53,378 nucleotides of DNA, taken from contig CAJQNY010000058.1 of NCBI GenBank assembly GCA_905479805.1, positions 1 to 53,378 on the forward strand, read 5' to 3'. The stretch comes from an uncultured Arenicella sp. GTDB lineage: Bacteria; Pseudomonadota; Gammaproteobacteria; Arenicellales; Arenicellaceae. The position numbers and the translations under genes are program-made. Below are positions 1 to 53,378 of the stretch, piece after piece. A model generated the notes under the pieces. It was not told where the DNA came from and did no database searches. It saw nothing but the letters and a program-made list of their open reading frames with translations. Position 1 is the first letter of the stretch, and each line of letters opens with the position of its first letter.

Positions 1-1
1 T

Positions 2-193
2 GACATTGGCGCCGTTTTCGGTTTGGGATTCCCGCCGTTCTTAGGAGGCCCTTTTCGATACATGGATAGCCTTGGAATCTCGGTTGTGGTGGACAAACTA
101 CATGCTTTACAGGAGCAACACGGAGATCGTTTTACTCCGGCGCCGATGTTGCTTGAGCTGGCAAAGAAAGATAGTCAGTTTCACGTGAGCTAA
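2..193 (+). CDS. Multifunctional fatty-acid oxidation complex alpha subunit, C-terminal end (partial)
   Basis: Only the last 63 codons lie in the window, open at the left edge and ending at TAA. The residues [17 protein letters not shown] near the start are the hallmark of the C-terminal 3-hydroxyacyl-CoA dehydrogenase domain of FadB/FadJ proteins. The intact enzyme combines enoyl-CoA hydratase and NAD-dependent 3-hydroxyacyl-CoA dehydrogenase activities in beta-oxidation and works with a thiolase partner. The fragment cannot distinguish FadB from FadJ or from a related single-chain enzyme, so no symbol is given. The next gene starts about 100 bases later on the same strand. Confidence 0.85.
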
Positions 194-295
194 TCAGAAC
201 TGCAATTGAAAATGACGAGATTCAATCAGGGCAGCGCTCCAAATCAAGATGGTTGATCGTGCTAACTAAACCTTTCTTACTGAGAACATAAAGCC

Positions 296-1519
296 ATGGA
301 TATTATTCTCTATGCTGTACCCGGGTTTTTGTTATTAATTATCATTGAGTTGATTGCAGAAAAGGTAAGAGGAACCAACTATTATCGAGTGCACGATTCT
401 ATTACCAGTTTGGCCGCAGGAATATTGAGCCAGCTGATGAAGTTGCTGCATTTGTTATTGCCCTTTACCGTCTATCTGCTGATCTATGAGCACTCTGCTG
501 TGTTCAAGTTGCCTGATACGGTTTGGGTGTGGTTACTTGCCTTTGTGGTGTACGATTTTTGCTACTACTGGAATCATCGTCTAGGCCATGAAATGAACTT
601 GTTGTGGGCTGCCCATGTGGTTCATCATTCCAGTGAAGAGTACAATCTTACGACGGCCTTGCGGCAAACCAGTGGCAGCTTTCTAAGCTACGTGTTCTAT
701 CTGCCTATGGCAGTGCTGGGCTTTGATCCTGCCTTGGTGGTCACTGTAGGGGCTTTAAACCTAATATATCAATACTGGGTACATACGCGTCATATTGGGA
801 AATTGGGCTGGTATGAAGAATTATTTGTTACTCCCTCTAATCATCGAGTACATCATGCCCAGAATGATATTTATATTGATCGTAATTATGGCGGGGTCTT
901 TATCCTTTGGGATCGTTTATTTGGCTCTTTTCAAGAAGAGTTGGACGACGACCCTGTCGTGTTTGGAATCACCGGAGCAGTATCAAGCTGGAACCCGCTT
1001 TGGGTGAATGCGCAAGTGTATGCGCAACTCATGCATGACTGTTGGCACACTCGAAATTGGTGGCATAAGGCAACGCTTTGGTTTCGGCGAACAGGTTGGC
1101 GGCCGCCTGACGTCGCAAAAAAATACCCGCTGGGTAAATCTAGGTTGGCAGATTTTGAGAAGTATGATTCTGTAATGACGCCAATAATGAAGGTTTATTC
1201 AATTCTTCAGTATGCGGTAAATAGTACTATTAGTTTGGCTTTGATAATTTACTTGGCTGATGTGCCGTTGATAGTTCAGCTTTCGGTAATAATGTTTATC
1301 GTGGTCAGTAGCTTGAGTTTAGGAGCCTATATGGAAGGTAAGCGTTATGGCGTGATTTTGGAGTACCTGAAACAAAGTGTAATTCTATTCTCACCAATGT
1401 TTTTCACTTGGTCGTTGGGTCTTTCCTTGGTACTCGTCGTTACCGCGCTGATGGGTGTTAGCATTTTGATTAAAAGTCAGGCAATTGGGGCCATAGCAAA
1501 CCCTGAAATGAATACTTAG
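296..1519 (+). CDS. Sterol desaturase / fatty acid hydroxylase family membrane protein
   Basis: A 407-residue integral membrane protein with the histidine clusters of membrane di-iron hydroxylases: HRLGHEMN (HxxxH), then HVVHHSS (HxxHH), then NHRVHHAQN (HxxHH) further on. These ligands hold two irons that use O2 to hydroxylate or desaturate a lipid. Hydrophobic helices lie at the N-terminus and around residues 130-160, and a second hydrophobic block occupies about 300-395. This long C-terminal membrane part recalls the bacterial relatives of alkylglycerol monooxygenase rather than short carotenoid hydroxylases. The substrate cannot be read from the sequence. The start is the ATG at 296; its ribosome site is weak. 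It follows a beta-oxidation gene, which fits lipid metabolism loosely. Confidence 0.85.
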   Translation: MDIILYAVPGFLLLIIIELIAEKVRGTNYYRVHDSITSLAAGILSQLMKLLHLLLPFTVYLLIYEHSAVFKLPDTVWVWLLAFVVYDFCYYWNHRLGHEMNLLWAAHVVHHSSEEYNLTTALRQTSGSFLSYVFYLPMAVLGFDPALVVTVGALNLIYQYWVHTRHIGKLGWYEELFVTPSNHRVHHAQNDIYIDRNYGGVFILWDRLFGSFQEELDDDPVVFGITGAVSSWNPLWVNAQVYAQLMHDCWHTRNWWHKATLWFRRTGWRPPDVAKKYPLGKSRLADFEKYDSVMTPIMKVYSILQYAVNSTISLALIIYLADVPLIVQLSVIMFIVVSSLSLGAYMEGKRYGVILEYLKQSVILFSPMFFTWSLGLSLVLVVTALMGVSILIKSQAIGAIANPEMNT

Positions 1520-1587
1520 AATGTTTTGATCGAAAGCCGAAAATAAGTTCTAATGCGCATCCCTAAGAATAGCCAATTGTTACAATC

Positions 1588-2625
1588 ATGAAGGTTTCAG
1601 ACTACGATTATGAGTTGCCCGAGAGGTTGATCGCACAGTTCCCTCCGAAAAATCGCACTGATAACCGCCTGTTAAAAGTCGGCCAAGATGGCGTATTCGA
1701 AGATTCTTATCAGAATGATATTCTTGATGAGTTAAACGAAAATGATTTGTTAGTTCTCAATGATACAAAAGTAATCCCAGCACGAGTTTTTGGCAATAAA
1801 GAAAGTGGGGGTAAAGTCGAGATACTGTTGGAACGGATAATCGATGATGGTTTGATAGTGTGCCAGATGCGCTCAAGTAAGTCGGCCAAGCTAGGGACGA
1901 AAATCTTTGTCGAGTCTGATACTGCTGTGCTTGAAGTTGTTGGCAGGCAAGAATCATTTTTTAAGTTGAAGATTACTGGGATTGACGATTTAATTGCATG
2001 GTTTGAAAAGGTCGGTCACATGCCACTTCCGCCTTATATATCAAGGTCCGATCAGCTAGAAGATGCTGACCGATATCAAACCGTTTTTGCCAAACAACAC
2101 GGTGCTGTTGCGGCCCCGACCGCGGGTTTGCATTTTGATGCGCTATTGCTCGATAAAATTCGGGCGAAAGGTGTGCGAATCGAAACGATCACCTTGCATG
2201 TGGGGGCAGGCACTTATCAGCCTGTAAGAGCCGAAAATATTGAAGATCATACAATGCACGCTGAGCTGATTCATGTAAATCAGGGCGTCTGTGACGCTAT
2301 AACGGAAACTAAGACTGCAGGTGGCAAGGTCGTGGCTGTAGGAACGACAGTGGTTCGGTCTCTAGAGTCGGCAGCACGCGCTGCTGTCGATAAACTGATC
2401 GAACCCTATTTTGGTGAAACGGATATTTTTATCTTTCCTGGATTCGAATTTAAGGTCGTTGATATCTTGCAAACCAATTTTCATTTGCCACAGTCAACGT
2501 TACTGATGTTGGTTTCAGCATTTGCTGGGCAGGACATCATTAAAGGCGCGTATCAACACGCCATTACTGAGGAATATCGTTTTTTCAGTTATGGCGATGC
2601 CATGCTGTTGTACAGAGCCAATTAA
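1588..2625 (+). CDS. queA: S-adenosylmethionine:tRNA ribosyltransferase-isomerase
   Basis: At 345 residues it has normal QueA length and the family's typical opening, MKVSDYDYELPERLIAQFP, followed by LNDTKVIPAR, GAVAAPTAGLHF and HVGAGTYQPV. The enzyme moves the ribosyl part of SAM onto 7-aminomethyl-7-deazaguanine in tRNA, giving epoxyqueuosine at the wobble position of tRNAs with GUN anticodons. It is cytoplasmic. In many gammaproteobacteria queA is followed by tgt, yajC and secDF, but here the next gene is a convergent MATE transporter, so queA stands alone. The ATG at 1588 matches the family N-terminus exactly, although no clear Shine-Dalgarno sequence precedes it. Confidence 0.97.
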   Translation: MKVSDYDYELPERLIAQFPPKNRTDNRLLKVGQDGVFEDSYQNDILDELNENDLLVLNDTKVIPARVFGNKESGGKVEILLERIIDDGLIVCQMRSSKSAKLGTKIFVESDTAVLEVVGRQESFFKLKITGIDDLIAWFEKVGHMPLPPYISRSDQLEDADRYQTVFAKQHGAVAAPTAGLHFDALLLDKIRAKGVRIETITLHVGAGTYQPVRAENIEDHTMHAELIHVNQGVCDAITETKTAGGKVVAVGTTVVRSLESAARAAVDKLIEPYFGETDIFIFPGFEFKVVDILQTNFHLPQSTLLMLVSAFAGQDIIKGAYQHAITEEYRFFSYGDAMLLYRAN

Positions 2626-2676
2626 CTTAACCTTGATCCTTGTTGATCGAGTTACGCTGCGGGGGGGGATCCCAGC

Positions 2677-3978
2677 TCAACTCTTAATTTTCAATTCAAT
2701 TAGGGTTCGATTAAGCAGTATCAACGCATAGACGTAGGTGCAGCAGTTTCCTAATGCTACACCGACAAACAGCCCTTTAAGCCCAAACCAATGCGAGCCA
2801 AAGTAGCAGAGCGGTAGGTAGAAGATAAATAATTTCACCAAATTAATATAGACCGCTAGTTTAGGTTTGCCGAGCACGTTCATTGCGACATTTATCAACA
2901 CGACTACACCGCTTAGTCCGTAGCTCAAAGGCACGATCCAAAGGTACGTAACGATGGTGTTTTGCACGCTGGCCTCACTCGAAAATAGCGCAGCAATGGA
3001 GCTAGCGGACAGCAACAAGATAATGAAAATGAAGAGTTGAAGAACAACGATGAACCGAAAGGACAACTTGATGGCGTCATGTATGCGAACGAGTTGATTT
3101 GCACCCAAATTCTGGCCGATAAACATAGGCAGAGTCGATGACAGAGCAAACACTATCATGAGGCTAACTTGCTCAAGCCGAGTGCCGACCCCGTATCCGG
3201 CGACGGCATCAGTTCCAAATTTAGCAACCAATGTTGTTATTGCGGCAGCCGTTATCGGGACTATCGCGTTGGCTAATAAGGCCGGTATTGCGATCTGTAT
3301 CAACTGATTGAAATTGTCTTTGAAGTCCTTCCATGCCGGTACCGCCAAGAGCAAGAATTTTTCTCTTATCGCCAGTTCATAAAAGCCAAGAATTACTGAG
3401 AGAACGACAGCGAGCACAGTTGCTAAAGCGGCCCCTTGCATTCCCAATTCTGGGAATGGCCCTAAGCCAAAGATTAAGAGCGGATCAAGTATGATGTTGG
3501 TCAAGGTCATGGTGATAGCGATGCGTGCGGATGCCGCGGTATCACCCAACGCCCTGAAAGTACTGGCACACACCATGGAGTAGATGCTCAAGGGCGCGGC
3601 AAAAATCCAAGTGTGCATGTACTCTTTTATGTGTACAAGTGTTTCCGACTGGGCGCCTAGAGATACGAAGATAGTGTCCATTTGCCAGATCAAAATACCT
3701 GTACTCACAGCTGCGACGACAGTGGTGAGATAAAAGCCATCGGTAATTAGCCTTGCTGCTGATGAGAGCTTGCTGGCGCCAATAAGTTTTGACGTCAACG
3801 ATGAGATTGCCATTCCTAGACCAAGACCAAAACTGGTGATCACGGAAGCAATTGGAACAATGAAGCCGATCGCAGCTAACTCGTCCGTGCCTAGGTAACT
3901 GATAAAGTAACTGTCAACTAGGCCTAGGCTCATGATTGCGACGAGCGCATAGAGCATAGGTATTGTTAGCCGTACCAA
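2677..3978 (-). CDS. MATE family efflux transporter
   Basis: A 433-residue polytopic protein with about twelve hydrophobic segments and MATE-type sequence (RLTIPMLYALVAIMSLGLVD, then GLGLGMAISSLTSKLIGA, and ALGDTAASARIA at the end of the first half). MATE exporters swap Na+ or H+ for drugs or metabolites across the inner membrane. The only usual start codon in frame is the TTG at 3978. Yet the in-frame sequence upstream of it (QDIISKPIGPTL) looks like the conserved cytoplasmic segment that normally precedes helix 1, and there is no ATG, GTG or TTG between it and the in-frame stop near 4077. The true start may therefore lie upstream at a rare codon. It sits downstream of the MoxR-DUF58-transglutaminase genes on the same strand. 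Confidence 0.9.
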   Translation of the reverse strand: MVRLTIPMLYALVAIMSLGLVDSYFISYLGTDELAAIGFIVPIASVITSFGLGLGMAISSLTSKLIGASKLSSAARLITDGFYLTTVVAAVSTGILIWQMDTIFVSLGAQSETLVHIKEYMHTWIFAAPLSIYSMVCASTFRALGDTAASARIAITMTLTNIILDPLLIFGLGPFPELGMQGAALATVLAVVLSVILGFYELAIREKFLLLAVPAWKDFKDNFNQLIQIAIPALLANAIVPITAAAITTLVAKFGTDAVAGYGVGTRLEQVSLMIVFALSSTLPMFIGQNLGANQLVRIHDAIKLSFRFIVVLQLFIFIILLLSASSIAALFSSEASVQNTIVTYLWIVPLSYGLSGVVVLINVAMNVLGKPKLAVYINLVKLFIFYLPLCYFGSHWFGLKGLFVGVALGNCCTYVYALILLNRTLIELKIKS

Positions 3979-4101
3979 GGTCGGCCCAATCGGTTTACTA
4001 ATGATGTCTTGGCGGCGCTGAGACGTTCTTTCAGAATTTGTTGGCGAGCTGATACTTACCTCAGATAATACGTTTTATAAGTCGTTCTATGAGAGGTAGC
4101 T

Positions 4102-6636
4102 TTAGCTCTGTTGAGCTTCAAGAGTGGCTCTAGCTTGTTCCAGTGGTATGCCTGCGTTGCCGGCCGCTTTAATTGCGTCATCAGCACTAATGTTGCCTGC
4201 CGCGATTTGCCCCATTGACCACAGAAATGAAGAACGCCAACCGCTTCGACAATGCGCAAGTACTGGGCGTTGGGATTCATCTAGAGTCGATTTAAAATCA
4301 TCAACTAACATAGGTGGAAGGGGTTGCCCACCAACCATCGGTAGGTAGTGATAGTCCATGCCATGTTTTTCAGCCAATTGGCGAGCCTCTGAGGATTCGA
4401 GCTGGCCCGCTTCTTCTCCATCAGGTCGATTGTTAATGATGGTTTTAATGCCGGATTTGGCTAGCTCAGGAAAGTCGTTCTCTGTTAGCTGTCCTGCAAC
4501 GTAAAAGTCATCAGTAATATTTTTCATCTTTTTATTCTCGGCGTCTGGTTCTATAGACTGATCTTTGTATTTAGTAGGTTTAAGTTTAAACTGTTTTACT
4601 GCGCTCTTAAATGAATCAATGTTCGAATTCTCTTTTCCATATCTGATTTGCGAATAGCGGTCTGTAATGTCACGAATTTCCAGCGCTTGTTCTGGGAAGG
4701 CGATGGCCGCACGAACTCCAAACTCATTAGGAGACTCAGATAATGATTTAAACAAGTCGTGTCGTTTGAATTTTTGTAAGAACCTCAGAAATGCTTGTTG
4801 CGATTCACCTAACCTTGCTGCTTTGGGGATCAATTGCCAGAAATAGAACAACATCATGGATAACAGGCCAACAGACATAAGAATGACGAGGGTATAGACC
4901 GTGTTACGGCTTTCGAAGCCTAGTTGAGCCAACAGTTCTTTCTGAGCATTGAAGTCGTAATTAACTACCCATTTGTTCCACTGATACCCAAGGTTCCCCC
5001 AAGATTGTTTAATAGTATTCAAGGCTCGTCGCAAACCTGATGGATCTAGAAAGTCAGCAAGGGCTGTGCCATCGCGGCCGTTGGCTAATTCGCCTTGCTC
5101 CCAAATATTCAAAAATGCTTCCATGCCATGTTCAATACGAGTTTGATTCGCAGCAGCGGTTGGGTCCACACGATGCCATGCCCCATCTATCCAAACTTCT
5201 GACCAGGCATGTGCATCAAGGTATTTAACTTCGACGAAGTTCCCTACACTATTGGTTTCTCCGCCTAGGTAACCGACAACAATGCGTGCAGGGACTCCCT
5301 GCCAACGCATCAGGGTTGTGAATGCGCTTGCGTAGTGCTCGCAATACCCTTCACGAGTATCGAACAAGAACTCATCAAGAGGGTTTTCGATGAGTTCTGC
5401 TGGGTCTAAGGTATATTCAAAATCATTGTTTTTAAAATAATCAAAGGCTAACTGAACTAATTGGCGTGGGTCTCTGGTTTCCCTTCTCCATTTGCCGAGT
5501 AGTGCCGAAGTGCGCGCCTTGGGTGTGCTCCGTGTTGTTAAGAGTTTAGCGCGATTAATTGGTAAGCCTTCCACTACCGTTGGCGAATCGTAGGAAGCCC
5601 CTCGATACGCGAAGATGCCGTTAGTTGTTTGATCCTTGAATACCGAGTGATCATCGAGTTGAATGCCGACTTCAGGAGCATAGGCGTAATCTAAATAAGG
5701 CAAATATTGGTCGGCGCTATTTTCGTGGACGATAGAGTATCGAATGGGTTCTTGTTGATTATTTCTAAGTTCATTGGGTGATCTCTTGCGTAGCTTCGCT
5801 AGACGAAGTTCGGTAGCGCTAGGAGCTTGAACCTTCCAAGAAAAAAAAGATTCTTCAGTCATTACCTTTGAGCGCCAGTAAAGCCTACTCTTTACTGGGG
5901 GGGAACCATCGAACTCAGCTCTAAATGCTAATCTATCGTTAAAGGCTTGATTAGCAAATTCTCCCGCAACTAAAGAATTGCTGAGCTCTCTATTTGAATC
6001 TAGGCGATCTTGTGACGGTATGAACCCAAAATTTCCTTGGATTCTAGGGAATAGAAAGAACAGAAGAACAGCGAGAGGAAGGGCTCTTGCAATCAGGTTA
6101 AAAGATTGTTTTATCGAAGCGCTAAACGGCAGTTTGGTGGGACTTGAAATGATGAATAAAAGCGCGAGTACCACCACTACAAAAGCTGAAACTATAAGGA
6201 TAGTCGTCAGGGTGTTGTGGAATAAAAAGCTCGCAGAAGCGACAAATAATAGTAATAAACAGATAACGAAATAGTCACGAAGCGTGGCCGACTCCAAAAA
6301 CTTTAAGGTGACCAAGAGAACCAAAAAACTTATGCCGGCTTTTTGACCATTCCAGCCTCCGTAAAACCATAGGATCATAAGGATGCTCAAGACCGTGAAC
6401 AACATAATCACAATAATCGGTGGATTCTTCTTGTTGGTGATGATCAACCCAGTCTTAAGACACCAGACCAGTAGCGCGAGCGATGCGATGTAAGGGCTGG
6501 CAATAGCATAATGAGCCAATACCGCAACTAGGATGGTAGAAGAAAGTAATAGCAGAGTTCTTCGTCCCAGTGCATGAGCCGGAGGGGGCGTAGGCATGGG
6601 CGGAAGACTGATTTTGAATTTATTAAGCCAGTTCAA
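4102..6636 (-). CDS. TgpA-like transglutaminase (DUF3488) fused to a DUF442 phosphatase-like domain
   Basis: An 844-residue protein. Residues about 25-200 form a DUF3488-type membrane block of several helices. About 380-495 is a periplasmic transglutaminase-like domain with catalytic Cys432 (REGYCEHY), His476 (DAHAWSEVW) and Asp491 (HRVDPTAA). A further helix lies at about 580-602, followed by a DUF4129-like cytoplasmic tail. This is the TgpA arrangement, normally around 670-700 residues. Here the frame continues without a stop into about 140 more residues that match the TIGR01244/DUF442 family, with a phosphatase-like P-loop HCRSGWRS (Cys796). That domain starts at an internal ATG (Met704, base 4527) preceded by a purine-rich stretch, so it might also be made separately. 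The annotated start is a TTG just after an in-frame TGA; the ATG at 6597 is an alternative. It belongs to the MoxR-DUF58-TgpA module. Confidence 0.88.
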   Translation of the reverse strand: MNWLNKFKISLPPMPTPPPAHALGRRTLLLLSSTILVAVLAHYAIASPYIASLALLVWCLKTGLIITNKKNPPIIVIMLFTVLSILMILWFYGGWNGQKAGISFLVLLVTLKFLESATLRDYFVICLLLLFVASASFLFHNTLTTILIVSAFVVVVLALLFIISSPTKLPFSASIKQSFNLIARALPLAVLLFFLFPRIQGNFGFIPSQDRLDSNRELSNSLVAGEFANQAFNDRLAFRAEFDGSPPVKSRLYWRSKVMTEESFFSWKVQAPSATELRLAKLRKRSPNELRNNQQEPIRYSIVHENSADQYLPYLDYAYAPEVGIQLDDHSVFKDQTTNGIFAYRGASYDSPTVVEGLPINRAKLLTTRSTPKARTSALLGKWRRETRDPRQLVQLAFDYFKNNDFEYTLDPAELIENPLDEFLFDTREGYCEHYASAFTTLMRWQGVPARIVVGYLGGETNSVGNFVEVKYLDAHAWSEVWIDGAWHRVDPTAAANQTRIEHGMEAFLNIWEQGELANGRDGTALADFLDPSGLRRALNTIKQSWGNLGYQWNKWVVNYDFNAQKELLAQLGFESRNTVYTLVILMSVGLLSMMLFYFWQLIPKAARLGESQQAFLRFLQKFKRHDLFKSLSESPNEFGVRAAIAFPEQALEIRDITDRYSQIRYGKENSNIDSFKSAVKQFKLKPTKYKDQSIEPDAENKKMKNITDDFYVAGQLTENDFPELAKSGIKTIINNRPDGEEAGQLESSEARQLAEKHGMDYHYLPMVGGQPLPPMLVDDFKSTLDESQRPVLAHCRSGWRSSFLWSMGQIAAGNISADDAIKAAGNAGIPLEQARATLEAQQS

Positions 6637-6798
6637 AATTACTATTCAATTGTAATGCTAGAGTTGAAATTTGAGTAGCTTGGTTAGAAGTACCAGCGTT
6701 TGATGCCGCGAGGCGATTGTTTGCTTGCCGAGCAATACTGCTGCTAGCCACAAAGCTTATGCTTCTGGTATGCCGGTAGGGGTTAATCGGCGGAGGTA

Positions 6799-7698
6799 TT
6801 AATCCCATAATGCTAAGACCGTTAAGCATTTATGAAAGTGGGTATTCCCCTGATCATACTCAATCGTATGGTTGGGCATTTCGAGTTGGAAACTCATTTG
6901 TTGTTTTTGCGCGTCTATAACCCAAAAACACAGCTGGCTTAGCTTGTCTTCGGTGCTCAGAGATTTCGGCAGGGAAAACCAACTGAGATTAACAGCAGTG
7001 CTGCTATGAGTTTCGTGTTGAATTGTAACGAGTTTCTGAGACTTGGCTAATGATGGCCAATGGATGTCGCGTAGTCTATCGCCTGGCTGATAGGGCTTCA
7101 TTCCACTGTAATCTTCGGCGCTAACGTTGGGCTTAGTTGCTTCATGCTCATTGTCTGATGAGAAATCGTCTATCATTGGCCGAGGGACTAAATCTAATGC
7201 TTGAGGGTAAACTAGGCAGCGTTGGCTGGGCATATACCGCTTGGTCCAACAAAAGAAAACTCCGATCGGATAATGTGATGTCAAAGTGATTGGAGAGCAA
7301 TTCAGGTATCCTCTACGCACGGTAGGGAGCTCAAGCTCTACCTCTTTTTCTACTGTTTCAGGTAATTCCAACAGCTGGTGGAATCCATCACAAACTAGCC
7401 ATACTGAGTTTCTTTTAGTTTGGCTTTGATTGTGCACGCGAATTGGGAATAAAGCAGTCTCGCCCAGAAAAACTGAATGAGAAGGCCTGCTACTCAAGCC
7501 AATTCCTATTACATTGTTATGTGTGTACAGCATGGCAACCATGCTGATTGAAGCCAAAATAAAGAGCATCATAAAGGCCGCTTGATTGTCGAACTTAACC
7601 GCTATTGCGAACAAAGCTATCAGAATCAAAGTAAAGTACCAACCAATGCGAGTAGGCAAGATATAGAGCTCTCTTCTTCCTATAGTGAATTCAGGCAT
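6799..7698 (-). CDS. DUF58 domain-containing protein
   Basis: A 299-residue protein with two N-terminal hydrophobic segments (about 17-57), a beta-rich middle, and the DUF58 signature YQPGDRLRDIHWPSLAKS near residue 205-220. DUF58 proteins are encoded next to MoxR ATPases and TgpA-type transglutaminases and are thought to act with them, probably as chaperone-assisted envelope factors; the biochemical role is not settled. Here the order MoxR, DUF58, TgpA is the canonical one, all on the minus strand, with a 71-base gap to moxR and about 160 bases to the transglutaminase gene. The length is normal for the family. Confidence 0.9.
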   Translation of the reverse strand: MPEFTIGRRELYILPTRIGWYFTLILIALFAIAVKFDNQAAFMMLFILASISMVAMLYTHNNVIGIGLSSRPSHSVFLGETALFPIRVHNQSQTKRNSVWLVCDGFHQLLELPETVEKEVELELPTVRRGYLNCSPITLTSHYPIGVFFCWTKRYMPSQRCLVYPQALDLVPRPMIDDFSSDNEHEATKPNVSAEDYSGMKPYQPGDRLRDIHWPSLAKSQKLVTIQHETHSSTAVNLSWFSLPKSLSTEDKLSQLCFWVIDAQKQQMSFQLEMPNHTIEYDQGNTHFHKCLTVLALWD

Positions 7699-7769
7699 TA
7701 TCTAAGATAGGTATTGATTGGTTGGGTTCTGTGTCGCGCGAAACAATGACGGAATATGGTTTTGTGTAA

Positions 7770-8675
7770 TTATAAAATTTCAGTTTGATCGATAATGGTG
7801 TTAAGCGCAGTACTAGCATCAGAGCCATCGTTGCAATGCAATCGATGAGCCGCCGTGTATTGAGCTAATAATTTAATGTCTTCCGGCATGACTGAATCTC
7901 TACGTTCAATGAAGGCCAGTGCGCGTGCAGCTTGGAGCCATTGCAAGCCAGCGCGCGGGGACAAACCATTAACAAATTGACCACTGCTGCGTGTTTGGGC
8001 GAGTAGGCTCTGTAAATAGTCAATTATTGCATCGCTAACGTGAACTTCTCCAACTTGTGCGATGAGTTGAGTCACTTCGCCTGGTTCAAAAACAGATTGA
8101 TAGTCAGTGTTTTTGCCATGTTCATTTTTTAATAGCTGTCGTTCAAACTCGCTGTCCGGATAGCCCAAAGAAATTCGCATCAAGAATCTGTCGAGCTGAG
8201 ATTCAGGGAGTGGGAAGGTTCCGCTTTGCTCAAGTGGGTTTTGCGTCGCGATAACAAAAAATGGATCCGGCAACGCTATCTGCTGCCCTTCAATGGAAAC
8301 TTGTTGTTCTTCCATTGCCTGCAATAATGCGCTTTGTGTCTTAGGGGTTGCGCGATTAATCTCATCGGCAAGTAGCGTTGAGGTAAACATCGGGCCCTTC
8401 TTAAACTTAAACTTTTTGGTGTCTACGTCATAGATGGTCATACCGATAATGTCTGTGGGCAACAGGTCGCTGGTGAACTGGACTCTTTTGAATGGCAGTC
8501 CAAAAAGCGTAGCCAAAGCATGTGAAAGAGTGGTTTTACCTACGCCTGGGATGTCCTCAATGAGTAAATGACCTCGTGCCAATAAGCATATAGCTGATAG
8601 TTTTGTGGCGAGGGGGTTACCCAGAATTATTTCATTGAGCTGATCCAGTAAACTATCAATCTTTCTTTCACTCAT
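7770..8675 (-). CDS. MoxR family AAA+ ATPase
   Basis: A 301-residue cytoplasmic ATPase. The Walker A motif is DIPGVGKTT (residues 41-49), the Walker B is LLADEINRA (Asp104, Glu105), and the sensor-1 stretch is VIATQNPLEQSGTFPLPESQLDRF, which is diagnostic for MoxR proteins. MoxR ATPases are chaperone-like and help mature partner proteins, commonly encoded next door as here (DUF58 and a transglutaminase). The start ATG is preceded by AAGG at a good distance. The gene follows the channel gene by about 30 bases, so the two are probably co-transcribed. Confidence 0.95.
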   Translation of the reverse strand: MSERKIDSLLDQLNEIILGNPLATKLSAICLLARGHLLIEDIPGVGKTTLSHALATLFGLPFKRVQFTSDLLPTDIIGMTIYDVDTKKFKFKKGPMFTSTLLADEINRATPKTQSALLQAMEEQQVSIEGQQIALPDPFFVIATQNPLEQSGTFPLPESQLDRFLMRISLGYPDSEFERQLLKNEHGKNTDYQSVFEPGEVTQLIAQVGEVHVSDAIIDYLQSLLAQTRSSGQFVNGLSPRAGLQWLQAARALAFIERRDSVMPEDIKLLAQYTAAHRLHCNDGSDASTALNTIIDQTEIL

Positions 8676-8707
8676 AGTGCGGCCTTCTTGTTGCAGTTCG
8701 GTTAGGT

Positions 8708-10411
8708 TTAGCTAAGTTCTTGTTGTTGTTTTTTGCGCCTTGATAACCATCGAAATAACGGAATGTGATGTGGGTTTTTATTAATAAGGCTGTCAATTAG
8801 TTCAGTGTTATCAGCCAATCGTTGTGCCATATTATGGGCATAACGTTTCAAGCAAAATAATACCTCATCACCAATTTGCAATTCAATTTTACCGGCGGGT
8901 AATAAATGGCTAACACCGCCACGCAGTAGCAATAATGGTATGCACTTTGCATTTTCCAAGAGGTCGTTATGGCTCACCTGAGAAATTGTCAAAGTTCTAC
9001 CGTTCGCCAAATGGCGGACGATTGCCGGCGACTCTTGCTCGTCGAGTACTAAACGCCAGGTGATTGGATCCCGGTTTCCGGTGAGTTCACAAATATCGTC
9101 GTGCAGTATGTTGGTGTCTTCATCACTTAAGCTTGAAGAGTACTTAATGAATTTGCTCACCAACGGTCTTGATATTGTGGTGAGGACTTCATTCGCGACT
9201 AACTGACTGCGGCGCATTATGTAGTCACACTTTGCTTGTACAAAGAGGCTTTGATTCGCTTCTTTATTGACCCGCCCAATGGTGTAAATATTGCTATTTA
9301 TTTGTTGTGCGGTGATAAGAATGGAGAGATTGTTAGCATCATCATCTGTAGCGGCCACAACCACTGTCGCATCCATGATGCCAGCCTCGTGTAATGTTTT
9401 TGCTTCAGTTCCGCGGCCCACAATAGTTCCTTCGGGCGCGCCTCTTGCCTCCGGCTCTGCTTCGACGATAACAAGTTCAATTCCGTCCTTACGTAAGTGA
9501 GTTTGGATCGCTTTGCCCAAGCGGCCATAGCCACAAACAACCCAACGTCCCTTAGGGAGAGCTCGTTCGGTAAGGTATTCAGCACTTTGTTGGTTGATAA
9601 ACCAATTTTGAATTCGATGTAAGCTCGGATTATGTACTAATAGGTTTAACCGTGCGGCAAACGTGAGGTAAGGGTTAATGATTGTGTCGGTTCCAAATGA
9701 GGCCATATTTTCGGCTTCATCTTGAATCTCTGATCGACAGATTACTTGCACTCGTGTGTTTAGGAGCTTGCATGCAACGGCGATCTGTAAATTAGTGTGG
9801 TCGTTCTCGGTAACCGCTATGACTCCATTGCAATTACTGTGGTTCAATCCCGCTGCCAGCAGATTGTTGGGTTCTGTGGTGTCTGCGGTCAATACAATAG
9901 GCGTGAAACTTAGGTCCTCTAACTCAATGCTGCTGGTTTGATCTGCGTTATAGTCAATAACCACGGTGGGTATACCCATTTCAGATAAGCCGCGGTTAAT
10001 CAGCATACCAGTCTCTCCGTAGCCACAGATTATGTAGAACGGTACTTCTAGCCGGCCAATATTGCGTTGAAAGGAGCGTTCTGCAATCGCTTGCTGGAAG
10101 GTGGGGTCCTGGAGCAGGCGTATTATGTTGCCGATCGCGTACAACCAAGAAACGACACTGATGTAAATGCAAACCAGTACCCAAGCTCTTTGCGCATCGG
10201 TAAACGCATAGGGGATTTCGCCAAAGCCTATGGTTGACCCCATAAAGCTAACAAAATAGAAGGCATGGAAAAAACTCATTCTCCATGGTTCGCCATTTGG
10301 ATCTACCCCAGGAATTAACGTCAGGCCCAAAGTGGCTACTGCGAACACAGTGATGAGCAAAATCAGTGGTGCGCGCAGGCGGCGCAGTACCAAAAAGAAT
10401 ACGTCAGACAT
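8708..10411 (-). CDS. Potassium-channel-like protein with two TrkA-N (RCK) domains
   Basis: 567 residues from the ATG at 10411, which directly follows a TTG in the same frame. Residues about 15-110 hold two transmembrane helices flanking a pore loop, with selectivity-filter residues TIGFGE at about 60-65. This resembles the classical TVGYG but with Ile and Phe. Two Rossmann RCK units follow: IICGYGETGMLINRGL at about 130 and VVCGYGRLGKAIQTHL at about 290. A TrkA-C-like region follows, with GDEVLFCL close to the end. Proteins of this build are ligand-gated K+ channels of the inner membrane. The altered filter leaves its ion selectivity open. It is followed by moxR and preceded by a DUF6394-like gene, all on the minus strand. 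Confidence 0.88.
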   Translation of the reverse strand: MSDVFFLVLRRLRAPLILLITVFAVATLGLTLIPGVDPNGEPWRMSFFHAFYFVSFMGSTIGFGEIPYAFTDAQRAWVLVCIYISVVSWLYAIGNIIRLLQDPTFQQAIAERSFQRNIGRLEVPFYIICGYGETGMLINRGLSEMGIPTVVIDYNADQTSSIELEDLSFTPIVLTADTTEPNNLLAAGLNHSNCNGVIAVTENDHTNLQIAVACKLLNTRVQVICRSEIQDEAENMASFGTDTIINPYLTFAARLNLLVHNPSLHRIQNWFINQQSAEYLTERALPKGRWVVCGYGRLGKAIQTHLRKDGIELVIVEAEPEARGAPEGTIVGRGTEAKTLHEAGIMDATVVVAATDDDANNLSILITAQQINSNIYTIGRVNKEANQSLFVQAKCDYIMRRSQLVANEVLTTISRPLVSKFIKYSSSLSDEDTNILHDDICELTGNRDPITWRLVLDEQESPAIVRHLANGRTLTISQVSHNDLLENAKCIPLLLLRGGVSHLLPAGKIELQIGDEVLFCLKRYAHNMAQRLADNTELIDSLINKNPHHIPLFRWLSRRKKQQQELS

Positions 10412-10466
10412 CAATCTTTATGTATCGTGAGTTGTTGGAGGGGTAATGAACGACTGCCACGCGTGT

Positions 10467-10850
10467 TTATTTGCGTAGCTGAGATGTTTCTATAATCAAC
10501 AAAATCACAGATAGTAGGTTTGCGACTAGCGCACCCCCAGCTAATGAAACTATGCTAGCGGTGGCGCTATTGCCGAGTGTTTCAACGCCGTTAATGCCCG
10601 CAATGCCCCACACGATAGCCGCAGCGATTAACTGTAAGTCAGCCACTAGGCTGGCAGCCAATACAGTTGACCCAAAACTCGTCCGATCACCGAATTTAAG
10701 AAATGTGCAAATCAAGCTTACGATGATTGCGCCGAATAGCTCATAAGGGTGGTGATGTTCTGGGTCGGCGAAGTGGCCTACAAAAAAGCCGAAATTGAGA
10801 GATAAGGCTAGAATGATGAAGAATGCGAAAAGCACTTTCTCTGAGTTCAT
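10467..10850 (-). CDS. DUF6394-like small membrane protein
   Basis: A 127-residue protein with four predicted membrane helices: about 6-24, 36-52, 62-86 and 97-122. Between the first two is a polar, histidine-rich loop (DPEHHHPYELFG), followed by the KFGDRT stretch. It resembles the DUF6394 family, which in several gammaproteobacteria sits beside TrkA-domain channel genes, as here; this assignment is from memory of the family. No function is established. The proximity to the channel gene (about 55 bases) suggests a role in ion transport or its control. A GGGAG ribosome site lies eight bases before the ATG. Confidence 0.7.
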   Translation of the reverse strand: MNSEKVLFAFFIILALSLNFGFFVGHFADPEHHHPYELFGAIIVSLICTFLKFGDRTSFGSTVLAASLVADLQLIAAAIVWGIAGINGVETLGNSATASIVSLAGGALVANLLSVILLIIETSQLRK

Positions 10851-11048
10851 AATCGGGGCTCCCTTGATTGAGCTAGGTTTGCTTAGGCTAAGTTTGGCTA
10901 CACTAAGAATTGTTTAGATTTATAATAAAGTTCAATCATGGTTTCGGTCTCTTCCTGTACGTTACTATCGTGTTAGTGATGCCGTAAACAAGTGAGACGA
11001 TCTAATCCTGACGAACAAGGCTAAAGCTTAGCATAATCATGAAATTTG

Positions 11049-11064
11049 TTGATCATCTAATCAA
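11049..11064. promoter_or_regulatory. Inverted repeat upstream of the nqr promoter
   Basis: TTGAT and ATCAA flank six bases (CATCTA), about 58 bases upstream of the proposed nqr -35 box. It looks like an FNR/CRP-type half-site pair, but the spacer is six bases where FNR needs four, so FNR binding is unlikely as it stands. It may be an operator for another dimeric regulator or chance. Confidence 0.25.
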
Positions 11065-11121
11065 GATTAGTCTTCAATTTCCCTGTTAAGTCAAAACCAT
11101 CTAAAATGACTTAGTTTCACC

Positions 11122-11149
11122 TTGCCCATGGATTGCAAAGTTGTATAAT
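11122..11149 (+). promoter_or_regulatory. Probable sigma-70 promoter of the nqr operon
   Basis: A -35 box TTGCCC (11122-11127) lies 16 bases before a perfect -10 box TATAAT (11144-11149). It points at nqrA, whose start is about 170 bases downstream, so the transcript would have a long leader. There is no other gene on this strand between here and nqrA. The gap 10851-11322 otherwise holds the divergent start of the DUF6394-like gene and the leader hairpin listed below. Confidence 0.6.
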
Positions 11150-11186
11150 GCGCCCGCTGATCGGCTGTTTTTTTATGGCCATGACT

Positions 11187-11211
11187 AGGCTTTTCAAAGT
11201 TTTGAGAGCCT
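11187..11211 (+). promoter_or_regulatory. Imperfect hairpin in the nqr leader
   Basis: AGGCTTTTCAA can pair with TTGAGAGCCT around a small loop, giving eight pairs (two of them G-U) plus three more after a bulge, followed by TTTCG. It lies inside the predicted 5' untranslated leader of nqrA. It could act as a weak attenuator or a stability element. The run of T residues is too short for a clear intrinsic terminator. Confidence 0.3.
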
Positions 11212-11322
11212 TTCGATATTGAGGTACTGAATCGTGTTTTTCATGGCCTGAGCAGATCATCACACTGAGCTAAATTTGAATGTCACAAAGTCTAATGCGT
11301 ATTGCGAAGTTCGAGGTAACCA

Positions 11323-12666
11323 TTGCTATTTAAACTCAAAAAAGGGCTAACATTGCCCCTCAAAGGCCGACCCGATGAACGCATCGACGCTGCCAATGAA
11401 GTTACTACTGTCGCTGTGCTTGGAGCAGACTATATCGGGCTGAAGCCAACTATGTTGGTATCAGAGGGTGATGTCGTTAAAGTTGGCACTCCTCTCTTTG
11501 AAGATAAGAAAAATCCTGGTGTACTCGTAACTTCTCCAGCTGCGGGCACGGTAAAAGCAATAAATCGTGGTGGTAAACGAGCACTTATTTCTGTCGAGAT
11601 TAAGGTAGATGGTGATGAAGCAGAAATGTTCTCGACTTCGGCTGAAAGTGATTTGGCGCAGCTCGAAATAGACAAAATTCGCGAAACATTGCAAAAATCA
11701 GGGCAGTGGGCAGGATTGCGCACCCGGCCATATGGTAGGGTTCCTGCGGTTGAGTCCTCTCCTCATTCAATATTTGTCACGGCCATTGATACCAATCCAT
11801 TGGCTGTTGACCCACAAGTAATCATTTCTGAGGATTCGGCTGCCTTTGCAAACGGTGTAACGATATTGAGCCGTTTTTCGGTGCCTGTCTACGTCTGTCA
11901 GTCGGATTCAGCACAACTACCCAACCTGACTAGTAATAATGCTCAGGTTGCTCGTTTTTCAGGCCCGCACCCGGCTGGGCTCGCGAGCACACACGTGCAC
12001 ATGATAGATCCAGTGGACGCAAATAAGACTGTTTGGACTATCGGTTACCAGGACGTGATTGCGATTGGTAAATTGTTCGTGAATGGCCGCTTGTCAGTCG
12101 AAAGGAATATTGCGGTTGCTGGTCCATTGGTGAATTCGCCGCGGGTCTTTAAAAGTCGGTTGGGCGCAAATGTTTCTGAGCTGATTCATGGCAGAACGGT
12201 TGAAGGAAAAATGCGCGCAATTTCTGGTTCTGTTTTTAATGGCCATAATGCCTATGGTCAGATTGATTTCCTTGGCCGCTATGATAATCAAGTTTCGGTA
12301 ATCGAGGAAAATGACGATAGAGAGTTTATGGGCTGGGTTGCACCCGGTTCACGTAAATTTTCAGCGCTAAATGTGTTTGTGTCTAGTTTCTTTCGGCCAA
12401 AAGCGTTCGATATCACCAGCTCGCAAAATGGCAGCCCTAGGGCAATTGTTCCCATCGGTGTTTTTGAACAAGTCATGCCGTTGGATATATTGCCGACACC
12501 ATTAATCAAGTCATTGTTAGTTAAGGATACTGATGCAGCGCAACAATTGGGTTGTCTAGAATTGGTAGAAGAAGATTTAGCCTTATGTACGTTTGTAGAC
12601 CCTGGTAAGCATGATTTTGCTCCGGTACTAAGGTCGACACTGACTCAAATAGAGAGGGAAGGATAA
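11323..12666 (+). CDS. nqrA: Na+-translocating NADH:quinone reductase subunit A
   Basis: A 447-residue protein that opens [16 protein letters not shown], matching the NqrA family, and contains the biotinyl/Rnf-like motif [21 protein letters not shown]. NqrA is the membrane-associated subunit of the six-subunit pump that oxidises NADH, reduces ubiquinone and exports Na+; it is linked to the quinone site. The start is a TTG with a GAGG ribosome site at 11313-11316, five bases before TAACCA and the codon; no ATG upstream fits. Its TAA stop overlaps the ATG of nqrB by one base (TAATG), which indicates translational coupling. Confidence 0.97.
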
Positions 12667-13880
12667 TGTCATTCTTACGACGCACACTGGATAATATCCA
12701 TCCTCATGTTGTGGAGGGCGGCAAGCATCAAAAATTCTATGCACTCTACGAGGCAATAGATACATTCTTTTATAACCCTGCTGATGTAAATCAAGGGCGA
12801 AATCATGTTCGCGATGGTATCGACTTAAAGCGCGTTATGATCTATGTGTGGTTGGCCGCAATTCCTTGCGTGATCATGGGGGCATACAATGTTGGTCTAC
12901 AGGCTAATACTGTGATGCAGAACATGGGTTTGACGGAGGTTGTTGGTTGGCGAGGCGACATTTTAGCAATGTTTGGCATCGGCATTGATCCCACAAGTTT
13001 GATGGATAATTTTTGGCATGGATTTTGGTACTGGTTCCCTATCTACGCGACAGTTTTTATCGTTGGTGGCTTTTGGGAAGTGTTATTTGCATCCGTGCGT
13101 GGGCATGAAATTAATGAAGGTTTTTTTGTAACGTCTATTCTCTTTAGCTTGATCGTGCCGCCTAGTTTGCCATTGTGGCAGGCGGCTGTCGGAATAAGTT
13201 TTGGCATCGTCATTGGCAAGGAAGTTTTCGGTGGTACGGGTAAGAACTTTCTTAACCCGGCCCTGACAGGACGCGCATTTCTCTACTTTGCGTACCCGGC
13301 GCAACTTTCAGGTGATGCTGTATGGGTGGCCGTAGACGGTTTTACCGGCGCGACGGCTTTGAGTGTCGCAGCCAGTGGCGGCGTTGAGGCATTGTCCGCA
13401 GCTGGGTTTACTATGCAACAATCCTTAACAGGTTACATTGCAGGGTCTATTGGCGAAACGTCACTGATTGCTATTGGTATAGGTGCTCTCTTCCTATTGC
13501 TCACCAAAATAGCGTCTTGGCGCATTATGTTAGGGGTGGTAGTTGGCGTAATTGCTACTTCTTTACTATTCAATTTTATTGAGAGTGATACTAACCCTAT
13601 GTTTAGTGTCGGGCCAGTTTGGCACTTTTTGATCGGTGGATTGGCCTTCGGAACCGTTTACATGGCAACGGACCCGGTTAGTGCCTCGATGACTGATTTG
13701 GGTCGGTTTTGGTATGGTTTTCTAATCGGTCTTATGACGATTCTTATTCGTGTGGTTAATCCGGCGTTCCCAGAGGGAATCATGTTGGCGATTATTTTTG
13801 CTAACCTATTCGCTCCGCTGATCGATTGGTTTGTAATTCAGTCAAACGTTCGAAGGAGGACTCGTCGATATGCGCAATAA
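12666..13880 (+). CDS. nqrB: Na+-translocating NADH:quinone reductase subunit B
   Basis: A 404-residue polytopic membrane protein. The motif [10 protein letters not shown] places the covalent-FMN threonine at about Thr230, the site modified by ApbE. NqrB binds FMN and riboflavin and forms much of the Na+ pathway and quinone site. Several helices are visible, for example near 57-77, 122-141, 154-186 and 260-300. Length and order match the family. The gene is coupled to nqrA by a one-base overlap and runs into nqrC, whose first possible start lies inside the end of nqrB. Confidence 0.97.
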
Positions 13881-14754
13881 AGGAAAAGTTATGAATTCGA
13901 AGTCCTTCAATTTGGCCGGTAAGCAAGGTGGTTTTTTCCATCTGCCAAATGATAATATGGTTAAGACCATCGGTGTGGCTTTAGTGTTGTGTCTTGTTTG
14001 TTCAGTGATTGTTTCAACCGCGGCGACTGTTTTGAAACCTAGACAAGTTGCAAATAAACAATTAGATATGAAGCGTAATATTCTGTCGGTTGCAGGAATA
14101 ATCGACGACTCTAAAACTGTTGATGAGCTTTTTGAACAAGTGGAAACACGGGTTGTGGACCTACAAACCGGTGAATATACCGAGGCGGTAGATGCACAAA
14201 GCTATGATCAACTCAAAGCGAGTAAGGAACCAGCATTTCGTGTGGAGCTCAGCCCAGAAGAAGATTTAGCAAATATTCGAGCTCGCGCCAAGTATGCAAG
14301 TGTTTACTTGGTGAAGAGCGGTAACGATCTTGAAAAAGTCATAATACCTGTGAAGGGTTATGGTTTGTGGTCTACCTTATTTGGGTTTTTAGCATTGGAA
14401 GGCGATGCCAAAACCGTCAGCGGGATTACATTTTATGATCATAAAGAAACGCCAGGCTTGGGTGGTGAAGTTGACAATAAAAAGTGGCAAGCAAGCTGGC
14501 AAGGAAAACAACTATTCGACCAGCAAGGCGCAGCAGTACTTGAATTGGTAAAGGGCAAAGTGGATTCGAGTTCCTCAGAAGCGCAATATCAAATCGATGG
14601 TTTGGCTGGCGCAACTTTAACCAGTAAAGGCGTATCAAACTTAATCCAATTTTGGGTTGGAGATAATGGCTTTGGCCCTTACTTAAATAAGCTTAGCGGT
14701 GACCGACGGAAATCGGCGCTCAATTCTGAACCAGTTACAGGTAATAGAGGTTAA
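13870..14754 (+). CDS. nqrC: Na+-translocating NADH:quinone reductase subunit C
   Basis: 294 residues from the ATG at 13870. A single N-terminal helix (about 32-54) anchors a periplasmic FMN-binding domain. The flavinylation motif is [10 protein letters not shown], with the modified threonine at about Thr249; the usual Ser before GAT is Ala here. Two starts are possible. The ATG at 13870 overlaps nqrB and follows a strong AAGGAGG by ten bases; the ATG at 13891 (seven codons in) has AGGA at six bases. NqrC passes electrons between the FMN on NqrB and the iron centre on the way to quinone. It carries about 20 more N-terminal residues than the Vibrio type. Confidence 0.96.
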
Positions 14755-14760
14755 TTAGCT

Positions 14761-15459
14761 ATGGCAAGTGAAGCAAGAAAAGCACTGTTTGAACCGTTAA
14801 TCTCTAATAACCCGATTGCACTGCAAATCTTAGGGATTTGTTCGGCTTTAGCGGTTACAACACAATTATCGGTCGCGTTGATCATGTGTTTAGCGTTAAC
14901 GAGTGTAACCGCGTTCTCGAGCCTTTCTATCAGCCTGATACGTAACCACATCCCATCCAGCATTAGAATCATCGTGCAAATGACGATCATCGCATCATTA
15001 GTGATCGTAGTTGATCAGATACTTAAAGCTTATTCTTACGATACAAGCAAGAAACTGGCCGTGTTTGTCGGATTGATTATCACAAACTGTATTGTCATGG
15101 GGCGTGCGGAAGCTTATGCCATGAAAAATCCACCATGGCAGTCGTTTTTGGACGGAATTGGAAATGGCTTAGGCTACAGCGTTATCCTCATTATTGTCGC
15201 CACGGTCCGTGAGCTTTTCGGATCTGGTTCGCTACTCGGGTTTCAAATATTGACACCAATAAGTGAGGGTGGATGGTATCAACCAAATGGTTTGATGTTA
15301 TTGGCGCCAAGCGCATTCATTATTATTGGTTTGACTATATGGGTGATTCGAGCGTTAAACCCGGAGCAAGTTGAAGACCCTGACTTTGAAATGCAGCAGG
15401 CGCATAACTCGAATGCTCACGGTGCCACGATTGCAACGACTTCTAAGGGGGCGTTCTAA
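14761..15459 (+). CDS. nqrD: Na+-translocating NADH:quinone reductase subunit D
   Basis: A 232-residue membrane protein of the NqrD/RnfE family with about six helices. Typical stretches are [20 protein letters not shown] and [20 protein letters not shown]. Cys27 and Cys110 sit in half-helices, in the positions that hold the shared intramembrane iron centre with NqrE. A GAGG precedes the ATG. The stop codon TAA overlaps the ATG of nqrE by one base, as in nqrA/nqrB. Confidence 0.97.
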
Positions 15460-16064
15460 TGGATTTGGTTAGCATTGCGGTCAAAGCCGTATTTATCGAG
15501 AATTTAGCTCTGTCGCTATTTTTGGGAATGTGCACATTTCTTGCTGTATCAAAGAAGATTGAAACGGCTATAGGCTTAGGCTTCGCCGTATTTGTGGTGC
15601 TAGCCATTACGGTGCCGATTAATAATTTACTCTATCAGTTTGTACTGCGCGAAGGTGCGTTGGCATGGGCCGGATTACCGGATACCGATCTAAGTTTTCT
15701 TGGGTTAATTAGCTATATTGGCGTTATTGCGGCATTAGTACAGATTTTGGAGATGGTGCTTGATCGTTTTGTGCCGGCACTGTACAACGCCCTCGGTATT
15801 TTCTTACCGTTGATCACCGTGAACTGCGCGATATTGGGCGCCGTTTTGTTTATGGTTGAACGCGACTACACGTTTACAGAAAGTGTTGTGTATGGCGCAA
15901 GTAGTGGTTTTGGTTGGGCACTGGCCATAACAGCGCTGGCAGGCATACGTGAAAAACTTAAATACAGTGATGTGCCTGATGGGTTGCAAGGCCTTGGCAT
16001 TACTTTTATTACCGTCGGCCTTATGGCGATGGGTTTCTTAGCATTTTCTGGTGTGCAGTTGTAG
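15459..16064 (+). CDS. nqrE: Na+-translocating NADH:quinone reductase subunit E
   Basis: A 201-residue membrane protein of the NqrE/RnfA family with about six helices. It contains [19 protein letters not shown] near the start and [16 protein letters not shown] in the second half; Cys25 and Cys123 are the expected iron-centre ligands. NqrE is the inverted-topology relative of NqrD and forms the centre of the pump with it. Its start overlaps the nqrD stop by one base. A 62-base gap separates it from nqrF. Confidence 0.97.
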
Positions 16065-16126
16065 GGCGCTCTAGCAAATCATAGATATTTCATTTTATTT
16101 AACTACCGAATTACTCGAGTTAATTT

Positions 16127-17347
16127 ATGTTAGAAATTGGATTAGGCGTTGGATTTTTTACGCTCATCGTATTGACCTTGGTTGCTATTATTTTGTTTGC
16201 TAAAAGCAAGCTGGTCGCGAGTGGCAGCGTGAATATTCTGATCAACGGCGAGAAAACGATACAGGTGCCCGCTGGTGGCAAACTTCTAGGGTCTTTGGCA
16301 GATCACAAATTGTTTGTATCATCAGCCTGTGGTGGTGGTGGAACATGTGCCCAGTGTCGGGTAAAGATTCATGAAGGTGGTGGGTCTATTCTTCCAACAG
16401 AAGAAACGCATATTACTAAACGTGAAGCTAAAGCCGGAGACCGTCTTTCTTGTCAGGTGACTGTCAAACAGGACATGGAAATTGAAGTTCCTGAAGAAGT
16501 ATTCGGAGTCAAACAGTGGCGTTGTAAGGTTCGCTCAAATGACAACGTGGCCACCTTCATCAAAGAGCTCGTTCTTGAACTACCCACAGGTGAAAACGTT
16601 GATTTTAGAGCGGGTGGTTATATTCAAATTGAGTGTCCACCCCATGAGTTGAAGTACACGGAATTTAGCGTGCAAGAGGAGTATCGACCAGATTGGGATC
16701 ACTTTAATATCTGGCAATTTGAATCCGTGGTTGATGAAACAGTGGTTCGTGCTTACTCGATGGCAAATTACCCGGAAGAGAAGGGAATAATTATGCTGAA
16801 TGTGCGCATAGCGTCACCTCCGCCACGGACAGAAGGTTTGGCACCAGGGCAAATGTCATCGTATATTTTTAATCTAAAAGAAGGCGATGAAGTCACTATT
16901 TCCGGGCCATTCGGTGAGTTCTTTGCGAAAGATACGCAAGCTGAGATGGTGTTTATTGGTGGTGGTGCGGGCATGGCTCCAATGCGGTCTCATATTTTTG
17001 ATCAGCTTGAGCGATTGAACACTGATCGTAAAATGACATTTTGGTATGGCGCGCGTAGTCTACGCGAAATGTTTTACGTAGAAGATTTTGATCGTCTCGC
17101 TGAAGGTCACGGTAATTTCGAATGGCGTGTGGCTTTATCCGATCCGCAAGACGAAGATAATTGGGATGGTGATACTGGGTTTATCCACAATGTGCTCTAT
17201 GAAAATTACTTGAAAGATCATCCAGCGCCGGAAGATTGCGAGTTCTATATGTGTGGTCCTCCAATGATGAATCAGGCTGTCATTAGCATGTTGCATGATT
17301 TAGGTGTCGAGGATGAAAACATCCTTCTAGATGACTTTGGTGGTTAA
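16127..17347 (+). CDS. nqrF: Na+-translocating NADH:quinone reductase subunit F
   Basis: A 406-residue NADH-oxidising subunit. One N-terminal helix (about 5-25) anchors it. A plant-type 2Fe-2S domain follows with Cys68, Cys74, Cys77 ([12 protein letters not shown]) and Cys109. The FAD domain shows RAYSMANYP and the NADH-binding part [14 protein letters not shown] and CGPPMMN near the end. NADH gives two electrons to FAD here, which pass through the 2Fe-2S cluster to the membrane subunits. The length and the final residues LLDDFGG are typical of NqrF. Confidence 0.98.
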
Positions 17348-17361
17348 CCCGCGGTTCTATC

Positions 17362-18420
17362 ATGCCAAATCTTTTTAAAGGCTATCAAACCAAAAACAGC
17401 GAGCTTGGCTCGCTGTTTTTGGTTCTGTGTACTATTTGTTTCTCGTTCGGGCTCAGTTCTTGCAGTGAAGCAGAGTTAGGTGACACTCACGTATTTGACG
17501 GTCTCACGATGGGGACAAACTATCAGATCACCCTTGTGTCAGATTCGACATTAGACGCTAATGCAATTGAAAAGGGTATTGCATCGAGGATCGAGCAGGT
17601 GAATCGCAGCATGTCGACCTATTTGCCGGCTTCAGAAGTGAGTCGAATTAATAACTCGCTTGCGAATGTGACTATTCCTATTTCCTCTGATCTTAGGAGT
17701 GTCTTGGAGGAAGCACAGCGAATTTCTTCGCTTACAGATGGCGCATTTGATATTACTCTGGGTCCCGCCGTAGATTTGTGGGGGTTTGGGCCCGAAGGCT
17801 CGGTCAATGAAGAACCAAGTTCGCAGCAATTGCAGGAAATCAGAGGCGCTGTAGGGCATGAAAAGCTGGTTCTAAGCGCAGAAGGAGTGAAGAAACTACA
17901 CGATAAAACGCGCATTGACCTTTCTGCAATAGCTAAGGGTTATGCCGTCGATGAAGTTGCCACCTTCTTGACTGAGTCAGGAGTATTGAACTTTTTGGTA
18001 AATATTGGCGGTGAATTGAAGGCCAGCGGGAAACGCCAGGATGGGCAGTTGTGGCGAATTGGGATTGAAAAGCCCCAATTGATGGGAGGGGTGCAAAAAG
18101 TACTTGAGCTGCGCGACTATGCTGTTGCTACCTCGGGCGACTATCGAAACTTTTTGATGATTGATGATAAAAAATTTTCCCATACTATCGATCAGGCCAA
18201 CTTGAAACCTGTTTTCCATAAATTGGCATCTGTTACCGTGGTGAGTGATAAAGCGAGCAATGCAGATGCTCTCGCGACTGCGTTGTTGTCAATGGGGGAG
18301 GTTAAGGCCTTAGAATTTAGTAATAAGCACGGTATACGTGCGTACTTTATTTTGAGGGAGGAGGGCGGTGACACCTTCAAAGAGCTGTTCAGCGATGAAT
18401 TCGCAACATTATTACCATAA
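17362..18420 (+). CDS. apbE: FAD:protein FMN transferase
   Basis: A 352-residue lipoprotein-type ApbE. Its N-terminal helix ends in a lipobox LSSC, so the mature protein would be anchored from about Cys33. Family motifs include TMGTNYQITL, STYLPASEVSRIN, DLSAIAKGYAVD, FLVNIGGELKASG and ATSGDYRNF. The enzyme moves FMN from FAD to threonines in NqrB and NqrC in the periplasm, so its place 14 bases after nqrF fits. No clear ribosome site precedes the ATG, and a perfect 17-base-pair hairpin lies inside codons 9-21, so the exact start and the coupling to nqrF are uncertain. Confidence 0.95.
   Translation: MPNLFKGYQTKNSELGSLFLVLCTICFSFGLSSCSEAELGDTHVFDGLTMGTNYQITLVSDSTLDANAIEKGIASRIEQVNRSMSTYLPASEVSRINNSLANVTIPISSDLRSVLEEAQRISSLTDGAFDITLGPAVDLWGFGPEGSVNEEPSSQQLQEIRGAVGHEKLVLSAEGVKKLHDKTRIDLSAIAKGYAVDEVATFLTESGVLNFLVNIGGELKASGKRQDGQLWRIGIEKPQLMGGVQKVLELRDYAVATSGDYRNFLMIDDKKFSHTIDQANLKPVFHKLASVTVVSDKASNADALATALLSMGEVKALEFSNKHGIRAYFILREEGGDTFKELFSDEFATLLP
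17388..17424 (+). terminator. Perfect terminator-like hairpin at the nqrF/apbE junction, inside the apbE reading frame
   Basis: AACCAAAAACAGCGAGC and its exact reverse complement are separated by TTG, giving 17 base pairs with a GC-rich top and an A/T-rich foot ending in TTTTTGG. It begins 40 bases after the nqrF stop. It resembles an intrinsic terminator, but it is translated as part of the apbE signal peptide if the ATG at 17362 is right. It may limit read-through from the pump genes to apbE. Confidence 0.6.
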
Positions 18421-18512
18421 AATTCTTGTACTTTGTTCAATGTGTTACTAAAGTACGCCCTATAAGTTCGACCTGAACAATTGCATGAGCTGGTAACACA
18501 GCCACCATTTTT

Positions 18513-18728
18513 ATGAATACATTTATTCTTACCTTCGGAGTCTTCAGTCTCGTGATGATTGGCATGGCGGTGGGTGTAATAGTGAGCAACCGTGAGATAA
18601 AAGGAAGTTGCGGTGGTCTTAATGATATTGATGGTTTGCAAGGTGCGTGTGACATCTGCGAAATTAAGGAGCAATGTAAACGTCGCAATAAAATGCTTCG
18701 TAAAGCATTGATGGAGAGTGACGACTAA
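18513..18728 (+). CDS. nqrM: Na+-NQR maturation protein NqrM
   Basis: A 71-residue protein with one N-terminal membrane helix (about 4-24) and four cysteines in the NqrM arrangement: Cys33 (KGSCGG), Cys46, Cys49 (ACDIC) and Cys55. NqrM (old name DUF539) is needed to assemble active Na+-NQR, probably by delivering iron to the NqrD/NqrE site. It lies directly after apbE, the usual order nqrABCDEF-apbE-nqrM. Its ribosome site is weak. Confidence 0.92.
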
Positions 18729-18814
18729 AGTTGTCGTGACGACTATCTAGGCCATGGACTATTAAACTTACTTTTGAATCGGCCCCTCATTGAACTCTAA
18801 AAATTTCACTTCTG

Positions 18815-19804
18815 ATGACTAAAAAAGTAGACCAATTCGCCCAAGACTCTGTTGGCCCTGATGAAGGAACGATTCGAGAACATAACGGGAAAATTTGTAT
18901 TTTCGTGGATGGTTATTGGATTCGTTATTATGCGCCACCGCCAAATACAATGGCGGAGAAGCGTGAACTGATTTATTCGCTTAGGCGTCGAGTCTTTCAT
19001 CATACGGAGGAAGGCATTAATTCTCCCGGTTGGCGTACTGAAATAGCTCGGAAGTACTACGATGCTGAGACCGACTCCAGTAAGAAACGCGTGAAAGCAG
19101 CCATGCTTGCAGGTTCACTGTTTAATCGTGCAACCGATATATTTACGAGTGTGGTTGATCTTGAAGAAAAAGGTATTCATGTTGATGATACCAATCAATT
19201 AATGCGGCAGTGTGAGGCTTGCTTCATGGAAGCTCTAGAGTTGGGTAAGCAGGTGCGTCATTTCAGCGGTGAGGAAGGTGTCGATGAGTTGTGGGGCGAG
19301 CCCTTTAAGGCGTTCTCTATGCCCGTTGATAAGTTTTTCTATTCACGCTATGTGAAGATGGCACAGACATTCAAGGCCATAGATTGTGTGGTTAATCGAA
19401 TGATGGCAGTTTTCGAAAAAGTTGAAGGTTTTGCGGGTGTTCTGCCTTTGTTAGAAGAGCTTCGAGATGTATCCAAAACAGAAATTGAAACAATGCGGCG
19501 AGACGAAGCAATTTATGAGGTCTGGCCAAGATACGTGACTGCCAAAGAAGATATTATGGGTTTTAAACCGTGTGGACTCAGTACTCGAGAAGAGCGGTTA
19601 CGCTATTGGGAGGATGGCCTGAGGTTATTGCATATGGGCAAAGATGTACTCAGCTATCTCAGTGGGGTCCGAGTGCCAATGCCAATTACAACTGCCAACT
19701 ACATGGCGAACTGTGACTTGTATGAAACGAACGGATCGCTAGACAGTGAATTTTCGATCCCACAACAATGTTTCATTGACTCCGAAACTTCGTCGGTAGA
19801 GTAG
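18815..19804 (+). CDS. Hypothetical protein upstream of cysB
   Basis: A 329-residue soluble protein that I do not recognise. It has no signal peptide and no membrane helix. After a short polar N-terminus comes GKICIFVDGYWIRYYAPPPNT, then a long, charged and mostly helical region (about 60-250), then RYWEDGLRLLHMGKDVLSYLSG near 280. Cysteines are scattered and show no metal-binding pattern. It ends nine bases before the cysB-like gene and is probably in the same transcript, which suggests a link to the genes that regulator controls. No ribosome site is obvious before the ATG, and a start a few codons inside cannot be excluded. Confidence 0.75.
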   Translation: MTKKVDQFAQDSVGPDEGTIREHNGKICIFVDGYWIRYYAPPPNTMAEKRELIYSLRRRVFHHTEEGINSPGWRTEIARKYYDAETDSSKKRVKAAMLAGSLFNRATDIFTSVVDLEEKGIHVDDTNQLMRQCEACFMEALELGKQVRHFSGEEGVDELWGEPFKAFSMPVDKFFYSRYVKMAQTFKAIDCVVNRMMAVFEKVEGFAGVLPLLEELRDVSKTEIETMRRDEAIYEVWPRYVTAKEDIMGFKPCGLSTREERLRYWEDGLRLLHMGKDVLSYLSGVRVPMPITTANYMANCDLYETNGSLDSEFSIPQQCFIDSETSSVE

Positions 19805-19813
19805 GATTATCGT

Positions 19814-20797
19814 ATGAAATTAAGACAGTTCCAATATGTAGTTGAAGTAGTCAAGAATGGCTTGAATGTGACTGCTGCGGCTGACAAATTATTTACCTCG
19901 CAACCGGGTGTTAGCAGTCAAATAAAACGCTTAGAAGAAGAGCTTGGTTTCACTATTTTTGAACGAAGTGGGAAGCATATAAGTGGTCTGACGCCTGAAG
20001 GCGTCAAATTAGTAGAGCGGTTCGAAATTATTCTCGGCGAAGTAGAAAACGTAAAACGTTTGGCTGATGATTTTAGCCATCCCGATTCAGGAACTTTATC
20101 AATCGCCACGACTCACACTCAGGCTAGATACGTATTGCCTCCGGTGATTAATGAGTTTCGTAAGCGTTACCCTAAAGTTCAACTGCAAATTGATCAAGGT
20201 ACTCCCGAGCAAATTGCGAGCATGACCGATAATGGTGAAGCAGATATAGGCATAGCAACTGAGGCGCTTGAGCTATTTGAAAACCTCACGTTATTGCCTT
20301 GTTATCAATGGAATCGTTGCATTATGGTGCCGAAAGGCCACCCATTGACCGAGGAGCCGCTGGTCACGCTCGAAGCCATTGCGGCACACCCGATTATTAC
20401 TTACGTATTTGGTGTTGCTGATCGGTCAGTGATCAACAGAGCATTTAAAGAAAAGGATTTAACGCTTAATGTGGTGCTCACCGCTGCCGATGCTGAAGTC
20501 ATAAAGACCTATGTTAGAAACGGCTTAGGAATTGGGATTTGTGCGCGAATGGCTTACGATCCGAATCAAGATCAGGATTTAGTTGCTTTGGACGTCGGTC
20601 ATTTATTTGATTCCAGTGTGACCAGCCTCGCAATAAGAAAGAATGCAGTACTGCGAGAGTATGTTTATAAGTTTATTAAGATATTCGCGTCCCATTTAGA
20701 TAAGTCAGTGATAGAGAAGGCGCTGGCGGCGCATGGGGATACTAGTCTCCAAGACAGGCTTTATAAAGAGTTTGTTAAAGAAGCCGATATGCGATAA
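19814..20797 (+). CDS. cysB: CysB-like LysR-family transcriptional regulator
   Basis: A 327-residue LysR-type protein. The N-terminal winged helix-turn-helix reads MKLRQFQYVVEVVKNGLNVT followed by AADKLFTSQPGVSSQIKRLE. The effector domain has TTHTQARYVLPPV, typical of CysB and Cbl, which bind sulfate or N-acetylserine around this stretch. CysB switches on sulfate and thiosulfate uptake and cysteine synthesis when N-acetylserine builds up. Cbl is the close alternative, but a lone copy in non-enterics is usually CysB. GGA precedes the ATG. It follows the unknown gene by nine bases, and no sulfur-assimilation gene is adjacent. Confidence 0.9.
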   Translation: MKLRQFQYVVEVVKNGLNVTAAADKLFTSQPGVSSQIKRLEEELGFTIFERSGKHISGLTPEGVKLVERFEIILGEVENVKRLADDFSHPDSGTLSIATTHTQARYVLPPVINEFRKRYPKVQLQIDQGTPEQIASMTDNGEADIGIATEALELFENLTLLPCYQWNRCIMVPKGHPLTEEPLVTLEAIAAHPIITYVFGVADRSVINRAFKEKDLTLNVVLTAADAEVIKTYVRNGLGIGICARMAYDPNQDQDLVALDVGHLFDSSVTSLAIRKNAVLREYVYKFIKIFASHLDKSVIEKALAAHGDTSLQDRLYKEFVKEADMR

Positions 20798-20823
20798 CAA
20801 ACGAAGAGCAATTAATCGAATTG

Positions 20824-21741
20824 CTAAACTTTGAATAGCTTTTTGATTGCGGCAAGTTGGCTAGAGTCTGGCAATGTTCCACGCCCCGCTGCCAAGTTGT
20901 CGTGCATGTGCTTGAGTTTTGAAGTTCCCGGTATCACACACGTTACCGCCTCATTGGCGATGATGTATTTCAGAAATAATTGTCCCCAGGTCTCGCAGTC
21001 GAATTCTTGACTCCACTTCGGAAGCTCTCGTTGACGAGTTAATTCGAATAGTTTGCCGCGCATAAATGGTCTATTAACTAATACCGCTATCCCCATATCT
21101 TGAGCTAGGGGCAATATCCGTTGGTCCGCTTCATCCTCTAAGATCGAGTAATTTATTTGGATGAAATCAGGCGAATGTTTACGTATCATTGTCTCCAGTT
21201 CCGAATGGGCATTCGAACGATAATGACTAAGTCCTGTGTAACGAATTTTACCTTGCTCCTTAAGGTCTAACATGGATTTCATGTGCGTTTGGGTATCTAA
21301 AAGATTATGAACCTGCATAAGATCCATAACAGGGGCGTCCATTTTCACTGATGACGTTTCCATTTGAGTAAACCCTGCTTTCTTGCCAGTTGTCCAGACT
21401 TTAGTTGCCATGAAGAGTTGGTCGCGAAGATTCATCTCCCTGGACAAGTCCCCAACAACTGATTCAGATGAGCCATACATAGGGGAGGAATCAACCACTG
21501 AGCCGCCACCGTCAACCAACGCTTTTAGTACGTGTCTGAGGTTGTTCTTTGCGCGCAGATCTCCACCTACATCAAAAGTGCGAGAGGTCCCGACGCCAAT
21601 GCAGGGTAATTGTTCACCGGAGACCGGAATGATTCTTTCAAAAACTCGACGCTCCATACCTTTTTCTGCGTTTAATCTTGAGTTCCACCCTAAGCTCGTT
21701 GAGGCGACTCCTGAGGCCAATAGAAAGTTTCGACGTTTCAT
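20824..21741 (-). CDS. Aldo/keto reductase with a Tat-like signal
   Basis: A 305-residue NADPH-type aldo/keto reductase. It begins MKRRNFLLASG, a twin-arginine-like signal (RRNFL), so it is probably exported folded or membrane tethered. The barrel motifs follow: VGTSRTFDVGG, VVDSSPMYGSSESVVG with the catalytic Tyr, FMATKVW with the Lys, and DLMQVHNL with the His. The end is CVIPGTSKLKHMHDNL, the cofactor-phosphate contact of this superfamily. The substrate is unknown. It converges on the cysB-like gene with only 26 bases between the stops. Confidence 0.88.
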   Translation of the reverse strand: MKRRNFLLASGVASTSLGWNSRLNAEKGMERRVFERIIPVSGEQLPCIGVGTSRTFDVGGDLRAKNNLRHVLKALVDGGGSVVDSSPMYGSSESVVGDLSREMNLRDQLFMATKVWTTGKKAGFTQMETSSVKMDAPVMDLMQVHNLLDTQTHMKSMLDLKEQGKIRYTGLSHYRSNAHSELETMIRKHSPDFIQINYSILEDEADQRILPLAQDMGIAVLVNRPFMRGKLFELTRQRELPKWSQEFDCETWGQLFLKYIIANEAVTCVIPGTSKLKHMHDNLAAGRGTLPDSSQLAAIKKLFKV

Positions 21742-22042
21742 ATTCCTTGTATTAAGTTCTTATCAGTTATTTATATAAAGTATATACCCGTTTTAACGTT
21801 GAGCCGTTTAATCGTCAAGCCACCAGGTCTTTGCAGTCTTTGTTTGATGAAGGCAGTGGGGTTGTTAGACGTTTGTGGCGTTAATTGGCAGTATTTAACG
21901 AGTATTACTAAAACGTAATGCCTTGGTCACTTGAGTGTAATCAACTCGCCCTTACTATTGCTACTGAAATATTACATTCTTGCCAATTGTAAGCCAAGTA
22001 ATGTTCTGAGTAGATTTAACATTGACACATTCGGAGACTTTA
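21742..22042. other. Intergenic region between divergent aldo/keto reductase and degP genes
   Basis: About 300 bases with no convincing open reading frame. It must hold the promoters of both flanking genes. I could not find a clear sigma-E type GAACTT box for the protease gene. A loose repeat AATGTT/AACATT lies about 45 bases before the protease start; it may be chance. Confidence 0.5.
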
Positions 22043-23593
22043 ATGATCAAAGCACTTTCCAACACGCTTATGCCTATTTTGAAATGGGGTACCGTCGTCG
22101 TGACAACCGCCGTGGTGGTAATTTCAATTCAGGGTTACGCTGACACTAGTTCGCAAGCTGAGAGGGATACAAATATTCAGCTCGCCGATTTGGTTCCGGA
22201 AAATTCACCGCAGAATAATCAAGTTTGGTCACCTATGAATGGGTTTGCCGACTTGATCGAGCAAGTTAGCCCGGCTGTCGTGCATGTCGCTATCAGTGGC
22301 GTGGTCAAGTCGCGCCGAAGTGCTGCTCCGGAATTCAATTTTCCACCAGGGTCTCCTTTTGAAGATTTTTTCGAGCAATTTCGTAATAGACAAGCGCCTG
22401 AACAATCTCAAAAGAGTCGCCCGCTAGGTATTGGTTCGGGCTTTATTATTAGTGAAGATGGCTATGTGGTGACTAATCATCATGTAATCAAAGATGCCGA
22501 TGAGATCGTAATCACCCTAACTGACGGAACTGAGTATCAAGCTGAGTTGAAAGGCAGTGACAGTAAAACCGATTTAGCATTGCTGAAGATCGATAACGTG
22601 GATAGCCTTCCTTATGTTGCTTTTGGTGATGATGATAAGTCACGGGTCGGAGATTGGGTGTTGGCTATTGGTAACCCATTTGGCCTGGGAGGCTCGGCTA
22701 GCACCGGTATCATCTCCGCTCGCGGAAGGGATATTCGCTCAGGGCCTTATGATGATTACATTCAGGTTGATGCAGCAATTAATAGAGGTAATTCAGGCGG
22801 ACCATTATTTAACCTAAAAGGTGAGGTAATAGGAATTAATACCGCCATCTACTCACCTAACGGTGGGAGTGTTGGAATCGGTTTTTCGATACCATCGAAC
22901 ATGGCTAAGAATGTAATTACTCAATTGAGAAATAGTGGTCAGGTAGAACGCGCCTGGATTGGCGTTGAAATCCAAACCTTGAGCAAGGAGTTGGCTGATG
23001 GTTTTGGGCGCGATAACGATAACGGAGCGCTAATTGCGAGCGTCGTACCGGGTAAACCGGCTGATAAGTCAGGTATGCAGGCGGGGGATATTATTCTTTC
23101 GTTCGATGGCGAAGAAATTGAAGAGATGCGCGACTTACCGAGAATTGTTGCTCAGTCAGCGGTTGGCAAGAAATATAAAGTTGTCGTATGGCGTAATGGT
23201 TCAAAGAAGACGTTGACTATCGAAACTGATCGCTATCCCGATGATCTTGGGCTCGCATCAACTGAGTCGGACTCTACATCGAAACCTGAGTCGGATGATG
23301 TGCTGGGAGCCGAGTTGAGCAAGATGAATAGCGATGTTAGAACTCAATTCAAAATCGATGATGAGCTAAAGGGTGTTGTGGTACTAAGTGTTGAACGTGC
23401 TGGGTTAGCTGCACGTAATGGAATTCGTGCAGGCGACGTGATTACCAGCGTCAACAACAAAAAGATTAGCGAACCCAATGATGTCACTCAAAGTATTCTG
23501 AAAGCGAAGAAAGATGGACGTGAAAAAATTGTGGTTTTGTTGCAGCGTAACAATGCCAGTCGATTTATCGCTTTCGACCTAAGCGATGAATAG
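22043..23593 (+). CDS. Periplasmic serine protease of the DegP/MucD family
   Basis: 516 residues from the ATG at 22043, which has GGAG six bases before it; a TTG seven codons upstream is less likely. A signal helix (about 14-33) leads to the trypsin-like domain with His147 (TNHHVI), Asp177 (SKTDLALLK) and Ser251 (RGNSGGP). Two PDZ domains follow (about 280-370 and 420-510), the second ending in IVVLLQRNN. DegP-type enzymes refold or degrade damaged proteins in the periplasm. The closest named type is MucD of Pseudomonas, so I give no symbol. It stands before a two-component pair on the same strand, a context seen with envelope-stress genes. Confidence 0.95.
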   Translation: MIKALSNTLMPILKWGTVVVTTAVVVISIQGYADTSSQAERDTNIQLADLVPENSPQNNQVWSPMNGFADLIEQVSPAVVHVAISGVVKSRRSAAPEFNFPPGSPFEDFFEQFRNRQAPEQSQKSRPLGIGSGFIISEDGYVVTNHHVIKDADEIVITLTDGTEYQAELKGSDSKTDLALLKIDNVDSLPYVAFGDDDKSRVGDWVLAIGNPFGLGGSASTGIISARGRDIRSGPYDDYIQVDAAINRGNSGGPLFNLKGEVIGINTAIYSPNGGSVGIGFSIPSNMAKNVITQLRNSGQVERAWIGVEIQTLSKELADGFGRDNDNGALIASVVPGKPADKSGMQAGDIILSFDGEEIEEMRDLPRIVAQSAVGKKYKVVVWRNGSKKTLTIETDRYPDDLGLASTESDSTSKPESDDVLGAELSKMNSDVRTQFKIDDELKGVVVLSVERAGLAARNGIRAGDVITSVNNKKISEPNDVTQSILKAKKDGREKIVVLLQRNNASRFIAFDLSDE

Positions 23594-23638
23594 GGGCTAG
23601 TTGTCCACTGTTGCATGTGCCTTCAGCGAATAAACTAA

Positions 23639-23660
23639 CGGAAGTGCTCATAAACTTCCG
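23639..23660 (+). terminator. Weak hairpin after the protease gene
   Basis: CGGAAGT and ACTTCCG can form seven base pairs around an eight-base loop, followed by GCTTAGTTTT. It lies 45 bases after the protease stop and before the response regulator. The stem is short and the T run late, so it is only a possible terminator. Confidence 0.3.
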
Positions 23661-23729
23661 GCTTAGTTTTCACTTTGGGTAACTGCAGCTTCCGAGAATT
23701 AAATAGCGTAAAATGAATGGAAAATTGGA

Positions 23730-24425
23730 ATGACCAAAAATAATATGATTCGAGTATTAGTTGTAGAGGATGACAAAGAAACCGCCGCTTACATAGTAAA
23801 AGGTTTAACCGAATGTGGGCATGTGGCTGATCATGCAGAAGATGGCCGTGAAGGTTTACTGATGGCGGATTCAACTGATTATCAGGTTGTCGTCGCGGAC
23901 CGAATGTTGCCAAAAGTTGATGGCGTAACGATGACGCGAACCTTACGAGGTAGTGGGAATCGTACGCCGATTTTAATGCTGAGTGCGTTGGGTGACGTTG
24001 ATGATCGTGTAGTTGGTTTGAAAGCAGGGGCAGATGACTATCTAGTCAAGCCCTTCGCATTTTCTGAATTACAGGCTCGGATAGAGGCGTTGGTACGTCG
24101 TGCTGAGCCAGAGTCGCCGGATACAGTTTTACATGTAGCAGATCTGGAAATGGATCTCTTGAAGCGAGAAGTTCGACGTAATGATATAAAGGTTGATCTG
24201 CAACCGCGCGAATTTAGATTGCTCGAGTATTTGATGCGTCATAGCGGTCAAGTAGTCACTCGAACGATGTTGCTTGAAAAGGTTTGGGATTATCATTTCG
24301 ACCCACAAACGAATGTGATAGACGTCCACATAAGCCGCTTACGTGGCAAGATTGATAAAGAGTTCGATGTGACGTTATTGCATACGGTTCGTGGTGCGGG
24401 GTATATGTTGAGTGAACCAGATTAG
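23730..24425 (+). CDS. OmpR-family response regulator
   Basis: A 231-residue two-domain regulator. The receiver domain has the acidic pair Asp14-Asp15, the phosphorylation site Asp57 (VVVADRMLP), and the switch Lys in YLVKPFAF. The winged-helix output domain covers about 130-228, with LQPREFRLLEYLMRHSGQVV and DVHISRLRGKID. It resembles the heavy-metal/envelope type of OmpR regulators such as CusR, but the signal is not known. It overlaps the following kinase gene by 14 bases, so the two are translated together. Confidence 0.93.
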   Translation: MTKNNMIRVLVVEDDKETAAYIVKGLTECGHVADHAEDGREGLLMADSTDYQVVVADRMLPKVDGVTMTRTLRGSGNRTPILMLSALGDVDDRVVGLKAGADDYLVKPFAFSELQARIEALVRRAEPESPDTVLHVADLEMDLLKREVRRNDIKVDLQPREFRLLEYLMRHSGQVVTRTMLLEKVWDYHFDPQTNVIDVHISRLRGKIDKEFDVTLLHTVRGAGYMLSEPD

Positions 24426-25866
24426 CCCATTTAAGAGTTCGGCATTTCGAATTACCCTTGTTTATGTGGTGCTCTTCGGCTTATCCGTTTCGATAATATT
24501 GGGCTTTGTTTATTGGTCCACAATTATCTACAAGACCAATCAGACTGATGACGACATTGATGCCGAGATTCGATCATTACAGACGGTTTACGCACGGCGT
24601 GGCTATCCAGGGTTACTGACCGTTCTATCGGAAAGAATAGAGCAGCAGCGGCCCGGAGATTCAACTTTATATTTATTAACGGATGATCAATTTCAACCTC
24701 TGGTTGGCAACATCAACCGATGGCCATCGATTGCGTACAACAAGGAAGGGTGGTTGGATTTTAAACTTGAGGAGATTATAGATAACTCGGGAAAAGGCTT
24801 TAGTGCACGAGCACGGACCTTTGAAGTCGCTGATCGGTTCAACCTATTGGTTGGGCAAGGCATGAAAGATCTGGCCACCCTGAAAGCTCTGGTAGGGAGG
24901 GCTCTTGTCTGGGGCTTACTGCTTACCCTTGCCTTAGGAATAATTGGTGGTGTGATGATGCGTCAAACCTTACGCCGACGCCTAGGGGCAATCAATCAAA
25001 CCAGTAGAAAGATCATGATGGGTGATTTGCGAAATCGAATTGCAACACGCGGTACGGGTGACGAATTTGACGAGTTGGCTACGAACCTAAATGGCATGTT
25101 GGACCAGATTGAACGTGGAATGGAAGGCGTTCGGCGAGTGTCAGATAACATTGCCCACGACTTAAAAACTCCATTGGCACGCTTGAAAAATAAAGTCGAA
25201 GAGCTAAAGATTAGAGCGGCGGGAAATCCAGAAGAAGAAGCGGCGGTCGACCAAATTATTCAGGAGGCTGATGGTCTGTTAATTACATTCAATGCATTAT
25301 TACGAATAGCGCGCATTGAATACAGCGAACAACGTAAGGGTTTTCGTCCGGTTGATGTGAATTCAATTCTTTATGATTTACAGGAATTGTACGAACCTCT
25401 CATTGAAGAGAGAGGCCAGACTCTCTCTGTTGAAATATCGAAACCCATGATTTTCACAGCGGACCGAGATATGCTTTTCCAAGCATTCGCCAATTTGTTG
25501 GATAACGCCATCAAATATACGCCTGAAAAAGGGTGTATTTCGATACGAGCGGTTAAGGAATCACGCAAGTGGCACATCGAAATTTCCGACAATGGGCCAG
25601 GAATACCAGCTCATGAATACGAAAAAGTAACGCAAAGGTTCTATCGACTTGACCAAAGTCGAACGACGCCAGGCAGTGGTTTGGGCCTAGCTCTGGTGTT
25701 CGCAGTGCTTAAGTTACATCAATTGGAACTGTCGTTTGCTGACAATAAACCTGGTTTATTGGTTAGGGTGACGGTTGATCGGCCTAAACAAAGTCGCCGC
25801 CGTAGTGTGAGTGAGTCTGAATTAGAACCGTTCCCTCAACAAACCGGAACCACAGCCATAAGTTAA
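24412..25866 (+). CDS. Sensor histidine kinase (partner of the preceding regulator)
   Basis: A 484-residue membrane kinase starting at GTG. Two transmembrane helices (about 14-36 and 163-184) enclose a periplasmic sensor of about 125 residues. A HAMP linker follows, then the H-box with His249 (DNIAHDLKTPLAR), an N-box (NLLDNAIKYT), and G-boxes SDNGPGIP and GSGLGLALV. It is transcribed with the OmpR-family regulator just before it. The stop codon overlaps the stop of the convergent BPSL0067-type gene by two bases. Confidence 0.93.
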   Translation: MNQISPFKSSAFRITLVYVVLFGLSVSIILGFVYWSTIIYKTNQTDDDIDAEIRSLQTVYARRGYPGLLTVLSERIEQQRPGDSTLYLLTDDQFQPLVGNINRWPSIAYNKEGWLDFKLEEIIDNSGKGFSARARTFEVADRFNLLVGQGMKDLATLKALVGRALVWGLLLTLALGIIGGVMMRQTLRRRLGAINQTSRKIMMGDLRNRIATRGTGDEFDELATNLNGMLDQIERGMEGVRRVSDNIAHDLKTPLARLKNKVEELKIRAAGNPEEEAAVDQIIQEADGLLITFNALLRIARIEYSEQRKGFRPVDVNSILYDLQELYEPLIEERGQTLSVEISKPMIFTADRDMLFQAFANLLDNAIKYTPEKGCISIRAVKESRKWHIEISDNGPGIPAHEYEKVTQRFYRLDQSRTTPGSGLGLALVFAVLKLHQLELSFADNKPGLLVRVTVDRPKQSRRRSVSESELEPFPQQTGTTAIS

Positions 25867-26405
25867 TCACTTATCGTCACTACACGGTACGCTTCAGCAG
25901 AATTCGCAGGCCTACGGTCGTCATTATTGAAGCGTATTAAACGTTTGTGTACAGTTTTTCCTTTCCATTGATCCCATACCCAAATGCCATTGGCGTCATG
26001 TGAGATATATATTGCTGCGTGATGGCCGTGAATGTTGGGATAACGACCCTTTAAAAATGTTGCGATTATGGTGCCTTTCTCTATCTGCGAATTGTTCACC
26101 CAAATTCCTGGACGCCAGTGTTTAGTGGCTGGAATGTTGGTGCACTCCTTTATCAGGGAAACACAGTGTCCGTCTCCGACAACTTGTCCTTGATATCGAC
26201 TGGGCATTTTGCAAATCACCGCTAGGTCTTGAGCTAAGTTGTTTGGGGTTGTATGTTTAGAGGGTTTGTTAGTTTGTGGCCCTATACACCTTTCGCAATC
26301 ACGTTCACTCGGTTTGCTTTGGCAGGCGCACAGCAAAACCAAGCTGATAAAAAAGCTGCCTCGGTAAACCAAGGTGTGCAACAATGAAGAGGAATAATTT
26401 TTCAC
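25863..26405 (-). CDS. BPSL0067-family lipoprotein (NlpC-like fold)
   Basis: A 180-residue protein with a lipoprotein-like signal, LVLLCAC, giving Cys28 as the lipid site. The mature domain matches the BPSL0067 family: VGDGHCVSLIK (Cys81), TKHWRPGIWV, IIATFLKGRYPNIHGHHAAIYI (around His128-His129) and VWDQWKGKTVHKRLIRF. The Cys-His pair is the arrangement of papain-like NlpC/P60-type cysteine amidases, so a peptidoglycan-amidase role is possible but unproven. It starts at GTG; no ATG is available. It is divergent from a response regulator about 60 bases away and convergent with a kinase. Confidence 0.8.
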   Translation of the reverse strand: MKNYSSSLLHTLVYRGSFFISLVLLCACQSKPSERDCERCIGPQTNKPSKHTTPNNLAQDLAVICKMPSRYQGQVVGDGHCVSLIKECTNIPATKHWRPGIWVNNSQIEKGTIIATFLKGRYPNIHGHHAAIYISHDANGIWVWDQWKGKTVHKRLIRFNNDDRRPANSAEAYRVVTISD

Positions 26406-26464
26406 ATTATGGTCACAGTATAAATTTTAACATTAGGAAATTATAGTTGTTGAGGTCCAACCGC

Positions 26465-27154
26465 GTGAGCAACAATATACGAGTTTTAATAATTGAGGAT
26501 CATAAGGACATAGCCGAATTGCTCTATGGTTTTTTCGAACGTCGGGATTATGAGCTGGATTACGCCAGTGATGGGCGAATGGGTTATAACCTAGCGAGCA
26601 ATAATGAATACGATGTTATTTTACTCGACTTGATGTTACCCGAAATGGATGGAATTGAAATCTGTCGACGTCTGCGTGAAGAATCAAACAATTTTACGCC
26701 CATCATGATGCTGACCGCTCGTGACACTTTAGAAGACAAAATAGAGGGATTGGAAATAGGGGCTGATGATTACTTGGTTAAGCCTTTCGAAATCTTGGAA
26801 TTAGAAGCTCGCGTCAAAGCGTTGATTCGCCGTAAGGGACAGGTAAGTCATCAAGAGGTGTTACAAATTGCCGATTTGGAGCTGGACCTAGGGGCTCTGG
26901 AAGTTCGTCGTGATGGGCAATTACTCAATTTATCGCCAATTGGCTTGAAAATACTGACGGTGTTAATGCAGGAGTCACCGAAAGTAGTGAGTCGAAGCCA
27001 ACTAGAACATGCAATATGGGGAGATATATTGCCTGATAGCGATACCTTAAGAAGCCACCTATATAATCTCCGTAAACAAATAGATAAACCATTCGATGTA
27101 TCACTTTTACAAACCGTTCAATCCAGAGGGTATAAGATTGGCCTGTCTGAATAA
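26465..27154 (+). CDS. OmpR-family response regulator (second system)
   Basis: 229 residues from the GTG at 26465, which has GAGG nine bases upstream; TTG codons a few residues earlier are less likely. The receiver has Glu11-Asp12, the phospho-acceptor Asp55 (VILLDLMLPEMDG), and YLVKPFEI. The winged-helix output domain has LSPIGLKILTVLMQESPKVV and LRSHLYNLRKQID. Its kinase is the next gene, after a 25-base gap. It is separate in sequence from the other regulator in this window, so the two systems are probably not duplicates of each other. Confidence 0.93.
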   Translation: MSNNIRVLIIEDHKDIAELLYGFFERRDYELDYASDGRMGYNLASNNEYDVILLDLMLPEMDGIEICRRLREESNNFTPIMMLTARDTLEDKIEGLEIGADDYLVKPFEILELEARVKALIRRKGQVSHQEVLQIADLELDLGALEVRRDGQLLNLSPIGLKILTVLMQESPKVVSRSQLEHAIWGDILPDSDTLRSHLYNLRKQIDKPFDVSLLQTVQSRGYKIGLSE

Positions 27155-27179
27155 TGGCCAAGGGTTAGGGAGAATCTAA

Positions 27180-28511
27180 TTGGTATCTAAATCTCCACAA
27201 GGAAAGGTCGGCAGGCAAAGGCCGATTTTTAGACACCTCGCTCGTAAGATGGTTATACAGGCGTCATTGATAGCCTTGGCTGCGATACTGAGCATTAGTT
27301 TTGCCAGCGTTGTAATACAACAGTTGTTATTTCGTGCAGCGCTTGAACGCGAAGCAGTTCATTTTTGGAAAAACTATCAATTGGATTCAAAATTTCCATT
27401 ACCAAACACTGCGAACCTAAGAGGGTATTTGGTTAATGTCGATTCATCTCAGGGTTTGCCCATTGAAGTCGCGGGCGCTGAATTAGGTTTTTCAGAGTTG
27501 GACGACCTGTATCAACACGCATTGTTGTACGCGACCGAAAAAGAGGGTAAGCGTTTGTATCTCGTGTTTGGTAGCAATAGTGTTTGGCGGTTATCCATAT
27601 TTTTTGGAATGGTTCCATTGATGATCGTATTGATTCTAATCTATAGCGTTGCATGGTGGCTGTACCGTAAATCGAGTCATGTTTTGAGCCCTATCGTTTG
27701 GTTGGCTAATAAGTTCGACCGGTTCGATCCTGCGCACCCGAATAGCAATATTTCGGATCTAGAGCAAATACCTGGAGATAGAGATTGGGAAGTTGAAACT
27801 TTGGTTAGGTCCTTATCTAAATATTCAAAACGTATAAAACACTTTGTCGAACGCGAACGTGCGTTCACCCGCGATGCAAGTCATGAGTTTCGCACACCAT
27901 TAACAGTGATTAAAATGGCGAGTGACTTACTGTTGGCTGAACCGAATTTGGACGATTACGCCCGCAATTATGGCCAGAGAATTCAGGGGTCAGCCAGGGA
28001 TATGGAGGAGCTAATTGATGCTTTCTTGATCCTGGCCCGTGAAACCGATAATGAGTTTGAGGATGAACCGGTGTTGGTTTCAGACGTGGTGGCCTATGAG
28101 GTAGATGCCGCGAAAATTTATAATGTGGAAAAAGAATTATCTATCAATGTGATCGAGTTACACCCCCTTCAACTGACCACCGCGCGTAAGGTTTTGTGCA
28201 TAGTGTTAGGTAACTTGATCCGCAATGCCATGCTGTACACAAACGAAGGTGGTGTAACAATAACTATATCCAAGAAGGCTGTTACTGTTTCAGATACTGG
28301 AGTAGGGATGAGCGCAGATCAGACAAGGAAGATATTTCGTCCTTATTATCGTGGGCAACAAAATGATGGGCAGGAACGACAAGGTTACGGTGTTGGTCTA
28401 ACCATTGTGAAACGACTTTCGAGCCGATTTGATTGGGATATAGCCGTGGAGAGCGAAGTAGGGCAGGGAACAACTTTCACTTTAAGTTTTAACGCGAGTT
28501 TCAATGAATGA
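27180..28511 (+). CDS. Sensor histidine kinase (second system)
   Basis: A 443-residue membrane kinase starting at TTG with AGGGAGA six bases before it. Two helices (about 27-48 and 138-163) enclose a periplasmic sensor of about 90 residues. There is an H-box with His235 (RDASHEFRTPLTV), an N-box (NLIRNAMLYT), and G-boxes SDTGVGMS and GYGVGLTIV, ending in the usual GQGTTFTLSF. It works with the regulator upstream. What it senses is unknown; the divergent lipoprotein gene is a candidate target. Confidence 0.92.
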   Translation: MVSKSPQGKVGRQRPIFRHLARKMVIQASLIALAAILSISFASVVIQQLLFRAALEREAVHFWKNYQLDSKFPLPNTANLRGYLVNVDSSQGLPIEVAGAELGFSELDDLYQHALLYATEKEGKRLYLVFGSNSVWRLSIFFGMVPLMIVLILIYSVAWWLYRKSSHVLSPIVWLANKFDRFDPAHPNSNISDLEQIPGDRDWEVETLVRSLSKYSKRIKHFVERERAFTRDASHEFRTPLTVIKMASDLLLAEPNLDDYARNYGQRIQGSARDMEELIDAFLILARETDNEFEDEPVLVSDVVAYEVDAAKIYNVEKELSINVIELHPLQLTTARKVLCIVLGNLIRNAMLYTNEGGVTITISKKAVTVSDTGVGMSADQTRKIFRPYYRGQQNDGQERQGYGVGLTIVKRLSSRFDWDIAVESEVGQGTTFTLSFNASFNE

Positions 28512-28737
28512 TGGTGGATAAATTATCTCGAACTGATTGAGTTCGCGATGTCTGCTCTTGTACTCCAAAATTAAGCAACGAATTCACTGGTAATAATTGG
28601 CAGTGGCGAGCATAATTCCAGCCATATAATGGCGGTTTTAGTTGACCGCTTTAGCCAATAAGAATATTTTCAATTACTGCTCTAAGGTCTACAGTTCCCT
28701 AGAAAAAACTGCAGTTGCCTTGTCACGATCACTAGAC

Positions 28738-29274
28738 ATGACTGAAAAAGAATACGCAATTCGCCCCAATAAGACGCAGATCAAAAAAGAGATCAGGGTA
28801 TTAAATGACCTCGGTAAGGAGTTGATTGCGATGCCGGATTCCGCGTTAAAGAAAATACCAATTAGCGACGACATGCGCAAAGCAATTGCCGACGGCAAAC
28901 GGTTTTCGCGCGGCGCGCTGCAACGTCAGTTGCGTAGGATTGCATCATTGTTGACGCATGAAGATATAGAGGCAATTGAACTTGAGTTGCAACGCCAGAA
29001 ACAACCAAGCAAACAACAAACAGCTGAGTTCCATCAATTAGAGCAATGGCGCGACCGTCTGATAGACGGAGATGAGAAGTTGCTTACCGAGCTTATCTAT
29101 CAATTTGAAAACATCGATAGACAACGAATTCGGCAGTTAGTACGAAATGCCACTCAGGAAAAAGCTAAGAGTAAACCACCCAAATCGGCGCGTGCTTTAT
29201 TTAAATATCTAACTGAATTGAAAAACAAAACCCCGCTTGTTGAATCACAAGACTCAGTAGATTCCGTGGACTAA
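28738..29274 (+). CDS. darP: Ribosome biogenesis factor DarP (YjgA, DUF615)
   Basis: 178 residues from the ATG at 28738. The family pattern is clear: NKTQIKKEIRVLNDLGKELI, ALKKIPISDDMRKAI, SRGALQRQLRRIASLL and LEQWRDRLIDGD. DarP (YjgA) binds late 50S assembly intermediates in E. coli. The open frame extends 32 codons further to a TTG at 28642, but that part is unlike the short acidic N-termini known in the family, so I prefer the ATG. A TATAAT lies at 28625-28630, too close to the TTG to leave a leader, which also favours the later start. Confidence 0.88.
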   Translation: MTEKEYAIRPNKTQIKKEIRVLNDLGKELIAMPDSALKKIPISDDMRKAIADGKRFSRGALQRQLRRIASLLTHEDIEAIELELQRQKQPSKQQTAEFHQLEQWRDRLIDGDEKLLTELIYQFENIDRQRIRQLVRNATQEKAKSKPPKSARALFKYLTELKNKTPLVESQDSVDSVD

Positions 29275-29327
29275 GCCCTAACTGTCATTTAAATACTCCT
29301 TTTTTCTCTTCGAGGCCTTTAATCGTT

Positions 29328-30524
29328 ATGTTTCAATCACTTTCGACTCTTCCAGCAGACCCAATCTTAGGTTTAAATCAGGTATTCCAGCAGGATGGCA
29401 ACCCGGATAAAATTAACTTATCGATTGGTGTCTATCAAGATGCTGCAGGTAAAACCCCGATTTTTTCCGCGGTAAAGAAAGCTGAGCAATTACTGATAGA
29501 AAAACAAAAGACTAAATCCTACATTGCGCAGGCAGGTGACCCGGACTTTTTAGAGGGTGTGGTGCGTTTGATACTGGGTGATGCCTTGGCCGCCGATATT
29601 AATGAACGGGTCAGCGCTGTGATGACGCCAGGAGGATGTGGCGCGGTACGAATGATTGCGGAATTGTTGGTTGAAGCGAGCACGTCGGGCCGTGTATGGG
29701 TAAGCAATCCTACATGGGCTAATCACTATCCTCTTTTGGAGAGCGCAGGTCTAACGTTAGAGACCTACACCTACTATGATACAGCGACTAACAAAATAGA
29801 CTTTGAAGGAATGGTTGCAGCACTGCAGGCGATTCCTAAAGGGGACACCGTGCTTCTACATGGCTGTTGTCATAACCCAACCGGCGCAGACCTTACCCCA
29901 GCCCAATGGGATCAAGTGATCAGCATTGTTGCGGAACGCGAGTTGATGCCATTCATTGATGTTGCTTATCAGGGTTTTGGCGATGGGCTTGACCAAGATG
30001 CCTATGGGATTCGCAGCGCAATCGAACGTCTGCCTGAAGTGTTGATTGCGAGTTCATGTTCAAAGAATTTTGGCCTATATCGAGAACGAACCGGCGCCGC
30101 CATTGTAGTTAGTGAGAGCGCCCGGGCTGCGAATGCTGCTAAATCACATATTATGTCAGCGGCAAGGCGATGCTATAGCATGTCGCCGTATCATGGCGGA
30201 GGCATTGTTGGTTTGATTTTAAGTGATGACGGACTCTATCAAGAATGGCGGAACGAATTAGAAACCGTCAGGAATCGCATGAATCTTCTGCGTGATCAAT
30301 TGGCCAAAGGACTGAACGATGTTCAGTCGAAAATTGACTTTGGCTTTGTTGGGGATAGCAAGGGTATGTTTTGCTTCTTAGGGATTCCTCGGGAGTCTGT
30401 TTTGACCTTGCGTTCAGAATACGCGATATACCTATTGGAGAGTACGCGAATTAATTTGGCTGGGCTGTCTGAGAAAAATTTACCGATAGTCATCGAAAGA
30501 GTCGCTGACGTAATCCAAAGATAA
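29328..30524 (+). CDS. Class I aspartate/aromatic amino acid aminotransferase
   Basis: A 398-residue PLP enzyme. It opens FQSLSTLPADPILGLNQVF, followed by KINLSIGVYQD, the pattern of AspC/TyrB/PhhC. HGCCHNPTGADL is the PLP-contact region, DVAYQGFG follows, and the Schiff-base lysine is Lys246 in SSCSKNFGLYRERTGA. It transfers amino groups between glutamate and aspartate or aromatic 2-oxo acids. Which substrate dominates cannot be told; the neighbouring transporter and DAHP synthase hint at aromatic amino acids. A poor ribosome site precedes the ATG. Confidence 0.93.
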   Translation: MFQSLSTLPADPILGLNQVFQQDGNPDKINLSIGVYQDAAGKTPIFSAVKKAEQLLIEKQKTKSYIAQAGDPDFLEGVVRLILGDALAADINERVSAVMTPGGCGAVRMIAELLVEASTSGRVWVSNPTWANHYPLLESAGLTLETYTYYDTATNKIDFEGMVAALQAIPKGDTVLLHGCCHNPTGADLTPAQWDQVISIVAERELMPFIDVAYQGFGDGLDQDAYGIRSAIERLPEVLIASSCSKNFGLYRERTGAAIVVSESARAANAAKSHIMSAARRCYSMSPYHGGGIVGLILSDDGLYQEWRNELETVRNRMNLLRDQLAKGLNDVQSKIDFGFVGDSKGMFCFLGIPRESVLTLRSEYAIYLLESTRINLAGLSEKNLPIVIERVADVIQR

Positions 30525-30570
30525 TAATAGTTAGCGACCTAACAACGTAAATACCAGGAGAGTTCTTGAT

Positions 30571-31914
30571 ATGGCAGCACGAGGAGAGTTTAGTTCTAGA
30601 ACGGCATTTGTATTGGCCGCCGCCGGGTCCGCGATTGGTTTAGGGAACATCTGGGGGTTTCCGATCCAAGTGGCATCGAATGGAGGAGGGGCTTTTGTCT
30701 TCACCTATATTGTTCTTACCTTTCTATTGGCGTATCCGATATTGATGGCTGAATTGATTATAGGCCGACATGCCAAAACTGATACCGTTAGCTCGATCTT
30801 AGCGGTAAGCTCGCCTGGAACACGCTGGTTAGCCTATCTAACGGGTTATTGGGGCATGCTCACAGCCAGCCTGATTCTAAGTTTTTACTCCATAATTGCC
30901 GGTTGGATGATTGCTTACTTCATCGGAGGGTTTGCCGAACTCTTAGGCTTAGTTGACGTAAAGGCGTGGCTAACCGAGTTTTCTTTGTCGCGAAATATCA
31001 TCTTTTGTTTTGTATTTTATTCCTTAACCATTAGTATTGTCGCGAGTGGTGTCAGTGGCGGGATTGAGCGTTGGTCGACTCGACTCATGCCTGCCTTGCT
31101 CCTGCTAATGGTGCTATTGATTGCGTATATCGCGACTCAAGACGGCGCAGCTGAAGGTTGGAGAGTTTACTTGCAGCCTGATTTTTCCCGAGTTCTAAAT
31201 CCCGACTTAGTGATTAATGCACTTAGCCAAGCGTTCTTTTCGTTGTCTCTTGGTGTCGGTACGATGATGATCTATGGCTCCTACGTGAGTAAGTCTGAAA
31301 ATATTGCCAAGTTGGGGGCTAGTGTGGCAGCGCTCGATATTGGTGTGGCCGTGTTGGCAGGGCTATTAGTGATTCCTGCAATGTATGTTGCGTTGCATAA
31401 CGGCGTTACTATTTATGATGATGCGGGTAATTTGATTGCCAGTGACAACCTGATTTTTACGGTTTTGCCAGCGTTGTTCGAAACCATGGGGTCTGCCGGG
31501 CCGGTTGTGGCGATACTTTTCTTTTCTTTGATGACCATCGCCGCGTTAACATCTTCAATCTCGATGCTCGAAGTCCCAGTGGCTTATGCTTCAGAAAGTA
31601 AGAATATGCCACGCGCTAAGGCTGCTTGGGTGGTCGGTGGCTTGGTTTTGCTTATCAGTTTAGTGATTGTGTTTAATTTTGGCACCCTGTTTCCATTAGT
31701 CATTGCCTTTACAACCAAATATAGTGAGCCATTAATCGGCTTATTGTTCTGTGTGTTCGTAGGGTGGATCTGGCATCGAAATCATATTCTCGATGAAATC
31801 AAGCAGGGTTATCCTGACGCAGAAAATGGTTTATTTTGGAAGATATGGCCTACTTACGTTAAATTTGTATGCCCGCTATTAGTCTTGGCGCTATTTTGGC
31901 ATAGCATGAGTTAA
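30571..31914 (+). CDS. Sodium-dependent transporter (NSS family)
   Basis: A 447-residue polytopic protein of the neurotransmitter:sodium symporter family. The first helix carries the Na+/substrate site AAAGSAIGLGNIWGFP, followed by SNGGGAFVFTYI. About eleven to twelve helices are visible. Bacterial NSS proteins take up amino acids such as tryptophan or tyrosine with Na+. AGGAG precedes the ATG at a good distance. The gene lies 46 bases after the aminotransferase gene on the same strand, so a joint role in amino acid use is plausible, and Na+ coupling fits the Na+-NQR pump in this genome. Confidence 0.94.
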   Translation: MAARGEFSSRTAFVLAAAGSAIGLGNIWGFPIQVASNGGGAFVFTYIVLTFLLAYPILMAELIIGRHAKTDTVSSILAVSSPGTRWLAYLTGYWGMLTASLILSFYSIIAGWMIAYFIGGFAELLGLVDVKAWLTEFSLSRNIIFCFVFYSLTISIVASGVSGGIERWSTRLMPALLLLMVLLIAYIATQDGAAEGWRVYLQPDFSRVLNPDLVINALSQAFFSLSLGVGTMMIYGSYVSKSENIAKLGASVAALDIGVAVLAGLLVIPAMYVALHNGVTIYDDAGNLIASDNLIFTVLPALFETMGSAGPVVAILFFSLMTIAALTSSISMLEVPVAYASESKNMPRAKAAWVVGGLVLLISLVIVFNFGTLFPLVIAFTTKYSEPLIGLLFCVFVGWIWHRNHILDEIKQGYPDAENGLFWKIWPTYVKFVCPLLVLALFWHSMS

Positions 31915-32003
31915 CGCCAATCATTGATATGCTGCGGGGAGATTAGAGGCATTCTGCGCATAGGCTGTCTAGCCATGATGTAAGCGCCGATGGCAATGAT
32001 GAT

Positions 32004-33050
32004 CTATCGTTGCGCTAGTTTTGAATGCAATTCAGAAAGTGCTGTTTCGGTTGTATCCCAATCAATACAGCCGTCAGTTATTGACTTTCCATACTCTAGG
32101 TTAGCCTTGTCGCCATCCAGGTTTTGCTTGCCGCCTTTAAGGTGGCTCTCCAGCATGACGCCAATAATGCTCTGGTTTCCTTCCAAGATTTGGTTTGTCA
32201 CGTTTTCCAATACTAGGGGCTGTAGGTTGTGGTCCTTGCTCGAGTTGGCGTGACTGCAATCAACCATGATGTTGATTGGTAAGCCATCTTCTTGTAACGC
32301 TTGTTCGGTCACCGCTATGCTGACAGAGTCATAGTTGGGTTTTCCACCACCACCACGTAACACAATGTGGGCGTGCTTATTGCCTGAGGAGTTAATCACA
32401 GAGACCTGCCCCTCATGATCAATCCCGAGAAAGCTGTGACCGCTGGCAACGGATTCTAAGGCATTGATTGCGACGGTGAGTGAACCGTCCGTACCATTTT
32501 TAAAACCAATAGGGACAGAAAGCCCACTAGCCATTTCACGATGCGTTTGCGATTCAGTTGTGCGGGCGCCAATAGCAGACCAACTAATTAGGTCTTGCAT
32601 GTATTGCGGTGAAATTGGATCAAGCGCCTCATTGGCGATAGGCAGCCCTAGCTGATTGATCTTCAGCATTAATTCACGGCCGACCGCTAAACCTTTCTCA
32701 ATGTCAAAACTACCGTCTAAATCAGGGTCGTTAATCAGTCCTTTCCAGCCAACCGTAGTTCTTGGCTTTTCGAAGTAGACTCGCATTACTATATAGAGCT
32801 GCTCGCTGAGCTTGTCGCTCAGTTCTTTGAGTCGCTCGGCATATTCGAGCGCGGCCTTTGTGTCGTGTACTGAGCAAGGCCCAACCACGACAATGAGTCG
32901 ATGATCTTTCCCATCAAGAATATTCCGAATTGTTTGACGACTGCTGTCAATATGACTAGCGATGACTTCATCTACCGGAATGGACTCTTTAAGCTGAGCA
33001 GGTGTTACTAGTCGTTGCAGACTTCGTATATTGGTATTGTCTAAATTCAT
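32004..33050 (-). CDS. 3-deoxy-7-phosphoheptulonate synthase (DAHP synthase, AroF/AroG/AroH type)
   Basis: A 348-residue type I DAHP synthase. The motifs are VVVGPCSVHDTKAALEYA, MRVYFEKPRTTVGWKGLIND, SWSAIGARTTESQTHREMASG, FKNGTDGSLTVAINA, and MVDCSHANSSKDH. It joins phosphoenolpyruvate and erythrose 4-phosphate, the first step of the shikimate pathway. Which aromatic amino acid inhibits it cannot be read with certainty, so no isozyme letter is given. The N-terminus aligns with E. coli AroG from the ATG. A TATAAT box ends only six bases before that ATG. Confidence 0.95.
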   Translation of the reverse strand: MNLDNTNIRSLQRLVTPAQLKESIPVDEVIASHIDSSRQTIRNILDGKDHRLIVVVGPCSVHDTKAALEYAERLKELSDKLSEQLYIVMRVYFEKPRTTVGWKGLINDPDLDGSFDIEKGLAVGRELMLKINQLGLPIANEALDPISPQYMQDLISWSAIGARTTESQTHREMASGLSVPIGFKNGTDGSLTVAINALESVASGHSFLGIDHEGQVSVINSSGNKHAHIVLRGGGGKPNYDSVSIAVTEQALQEDGLPINIMVDCSHANSSKDHNLQPLVLENVTNQILEGNQSIIGVMLESHLKGGKQNLDGDKANLEYGKSITDGCIDWDTTETALSELHSKLAQR

Positions 33051-33056
33051 TGCCAG

Positions 33057-33085
33057 ATTATACCTTTGCGAATGAAATTAGTTAA
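33057..33085 (-). promoter_or_regulatory. Promoter abutting the DAHP synthase start
   Basis: On the minus strand, a -35-like TTAACT (33080-33085) stands 17 bases from a perfect -10 TATAAT (33057-33062). The ATG follows after six bases, so transcription would start at or just before the first codon, giving a leaderless or nearly leaderless message. Confidence 0.5.
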
Positions 33086-33430
33086 ATGGATTAGCTTCCA
33101 TGACGTGCGAATTATCTTGGGGTTAGGTTTTGTGTTATTAAATCCTAATGTTTAAGGATGTGTGCATAAGGCGAATGATTAATGGCCTTTGCTTAGGTTC
33201 CAAAACATATGTTCATTTTATTACGCTAATTGGTAAGCCTGTCGAAATTTGATCGAATCATTAGCTAATGTTGCAGATAAGCTGCGCTGGACTCTATATG
33301 GAAATGGTATGACTCCATACTGCGCTATAATTATTTGTAATATGGGTGATCCCGCTTGAATTTATTGGTGGTGTGACTATTATCGCCTATAGGGTTGGTC
33401 GTCAACTTAGAACGACTTAAATAGGTGTTT

Positions 33431-33571
33431 ATGAATGCTACGAATTCTAGTAGTTCTTTAGTGATAGATGATCGTGGTATATCTAACGAAGTTTGTAGTT
33501 TCTCTCTTGGAAAGTATTACCTCAATACAAAATGTACGTTCTCGTGGTTAGTTTTAAGGATAAATAGGTAA
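33431..33571 (+). CDS. Possible small protein ahead of the transglycosylase gene
   Basis: A 46-codon frame (MNATNSSSSLVIDDRGISNE and on) starts at an ATG with AGG five bases upstream and ends one base before the ATG of the next gene. It has no signal or helix that I recognise and resembles nothing I know. The rest of 33051-33430 shows no other gene. Its end, almost touching the next start, could reflect coupling or chance. Confidence 0.25.
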   Translation: MNATNSSSSLVIDDRGISNEVCSFSLGKYYLNTKCTFSWLVLRINR

Positions 33572-33572
33572 T

Positions 33573-35354
33573 ATGAAACACAAGTTAGACTTGTCGAAGC
33601 AGCTTTCCATATTAATAGGGATTGTCGTTTGGCTGGGCTGTTCACAGTCAGCGTTAGCACGAACCCTTGATAAACCTGTTGGGCAATATGTTTTGCAGTG
33701 TGACGAAACCTTCTCTTGCCCACAGTCGTTAATACCTAGGGTGGGCTTTTGGATAGAGGTTTTCAGTCGCTGGGACACTAGTACTGCAATATTTCATGAT
33801 AAGGAAAACCCCCATAGAGTCTATTCGACGGTTTCCCGTAAACAGGGCTGTCGGAAAAGCCGCAAAGGCGACTCCATTGATAGGGAACGCAAGCGTTTAA
33901 AGAAAGCGCTTACGACTATTGCTAGCCGGATTCGAAAAGGCCAAAGCCTGAGTCAGTCGCAAGCAAAGTTGGAAAGCCTGTTTGTCGGCAAACCCGTATC
34001 AGAAATAAACGCTGCGGCCGATCGAATAAGGTGCCAATCTGGCAATAAGAATCGAATGGAAGAAGCGCTGGGTAATTTTCAGCAATATCGGCCAACGATT
34101 CTCGACGCTTTGGAGAAAGAGAACCTAACGCCAGAGTTGCAATACCTGCCGTTTGTTGAGTCCGCCTTTAATCCTGAAGCTTTGTCGCATGTTGGCGCAG
34201 CGGGCTTATGGCAAATCATGCCGGCAACAGGTCGTACACTGGGGCTAACTGTTAATTCTAAGGTCGATGATCGCTATGATCCCCGTCGTGCGACTTATGA
34301 GGCGGCGAAGTACTTTCGAAATAGTGTTGATAAATTGAGTGAAAGTGCATTTGAGAATGGTTCAAGTGTGACGGCTAGAGATCTGAATCCGTTTGTCGTG
34401 ACATCATACAATTATGGTGTGGCAGGAATGCAGCGCGCGATTAAGCAAGTAGGGTTGAATTACGAACGATTATTGCTTGAGTACAAATCGCCAAATTTTC
34501 AGACTGCAGTGAAAAATTTCTATGCGAGCTTTTTAGCGGCCAGACATGTTGCGAAAAATACCGAACGTTTTTTTCCGAACTTTAAATCGAAACCGGGTAA
34601 AACAATACATTCCTTTAATGTTGTGGTCTTATCCAGAGCCACTTCTGCAAAACGACTAATGAGTGAGCTGGGCATATCTCAACCCACGTTAAAAAAACTG
34701 AACCCCGCGCTTAAAAAAGTTATTTGGCGAGGTAAGTCATTGATTCCCAAAGGCTTCAAGTTAAGGTTGCCGTATCAAGACGTTGGCTGGAACGCGGAAC
34801 TTAGCAAGTTAGACGGCTTGCCTGCTGAGTTTGAAAAATCGGGGTTTACTTGGCATCGAGTGAAGTCAGGACAGACAGCCTGCGGTATTGCAGAAAAGTA
34901 CCGGGCTTCGTGTAAATCACTATTCAAAATGAATCGATTAAACCGTCGTGGGTCCATTTACGCGGGGCAACGCCTAAAGGTGCCTACCAATAATGGAGGG
35001 ATTGGTGTGCGATCGAGGGCAAGCTCTAGCGTCACGGGAGTGGCTAATGCTTCAACACAGGAGTATAGGGTGAAAAAGGGAGATAGTTCCTGTCTGGTAG
35101 CGAACCGGAACAATATGAAGTGCCATGAGTTTTTGGCTTTAAATGGTCTGAATCGAAACAGTACACTAAGAATTGGACAGCTTGTGTATATTAGTTCGAG
35201 TGGCTCATGGCATACGGTTAAAAAAGGGCAGACTCCATGTGGTATTGCCGACTCTTACCGTGTTGCCTGCAGTGCACTCTTAGATGCAAATAGGCTTAGA
35301 CGATCGTCTACTATTTTTGTCGGGCAACGGCTACGCGTTCCAAGTAGAGGGTGA
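33573..35354 (+). CDS. MltD-like lytic transglycosylase with three cysteine-paired LysM domains
   Basis: A 593-residue exported protein; the signal peptide ends at about ALA29. The region RVGFWIEVFSRWDTSTAIFH precedes an SLT domain with catalytic Glu196 (QYLPFVESAFNP) and GAAGLWQIMPATG. A degenerate LysM-like stretch (about 345-399) is followed by three LysM repeats at about 427-471, 498-541 and 546-590. Each repeat has two cysteines ten residues apart (437/447, 507/517, 556/566), as if held by a disulfide. Such enzymes cut the glycan strands of peptidoglycan, with LysM binding N-acetylglucosamine. The MltD name is by architecture, so no symbol is given. Confidence 0.9.
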   Translation: MKHKLDLSKQLSILIGIVVWLGCSQSALARTLDKPVGQYVLQCDETFSCPQSLIPRVGFWIEVFSRWDTSTAIFHDKENPHRVYSTVSRKQGCRKSRKGDSIDRERKRLKKALTTIASRIRKGQSLSQSQAKLESLFVGKPVSEINAAADRIRCQSGNKNRMEEALGNFQQYRPTILDALEKENLTPELQYLPFVESAFNPEALSHVGAAGLWQIMPATGRTLGLTVNSKVDDRYDPRRATYEAAKYFRNSVDKLSESAFENGSSVTARDLNPFVVTSYNYGVAGMQRAIKQVGLNYERLLLEYKSPNFQTAVKNFYASFLAARHVAKNTERFFPNFKSKPGKTIHSFNVVVLSRATSAKRLMSELGISQPTLKKLNPALKKVIWRGKSLIPKGFKLRLPYQDVGWNAELSKLDGLPAEFEKSGFTWHRVKSGQTACGIAEKYRASCKSLFKMNRLNRRGSIYAGQRLKVPTNNGGIGVRSRASSSVTGVANASTQEYRVKKGDSSCLVANRNNMKCHEFLALNGLNRNSTLRIGQLVYISSSGSWHTVKKGQTPCGIADSYRVACSALLDANRLRRSSTIFVGQRLRVPSRG

Positions 35355-35679
35355 GGCACCCACTTAATGGCGTGTTTGCACGAGTAAGCGAGCTGATTTG
35401 TTCGGTGAATAGTCGATAATCGTCAATCAGAACTTTGCTTAATCGAATGAGGTTGCTAGAATGCACGCCTCGCGGTTTGCAGTGTTTTGTGTAGTCCACC
35501 GCCGCGTTTAGCTTTTCCACGAAAGCTCGGATTAATTCATATTAGGGCAACGATTTAGGTGTATCACTCCTATTCGATGTTGGTCGCGTGTGCTCGCTTT
35601 GCAGCTGTGCTTGCTAAAATGTTTAGGTTCTCAGATTTCGTTACCGAATAAATTCACGCAATTAGACTTACATAAATTT
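35355..35679. other. Intergenic region before pckG
   Basis: About 325 bases between the transglycosylase and pckG. A 69-codon frame on the opposite strand and an N-terminal extension of the pckG frame from a GTG at 35590 cross it, but neither shows protein-like features I trust. No clear promoter or terminator is visible. Confidence 0.4.
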
Positions 35680-37422
35680 ATGCCCACTAATAATCAAGAA
35701 TTGACAAACTGGGTGGCTGAAGTTGCCCAAATGACACAACCTGAGTCCATCGTCTGGTGTGATGGCAGCGAATCTGAATACGACGGCTTAGTATCAGAGA
35801 TGCTCGGTGCTGGCACGCTTAAGACGCTCAACCCAGACACTCACCCGAACTGTTTTCTACACCTCTCCGATCCGAAAGATGTCGCGCGTGTAGAGCATTT
35901 GACCTTTATCTGCACCCAGAATGAAGATGATGCAGGGCAGAACAACAACTGGAAGCCGGTTGCTGACGCAAAACAGAAAATGAATGACTTGTATGCTGGC
36001 TGTATGCAAGGTCGAACCATGTACGTTATCCCGTATTGTATGGGGCCTGTCGACTCTCCGTTTTCTAGATGCGGTGTGGAAATTACCGATAGTCCGTATG
36101 TGGTTATTAATATGAAGTTGATGACGCGCATGGGAACGGCCGCACTTCGACGTATAGAAGCTGAAGGCCGGTTTGTACGTGGCTTACATTCAACCGGCGA
36201 GTTGGATCCAGACCGTCGTTTCATCATGCATTACCCAGAAGAACTCAGCATTATGAGTTACGGTTCCGGCTACGGCGGGAATGCACTCCTGGGTAAAAAA
36301 TGTCACGCGCTGCGAATAGCCAGTTGGCAAGCCCGCACTGAAGGTTGGCTTGCGGAGCATATGTTAATCTTAGGTCTGGAAAGCCCTGAAGGCGAGACCC
36401 ATTACATTGCAGCGGCGTTTCCTTCGGCCTGTGGTAAAACGAATTTAGCCATGCTTATTCCGCCAGAGAAATTTGCTGATTGGAAGATATGGACGTTAGG
36501 CGATGATATCGCATGGTTGCACACCGATGATCAAGGGCAACTACGTGCGATCAATCCTGAGGCTGGGTATTTTGGAGTGGTGCCTGGAACCAACCAAAAG
36601 ACTAACCTGAATGCCTATGACATGATTCAGCAGAATACGATTTTTACAAATGTCGGCACAACAGAAGACAATCAGCCGTGGTGGGAAGATAAAAAAGTCG
36701 GCTCTCCCAAGACTGACTGGAAAGGCAATGAGTATAAAGAAGGTGCTGGGCCAGCGGCTCACCCCAACTCCCGTTTTACGGTATCGGCTACTGGGAATCG
36801 AGCATATTCGACCTTAGCGGAGGCACCACAGGGAGTTCCAATTTCAGCAATAGTGTTTGGTGGCAGACGCCGCGAATTAGCGCCATTAGTTTACCAAGCA
36901 AAATCTTGGGAACATGGTGTGCTAATTGGTGCTGGTGTAGCGTCTGAAACGACTGCGGCGGCCACGGGTGAAGTCGGTATAGTTAGGCGTGATCCCATGG
37001 CGATGAAGCCTTTTTGTGGGTATAACTTCGCGGACTATTGGGCTCATTGGCTGAGCTTCGCTAAGCGAACAGATACGTTACCGCAGATTTTTCATGTTAA
37101 CTGGTTCCGCCAGAACGAAGCAGGTGACTTTCTATGGCCTGGGTTTGGCGAAAACCTCCGTGTGCTTCAATGGATCATCCAACGTTGCGAAAATAAAGTA
37201 GGGGCAAAGGAAACCGCTATCGGTTATTTGCCAGAAGGAGATGGTTTGGACGTCGCTGATTTAAATATTGATCCGCAAGTATGGGAATCATTGATTTCAA
37301 TAGATGATGATCAATGGAAAGTCGAGATGGATAATTTTGGTGAATATTTGCATAGCTATGGGGATCGTTTGCCAGATGAATTATTGGAGCAATATAAATT
37401 AGTTCGGTCTGCTTTGGGTTGA
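35680..37422 (+). CDS. pckG: Phosphoenolpyruvate carboxykinase (GTP)
   Basis: 580 residues from the ATG at 35680, which matches the family start (NNQELTNWVAEVA, then WCDGSESEYD). The open frame could begin at a GTG 30 codons earlier, but that part is unlike PckG. Motifs are MSYGSGYGGNALLGKKCHAL, the P-loop PSACGKTN (Cys251, Lys253), LGDDIAWL, and FGGRRRELAPLVYQA. The enzyme converts oxaloacetate and GTP to phosphoenolpyruvate, CO2 and GDP for gluconeogenesis. Many gammaproteobacteria use the unrelated ATP-dependent PckA, so the GTP form is a useful marker of lineage. A clear terminator follows. Confidence 0.96.
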   Translation: MPTNNQELTNWVAEVAQMTQPESIVWCDGSESEYDGLVSEMLGAGTLKTLNPDTHPNCFLHLSDPKDVARVEHLTFICTQNEDDAGQNNNWKPVADAKQKMNDLYAGCMQGRTMYVIPYCMGPVDSPFSRCGVEITDSPYVVINMKLMTRMGTAALRRIEAEGRFVRGLHSTGELDPDRRFIMHYPEELSIMSYGSGYGGNALLGKKCHALRIASWQARTEGWLAEHMLILGLESPEGETHYIAAAFPSACGKTNLAMLIPPEKFADWKIWTLGDDIAWLHTDDQGQLRAINPEAGYFGVVPGTNQKTNLNAYDMIQQNTIFTNVGTTEDNQPWWEDKKVGSPKTDWKGNEYKEGAGPAAHPNSRFTVSATGNRAYSTLAEAPQGVPISAIVFGGRRRELAPLVYQAKSWEHGVLIGAGVASETTAAATGEVGIVRRDPMAMKPFCGYNFADYWAHWLSFAKRTDTLPQIFHVNWFRQNEAGDFLWPGFGENLRVLQWIIQRCENKVGAKETAIGYLPEGDGLDVADLNIDPQVWESLISIDDDQWKVEMDNFGEYLHSYGDRLPDELLEQYKLVRSALG

Positions 37423-37443
37423 ACCGACGTTTAACGTTGCATT

Positions 37444-37472
37444 AAAAAAGCCTCGCATAGCGAGGCTTTTTT
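37444..37472. terminator. Rho-independent terminator, bidirectional, between pckG and hsp20
   Basis: AAAAAAGCCTCGC pairs perfectly with GCGAGGCTTTTTT across a three-base loop (ATA). The A run on one side and T run on the other allow it to stop both pckG and the convergent heat-shock gene. Confidence 0.9.
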
Positions 37473-37510
37473 GTTAGTAGCGTTTAAGCTATGACATCAA
37501 AGTTAGCCTT

Positions 37511-37969
37511 CTACGCTGCTTTTTCTTTATGGCTTATTACTCTGGGAGTTGAACCATTAATGGCGATTGCACGAGGTTTCATTGCCTCAGGTACTTCTTT
37601 CACTAAACTTATGCTGAGTAACCCGTCCTGCAAGTCGGCATCTACGACTTCGATATGATCGGCTAGATTAAATTTACGTTCGAATGATCGTGTGGCGATT
37701 CCTTGGTGTAGGAAGTTTTTTTCTGTCGAAGAATCCTTCTTGCCGCGAATGGTTAGAACACCGTTCTCAACCTGTAAGTCGAGCTCGTTGTCTTTGAATC
37801 CGGCGACTGCAATGGTGATGGCATAGCTATTTTCTTCCACCACTTCGATATTGTAAGGCGGATAACCGGCGGAGGTCTTTTCGGTTTGAAATGCGGCGTC
37901 GAGTAATGAACCGAAACGGTCGTATCCAACGCTGCTGCGATATAAAGGGGCTAGGTCAATTCTATTCAT
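37511..37969 (-). CDS. Small heat-shock protein, Hsp20/IbpA type
   Basis: 152 residues from the ATG at 37969, which has GGAG six bases upstream; an in-frame start eleven codons earlier is less likely. It opens MNRIDLAPLYRSSVGYDRFG as in IbpA proteins. The alpha-crystallin domain covers about 35-130 (PPYNIEVVEENSYAITIAVA, LTIRGKKD, IATRSFERKFNLAD, GLLSISLVKEVPE). It is an ATP-independent holdase that keeps unfolded proteins soluble in heat. A sigma-32-like promoter lies upstream and a shared terminator lies after it. Confidence 0.95.
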   Translation of the reverse strand: MNRIDLAPLYRSSVGYDRFGSLLDAAFQTEKTSAGYPPYNIEVVEENSYAITIAVAGFKDNELDLQVENGVLTIRGKKDSSTEKNFLHQGIATRSFERKFNLADHIEVVDADLQDGLLSISLVKEVPEAMKPRAIAINGSTPRVISHKEKAA

Positions 37970-37974
37970 GGTTT

Positions 37975-38019
37975 TCTCCAAAGTATTCTCATGGTTGAGC
38001 AATAGTTAGTTTTGAAAGA
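37975..38019 (-). promoter_or_regulatory. Possible RNA thermometer in the hsp20 leader
   Basis: In the minus-strand leader, TCTTTCAAA (38011-38019) can pair with TTTGGAGA (37975-37982), which includes the GGAG ribosome site. That gives eight pairs, two of them G-U, with one bulged C and a 28-base loop. Such weak masking of the ribosome site is what heat-responsive fourU-like elements do. The loop is long and the match could be chance. Confidence 0.3.
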
Positions 38020-38075
38020 CACTCAATAGTGAGGCTTTCTCAATGCCGAATCTCACAGAGACTTCGACATTCTTT

Positions 38076-38103
38076 ATTTGGGAATAACTAAGAAATTTTC
38101 AAG
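38076..38103 (-). promoter_or_regulatory. Sigma-32-like heat-shock promoter of hsp20
   Basis: On the minus strand, CTTGAAA (38097-38103) is followed 14 bases later by CCCAAAT (38076-38082). This is close to the sigma-32 consensus CTTGAAA and CCCATnT. It sits about 107 bases before the hsp20 ATG, as expected for a heat-shock gene. The rest of the gap up to 38343 has an imperfect hairpin near 38130 but no gene. Confidence 0.75.
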
Positions 38104-38343
38104 GGCTGGCAAAAAATTAGCATTTGAGGTACCTGCCTAGAAGATAGGCGGGTTTCCTGAGAACAGCGGTAACAAACGCTTATCGATAAGTAAAGTAACT
38201 TAATTTCGAGAATTAAAATGATTATATGACTGTACTTCCTAGGTTTGCATCGAAAATTTAACACGACCACGAGATTAAACTGATCAGGTAAAGCTGGTAT
38301 AGTTGCGCCGATTCCAATTTCTGTCGTTATAGAACGCTTCGCA

Positions 38344-39639
38344 ATGAAACCTGCTGCCCAAATTCAAGCCAGTATTGAACTGATGGATGAAGTACTCAAG
38401 ACAGGTTCTCCGGCGGACCGAATTATGGCGAACTATTTCCGTTCGCACCGTTATATTGGGTCGAAAGATAAAGCGGCAATTTCTGAACATCTATATACCG
38501 TACTGCGAAACCGTCTCAGTTATGAGTACCTACTTGATCAAGTTGATATAGATGTGTCATCACGCGGGTTGGTCGCGGTGATGTTATTACAGCAAGAAAA
38601 GACCGTCACAGATTACTTCAACGGTGACACTTATAGTCCACCGCGTTTCTCGAGTGCCGCTTTGGAAAAGCTGGCGTCCATTGAAATCACAGCTCTTGAT
38701 ACTGCACCAGTAAATGTAAAACTGAATGTGCCTGCGTGGATTGAACCAAAGTTAATAGATGCCTTGGGCGAACGATATGAGGATGAGATGCGTGCCTCAA
38801 ATTTGCGTGCCGCCACGGATATTAGAACCAATACGATCAAAGGGGATAGGGCAGCGCTAAAAGAGGTGCTTGCTGACGAAGGGTATGAGACAGAAGACTC
38901 AACACTGTCACCATGGGGTTTACGATTTAAATCCCGTGTTGGTTTGTTTGGGTTGAAGAGCTTCAACAATGGATTGTACGAGGTGCAAGACGAGGGCTCA
39001 CAGGTTTTAGCGTTGATGTCTCAGGCCAAACCTGGCGATAAGGTATACGATTTTTGTGCGGGTGCGGGCGGTAAGACTTTAGCCTTGGCAGCCATGATGG
39101 AGAACAAGGGCAGTGTGTTTGCCAGTGATGTTCACACTAAACGATTAGATAATTTGTCTAAGCGTGCGAAAAGGGCAGGTGCACATAACATTCGGACTCA
39201 CGTCCTGTCGTCAGAAAGTGATAAATGGGTAAAACACCAGCGAGCGCGTGCCGATATCGTCTTGATTGATGCGCCGTGCAGTGGAACAGGAACGTGGCGC
39301 CGCAGTCCAGATAGTCGTTGGAATCTAAAACAAGAGAACCTCGATAACTTGGTCGAATTGCAGCAACGAATACTGATTAGTTCTAGCCGCTTAGTTAAGC
39401 CAGGTGGGCGATTATTGTATGCAACATGTTCACTATTAAAAGAAGAAAATGAAGATCAGGTGGCTAGCTTTTTGGCTGCTAATAGTGATTTTTTTGCGGC
39501 TGATATCGAGCTTCCAGAAACGCTTAGTTTAAACCAACAACGGATTGACCACCGTGCAAATCAGCTTAGGCTATTTCCAGGCTTGAGTGAAACAGACGGG
39601 TTCTTTCTTGCGGTACTGCAACGGCGAGATAAGATCTAA
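38344..39639 (+). CDS. RsmB/NOP2-family RNA (cytosine-5) methyltransferase
   Basis: A 431-residue SAM-dependent methyltransferase. An N-terminal helical region (about 1-150) leads to the Rossmann domain with YDFCAGAGGKTLALAAMM (SAM binding), ASDVHTKRLDNL, DAPCSGTGTWRRSPD (motif IV Cys), and YATCSLLKEENEDQV (motif VI catalytic Cys). These enzymes make 5-methylcytosine in rRNA or tRNA. It has the two-cysteine pattern of RsmB, RsmF and YebU relatives; its target cannot be fixed, and the N-terminal domain differs from classic RsmB, so no symbol is given. Confidence 0.9.
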   Translation: MKPAAQIQASIELMDEVLKTGSPADRIMANYFRSHRYIGSKDKAAISEHLYTVLRNRLSYEYLLDQVDIDVSSRGLVAVMLLQQEKTVTDYFNGDTYSPPRFSSAALEKLASIEITALDTAPVNVKLNVPAWIEPKLIDALGERYEDEMRASNLRAATDIRTNTIKGDRAALKEVLADEGYETEDSTLSPWGLRFKSRVGLFGLKSFNNGLYEVQDEGSQVLALMSQAKPGDKVYDFCAGAGGKTLALAAMMENKGSVFASDVHTKRLDNLSKRAKRAGAHNIRTHVLSSESDKWVKHQRARADIVLIDAPCSGTGTWRRSPDSRWNLKQENLDNLVELQQRILISSSRLVKPGGRLLYATCSLLKEENEDQVASFLAANSDFFAADIELPETLSLNQQRIDHRANQLRLFPGLSETDGFFLAVLQRRDKI

Positions 39640-40127
39640 GCAGTAACGTGTCGTGGACGGGGCAGAACAGGAGTAAAGATGGCAGTGGAGTCGACCAAAT
39701 ACGTACTTTAGTCTCTGTTTCCCTGAACAGTGCATTTTTACTAAGTGTTACGGGAAATTTTAAGATATTTCTTAGAGGGAATTAGTTATTTCTCAAAAAA
39801 ATATAGTGAAAGCAATGATTTACCACTTCATTCGAACGTGCAGCTAAAATTAGTAACAAGTAGCTATAAGGCAGCGGTTATTATTCATTAACCTGCGCAA
39901 TTCTAAAGATAAGTAGGGTCTGAAATTTCAATCTGCAGGCTTAATGCAAGACTATTATGAAGGTACGGGCATTGGTAAATTCACAGCGTAATACTTTGAA
40001 TAAAGGGAGTTGGTTAAATTCGATGCCACCAATTCTCCTTGTGAATTTATGGTCGCGAAGACGACTATTTATTCATGCTTATCAAAGTAGGCTTGTATGT
40101 TGAAATAGGAATTTAATAATAGTATGT
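39640..40127. other. Intergenic region between the methyltransferase and the Lrp-type gene
   Basis: About 490 bases, rather AT-rich, between a rightward stop and a leftward stop. Short frames of up to about 47 codons exist (for example from the ATG at 39957) but none has protein-like features. No clean terminator hairpin or RNA gene is visible. Confidence 0.5.
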
Positions 40128-40628
40128 CTAGTCTAACCACTGAAGTTTATCTAACGGATAGCCGAGATACCATTTAGATCGCTCAACAATAATTCGTGTT
40201 TTAATTTTTTGCACACCGAGTTTTGAGTCGCCGCCAACACTGTCGCAAAGCGCGTTTAATGCCTGTGTATTAGAACAACAGGTAAAGGAAATGTAATCTG
40301 TATCGCCAGTTACGCGCAGGCAGTCCATGAACTCGGGTATTTTTTCTATCATATTTTCAAATACCTTACGGTGTTGTGGGCTATTATTTTCTAAGGTGAA
40401 CTCGACATACGCCAGTACGTTTTCAACAATAGGATCTAAATCAAGATCACAGGTGAAAGCCTTGATCAGCCCAGATTCTTTCAGCGCCTTAGTGCGTTGA
40501 AAGCAGGCGCTATTGGAGAGACACACACGTTCAGCCAGCTCTTGATTAGAGATATCACTTTCTTTGTGGATGATTGCTAGAATCTTCTTGTTGATGTCAT
40601 CCATTTTTATATTCTTATTATTAGTCAA
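40128..40628 (-). CDS. Lrp/AsnC family transcriptional regulator
   Basis: 166 residues. An N-terminal helix-turn-helix (MDDINKKILAIIHKESDISN, ELAERVCLSNSACFQRTKAL) is followed by a RAM effector domain (VLAYVEFTLENN, MDCLRVTGDTDYISFTCC). The TTG at 40628 has a strong AGGAGG seven bases upstream; an ATG eight codons later has none, so TTG is preferred. These regulators bind amino acids or related small molecules. It is divergent from the NCS1 permease gene, with a long palindrome in between, so it probably controls itself and that cluster. Confidence 0.93.
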   Translation of the reverse strand: MTNNKNIKMDDINKKILAIIHKESDISNQELAERVCLSNSACFQRTKALKESGLIKAFTCDLDLDPIVENVLAYVEFTLENNSPQHRKVFENMIEKIPEFMDCLRVTGDTDYISFTCCSNTQALNALCDSVGGDSKLGVQKIKTRIIVERSKWYLGYPLDKLQWLD

Positions 40629-40650
40629 CGTACAACCTCCTCATTCGGAT

Positions 40651-40677
40651 CGAGTTCAAAATATAATTTTGTACTCG
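40651..40677. promoter_or_regulatory. 27-bp imperfect palindrome, candidate Lrp-type operator
   Basis: CGAGTTCAAAAT and ATTTTGTACTCG are reverse complements except for one base, around a centre ATA. It lies 22 bases before the start of the Lrp/AsnC gene and about 218 bases before the NCS1 permease. An AT-rich dyad of this sort suits the dimeric or octameric regulators of this family, in particular for self-repression. Confidence 0.55.
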
Positions 40678-40894
40678 TGGATCATTAATAAACATCGCGC
40701 TCATATTACCTTATTTTTCAAATTCAGATTTTTATATGCTTCAACTATAATCATTTAAACTTTATTCCAAGTCGCTGCAACTACGAACAAACTAGAGAGA
40801 TTCGATAAAAAAGTGAAGAAAATCAGGATACATCCGTCAAAGAAGCATCTTTCGGGACCTCTAAAGTGCGTGGTCTATTCACAGGTGCTACAAG

Positions 40895-42181
40895 ATGTCT
40901 GAGGCTAATAGCGAATTTGACGCTGTCCGAATTACCGACAGCCAGCAAGTCCCGTGGATACGAGTAGCCGCGGTTGCCTCAATGGTTTCATTCTCGTTAC
41001 CTACGTTTGTAACGGGCTTAGAATTATCACATGGCTTGTCGCCTGCCGATACATTGTGGGCCATTCTTATTGGCTCGCTGATTATATTTGTGATCGGCGG
41101 GGTGATGGGTGTGATTGGTTCACGTACACGTTTAAGTTCTTATTTATTGGTTAGAATCGCGTTTGGTGATGCAGGGGCGGGCATTGTCAATATCGCCTTC
41201 GCCATATCGTTACTAGGTTGGTTTGGAATTAATATAAATTTATTTACCAACGCAGTAGGGCAACTGTCAACGGATCTACTTGACTATGATATTCACCCCT
41301 GGGCGTTGGTGGCGTTTGCCAGTTTTTGTATGACCACGACGACCTTGGTTGGTTTTAAAGCCATAAATCTGTTGGCTACATTAATGGTTCCAATATTGGC
41401 GGTAGTAACCTATCTGTTTTTTACTTCTTCACTGGAGACTCAATCACTTGGTCAGATTATGAGTTTAGAAAAGGAGGCGGGGTTGACGTTGGGCGAAGGG
41501 ATTTCTGCGGTCGTTGGCGCAATAATTATTGGCGCGATTATCCTACCGGATATCACGCGCTTTATCCGGCATTGGAAGGGCGCGTTGTACACCGCATTTT
41601 TAGCTTATATGGTGGTGGAAGTAATTGTGATGTTTGCGGCGGGTCTGGCCGGCACAACCACGGGTAAAAATGATGTTCTGGAAATTATGTTGGATATGGG
41701 CCTTGGCTTCGGTGCTTTCGTAATAGTGATCGCTGGTAGTTGGGTTCTGAATTCACTTAACCTATATAGCGCGGCGCTGAGTACTCAGGCAACTTTTCCA
41801 AAGCTGAATAGTAAAGCGGTGATTCTGGTTCTAGGCGCAATTGGAATTATCGCTGCTCTAATGAATATCCTTGATAACTTCGTCACCTTTCTGTTTTACC
41901 TGTCGATCATTTTTGTGCCGGTTGCGGGTGTCATATTGAGTGACTATTTATTTATTCGACCCGAAGCCTACACAATTGAAACGTTGGATCAGCGTACCTC
42001 TATGAATGTTTACGGCTTCGCCGCTTGGTTATTAGGCGCCGCACTGACGTTACTCGGCGCCGAAGGTATTGTGCCAGCGCTTTCTGGCGTGGCAGCTATC
42101 GATGCAATTTTATTATCTGGTGGTGTGTACACGCTGTTATCTTGGCGTCATCGTAGGCAATTTTTAAGAAATGCGAGCTGA
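40895..42181 (+). CDS. NCS1 family permease (cytosine/purine/hydantoin type)
   Basis: A 428-residue membrane protein with about twelve helices (for example 26-46, 52-73, 88-117, 130-180, 200-225 and 260-300). VPWIRVAAVASMVSFSLPTF, GWFGININLFTNAVGQ and DITRFIRHWK resemble CodB-type nucleobase:cation symporters. NCS1 proteins carry cytosine, allantoin, hydantoins or thiamine; the substrate here is unknown. It ends six bases before the HyuA-like gene. Together with the DUF917 gene it forms a three-gene transcript on the plus strand, opposite to the Lrp regulator. Confidence 0.88.
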   Translation: MSEANSEFDAVRITDSQQVPWIRVAAVASMVSFSLPTFVTGLELSHGLSPADTLWAILIGSLIIFVIGGVMGVIGSRTRLSSYLLVRIAFGDAGAGIVNIAFAISLLGWFGININLFTNAVGQLSTDLLDYDIHPWALVAFASFCMTTTTLVGFKAINLLATLMVPILAVVTYLFFTSSLETQSLGQIMSLEKEAGLTLGEGISAVVGAIIIGAIILPDITRFIRHWKGALYTAFLAYMVVEVIVMFAAGLAGTTTGKNDVLEIMLDMGLGFGAFVIVIAGSWVLNSLNLYSAALSTQATFPKLNSKAVILVLGAIGIIAALMNILDNFVTFLFYLSIIFVPVAGVILSDYLFIRPEAYTIETLDQRTSMNVYGFAAWLLGAALTLLGAEGIVPALSGVAAIDAILLSGGVYTLLSWRHRRQFLRNAS

Positions 42182-42187
42182 TTTACT

Positions 42188-43723
42188 ATGAGAATTGGAA
42201 TAGATGTGGGTGGCACGCATACGGATGCTGTTATTTTAAGCGGTGACGAAGTAATCGCCGCAACTAAAGCGTTGACTTCGTCGGATGTGGTGAGCGGGAT
42301 CACCGAAGCACTCGACACCTTAATGAAAGATGGAGGGGTTAAGCAAAGCCAGATAGATAAGGTGATGATCGGCACCACGCAATTCACTAACGCCATTATA
42401 GAACGGCGTGAACTTTCACCTGTCGCAGCCGTTCGAATCGGCTTGCCTTCGGGTCAAGGTCTGCCGCCCATGATCGACTGGCCGGAGGACATTGCATCGG
42501 CAATAGGCCGCCATCATTATTTATTGCACGGTGGTTATCTTTACGATGGCTGGCCGGTGGCTGATATGGATGATCGCGAAATCGATGCCATGATCGGAGA
42601 GCTGCTGGCTAGTAAAGTTAAAAATGTTGCCATCGCTGCCGCATTTTCGCCGATGAATGCCGACCCCGAAAAGTACGTAGCTGAGAAAATTCTTAAGGCC
42701 ATACCGGATGCCAAGATTACCTTATCGCATAATTTTGGGCGCTTGGGAATTATGGAGCGTGAGAACGCAGCGATACTTAACACAACGTTGTTGCCGTTTG
42801 CGGAAAAAGTGATCTCTTCTTTTTTACAGGCGCTTACTAATCGTGGACTGACCTGTCCTGTATACATCAGCCAGAACGACGGAACACTAATGAGCGCCGA
42901 TTTTGTCAGCGCCTACCCCGCACTGACCTTCGCATCTGGGCCTACTAATTCGTTGCGAGGGGCTTATAAGTTAACTGGATTGAAAGATGCCATCGTGGTT
43001 GATATTGGTGGCACCACGTCTGATATTGGCGTATTGCAAGGCGGATTCCCTCGTGAATCTAATACCGTGATCGAGATTGGTGGTGTGCGCACTAATTTTC
43101 GCATGCCAGATATTCTTGCGATTGGCCTTGGCGGCGGCAGCATTGTATCCAGTGACGGCCACGTGATTGGACCACAATCAGTGGGGCATCGCTTGGTGAA
43201 TGAAGGTCTGGTATTTGGCGGCGGTACTTTAACAACAACAGATATCATTGTTGCCAGCGGTGTTGCCGACATTGGCGACGCCAGTAATGTAGGGCATGTG
43301 CAAAAATCTGTGGTTGAGCAAGCCGTGACTAGGATGCACCAGATGCTCGACCAAAATATTGAGATGATGAAGCCTGGTGGTAAAGCCATGCCTGTTATCT
43401 TGGTGGGTGGCGGCTCGGTACTGGTGACAGGTGGCCTGCAAGCCGCTTCTGCAATTCATCGCCCAGAAAATGCCGGAGTTGCCAATGCTATCGGCGCGGC
43501 GATAGCACAGATTGGAGGCGAATCAGAACGGCTGGTGTCGTACCGTGAAGTGCCCCGTGATGACGCCATAGCCAAGGTGAAGCAAGCTGCCACGCAGCGC
43601 GCAGTTAAGGCTGGCGCGGACCCAGCAACCATACGTACTGTCGATATTGAAGAAACCACCGTGCCCTATATGGACGAGAGCACCACGCGTGTTCGAGTAA
43701 AAGTGATTGGAGAGATAGCCTGA
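42188..43723 (+). CDS. Hydantoinase/oxoprolinase family protein (HyuA-like)
   Basis: A 511-residue protein with an ASKHA ATPase core: IGIDVGGTHTDAVIL at the start, VVDIGGTTSDIGVL in the middle, and LAIGLGGGSIV and LVGGGSVLVTGG near the end. HyuA proteins open cyclic amides such as hydantoins or 5-oxoproline with ATP. Full-length HyuA is close to 690 residues; this shorter form is the kind found beside DUF917 genes. The TGA stop overlaps the ATG of the DUF917 gene (TGATG), so the two are probably one functional unit. No HyuB partner is present. Confidence 0.88.
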   Translation: MRIGIDVGGTHTDAVILSGDEVIAATKALTSSDVVSGITEALDTLMKDGGVKQSQIDKVMIGTTQFTNAIIERRELSPVAAVRIGLPSGQGLPPMIDWPEDIASAIGRHHYLLHGGYLYDGWPVADMDDREIDAMIGELLASKVKNVAIAAAFSPMNADPEKYVAEKILKAIPDAKITLSHNFGRLGIMERENAAILNTTLLPFAEKVISSFLQALTNRGLTCPVYISQNDGTLMSADFVSAYPALTFASGPTNSLRGAYKLTGLKDAIVVDIGGTTSDIGVLQGGFPRESNTVIEIGGVRTNFRMPDILAIGLGGGSIVSSDGHVIGPQSVGHRLVNEGLVFGGGTLTTTDIIVASGVADIGDASNVGHVQKSVVEQAVTRMHQMLDQNIEMMKPGGKAMPVILVGGGSVLVTGGLQAASAIHRPENAGVANAIGAAIAQIGGESERLVSYREVPRDDAIAKVKQAATQRAVKAGADPATIRTVDIEETTVPYMDESTTRVRVKVIGEIA

Positions 43724-44808
43724 TGAAAATTGATGCGACTCAGCTTGAAGATCTTGCACTTGGGTCAGTGTTTCTGGCAACAGGTGGTGGCGGAGACCCA
43801 CATGTACCGCTGCTAATCGCTAAACAGGTATTAAGTAAATTGGGCCCAGTGAATGTGATTGCCCCTGAGAATTTAGACGATGATGCCTTGGTGGTGGCCA
43901 TCGGTGGGGTTGGGGCACCAACTGTTAGTCTTGAATTATTGCCTTCGGTGGATGATGCTGCGCGAACGTTAGAAGCTTTCGAACAGCAAGTCGGACGCAA
44001 GGTTGACGCCGTGGCCTCGTTTGAAATTGGCGGAGGTAACTCGTTAATACCATTGGTTGCGGCTGCCGGCCAAGGCGTGCCGGTGATTGATGGCGATGGA
44101 ATGGGCAGGGCCTTACCTGAAGCACAAATGATGAGTTACGCGATTGCAGGAGTGAAGCCCACCCCTGCTGTAGCGTATGATTACGCTGGCAACATTACCG
44201 CATTCTCGACCAAATCGACAGATGTCTATGAACGGCACATTCGTAGTTTGGCGATGGTTTCTGGTGGGATGATCACCACGGCAGAGCACCCGATGAGTGG
44301 CAAGGAGCTAAAGAATTCAGTTATCCCTGGAACGCTGAGCTTTTCTATAGAGCTAGGTCGCACCTTACGTGAAAATCGTGGTTGCTCAGATGAATTGCTG
44401 GCACCCTTACAAGCGGTATTTGAAAATTCTATATATGGGGAATGCAGAAACCTTTTCACCGGCAAGGTTACCGACAAGGCTACTCGAATTACTGGTGGCT
44501 ATGATGTTGGTGAAGCAACTATTGAACCTTTTGATGGTAATGGCCCCGCATTGAATATTAGTATTAAGAATGAATATTTGTTGGCAACCTTAGATGGTAG
44601 TGTAATTGCCAGTGTTCCTGACCTAATTATTATCGTTGACTATGAAACATCGATGCCAATTAATGCTGAAAGGCTAAGATACGGCCAGCGCGTAGCGGTC
44701 TTCGCGGTAGGATGCCCAAATTTCTATCGGTCAGCCAAGGCATTGAAAGTAGTTGGTCCAAGATGCTTTGGTTTTGAGTTGGACTATGTGCCTTTAGAAG
44801 AGGTTTAG
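43723..44808 (+). CDS. DUF917 domain-containing protein
   Basis: A 361-residue soluble protein of the DUF917 family. It shows LALGSVFLATGGGGDPH near the start, FEIGGGNSLIPL in the middle, VPVIDGDGMGRALPEAQM and ITGGYDVGEATI. DUF917 proteins occur alone or fused with HyuA-type ATPases, and no biochemical role is established to my knowledge. The start is coupled to the HyuA-like gene. It stops seven bases before the convergent sulfotransferase gene. Confidence 0.9.
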   Translation: MKIDATQLEDLALGSVFLATGGGGDPHVPLLIAKQVLSKLGPVNVIAPENLDDDALVVAIGGVGAPTVSLELLPSVDDAARTLEAFEQQVGRKVDAVASFEIGGGNSLIPLVAAAGQGVPVIDGDGMGRALPEAQMMSYAIAGVKPTPAVAYDYAGNITAFSTKSTDVYERHIRSLAMVSGGMITTAEHPMSGKELKNSVIPGTLSFSIELGRTLRENRGCSDELLAPLQAVFENSIYGECRNLFTGKVTDKATRITGGYDVGEATIEPFDGNGPALNISIKNEYLLATLDGSVIASVPDLIIIVDYETSMPINAERLRYGQRVAVFAVGCPNFYRSAKALKVVGPRCFGFELDYVPLEEV

Positions 44809-44815
44809 TTTCACA

Positions 44816-46381
44816 TTACTCCACCAGATTACCGAGAGCTGCGAGTAGATCATCTATCTTGGTTCCGTACTTCTTCCAGCGGTTGATGGATCTTGAATAG
44901 AGAGGTTGCCTTACCTGTACTGAGCTGGCGGTGGAGACTGGAGCTTCGTTTTCATGGAAGTTCATGCAGGCTTCTTCCCAGCCTAATCCGCAGAATTCAA
45001 GTAATCGACGAGTTTGGTTTTCTTGGTCAAACACAATATCTTCGTAACGTACTTCTGTGAAGCGGTGGCCGGGTAAGTTGATTTTCCAATGTCGCATTAA
45101 ATCGTCAAACTGGCGATAAAACCAAGCCACATCATCTAAGTCAAACGTGTAGTTATAAAAGGAATGCTGGGTGGAGAATAATTGACGGAAATTGGAGAGG
45201 CAGCTATCCATTGCGCCGCGGCGCAATGCTATGATTCGCGCATTCGGCAGCGCTCGATGGATTAATCCAGCATAAAAGAAATTAAGCGGCATCTTATCCA
45301 GCATGAATTCGCTGCCTCGTGCTAACTCGCTCGATCTTGAAATATATTCGTGGCCAATTTTGCAAAAATCGATACTCTCTGCGGAACGTAGAGTGTCGGC
45401 ATCTAGAACTAAATTAGATAAGGTTCCCGATTCGTCTTTGATTAGTTCGGCAAAGATATTCAGTTCTCCTGCAGATGTTACCAGTGAATGCGACGATAGA
45501 ATTCTATCCACCAGCGTGGTGCCAGTGCGCGGTAAACCAACGATAAAGATGGGTGAGGCCATGCAAGGGTTTTGGGCACCGTAGCCAGAGGGCTGGATGA
45601 TCGCTTTCTTCGCGGCTTGGAATGTTTCATTTCCTGCGGTTCGATCGTAGCGTAGCTCAGCTCGCTTGCCTTGCTTAGCAGACAGTAGCCATTCTAGGCT
45701 TTGTTCATAGTCGCCCAAATCTTCGTAAGTTTTGGCAATAGCATGGCCAAGCTGAAGTTTTGCATCACTGTTATTTTTATTTTTCTCAAACAAACTGATC
45801 AGTGTTTGCAGGGAGTTATTCTGGGTGGTCTGTTTATTTAGATACACCAACGAAGCCCATGCGCGATAGAAGTTTGGATCTAAGTCTAGAGCAGCTGAAT
45901 AAGACATCGCAGCTAAGTCGAAATCACCGATAAACTGTGCGGATGCACCTAGGTTATAGTGCATATTGGCCTGATCATTTTGCAGTTCAATTGCTCGCTT
46001 AAACAGAGGGATGGCATCCTCGTGAAAACCGGCACGGCTGTATACTACCGCCAATGTATCATTTAAATGGGGATTGTCATCAATGATTCTGGCAGCGCGA
46101 TCGGCGGCTGCCTTAGCTTGGTTTTGCTGCCGCAGTGTGGACAAAGTTTTGGCTAGGTAGGTTGGGTAATAGGGCTCGCTCGCGTCATAGCCCTCCGCGG
46201 TAGTGAATAACTCGGCCGCTTTGTCGTGATTGTTATGCTCACTGGCGATGACGCCTAGCAAAAAATACGCGACAGAGTTCACCACATCACCTTTAATAGT
46301 CGCGATGCATTCTGCATGGACCTTTTCAAATTTTTTCTGTACGAGGGCGCGTAGGCCACTTTCTAGTGAGAGTTTTTGCAT
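44816..46381 (-). CDS. Tetratricopeptide-repeat sulfotransferase
   Basis: A 521-residue protein. Residues about 5-240 are TPR helices (for example PHLNDTLAVVYSRAGFHEDA, NMHYNLGASAQFIGDFDLA). A sulfotransferase domain follows, with the PAPS loop FIVGLPRTGTTLVDRIL (about 279-295), ISRSSELARGSEFMLDKMP, ALRRGAMDSCLSNFRQ and FTEVRYEDIV. It should move sulfate from PAPS to an unknown acceptor, possibly a peptide or glycan brought in by the TPR part. It is divergent from a TonB-dependent receptor gene, a pairing seen in several marine gammaproteobacteria. No signal peptide is present. Confidence 0.9.
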   Translation of the reverse strand: MQKLSLESGLRALVQKKFEKVHAECIATIKGDVVNSVAYFLLGVIASEHNNHDKAAELFTTAEGYDASEPYYPTYLAKTLSTLRQQNQAKAAADRAARIIDDNPHLNDTLAVVYSRAGFHEDAIPLFKRAIELQNDQANMHYNLGASAQFIGDFDLAAMSYSAALDLDPNFYRAWASLVYLNKQTTQNNSLQTLISLFEKNKNNSDAKLQLGHAIAKTYEDLGDYEQSLEWLLSAKQGKRAELRYDRTAGNETFQAAKKAIIQPSGYGAQNPCMASPIFIVGLPRTGTTLVDRILSSHSLVTSAGELNIFAELIKDESGTLSNLVLDADTLRSAESIDFCKIGHEYISRSSELARGSEFMLDKMPLNFFYAGLIHRALPNARIIALRRGAMDSCLSNFRQLFSTQHSFYNYTFDLDDVAWFYRQFDDLMRHWKINLPGHRFTEVRYEDIVFDQENQTRRLLEFCGLGWEEACMNFHENEAPVSTASSVQVRQPLYSRSINRWKKYGTKIDDLLAALGNLVE

Positions 46382-46677
46382 TGCTACCGGTTGTTTCGGC
46401 TATGCCGAGTTTAGATCGTTAATTCCAATTATAACGTGTGAATAATGTCATAGCGGGATTAGCTTGCGATCAATCAATAATCTGTCGCGTAAATTGTAGA
46501 TGGTTGGTCCTTAGTATATTGCGAACATTTGAAAATCATATTTTGCTCAGTGCACCGTAATGTGGATAATATTGTTGGATGGGGGACATATTTGATACCT
46601 GATTTTGTTGTTATGCTGTAAGTTTGATGATGTATCAAAGAACTAATTTGTCAAATATATTCATCTGGAGAGAGATT
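46382..46677. other. Intergenic region between the sulfotransferase and TonB receptor genes
   Basis: About 300 bases between two divergent genes. It must carry both promoters, but none stands out. TTTGAT and ATCAAA flank a five-base gap near 46623-46639, inside the likely leader of the receptor gene. No small gene is convincing. Confidence 0.4.
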
Positions 46678-49131
46678 ATGCCGAGTCATCAAAAATTTAG
46701 AAAAAGCCTGGTAGCCAGTTCCATTGCAGCGCTGACTGCTCCGCTAGGAATAACAAGCTATGTCGGTCTTGCTCACGCACAGGCGCTTGAAGAGATAGTT
46801 GTTACAGCAACGAGGCGATCGGAATCCATTCAAGATATTCCTCTTAATATCTCCGCAATCGGCGGGGCTCAGATTGACAAACAAGGGTTTGGTGATCTGT
46901 CAGAAATGATGGCCTTTGTGCCAGGTATTAATATTGCGGATCAAGGCGGCCGCGATGGTAACCGTATTGTTGTGCGGGGTTTGAATGCAGACCCAGTAGA
47001 AAATTCTTTTGGTCAGGAAAACGGTGGCGGCACCGTAGCGACTTACATCGGAGAAGTGCCACTTTTCGTAGATTTGCGACTAAACGATTTACAGCGTGTG
47101 GAAGTGTTGCTTGGCCCTCAAGGAACGCTTTATGGTGCAGGCACTATGGGGGGCGCGATTCGGTATATTCCGAATAAACCAAACTTTGAGGAAAGCGAGT
47201 ATGAAGTTCGTGCCGATTTATATTCTTATGGAGAGGGCGACGGGGTTAGCACTGATCTCGGGTTCACATTTAATATTCCAGTAGCCGATAATTTTGCTCT
47301 ACGTGGTTCGGTAGATACATTGGATGATGATGGTTTTATTGACTACCCCTATGTGGTTCGTCAAATTGGCGTATCAAATCCTGATCCTGACTTCTCGAAT
47401 GCACAAGACCGTGCTAACAATTTTAGCCCAGTAGAGGACGCTAACACCGAGGAGATTTTATCTGGGCGAATTGCGGCGAGATGGCAGCCAAACGATCAAG
47501 TTGATGCGACACTGACATATTACTTCCAAAACGGCGAGTATGGTGGGCGTAACACGAGTTCATTACGCAGTTCAGTTCCATCAGGTGAGTATGAGTTTGG
47601 CGCACGTGTGGTTGAACCAAATAATCGAGACAGCGAATTGATTGCTTTAGAAGTTGTCGCTGACTTAGGGTTTGCTGAATTGACCTCGGCGACTGGCATT
47701 GCTTCAGTTGAAGAGAATGGCCAGCGTGATCAAACTGACTTATTGATCTCGTTGGAATACTCTTACGAAACTTTTCCAACATTCACCGCGTTCACCTTCG
47801 AAGATGAGGAAACAAACATCTTTAACCAAGAACTTCGTTTGGTCTCAAAAAATGACGGCCCGTTAAGCTGGATTGTTGGCGCTTTTTACAACAAGAACGA
47901 ATATAACGCCTTATCGTCTGAATTTACACCAGGTTACGGTTTGTTTACTGGCTTTGGCGACCAACTGAATGACCTTGAATATTTTGAAGCTGACCGAACA
48001 GAGCTAGAAGAGAAAGCCGTATTTGGTGAAATTGCATACCAGATCACGGAAAGCTGGGACGTAACCTTAGGCGCACGTTTTTACGAATACGATTTCGATA
48101 CGGCAAACCTTACAGAGTTCCCATACTTTGCAGACCCGAGCTTTAGGCCATTTCCATTATCGGAGATCGAAGGTCAGCTGACTCTCACCCCAAACCAATC
48201 GTTTGAAGATGAGCTATTTAAGCTCAATACTTCGTATACTTTTGAAAATGGCAATTTGTTCTATGCTACGTTCAGCCAAGGCTTCAGAGTTGGGGCCTCT
48301 AATGGCGGCGAAGCTTGCCCTGATGTCTTCATGCCCGGCTCACAGGGCTTGTGTCTATTGTCGCCAGGGCAGCAGTTTGGGCCAAACGCAGGTGATATTT
48401 CTCAGGTAAACGAGCTGGAATTTTTGCCTGATACAGTTGATAACTACGAGATTGGTATTAAATCGACCATGTTGGACGGTGCTATCAACTTAAATGCTGC
48501 AATATTTATGATGGATTGGAAAGATCCCCAAGTAGCATCTGCATCGGTGAATGCTGGTACGGCAATTACAATTAACGGTGATTCCGCTGAAACTAAAGGA
48601 TTTGAACTCTCAGGTAATTGGCAGGTTAATGAACAGTTATTAGTCAGTGGTAATCTAAGCTATTCTGATGCAGAGCTATCGGCCGATGTACCGTCTTTAG
48701 TACGCTCTATCAGTACACCAGGCTTTGGAACTAAGTTTGAAGATGGACGATCCGGTGACCAATTACCAGGTTCACCTAAATCACAATTTTCACTATTTGC
48801 TGAATATGAACACTCGCTAAGCAACGGTGCGAACCTGGTCTTTAACGGGGCCTATGCTTGGCAAGATGAAGTATTATCACTTGCCGGTGGTCGCGGTGGC
48901 AGCTATACGCTACCAAGTTTCAGTAGAGCCAATATAGCGGTCGGTTATGTCACAGATAATTGGTCTTTGACTGGCTACGTGGATAATTTGTTCGATGATT
49001 TCTCAGAATCGAGCGCAGCCAATACGCCGCTTTTTAACCAAACGGTTTCAGGCGCAAATGTTCGTCGATTTAGAACAAATGTATTACCACCGAGAACAAT
49101 CGGAGTAAGGATGAAATACAGTTTTAAATAA
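46678..49131 (+). CDS. TonB-dependent receptor
   Basis: 817 residues from the ATG at 46678, which has GGAGAGAG just upstream; earlier starts in the frame are unlikely. A signal peptide ends near AHA34, and the TonB box follows (LEEIVVTATRR). The plug domain shows NRIVVRGL, VEVLLGPQGTLYGAGTMGG and AIRYIPNKP, and the barrel ends in GVRMKYSFK with a terminal aromatic residue. These outer-membrane gates take up large or scarce compounds with energy from TonB. The plug is of the common type found in receptors for glycans and for organic compounds in Sphingomonas-like and marine bacteria, so iron is not implied. The substrate is unknown. Confidence 0.95.
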   Translation: MPSHQKFRKSLVASSIAALTAPLGITSYVGLAHAQALEEIVVTATRRSESIQDIPLNISAIGGAQIDKQGFGDLSEMMAFVPGINIADQGGRDGNRIVVRGLNADPVENSFGQENGGGTVATYIGEVPLFVDLRLNDLQRVEVLLGPQGTLYGAGTMGGAIRYIPNKPNFEESEYEVRADLYSYGEGDGVSTDLGFTFNIPVADNFALRGSVDTLDDDGFIDYPYVVRQIGVSNPDPDFSNAQDRANNFSPVEDANTEEILSGRIAARWQPNDQVDATLTYYFQNGEYGGRNTSSLRSSVPSGEYEFGARVVEPNNRDSELIALEVVADLGFAELTSATGIASVEENGQRDQTDLLISLEYSYETFPTFTAFTFEDEETNIFNQELRLVSKNDGPLSWIVGAFYNKNEYNALSSEFTPGYGLFTGFGDQLNDLEYFEADRTELEEKAVFGEIAYQITESWDVTLGARFYEYDFDTANLTEFPYFADPSFRPFPLSEIEGQLTLTPNQSFEDELFKLNTSYTFENGNLFYATFSQGFRVGASNGGEACPDVFMPGSQGLCLLSPGQQFGPNAGDISQVNELEFLPDTVDNYEIGIKSTMLDGAINLNAAIFMMDWKDPQVASASVNAGTAITINGDSAETKGFELSGNWQVNEQLLVSGNLSYSDAELSADVPSLVRSISTPGFGTKFEDGRSGDQLPGSPKSQFSLFAEYEHSLSNGANLVFNGAYAWQDEVLSLAGGRGGSYTLPSFSRANIAVGYVTDNWSLTGYVDNLFDDFSESSAANTPLFNQTVSGANVRRFRTNVLPPRTIGVRMKYSFK

Positions 49132-49153
49132 GATTCCCAAATAGATGTGATTT

Positions 49154-49185
49154 AAATGGGGAGCGTGTTAGCTCCCCATTTTTTT
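49154..49185 (+). terminator. Rho-independent terminator of the TonB receptor gene
   Basis: AAATGGGGAGC and GCTCCCCATTT form an 11-base-pair stem around a six-base loop (GTGTTA), followed by four more T residues. It lies 22 bases after the receptor stop. Confidence 0.9.
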
Positions 49186-49336
49186 GATTATTGGGCATGC
49201 TAGAGTTTGCCTGATAGCACCCAATTCTATATTGATTGAATAAAGAATTTTAAAGACTCTAGGTTTCGGTCCAGCACTCGGTGGTTGCGGGATTCCAGCG
49301 TAATTAATCGGCGGCTAATTAGTGCAGCCCAAAAAA

Positions 49337-49427
49337 TGGCGGAGAGACAGGGATTCGAACCCTGGATACGCTATAAACGTATACACACTTTCCAGGCGTG
49401 CGCCTTAAACCACTCAGCCATCTCTCC
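49337..49427 (-). tRNA. tRNA-Ser (anticodon GGA)
   Basis: The minus-strand sequence folds as a class II tRNA of 91 bases. The acceptor stem GGAGAGA pairs with TCTCTCC, followed by G and an encoded CCA end. The anticodon stem is CACGC/GTGTG around CTGGAAA, with anticodon GGA at 49391-49393, which reads UCC and UCU. A long variable arm (ATACG/CGTAT) and the T loop GGTTCGAAT are present. No other tRNA is close by. Confidence 0.97.
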
Positions 49428-49480
49428 GCATATTTTCTTGCATGATCGTAACCACGGCGTGGAATCTTTCCTTGTGGTTA

Positions 49481-49509
49481 TTCTATCGACTAATACTTAA
49501 TCGATAGAA
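49481..49509. repeat. Perfect 9-bp inverted repeat between tRNA-Ser and mltF
   Basis: TTCTATCGA and TCGATAGAA are exact reverse complements 11 bases apart. The repeat is 54 bases upstream of the tRNA gene and about 150 bases before mltF. It could be an operator for a dimeric regulator, or a remnant site near the tRNA; there is no integrase nearby. Confidence 0.4.
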
Positions 49510-49615
49510 GTGTTCGCACACTAATGCTCTCACTCCAAGAGTCTCGTGTAGATTATATGTCTACTCAATTCTCCCATGCGCCGCGCAGGATAAACCAGAA
49601 AGGAGGTAGGTTCAA

Positions 49616-49657
49616 TTGCTTATTGATAGATGTTGCACTAATCGCTATTCTGGATGA
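49616..49657 (+). CDS. Possible 13-residue leader peptide ahead of mltF
   Basis: A strong ribosome site, AAAGGAGGT (49599-49607), lies eight bases before a TTG that opens a 13-codon frame (MLIDRCCTNRYSG). It ends in TGA directly before the ATG of mltF, in the same frame. mltF itself has no good ribosome site, so its translation may depend on this leader. It may also be chance. Confidence 0.35.
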   Translation: MLIDRCCTNRYSG

Positions 49658-51118
49658 ATGATCATGCAGGTGAAATTGTCCAGACTAGCTCAAACCGTTC
49701 AAGGCCTTGTTAGTTTTTGTAAGAAAAACTTTGAGCTATTGCTTATTGCTGGGCTAATATTTTTAGCGGCCGTGCAATATTATGTTCGACCACAATCACA
49801 GTCCTTATCCGAAATGAAAAACAGCGGATTCCTCCGCGTGTTGATTTCAGATGAACCTGATTCCCAGTACGTTTTCAACAAACAACACTATGGCTTTGAG
49901 TACGAGCTATTAGCTGATTATGCGCGCCAACAGAGCCTCGAGCTGCAACTCGAGGTGGTGCCGTTTGCGGAGCTTATTACGCTGCTGAACAATGGTGCAG
50001 GAGATATCGCCGTTGGCGGAATTTTGCAAAACCCCTATGTCGCGCAGGTGAGCCAACCGACCATTCCATGGTATCAAGCACAGACTACGGTCGTTTATAA
50101 GCGGGGAACCAAGCGGCCCGAAAACCTCCAAGAGCTTGGTCAGGAACCCGTGCTCGCATCCGCGCGATACTACGGTATCGAAGGCTTTAACGTAATTAAC
50201 TTGGTTGACGACTACCGTGGAGAATATGATTTATTGAATTCCGTGGCAATCGGAACTGAACGCTTTGCAATTAGCACAAATTATCGAGCAAAGAACGCTA
50301 AGCACTATCTCCCTGACTTGAATCGTGGGTTTATTCTGCCGAATACAGTTGATCTTGTTTGGGTGTTGCCCAAGCAGCATGATGCCGAGTTGATTGATTC
50401 ACTTAATGGCTTTTTAGAAGAGGCACTAAAGCAAAAATTGCCTCAGCGATTAGCAGAAAATTATTTGGCATTACCAACCAAATTGAGCACTTATGATGCC
50501 TTATCAATACACAAGAAAATCGGTAAAGTGTTACCTAAGTTCGAGTACGAGTTTCGTAAAGCGGCAAGGCGTGGAGGGGTTGATTGGCATATGTTGGCGG
50601 CCGTCGCATACCAAGAATCCAGGTGGTCAAACAGTGCACGCTCACCCACTGGTGTGCGAGGAATTATGCAGATGACCGAGGTAACGGCAAAGTATTTGGG
50701 TGTTGATGATCGTATGGATATGAATCAAAGCATTAAAGCGGCCGCAAAGTACTTAAACAGTTTGAGAGCTCGGCTTCCAGAGAAGATCAAGGAACCTGAG
50801 AGGACCTGGTTCGCCGTCGCTGCGTATAATGTCGGATATAAACATGTATTGAACGCTTACCGCAAAGCACGTGAGCTTGGCCTTGATAGAACGAAGTGGG
50901 CTACAATAAGTGATATTCTGCCGACCCTTTATGGCGAGCCCTTCGCAAAAGGTGTACAGGCAAAAAACTATGTCGAGAGAGTTCAGGTATTCACCGATAT
51001 TTTGCGTTTCTATGACTTACATCAGCGTGATGAAGAGGCGTTAACTCCTTTGCCCGAGACATTAGTGGAAACCACAACGCAACAGTCGGGCGCATTGGAA
51101 GATAGCGGTCAAGGATAA
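49658..51118 (+). CDS. mltF: Membrane-bound lytic murein transglycosylase F
   Basis: A 486-residue protein with the MltF layout. An N-terminal anchor helix (about 26-43) is followed by a periplasmic SBP_bac_3-like domain (about 55-275; SGFLRVLISDEPDS, HYGFEYELLADYA, GDIAVGGI). A transglycosylase domain follows with catalytic Glu320 (AYQESRWSNS), PTGVRGIMQMT and AYNVGYKHVL. The enzyme cleaves glycan strands of peptidoglycan, and the solute-binding-like part regulates it by sensing muropeptides. An in-frame TGA directly precedes the ATG; an alternative ATG lies two codons in. Confidence 0.96.
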   Translation: MIMQVKLSRLAQTVQGLVSFCKKNFELLLIAGLIFLAAVQYYVRPQSQSLSEMKNSGFLRVLISDEPDSQYVFNKQHYGFEYELLADYARQQSLELQLEVVPFAELITLLNNGAGDIAVGGILQNPYVAQVSQPTIPWYQAQTTVVYKRGTKRPENLQELGQEPVLASARYYGIEGFNVINLVDDYRGEYDLLNSVAIGTERFAISTNYRAKNAKHYLPDLNRGFILPNTVDLVWVLPKQHDAELIDSLNGFLEEALKQKLPQRLAENYLALPTKLSTYDALSIHKKIGKVLPKFEYEFRKAARRGGVDWHMLAAVAYQESRWSNSARSPTGVRGIMQMTEVTAKYLGVDDRMDMNQSIKAAAKYLNSLRARLPEKIKEPERTWFAVAAYNVGYKHVLNAYRKARELGLDRTKWATISDILPTLYGEPFAKGVQAKNYVERVQVFTDILRFYDLHQRDEEALTPLPETLVETTTQQSGALEDSGQG

Positions 51119-51162
51119 TCGATTAAACTATTTTGTGACTAACCAGTCGTAAGGATTACGAA

Positions 51163-51684
51163 TTAGTTTTCTTGTGAATTAGATGATCGCAAGCTGCGCC
51201 GACGTTGCCAGCGACGAAGAATGTTTGCTTTCCAGAGTGCGTTTACAATGAAGTGACTTGAAATACTAATCAAGCTTCCGAGGATTAGACAGCCAAGCCA
51301 TAGCGCAACGTAATGCCACCCCAGTACTGAAATCGAAATGTCCTCTAATGGCACAGGTTCGACTCCAATTAGCCAAGCTCCCAAAAGATAGCAGGGTGTG
51401 TAGAGTGGTATCCATGTCAAAGGATTGGAAATCCAAATTCCGGCTATAGCAAAAGGTATGTGCGCACCGATCATTGCAGCAATAAAAATGGCGGCCACCA
51501 TTTCAAATGGCATGGGTAGAAACGCACAAAAAATACCAACAGCGATTCCTTTGGAAACGCTAACGCGGTTAAATGCCCAAAGTTCAGCCTGTTTGAGTGT
51601 GTCGCCAAATATATGAATGTACCTGTATTCGTGTACATCCGTCGGAGTGGGCAAAAAACGTTTAATTCGACTAAGTAAATTCAC
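51163..51684 (-). CDS. DUF2062 domain-containing membrane protein
   Basis: A 173-residue protein starting at GTG. The DUF2062 domain (about 25-160) shows SVSKGIAVGIFCAFLPMPFE, AAIFIAAMIGAHIPFA and ISNPLTWIPLYTPCYLLGAW, with about three hydrophobic helices. The function is unknown. In Pseudomonas and related bacteria such a gene commonly stands next to comEC, as here, transcribed away from it. The last ten residues are Ser-rich. Confidence 0.9.
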   Translation of the reverse strand: MNLLSRIKRFLPTPTDVHEYRYIHIFGDTLKQAELWAFNRVSVSKGIAVGIFCAFLPMPFEMVAAIFIAAMIGAHIPFAIAGIWISNPLTWIPLYTPCYLLGAWLIGVEPVPLEDISISVLGWHYVALWLGCLILGSLISISSHFIVNALWKANILRRWQRRRSLRSSNSQEN

Positions 51685-51907
51685 TTTAATTGCAGGTGCT
51701 CGTGTTTGGATTGATGTCCTATTTTAGGCTTAGTTTTGCCATTAGTTCTTTTGATATTACAGTAAGCAATTGCATCTTGCATTGCTTGCCAATAGTATAC
51801 AGGGTATTGGGTCAAAGGATGATCCAAGCTTAATTTTTCGCAACCAAAATAGTTGGAAGTAATTGAAATAGTTGCTTGCGGGAATCAACTCTTACAAGGA
51901 TTGTACT

Positions 51908-53378
51908 ATGAGTTTCGTAAAGTTTTATACGAGCGCTGGGTGGCATGCTATTAAGCGTACCTTGGCTATTGCCATTCTTCAAAACCATTCTCTTCGACAT
52001 CTATGGGAAAAGGTCTTCGAGAGACGCTTCTTTAATGATGTCATTTGGTGGTGCTTATCTTGGGTAGTCGGGAGTAGTGTGCTTCTGTACTTTGAGCGAT
52101 TACTTCCATGCCTTCCCTTGTTGTGTATTTCAGTCGGTCTGGTGTTGATGCGAAGATACGGTTTGGCCTGCGCTCTTCTGCCTATCACATTATCGATGCT
52201 GTACTCGACCTGGGTTTTGACACAATATTGGCATATTGAGCTTCCACTAGAAGTAGAGAGCAAGAATATCGTTATTTCGGGGAATGTGATTGGGCTCCCA
52301 ATTAATCGAACTTCACGTACGCAGTTTAGTTTTCGTGTTTCGTCGGTCGATACTCTCATGTTATTGCCTGAGAATAGGGCCTCACCTCTGGTGGGTCAGG
52401 TAGTCGAGTTGTCTTGTTATCGATGCCCTTGGACGATTCTTCCTGCTGAGCATTGGAGTTTTACCGTGCGCTTAAAACGCCCTCATGGCTATGCCAGCTG
52501 GGGAGCCTTCGATTTTGAAAAGCATTTATTCCGTAAGCAGGTAGTGGCCCGTGGCTATGTGAGGCTTAAAGGTGACAATGCCTTAGTTGCACAGGGTGAT
52601 GCGCCATTCAATGAATATCGCTGGAAGATTAAGACGAGTTTGAGCGATGAGCTAGAAGCGTATCCTCTAGGGAAGTCGGTAATTTTAGCTTTGTTGATTG
52701 GTGATAAATCGGGCCTTTCCACGGAGCAAGGTCGTGTATTTCAGGTTGCAGGAATTAGCCACTTACTTGCTATCTCGGGCTTACATGTTGGGTTAGTGTT
52801 TATGTTTACGATGTTTCTATCTAAATGGCTGTTACACCCATTTGGAATGGTTTTCCATTGGGTGCCACGGCAGAGGCTGATTCTCATTCCGTGTTTGATC
52901 GCCGCATTTACCTATTCAGCATTGGCGGGATTTTCAGTTTCGACTCAACGTGCGCTGATTATGTTAACGGTCTTTGCATTGTGTCGCTTTGCCGGTAGAG
53001 AAGTTAGTTTATTCAAAGTGCTGCTCGTTGCAGCATGCTTGATTCTAATGATTGACCCGTTTTCTATATTGGATGCAGGTTTTTGGTTATCTTGTGGAGC
53101 CGTGTTTGTCATCGCCAGCGCTCACCATTTTTTGGGGAAGCTCTCACTGCTTAAGTTACAGCCCTTGCTATGGTTAGGCATGATGCCGCTAAGCGTTGGC
53201 CTGTTCGGGCAAGTGTCATTAATTTCTCCCTTGGTTAATTTGCTCATGGTGCCACTCTTTTGCCTAGTGTTGATTCCGCTGGTTCTGGCCTCACTGGCTT
53301 TATGGTATTTCGGGCTATTAAGTCTACAGGTTCCACTTATGCAGGGCTTAGCGTCCACTTTTGAAGCTATTTACTCCG
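51908..53378 (+). CDS. comEC: ComEC/Rec2-type DNA uptake channel (partial, cut by the window end)
   Basis: 490 codons are present and the frame is still open at the right edge. An AAGGA ribosome site lies seven bases before the ATG. The order is helices (about 40-90), an OB-fold-like soluble part (about 110-230; KRPHGYASWGAFDFEKHLFR), and the competence channel domain starting VILALLIGDKSGLS. Its hallmark is GISHLLAISGLHVGLVF, followed by LAGFSVSTQRALIMLTV and FWLSCGAVFV. ComEC carries single-stranded DNA through the inner membrane in natural transformation. The C-terminal beta-lactamase-like domain would lie beyond the window. It is divergent from the DUF2062 gene. Confidence 0.94.
   Translation, partial: MSFVKFYTSAGWHAIKRTLAIAILQNHSLRHLWEKVFERRFFNDVIWWCLSWVVGSSVLLYFERLLPCLPLLCISVGLVLMRRYGLACALLPITLSMLYSTWVLTQYWHIELPLEVESKNIVISGNVIGLPINRTSRTQFSFRVSSVDTLMLLPENRASPLVGQVVELSCYRCPWTILPAEHWSFTVRLKRPHGYASWGAFDFEKHLFRKQVVARGYVRLKGDNALVAQGDAPFNEYRWKIKTSLSDELEAYPLGKSVILALLIGDKSGLSTEQGRVFQVAGISHLLAISGLHVGLVFMFTMFLSKWLLHPFGMVFHWVPRQRLILIPCLIAAFTYSALAGFSVSTQRALIMLTVFALCRFAGREVSLFKVLLVAACLILMIDPFSILDAGFWLSCGAVFVIASAHHFLGKLSLLKLQPLLWLGMMPLSVGLFGQVSLISPLVNLLMVPLFCLVLIPLVLASLALWYFGLLSLQVPLMQGLASTFEAIYS

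Follow-up and report, generated by a model that had tools for sequence, protein, structure and literature searches.

A continuous tgpA-DUF442 reading frame in an Arenicella MAG very probably reflects an adjacent gene pair that lacks its intervening stop codon

On the reverse strand of the window, the whole 53,378-nucleotide stretch of DNA analysed here, one reading frame leads from a TgpA-type transglutaminase into a DUF442/TIGR01244 domain, which raises the question as to whether the two domains form a single protein or whether the stop between two ordinary genes is simply missing. The source assembly is a draft MAG (2.88 Mb in 280 contigs, 78% complete) and is placed in a genus with Arenicella-labelled MAGs. 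As the initial annotation had stated, no internal stop occurs throughout 6636-4102 on this strand, a frame recorded as 847 codons in the genome-wide search. The chosen TTG start lies near those chosen for tgpA of the relatives in the alignment, and in this frame no ATG occurs before codon 14. The features of the locus are collected in Table 1.

Table 1. Features of the tgpA-DUF442 locus, in window coordinates
Feature	Position	Strand	Description
Long frame spanning both domains	4102..6636	(-)	844 codons from TTG 6636; stop at 4104-4102
tgpA part	4582..6636	(-)	N-terminal hydrophobic segments, transglutaminase domain, hydrophobic segment 578-603, DUF4129; ends at KQFKL anchor
Linker, KPTKYKDQSIEPDAENKK	4528..4581	(-)	18 codons from KQFKL anchor to DUF442 Met; site of the tgpA stop in relatives
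Weak Shine-Dalgarno-like stretch, ACGCCGAGA	4536..4544	(-)	-3.0 kcal/mol with the anti-Shine-Dalgarno sequence; 8 bases ahead of internal ATG
DUF442/TIGR01244 domain	4102..4527	(-)	141 aa from internal ATG; equals the whole separate gene of relatives
MatE transporter gene, downstream	2677..3978	(-)	After DUF442 in 11/17 relatives with the pair
DUF58-like gene, upstream of tgpA	6799..7698	(-)	Label from initial annotation; conserved position beside MoxR and tgpA
MoxR-type AAA ATPase	7770..8675	(-)	AAA_3, AAA_lid_2

Searching the full protein with hmmscan places four domains above their Pfam cut-offs: TgpA_N (168.4 bits, residues 31-351), Transglut_core (74.5 bits, residues 387-492), DUF4129 (27.8 bits against a cut-off of 24.8, residues 615-676) and BLH_phosphatase, that is, DUF442 or PF04273 (89.7 bits against 26.1, residues 704-812). 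The NCBIfam model TIGR01244 is also matched, at 115.2 bits against a curated cut-off of 85.85, and all of these matches are far above chance expectation. The tgpA part thus contains TgpA_N, Transglut_core and DUF4129 in the order of the TgpA family; a TgpA-type protein should end soon after DUF4129, yet this frame continues for 159 codons beyond the KQFKL anchor. The tail of about 140 residues described in the initial annotation is present, with the motif HCRSGWRSS at its loop (C93-R-S-G-W-R98, numbered from the internal Met). Hydrophobic segments of the long protein fall within residues 22-199, in addition to the single later one listed in Table 1. Because the transglutaminase region of Pseudomonas aeruginosa TgpA is predicted to be periplasmic (PMC3507681), the DUF4129 and DUF442 tail, lying behind the last helix, should be cytoplasmic.

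The relatives were examined in a family set of 20 other genomes, 17 from the same genus and three from two other genera. A DUF442 protein of at least 45% identity was found in 19 of these; none was found in G016, whose tgpA match starts at base 2 of its contig. The two genes, tgpA and DUF442, lie next to each other on one contig in 17 of the 20 genomes, in the order seen in the window, and in none of these 17 is the frame fused. Contig ends truncate tgpA in G011 and G018 and DUF442 in G010, and the stretch read around DUF442 in G019 and G020 holds no tgpA match. Fifteen of the adjacent pairs have a tgpA frame that stops ahead of the DUF442 start, while in the remaining two it either stops out of frame a few codons into DUF442 (G013) or overlaps the start as ATGA (G011). 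Three pairs (G014, G012 and G010) keep both genes in one frame with a single stop between them, and in G007 and G009 the tgpA match extends past the first stop, so that a TAG lies inside the match. An 854-codon frame listed for G012 was considered as a second fusion and rejected, since one TAG inside it separates the genes.

Beyond the KQFKL anchor, the tgpA tails of the relatives measure about 1-17 residues, and this variation in length shows that the position of the stop drifts. The start of DUF442 is constant by comparison: the window's internal Met aligns with that of all 19 separate genes, such that a start Met is found in 20 of 20 sequences, the starts for this alignment being the nearest start codons as chosen by a script. 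The pair found in the Arenicella genus therefore resembles the window in gene order, in both proteins and in the DUF442 start Met, and differs in that the two genes are divided by a stop codon, accompanied in some pairs by a change of frame. The proposal that a fusion puts the C-terminal domain, as a phosphatase or sulfur-handling unit, under the control of the transglutaminase is not supported: in the genus, DUF442 stands as a gene of its own immediately after tgpA, with its start at the internal ATG pointed out in the initial annotation.

The wider neighbourhood is shared as well, with DUF6394, TrkA-like, MoxR, DUF58-like, tgpA, DUF442 and MatE genes following in this order in both the genus and the window; the DUF58-like, MoxR, TrkA-like and DUF6394 genes lie upstream in the relatives as far as their stretches reach. 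Of the two neighbours named in the initial annotation, MoxR is confirmed by its Pfam domains, whereas the protein labelled DUF58 has no Pfam match at 1e-3, its gene being nonetheless conserved in place. The DUF6394 protein (window 10467-10850), upstream of the TrkA-like gene, shows 62-76% identity in those relatives whose stretch includes it and is conserved more strongly than tgpA.

Searches beyond the family gave the same picture. The initial annotation had proposed that genomes with the same fusion be listed; with the full-length protein as query, matches were obtained in 252 of 398 genomes from the phylum, and among the matches listed the window alone shows a stop-free alignment that spans both domains. 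Up to two candidates were scored per genome, and the matches listed are the stronger ones, a fused protein being unlikely among the weakest; tgpA frames of at least 800 codons are included, and none of those listed spans both domains. The 21 family genomes likewise hold no stop-free alignment over both domains other than that of the window, and none of the 190 plasmid records with a match covers 80% of the query at a single place. One plasmid match, from Paracoccus, covers query residues 670-841 and begins ahead of DUF442. The fused architecture is therefore not conserved.

PF04273 itself matched 54 of 369 genomes of the class. Ten longer DUF442 frames were scanned: a metallo-beta-lactamase domain is present in one, an FAD oxidoreductase domain in seven, and two match only phosphatase-type models; the eight with a partner, of 533-594 codons, were accordingly rejected as TgpA fusions. 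The genes of the window have no tblastn match in an 821-codon frame of another genome (G111, L087), and twelve stretches around DUF442 outside the family hold no match to tgpA, MoxR or DUF58 beside it, one of these stretches matching nothing. Two other genomes of the window's genus encode a DUF442-FAD oxidoreductase fusion (L026:1465-3192 and L027:334-2013) that resembles the known SQR fusion. In another gammaproteobacterium, a frame joins DUF442 to a metallo-beta-lactamase domain (L065:496-2223); the roughly 130 residues preceding its DUF442 match no Pfam model, and as the frame was taken from stop to stop, part of it may be untranslated. The source genome also encodes a second, distant DUF442 protein on contig 162 (23395-23727, L002; 31% identity), and contig 152 adds a third match, which is weak. 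In the open-licence papers searched, none was found that mentions two or more of DUF442, TIGR01244, beta-lactamase hydrolase-like and transglutaminase.

Together, the comparisons make it very likely that the locus is an ordinary adjacent operon pair that lacks the stop between its genes in this one instance, whether through natural loss or through an error in the MAG. In this one-off case the tgpA stop, normally a few codons past KQFKL, is absent, and both genes, being in the same frame, would be read as one. The openness of the junction is modest in terms of chance: 30% of 20,000 shuffled linkers contain no stop, or about 10% once a factor of one third for frame is applied. Given so short a linker, and a chance of about 10% that it is both open and in frame, a fused frame in one genome of about 20 is unsurprising once the stop is lost. 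Two features count against the one-off loss. The linker is hydrophilic and could be a true linker, and the DUF442 domain has evolved somewhat faster than expected and has a Trp in its loop, signs that could point to a real fusion of greater age.

That the missing stop is an artefact of the sequence or consensus, with two separate genes in the organism and a stop misread or a base dropped or added in the linker, much like the error near 4530 that the initial annotation named as refuting a fusion, is possible, although an error is not the favoured account of the loss; it forms part of the one-off reading and is covered by the strength given to it above. An assembly of this fragmentation and completeness admits such errors, and no relative shares the fusion. 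Moreover, 10 of the 162 possible single substitutions in the linker create a stop, and the +1 frame reaches one 28 bases beyond the anchor. A second oddity lies within about 600 bases: homology to MatE extends upstream of TTG 3978 to about 4030, but this TTG, the sole in-frame candidate, falls within the conserved stretch, and the frame holds no ATG, GTG or TTG at 3979-4074, ahead of the conserved N-terminus. The MatE start may thus reflect an unusual start codon or a sequence error, and it calls for slight caution over the sequence around the junction, because of which the error was weighed up slightly and a selected fusion down slightly. Against an error, a non-standard start codon would account for MatE by itself, the linker has no homopolymer longer than five bases, and no stop interrupts the conserved length of the TrkA-like, MoxR, DUF58-like and MatE frames, which stand in the usual order.

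Whichever way the stop was lost, the activity of the C-terminal domain has to be considered in its own right, and the initial annotation had left it between phosphatase and sulfur handling. The phosphatase-like fold was confirmed. The 141-residue domain was modelled with a pLDDT of 95.4, and its best Foldseek match is NMA1982 (PDB 2f46; TM 0.89, 34% identity, rmsd 1.7 A), followed by a Shewanella DUF442 protein and then by protein tyrosine phosphatases (PTPs). NMA1982, the nearest solved structure by both sequence and fold, shares a C(X)4R loop with the window and has been reported as a phosphatase that uses this loop in PTP-type catalysis (PMC10716126), which counts against assigning sulfur transfer.

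The chemistry of a phosphatase, by contrast, is not favoured. The loop CRSGWR has six residues with Cys first and Arg last, Cys93 and Arg98 being invariant in all 19 relatives, but it is one residue shorter than the C(X)5R loop of PTPs. In a phmmer alignment, Pro69, also invariant in 19 of 19, is aligned with the catalytic Asp71 of NMA1982, with a gap close by in the alignment; since D71A removes only about half of the efficiency of NMA1982 (PMC10716126), the missing Asp is not conclusive. Turnover of NMA1982 on DiFMUP is measurable but very slow, with a kcat of 4.4e-5 per second (PMC10716126), as compared, across different substrates and different papers, to 4.89 per second for thiosulfate-to-cyanide sulfur transfer by the DUF442 domain of Cupriavidus SQR, a demonstrated sulfur transferase with the loop CRTGTR (PMC8533005). 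The DUF442 domain of Blh has also been shown to be a sulfur transferase (PMC5823870), and the score to TIGR01244 likewise argues against a phosphatase. We therefore consider a protein tyrosine phosphatase with phosphoprotein substrates unlikely, and predict that the domain is probably a rhodanese-like sulfur transferase, which would take up sulfane sulfur on Cys93 and then pass it to a thiol, for example glutathione.

A true, selected fusion confined to this lineage, in which the membrane transglutaminase would anchor such a sulfur transferase and the long form would be the only or main product, appears improbable. The open frame, the two intact domains and the hydrophilic linker would suit it, and DUF442 is found fused elsewhere, to metallo-beta-lactamase and FAD oxidoreductase domains. 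In Blh (DUF442-ETHE1) and the SQR-DUF442 fusions the domain is joined to another, as in the window's frame, but there it precedes its partner, whereas in the window it is C-terminal and lies behind the transglutaminase. The architecture was not seen elsewhere among the genomes searched. Furthermore, the internal ATG at 4527-4525 and the Shine-Dalgarno-like stretch ahead of it are kept, its pairing being stronger than in 10 of the 15 relatives that could be scored (15 of 19, as the pattern missed G015, G011, G019 and G020).

Rates of evolution were compared on a species tree of 14 taxa built from the DUF58-like, MoxR, TrkA-like and MatE proteins, with missing genes entered as gaps in the concatenation. 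G010 was left out for its DUF442 cut by a contig end, G006 for having too few genes, and G011, G018, G019 and G020 for lack of a full tgpA. The window's DUF442 branch is 1.65 times its reference branch, and its rate relative to the median of the other lineages is 1.55 (5-95% 1.07-2.34, 60 column bootstraps); the root-to-tip distance of the window is the highest of the 14 taxa for both DUF442 and TgpA. The residue after CRSG is Trp in the window, Met in 17 of 19 relatives and Thr in one. This mildly faster evolution and the loop Trp would fit a selected fusion, but they are weak hints of changed constraint, and the rate is not unique to the window, as G017 (1.93) and G015 (1.72) have higher DUF442 ratios and no fusion. 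Separate genes are also found in G001 and G014, the window's sisters on a tree with weakly supported inner branches (45-74 for several of them). A young but real fusion that has kept the old start, so that one gene would yield both a membrane-bound and a soluble sulfur carrier, is equally doubtful. A chimeric assembly at the junction was rejected, as both flanks keep the gene order of the relatives.

Provided that the sequence is correct, translation of tgpA would continue beyond the place of the missing stop and append DUF442 on the cytoplasmic side, after the final membrane helix and DUF4129. The initial annotation had also raised the idea that the domain might be made alone, and the alignment of its ATG with the start Met of the separate genes upholds this: the retained ATG 4527 may still yield a free DUF442 domain. 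In Pseudomonas aeruginosa, TgpA (PA2873) is likewise a transglutaminase membrane protein and is co-transcribed with the upstream PA2875 and PA2874, while the next gene, PA2872, is transcribed independently, and the available text of that source mentions no DUF442 domain for TgpA (PMC3507681).

The locus illustrates how, where the genes of an operon are tightly packed, a drifting stop codon can mimic a new domain architecture in a single MAG. Of greater use is the finding that tgpA and DUF442 are conserved neighbours in the genus; it suggests, but does not prove, that the envelope transglutaminase operon is linked in function or regulation to the handling of sulfane sulfur.
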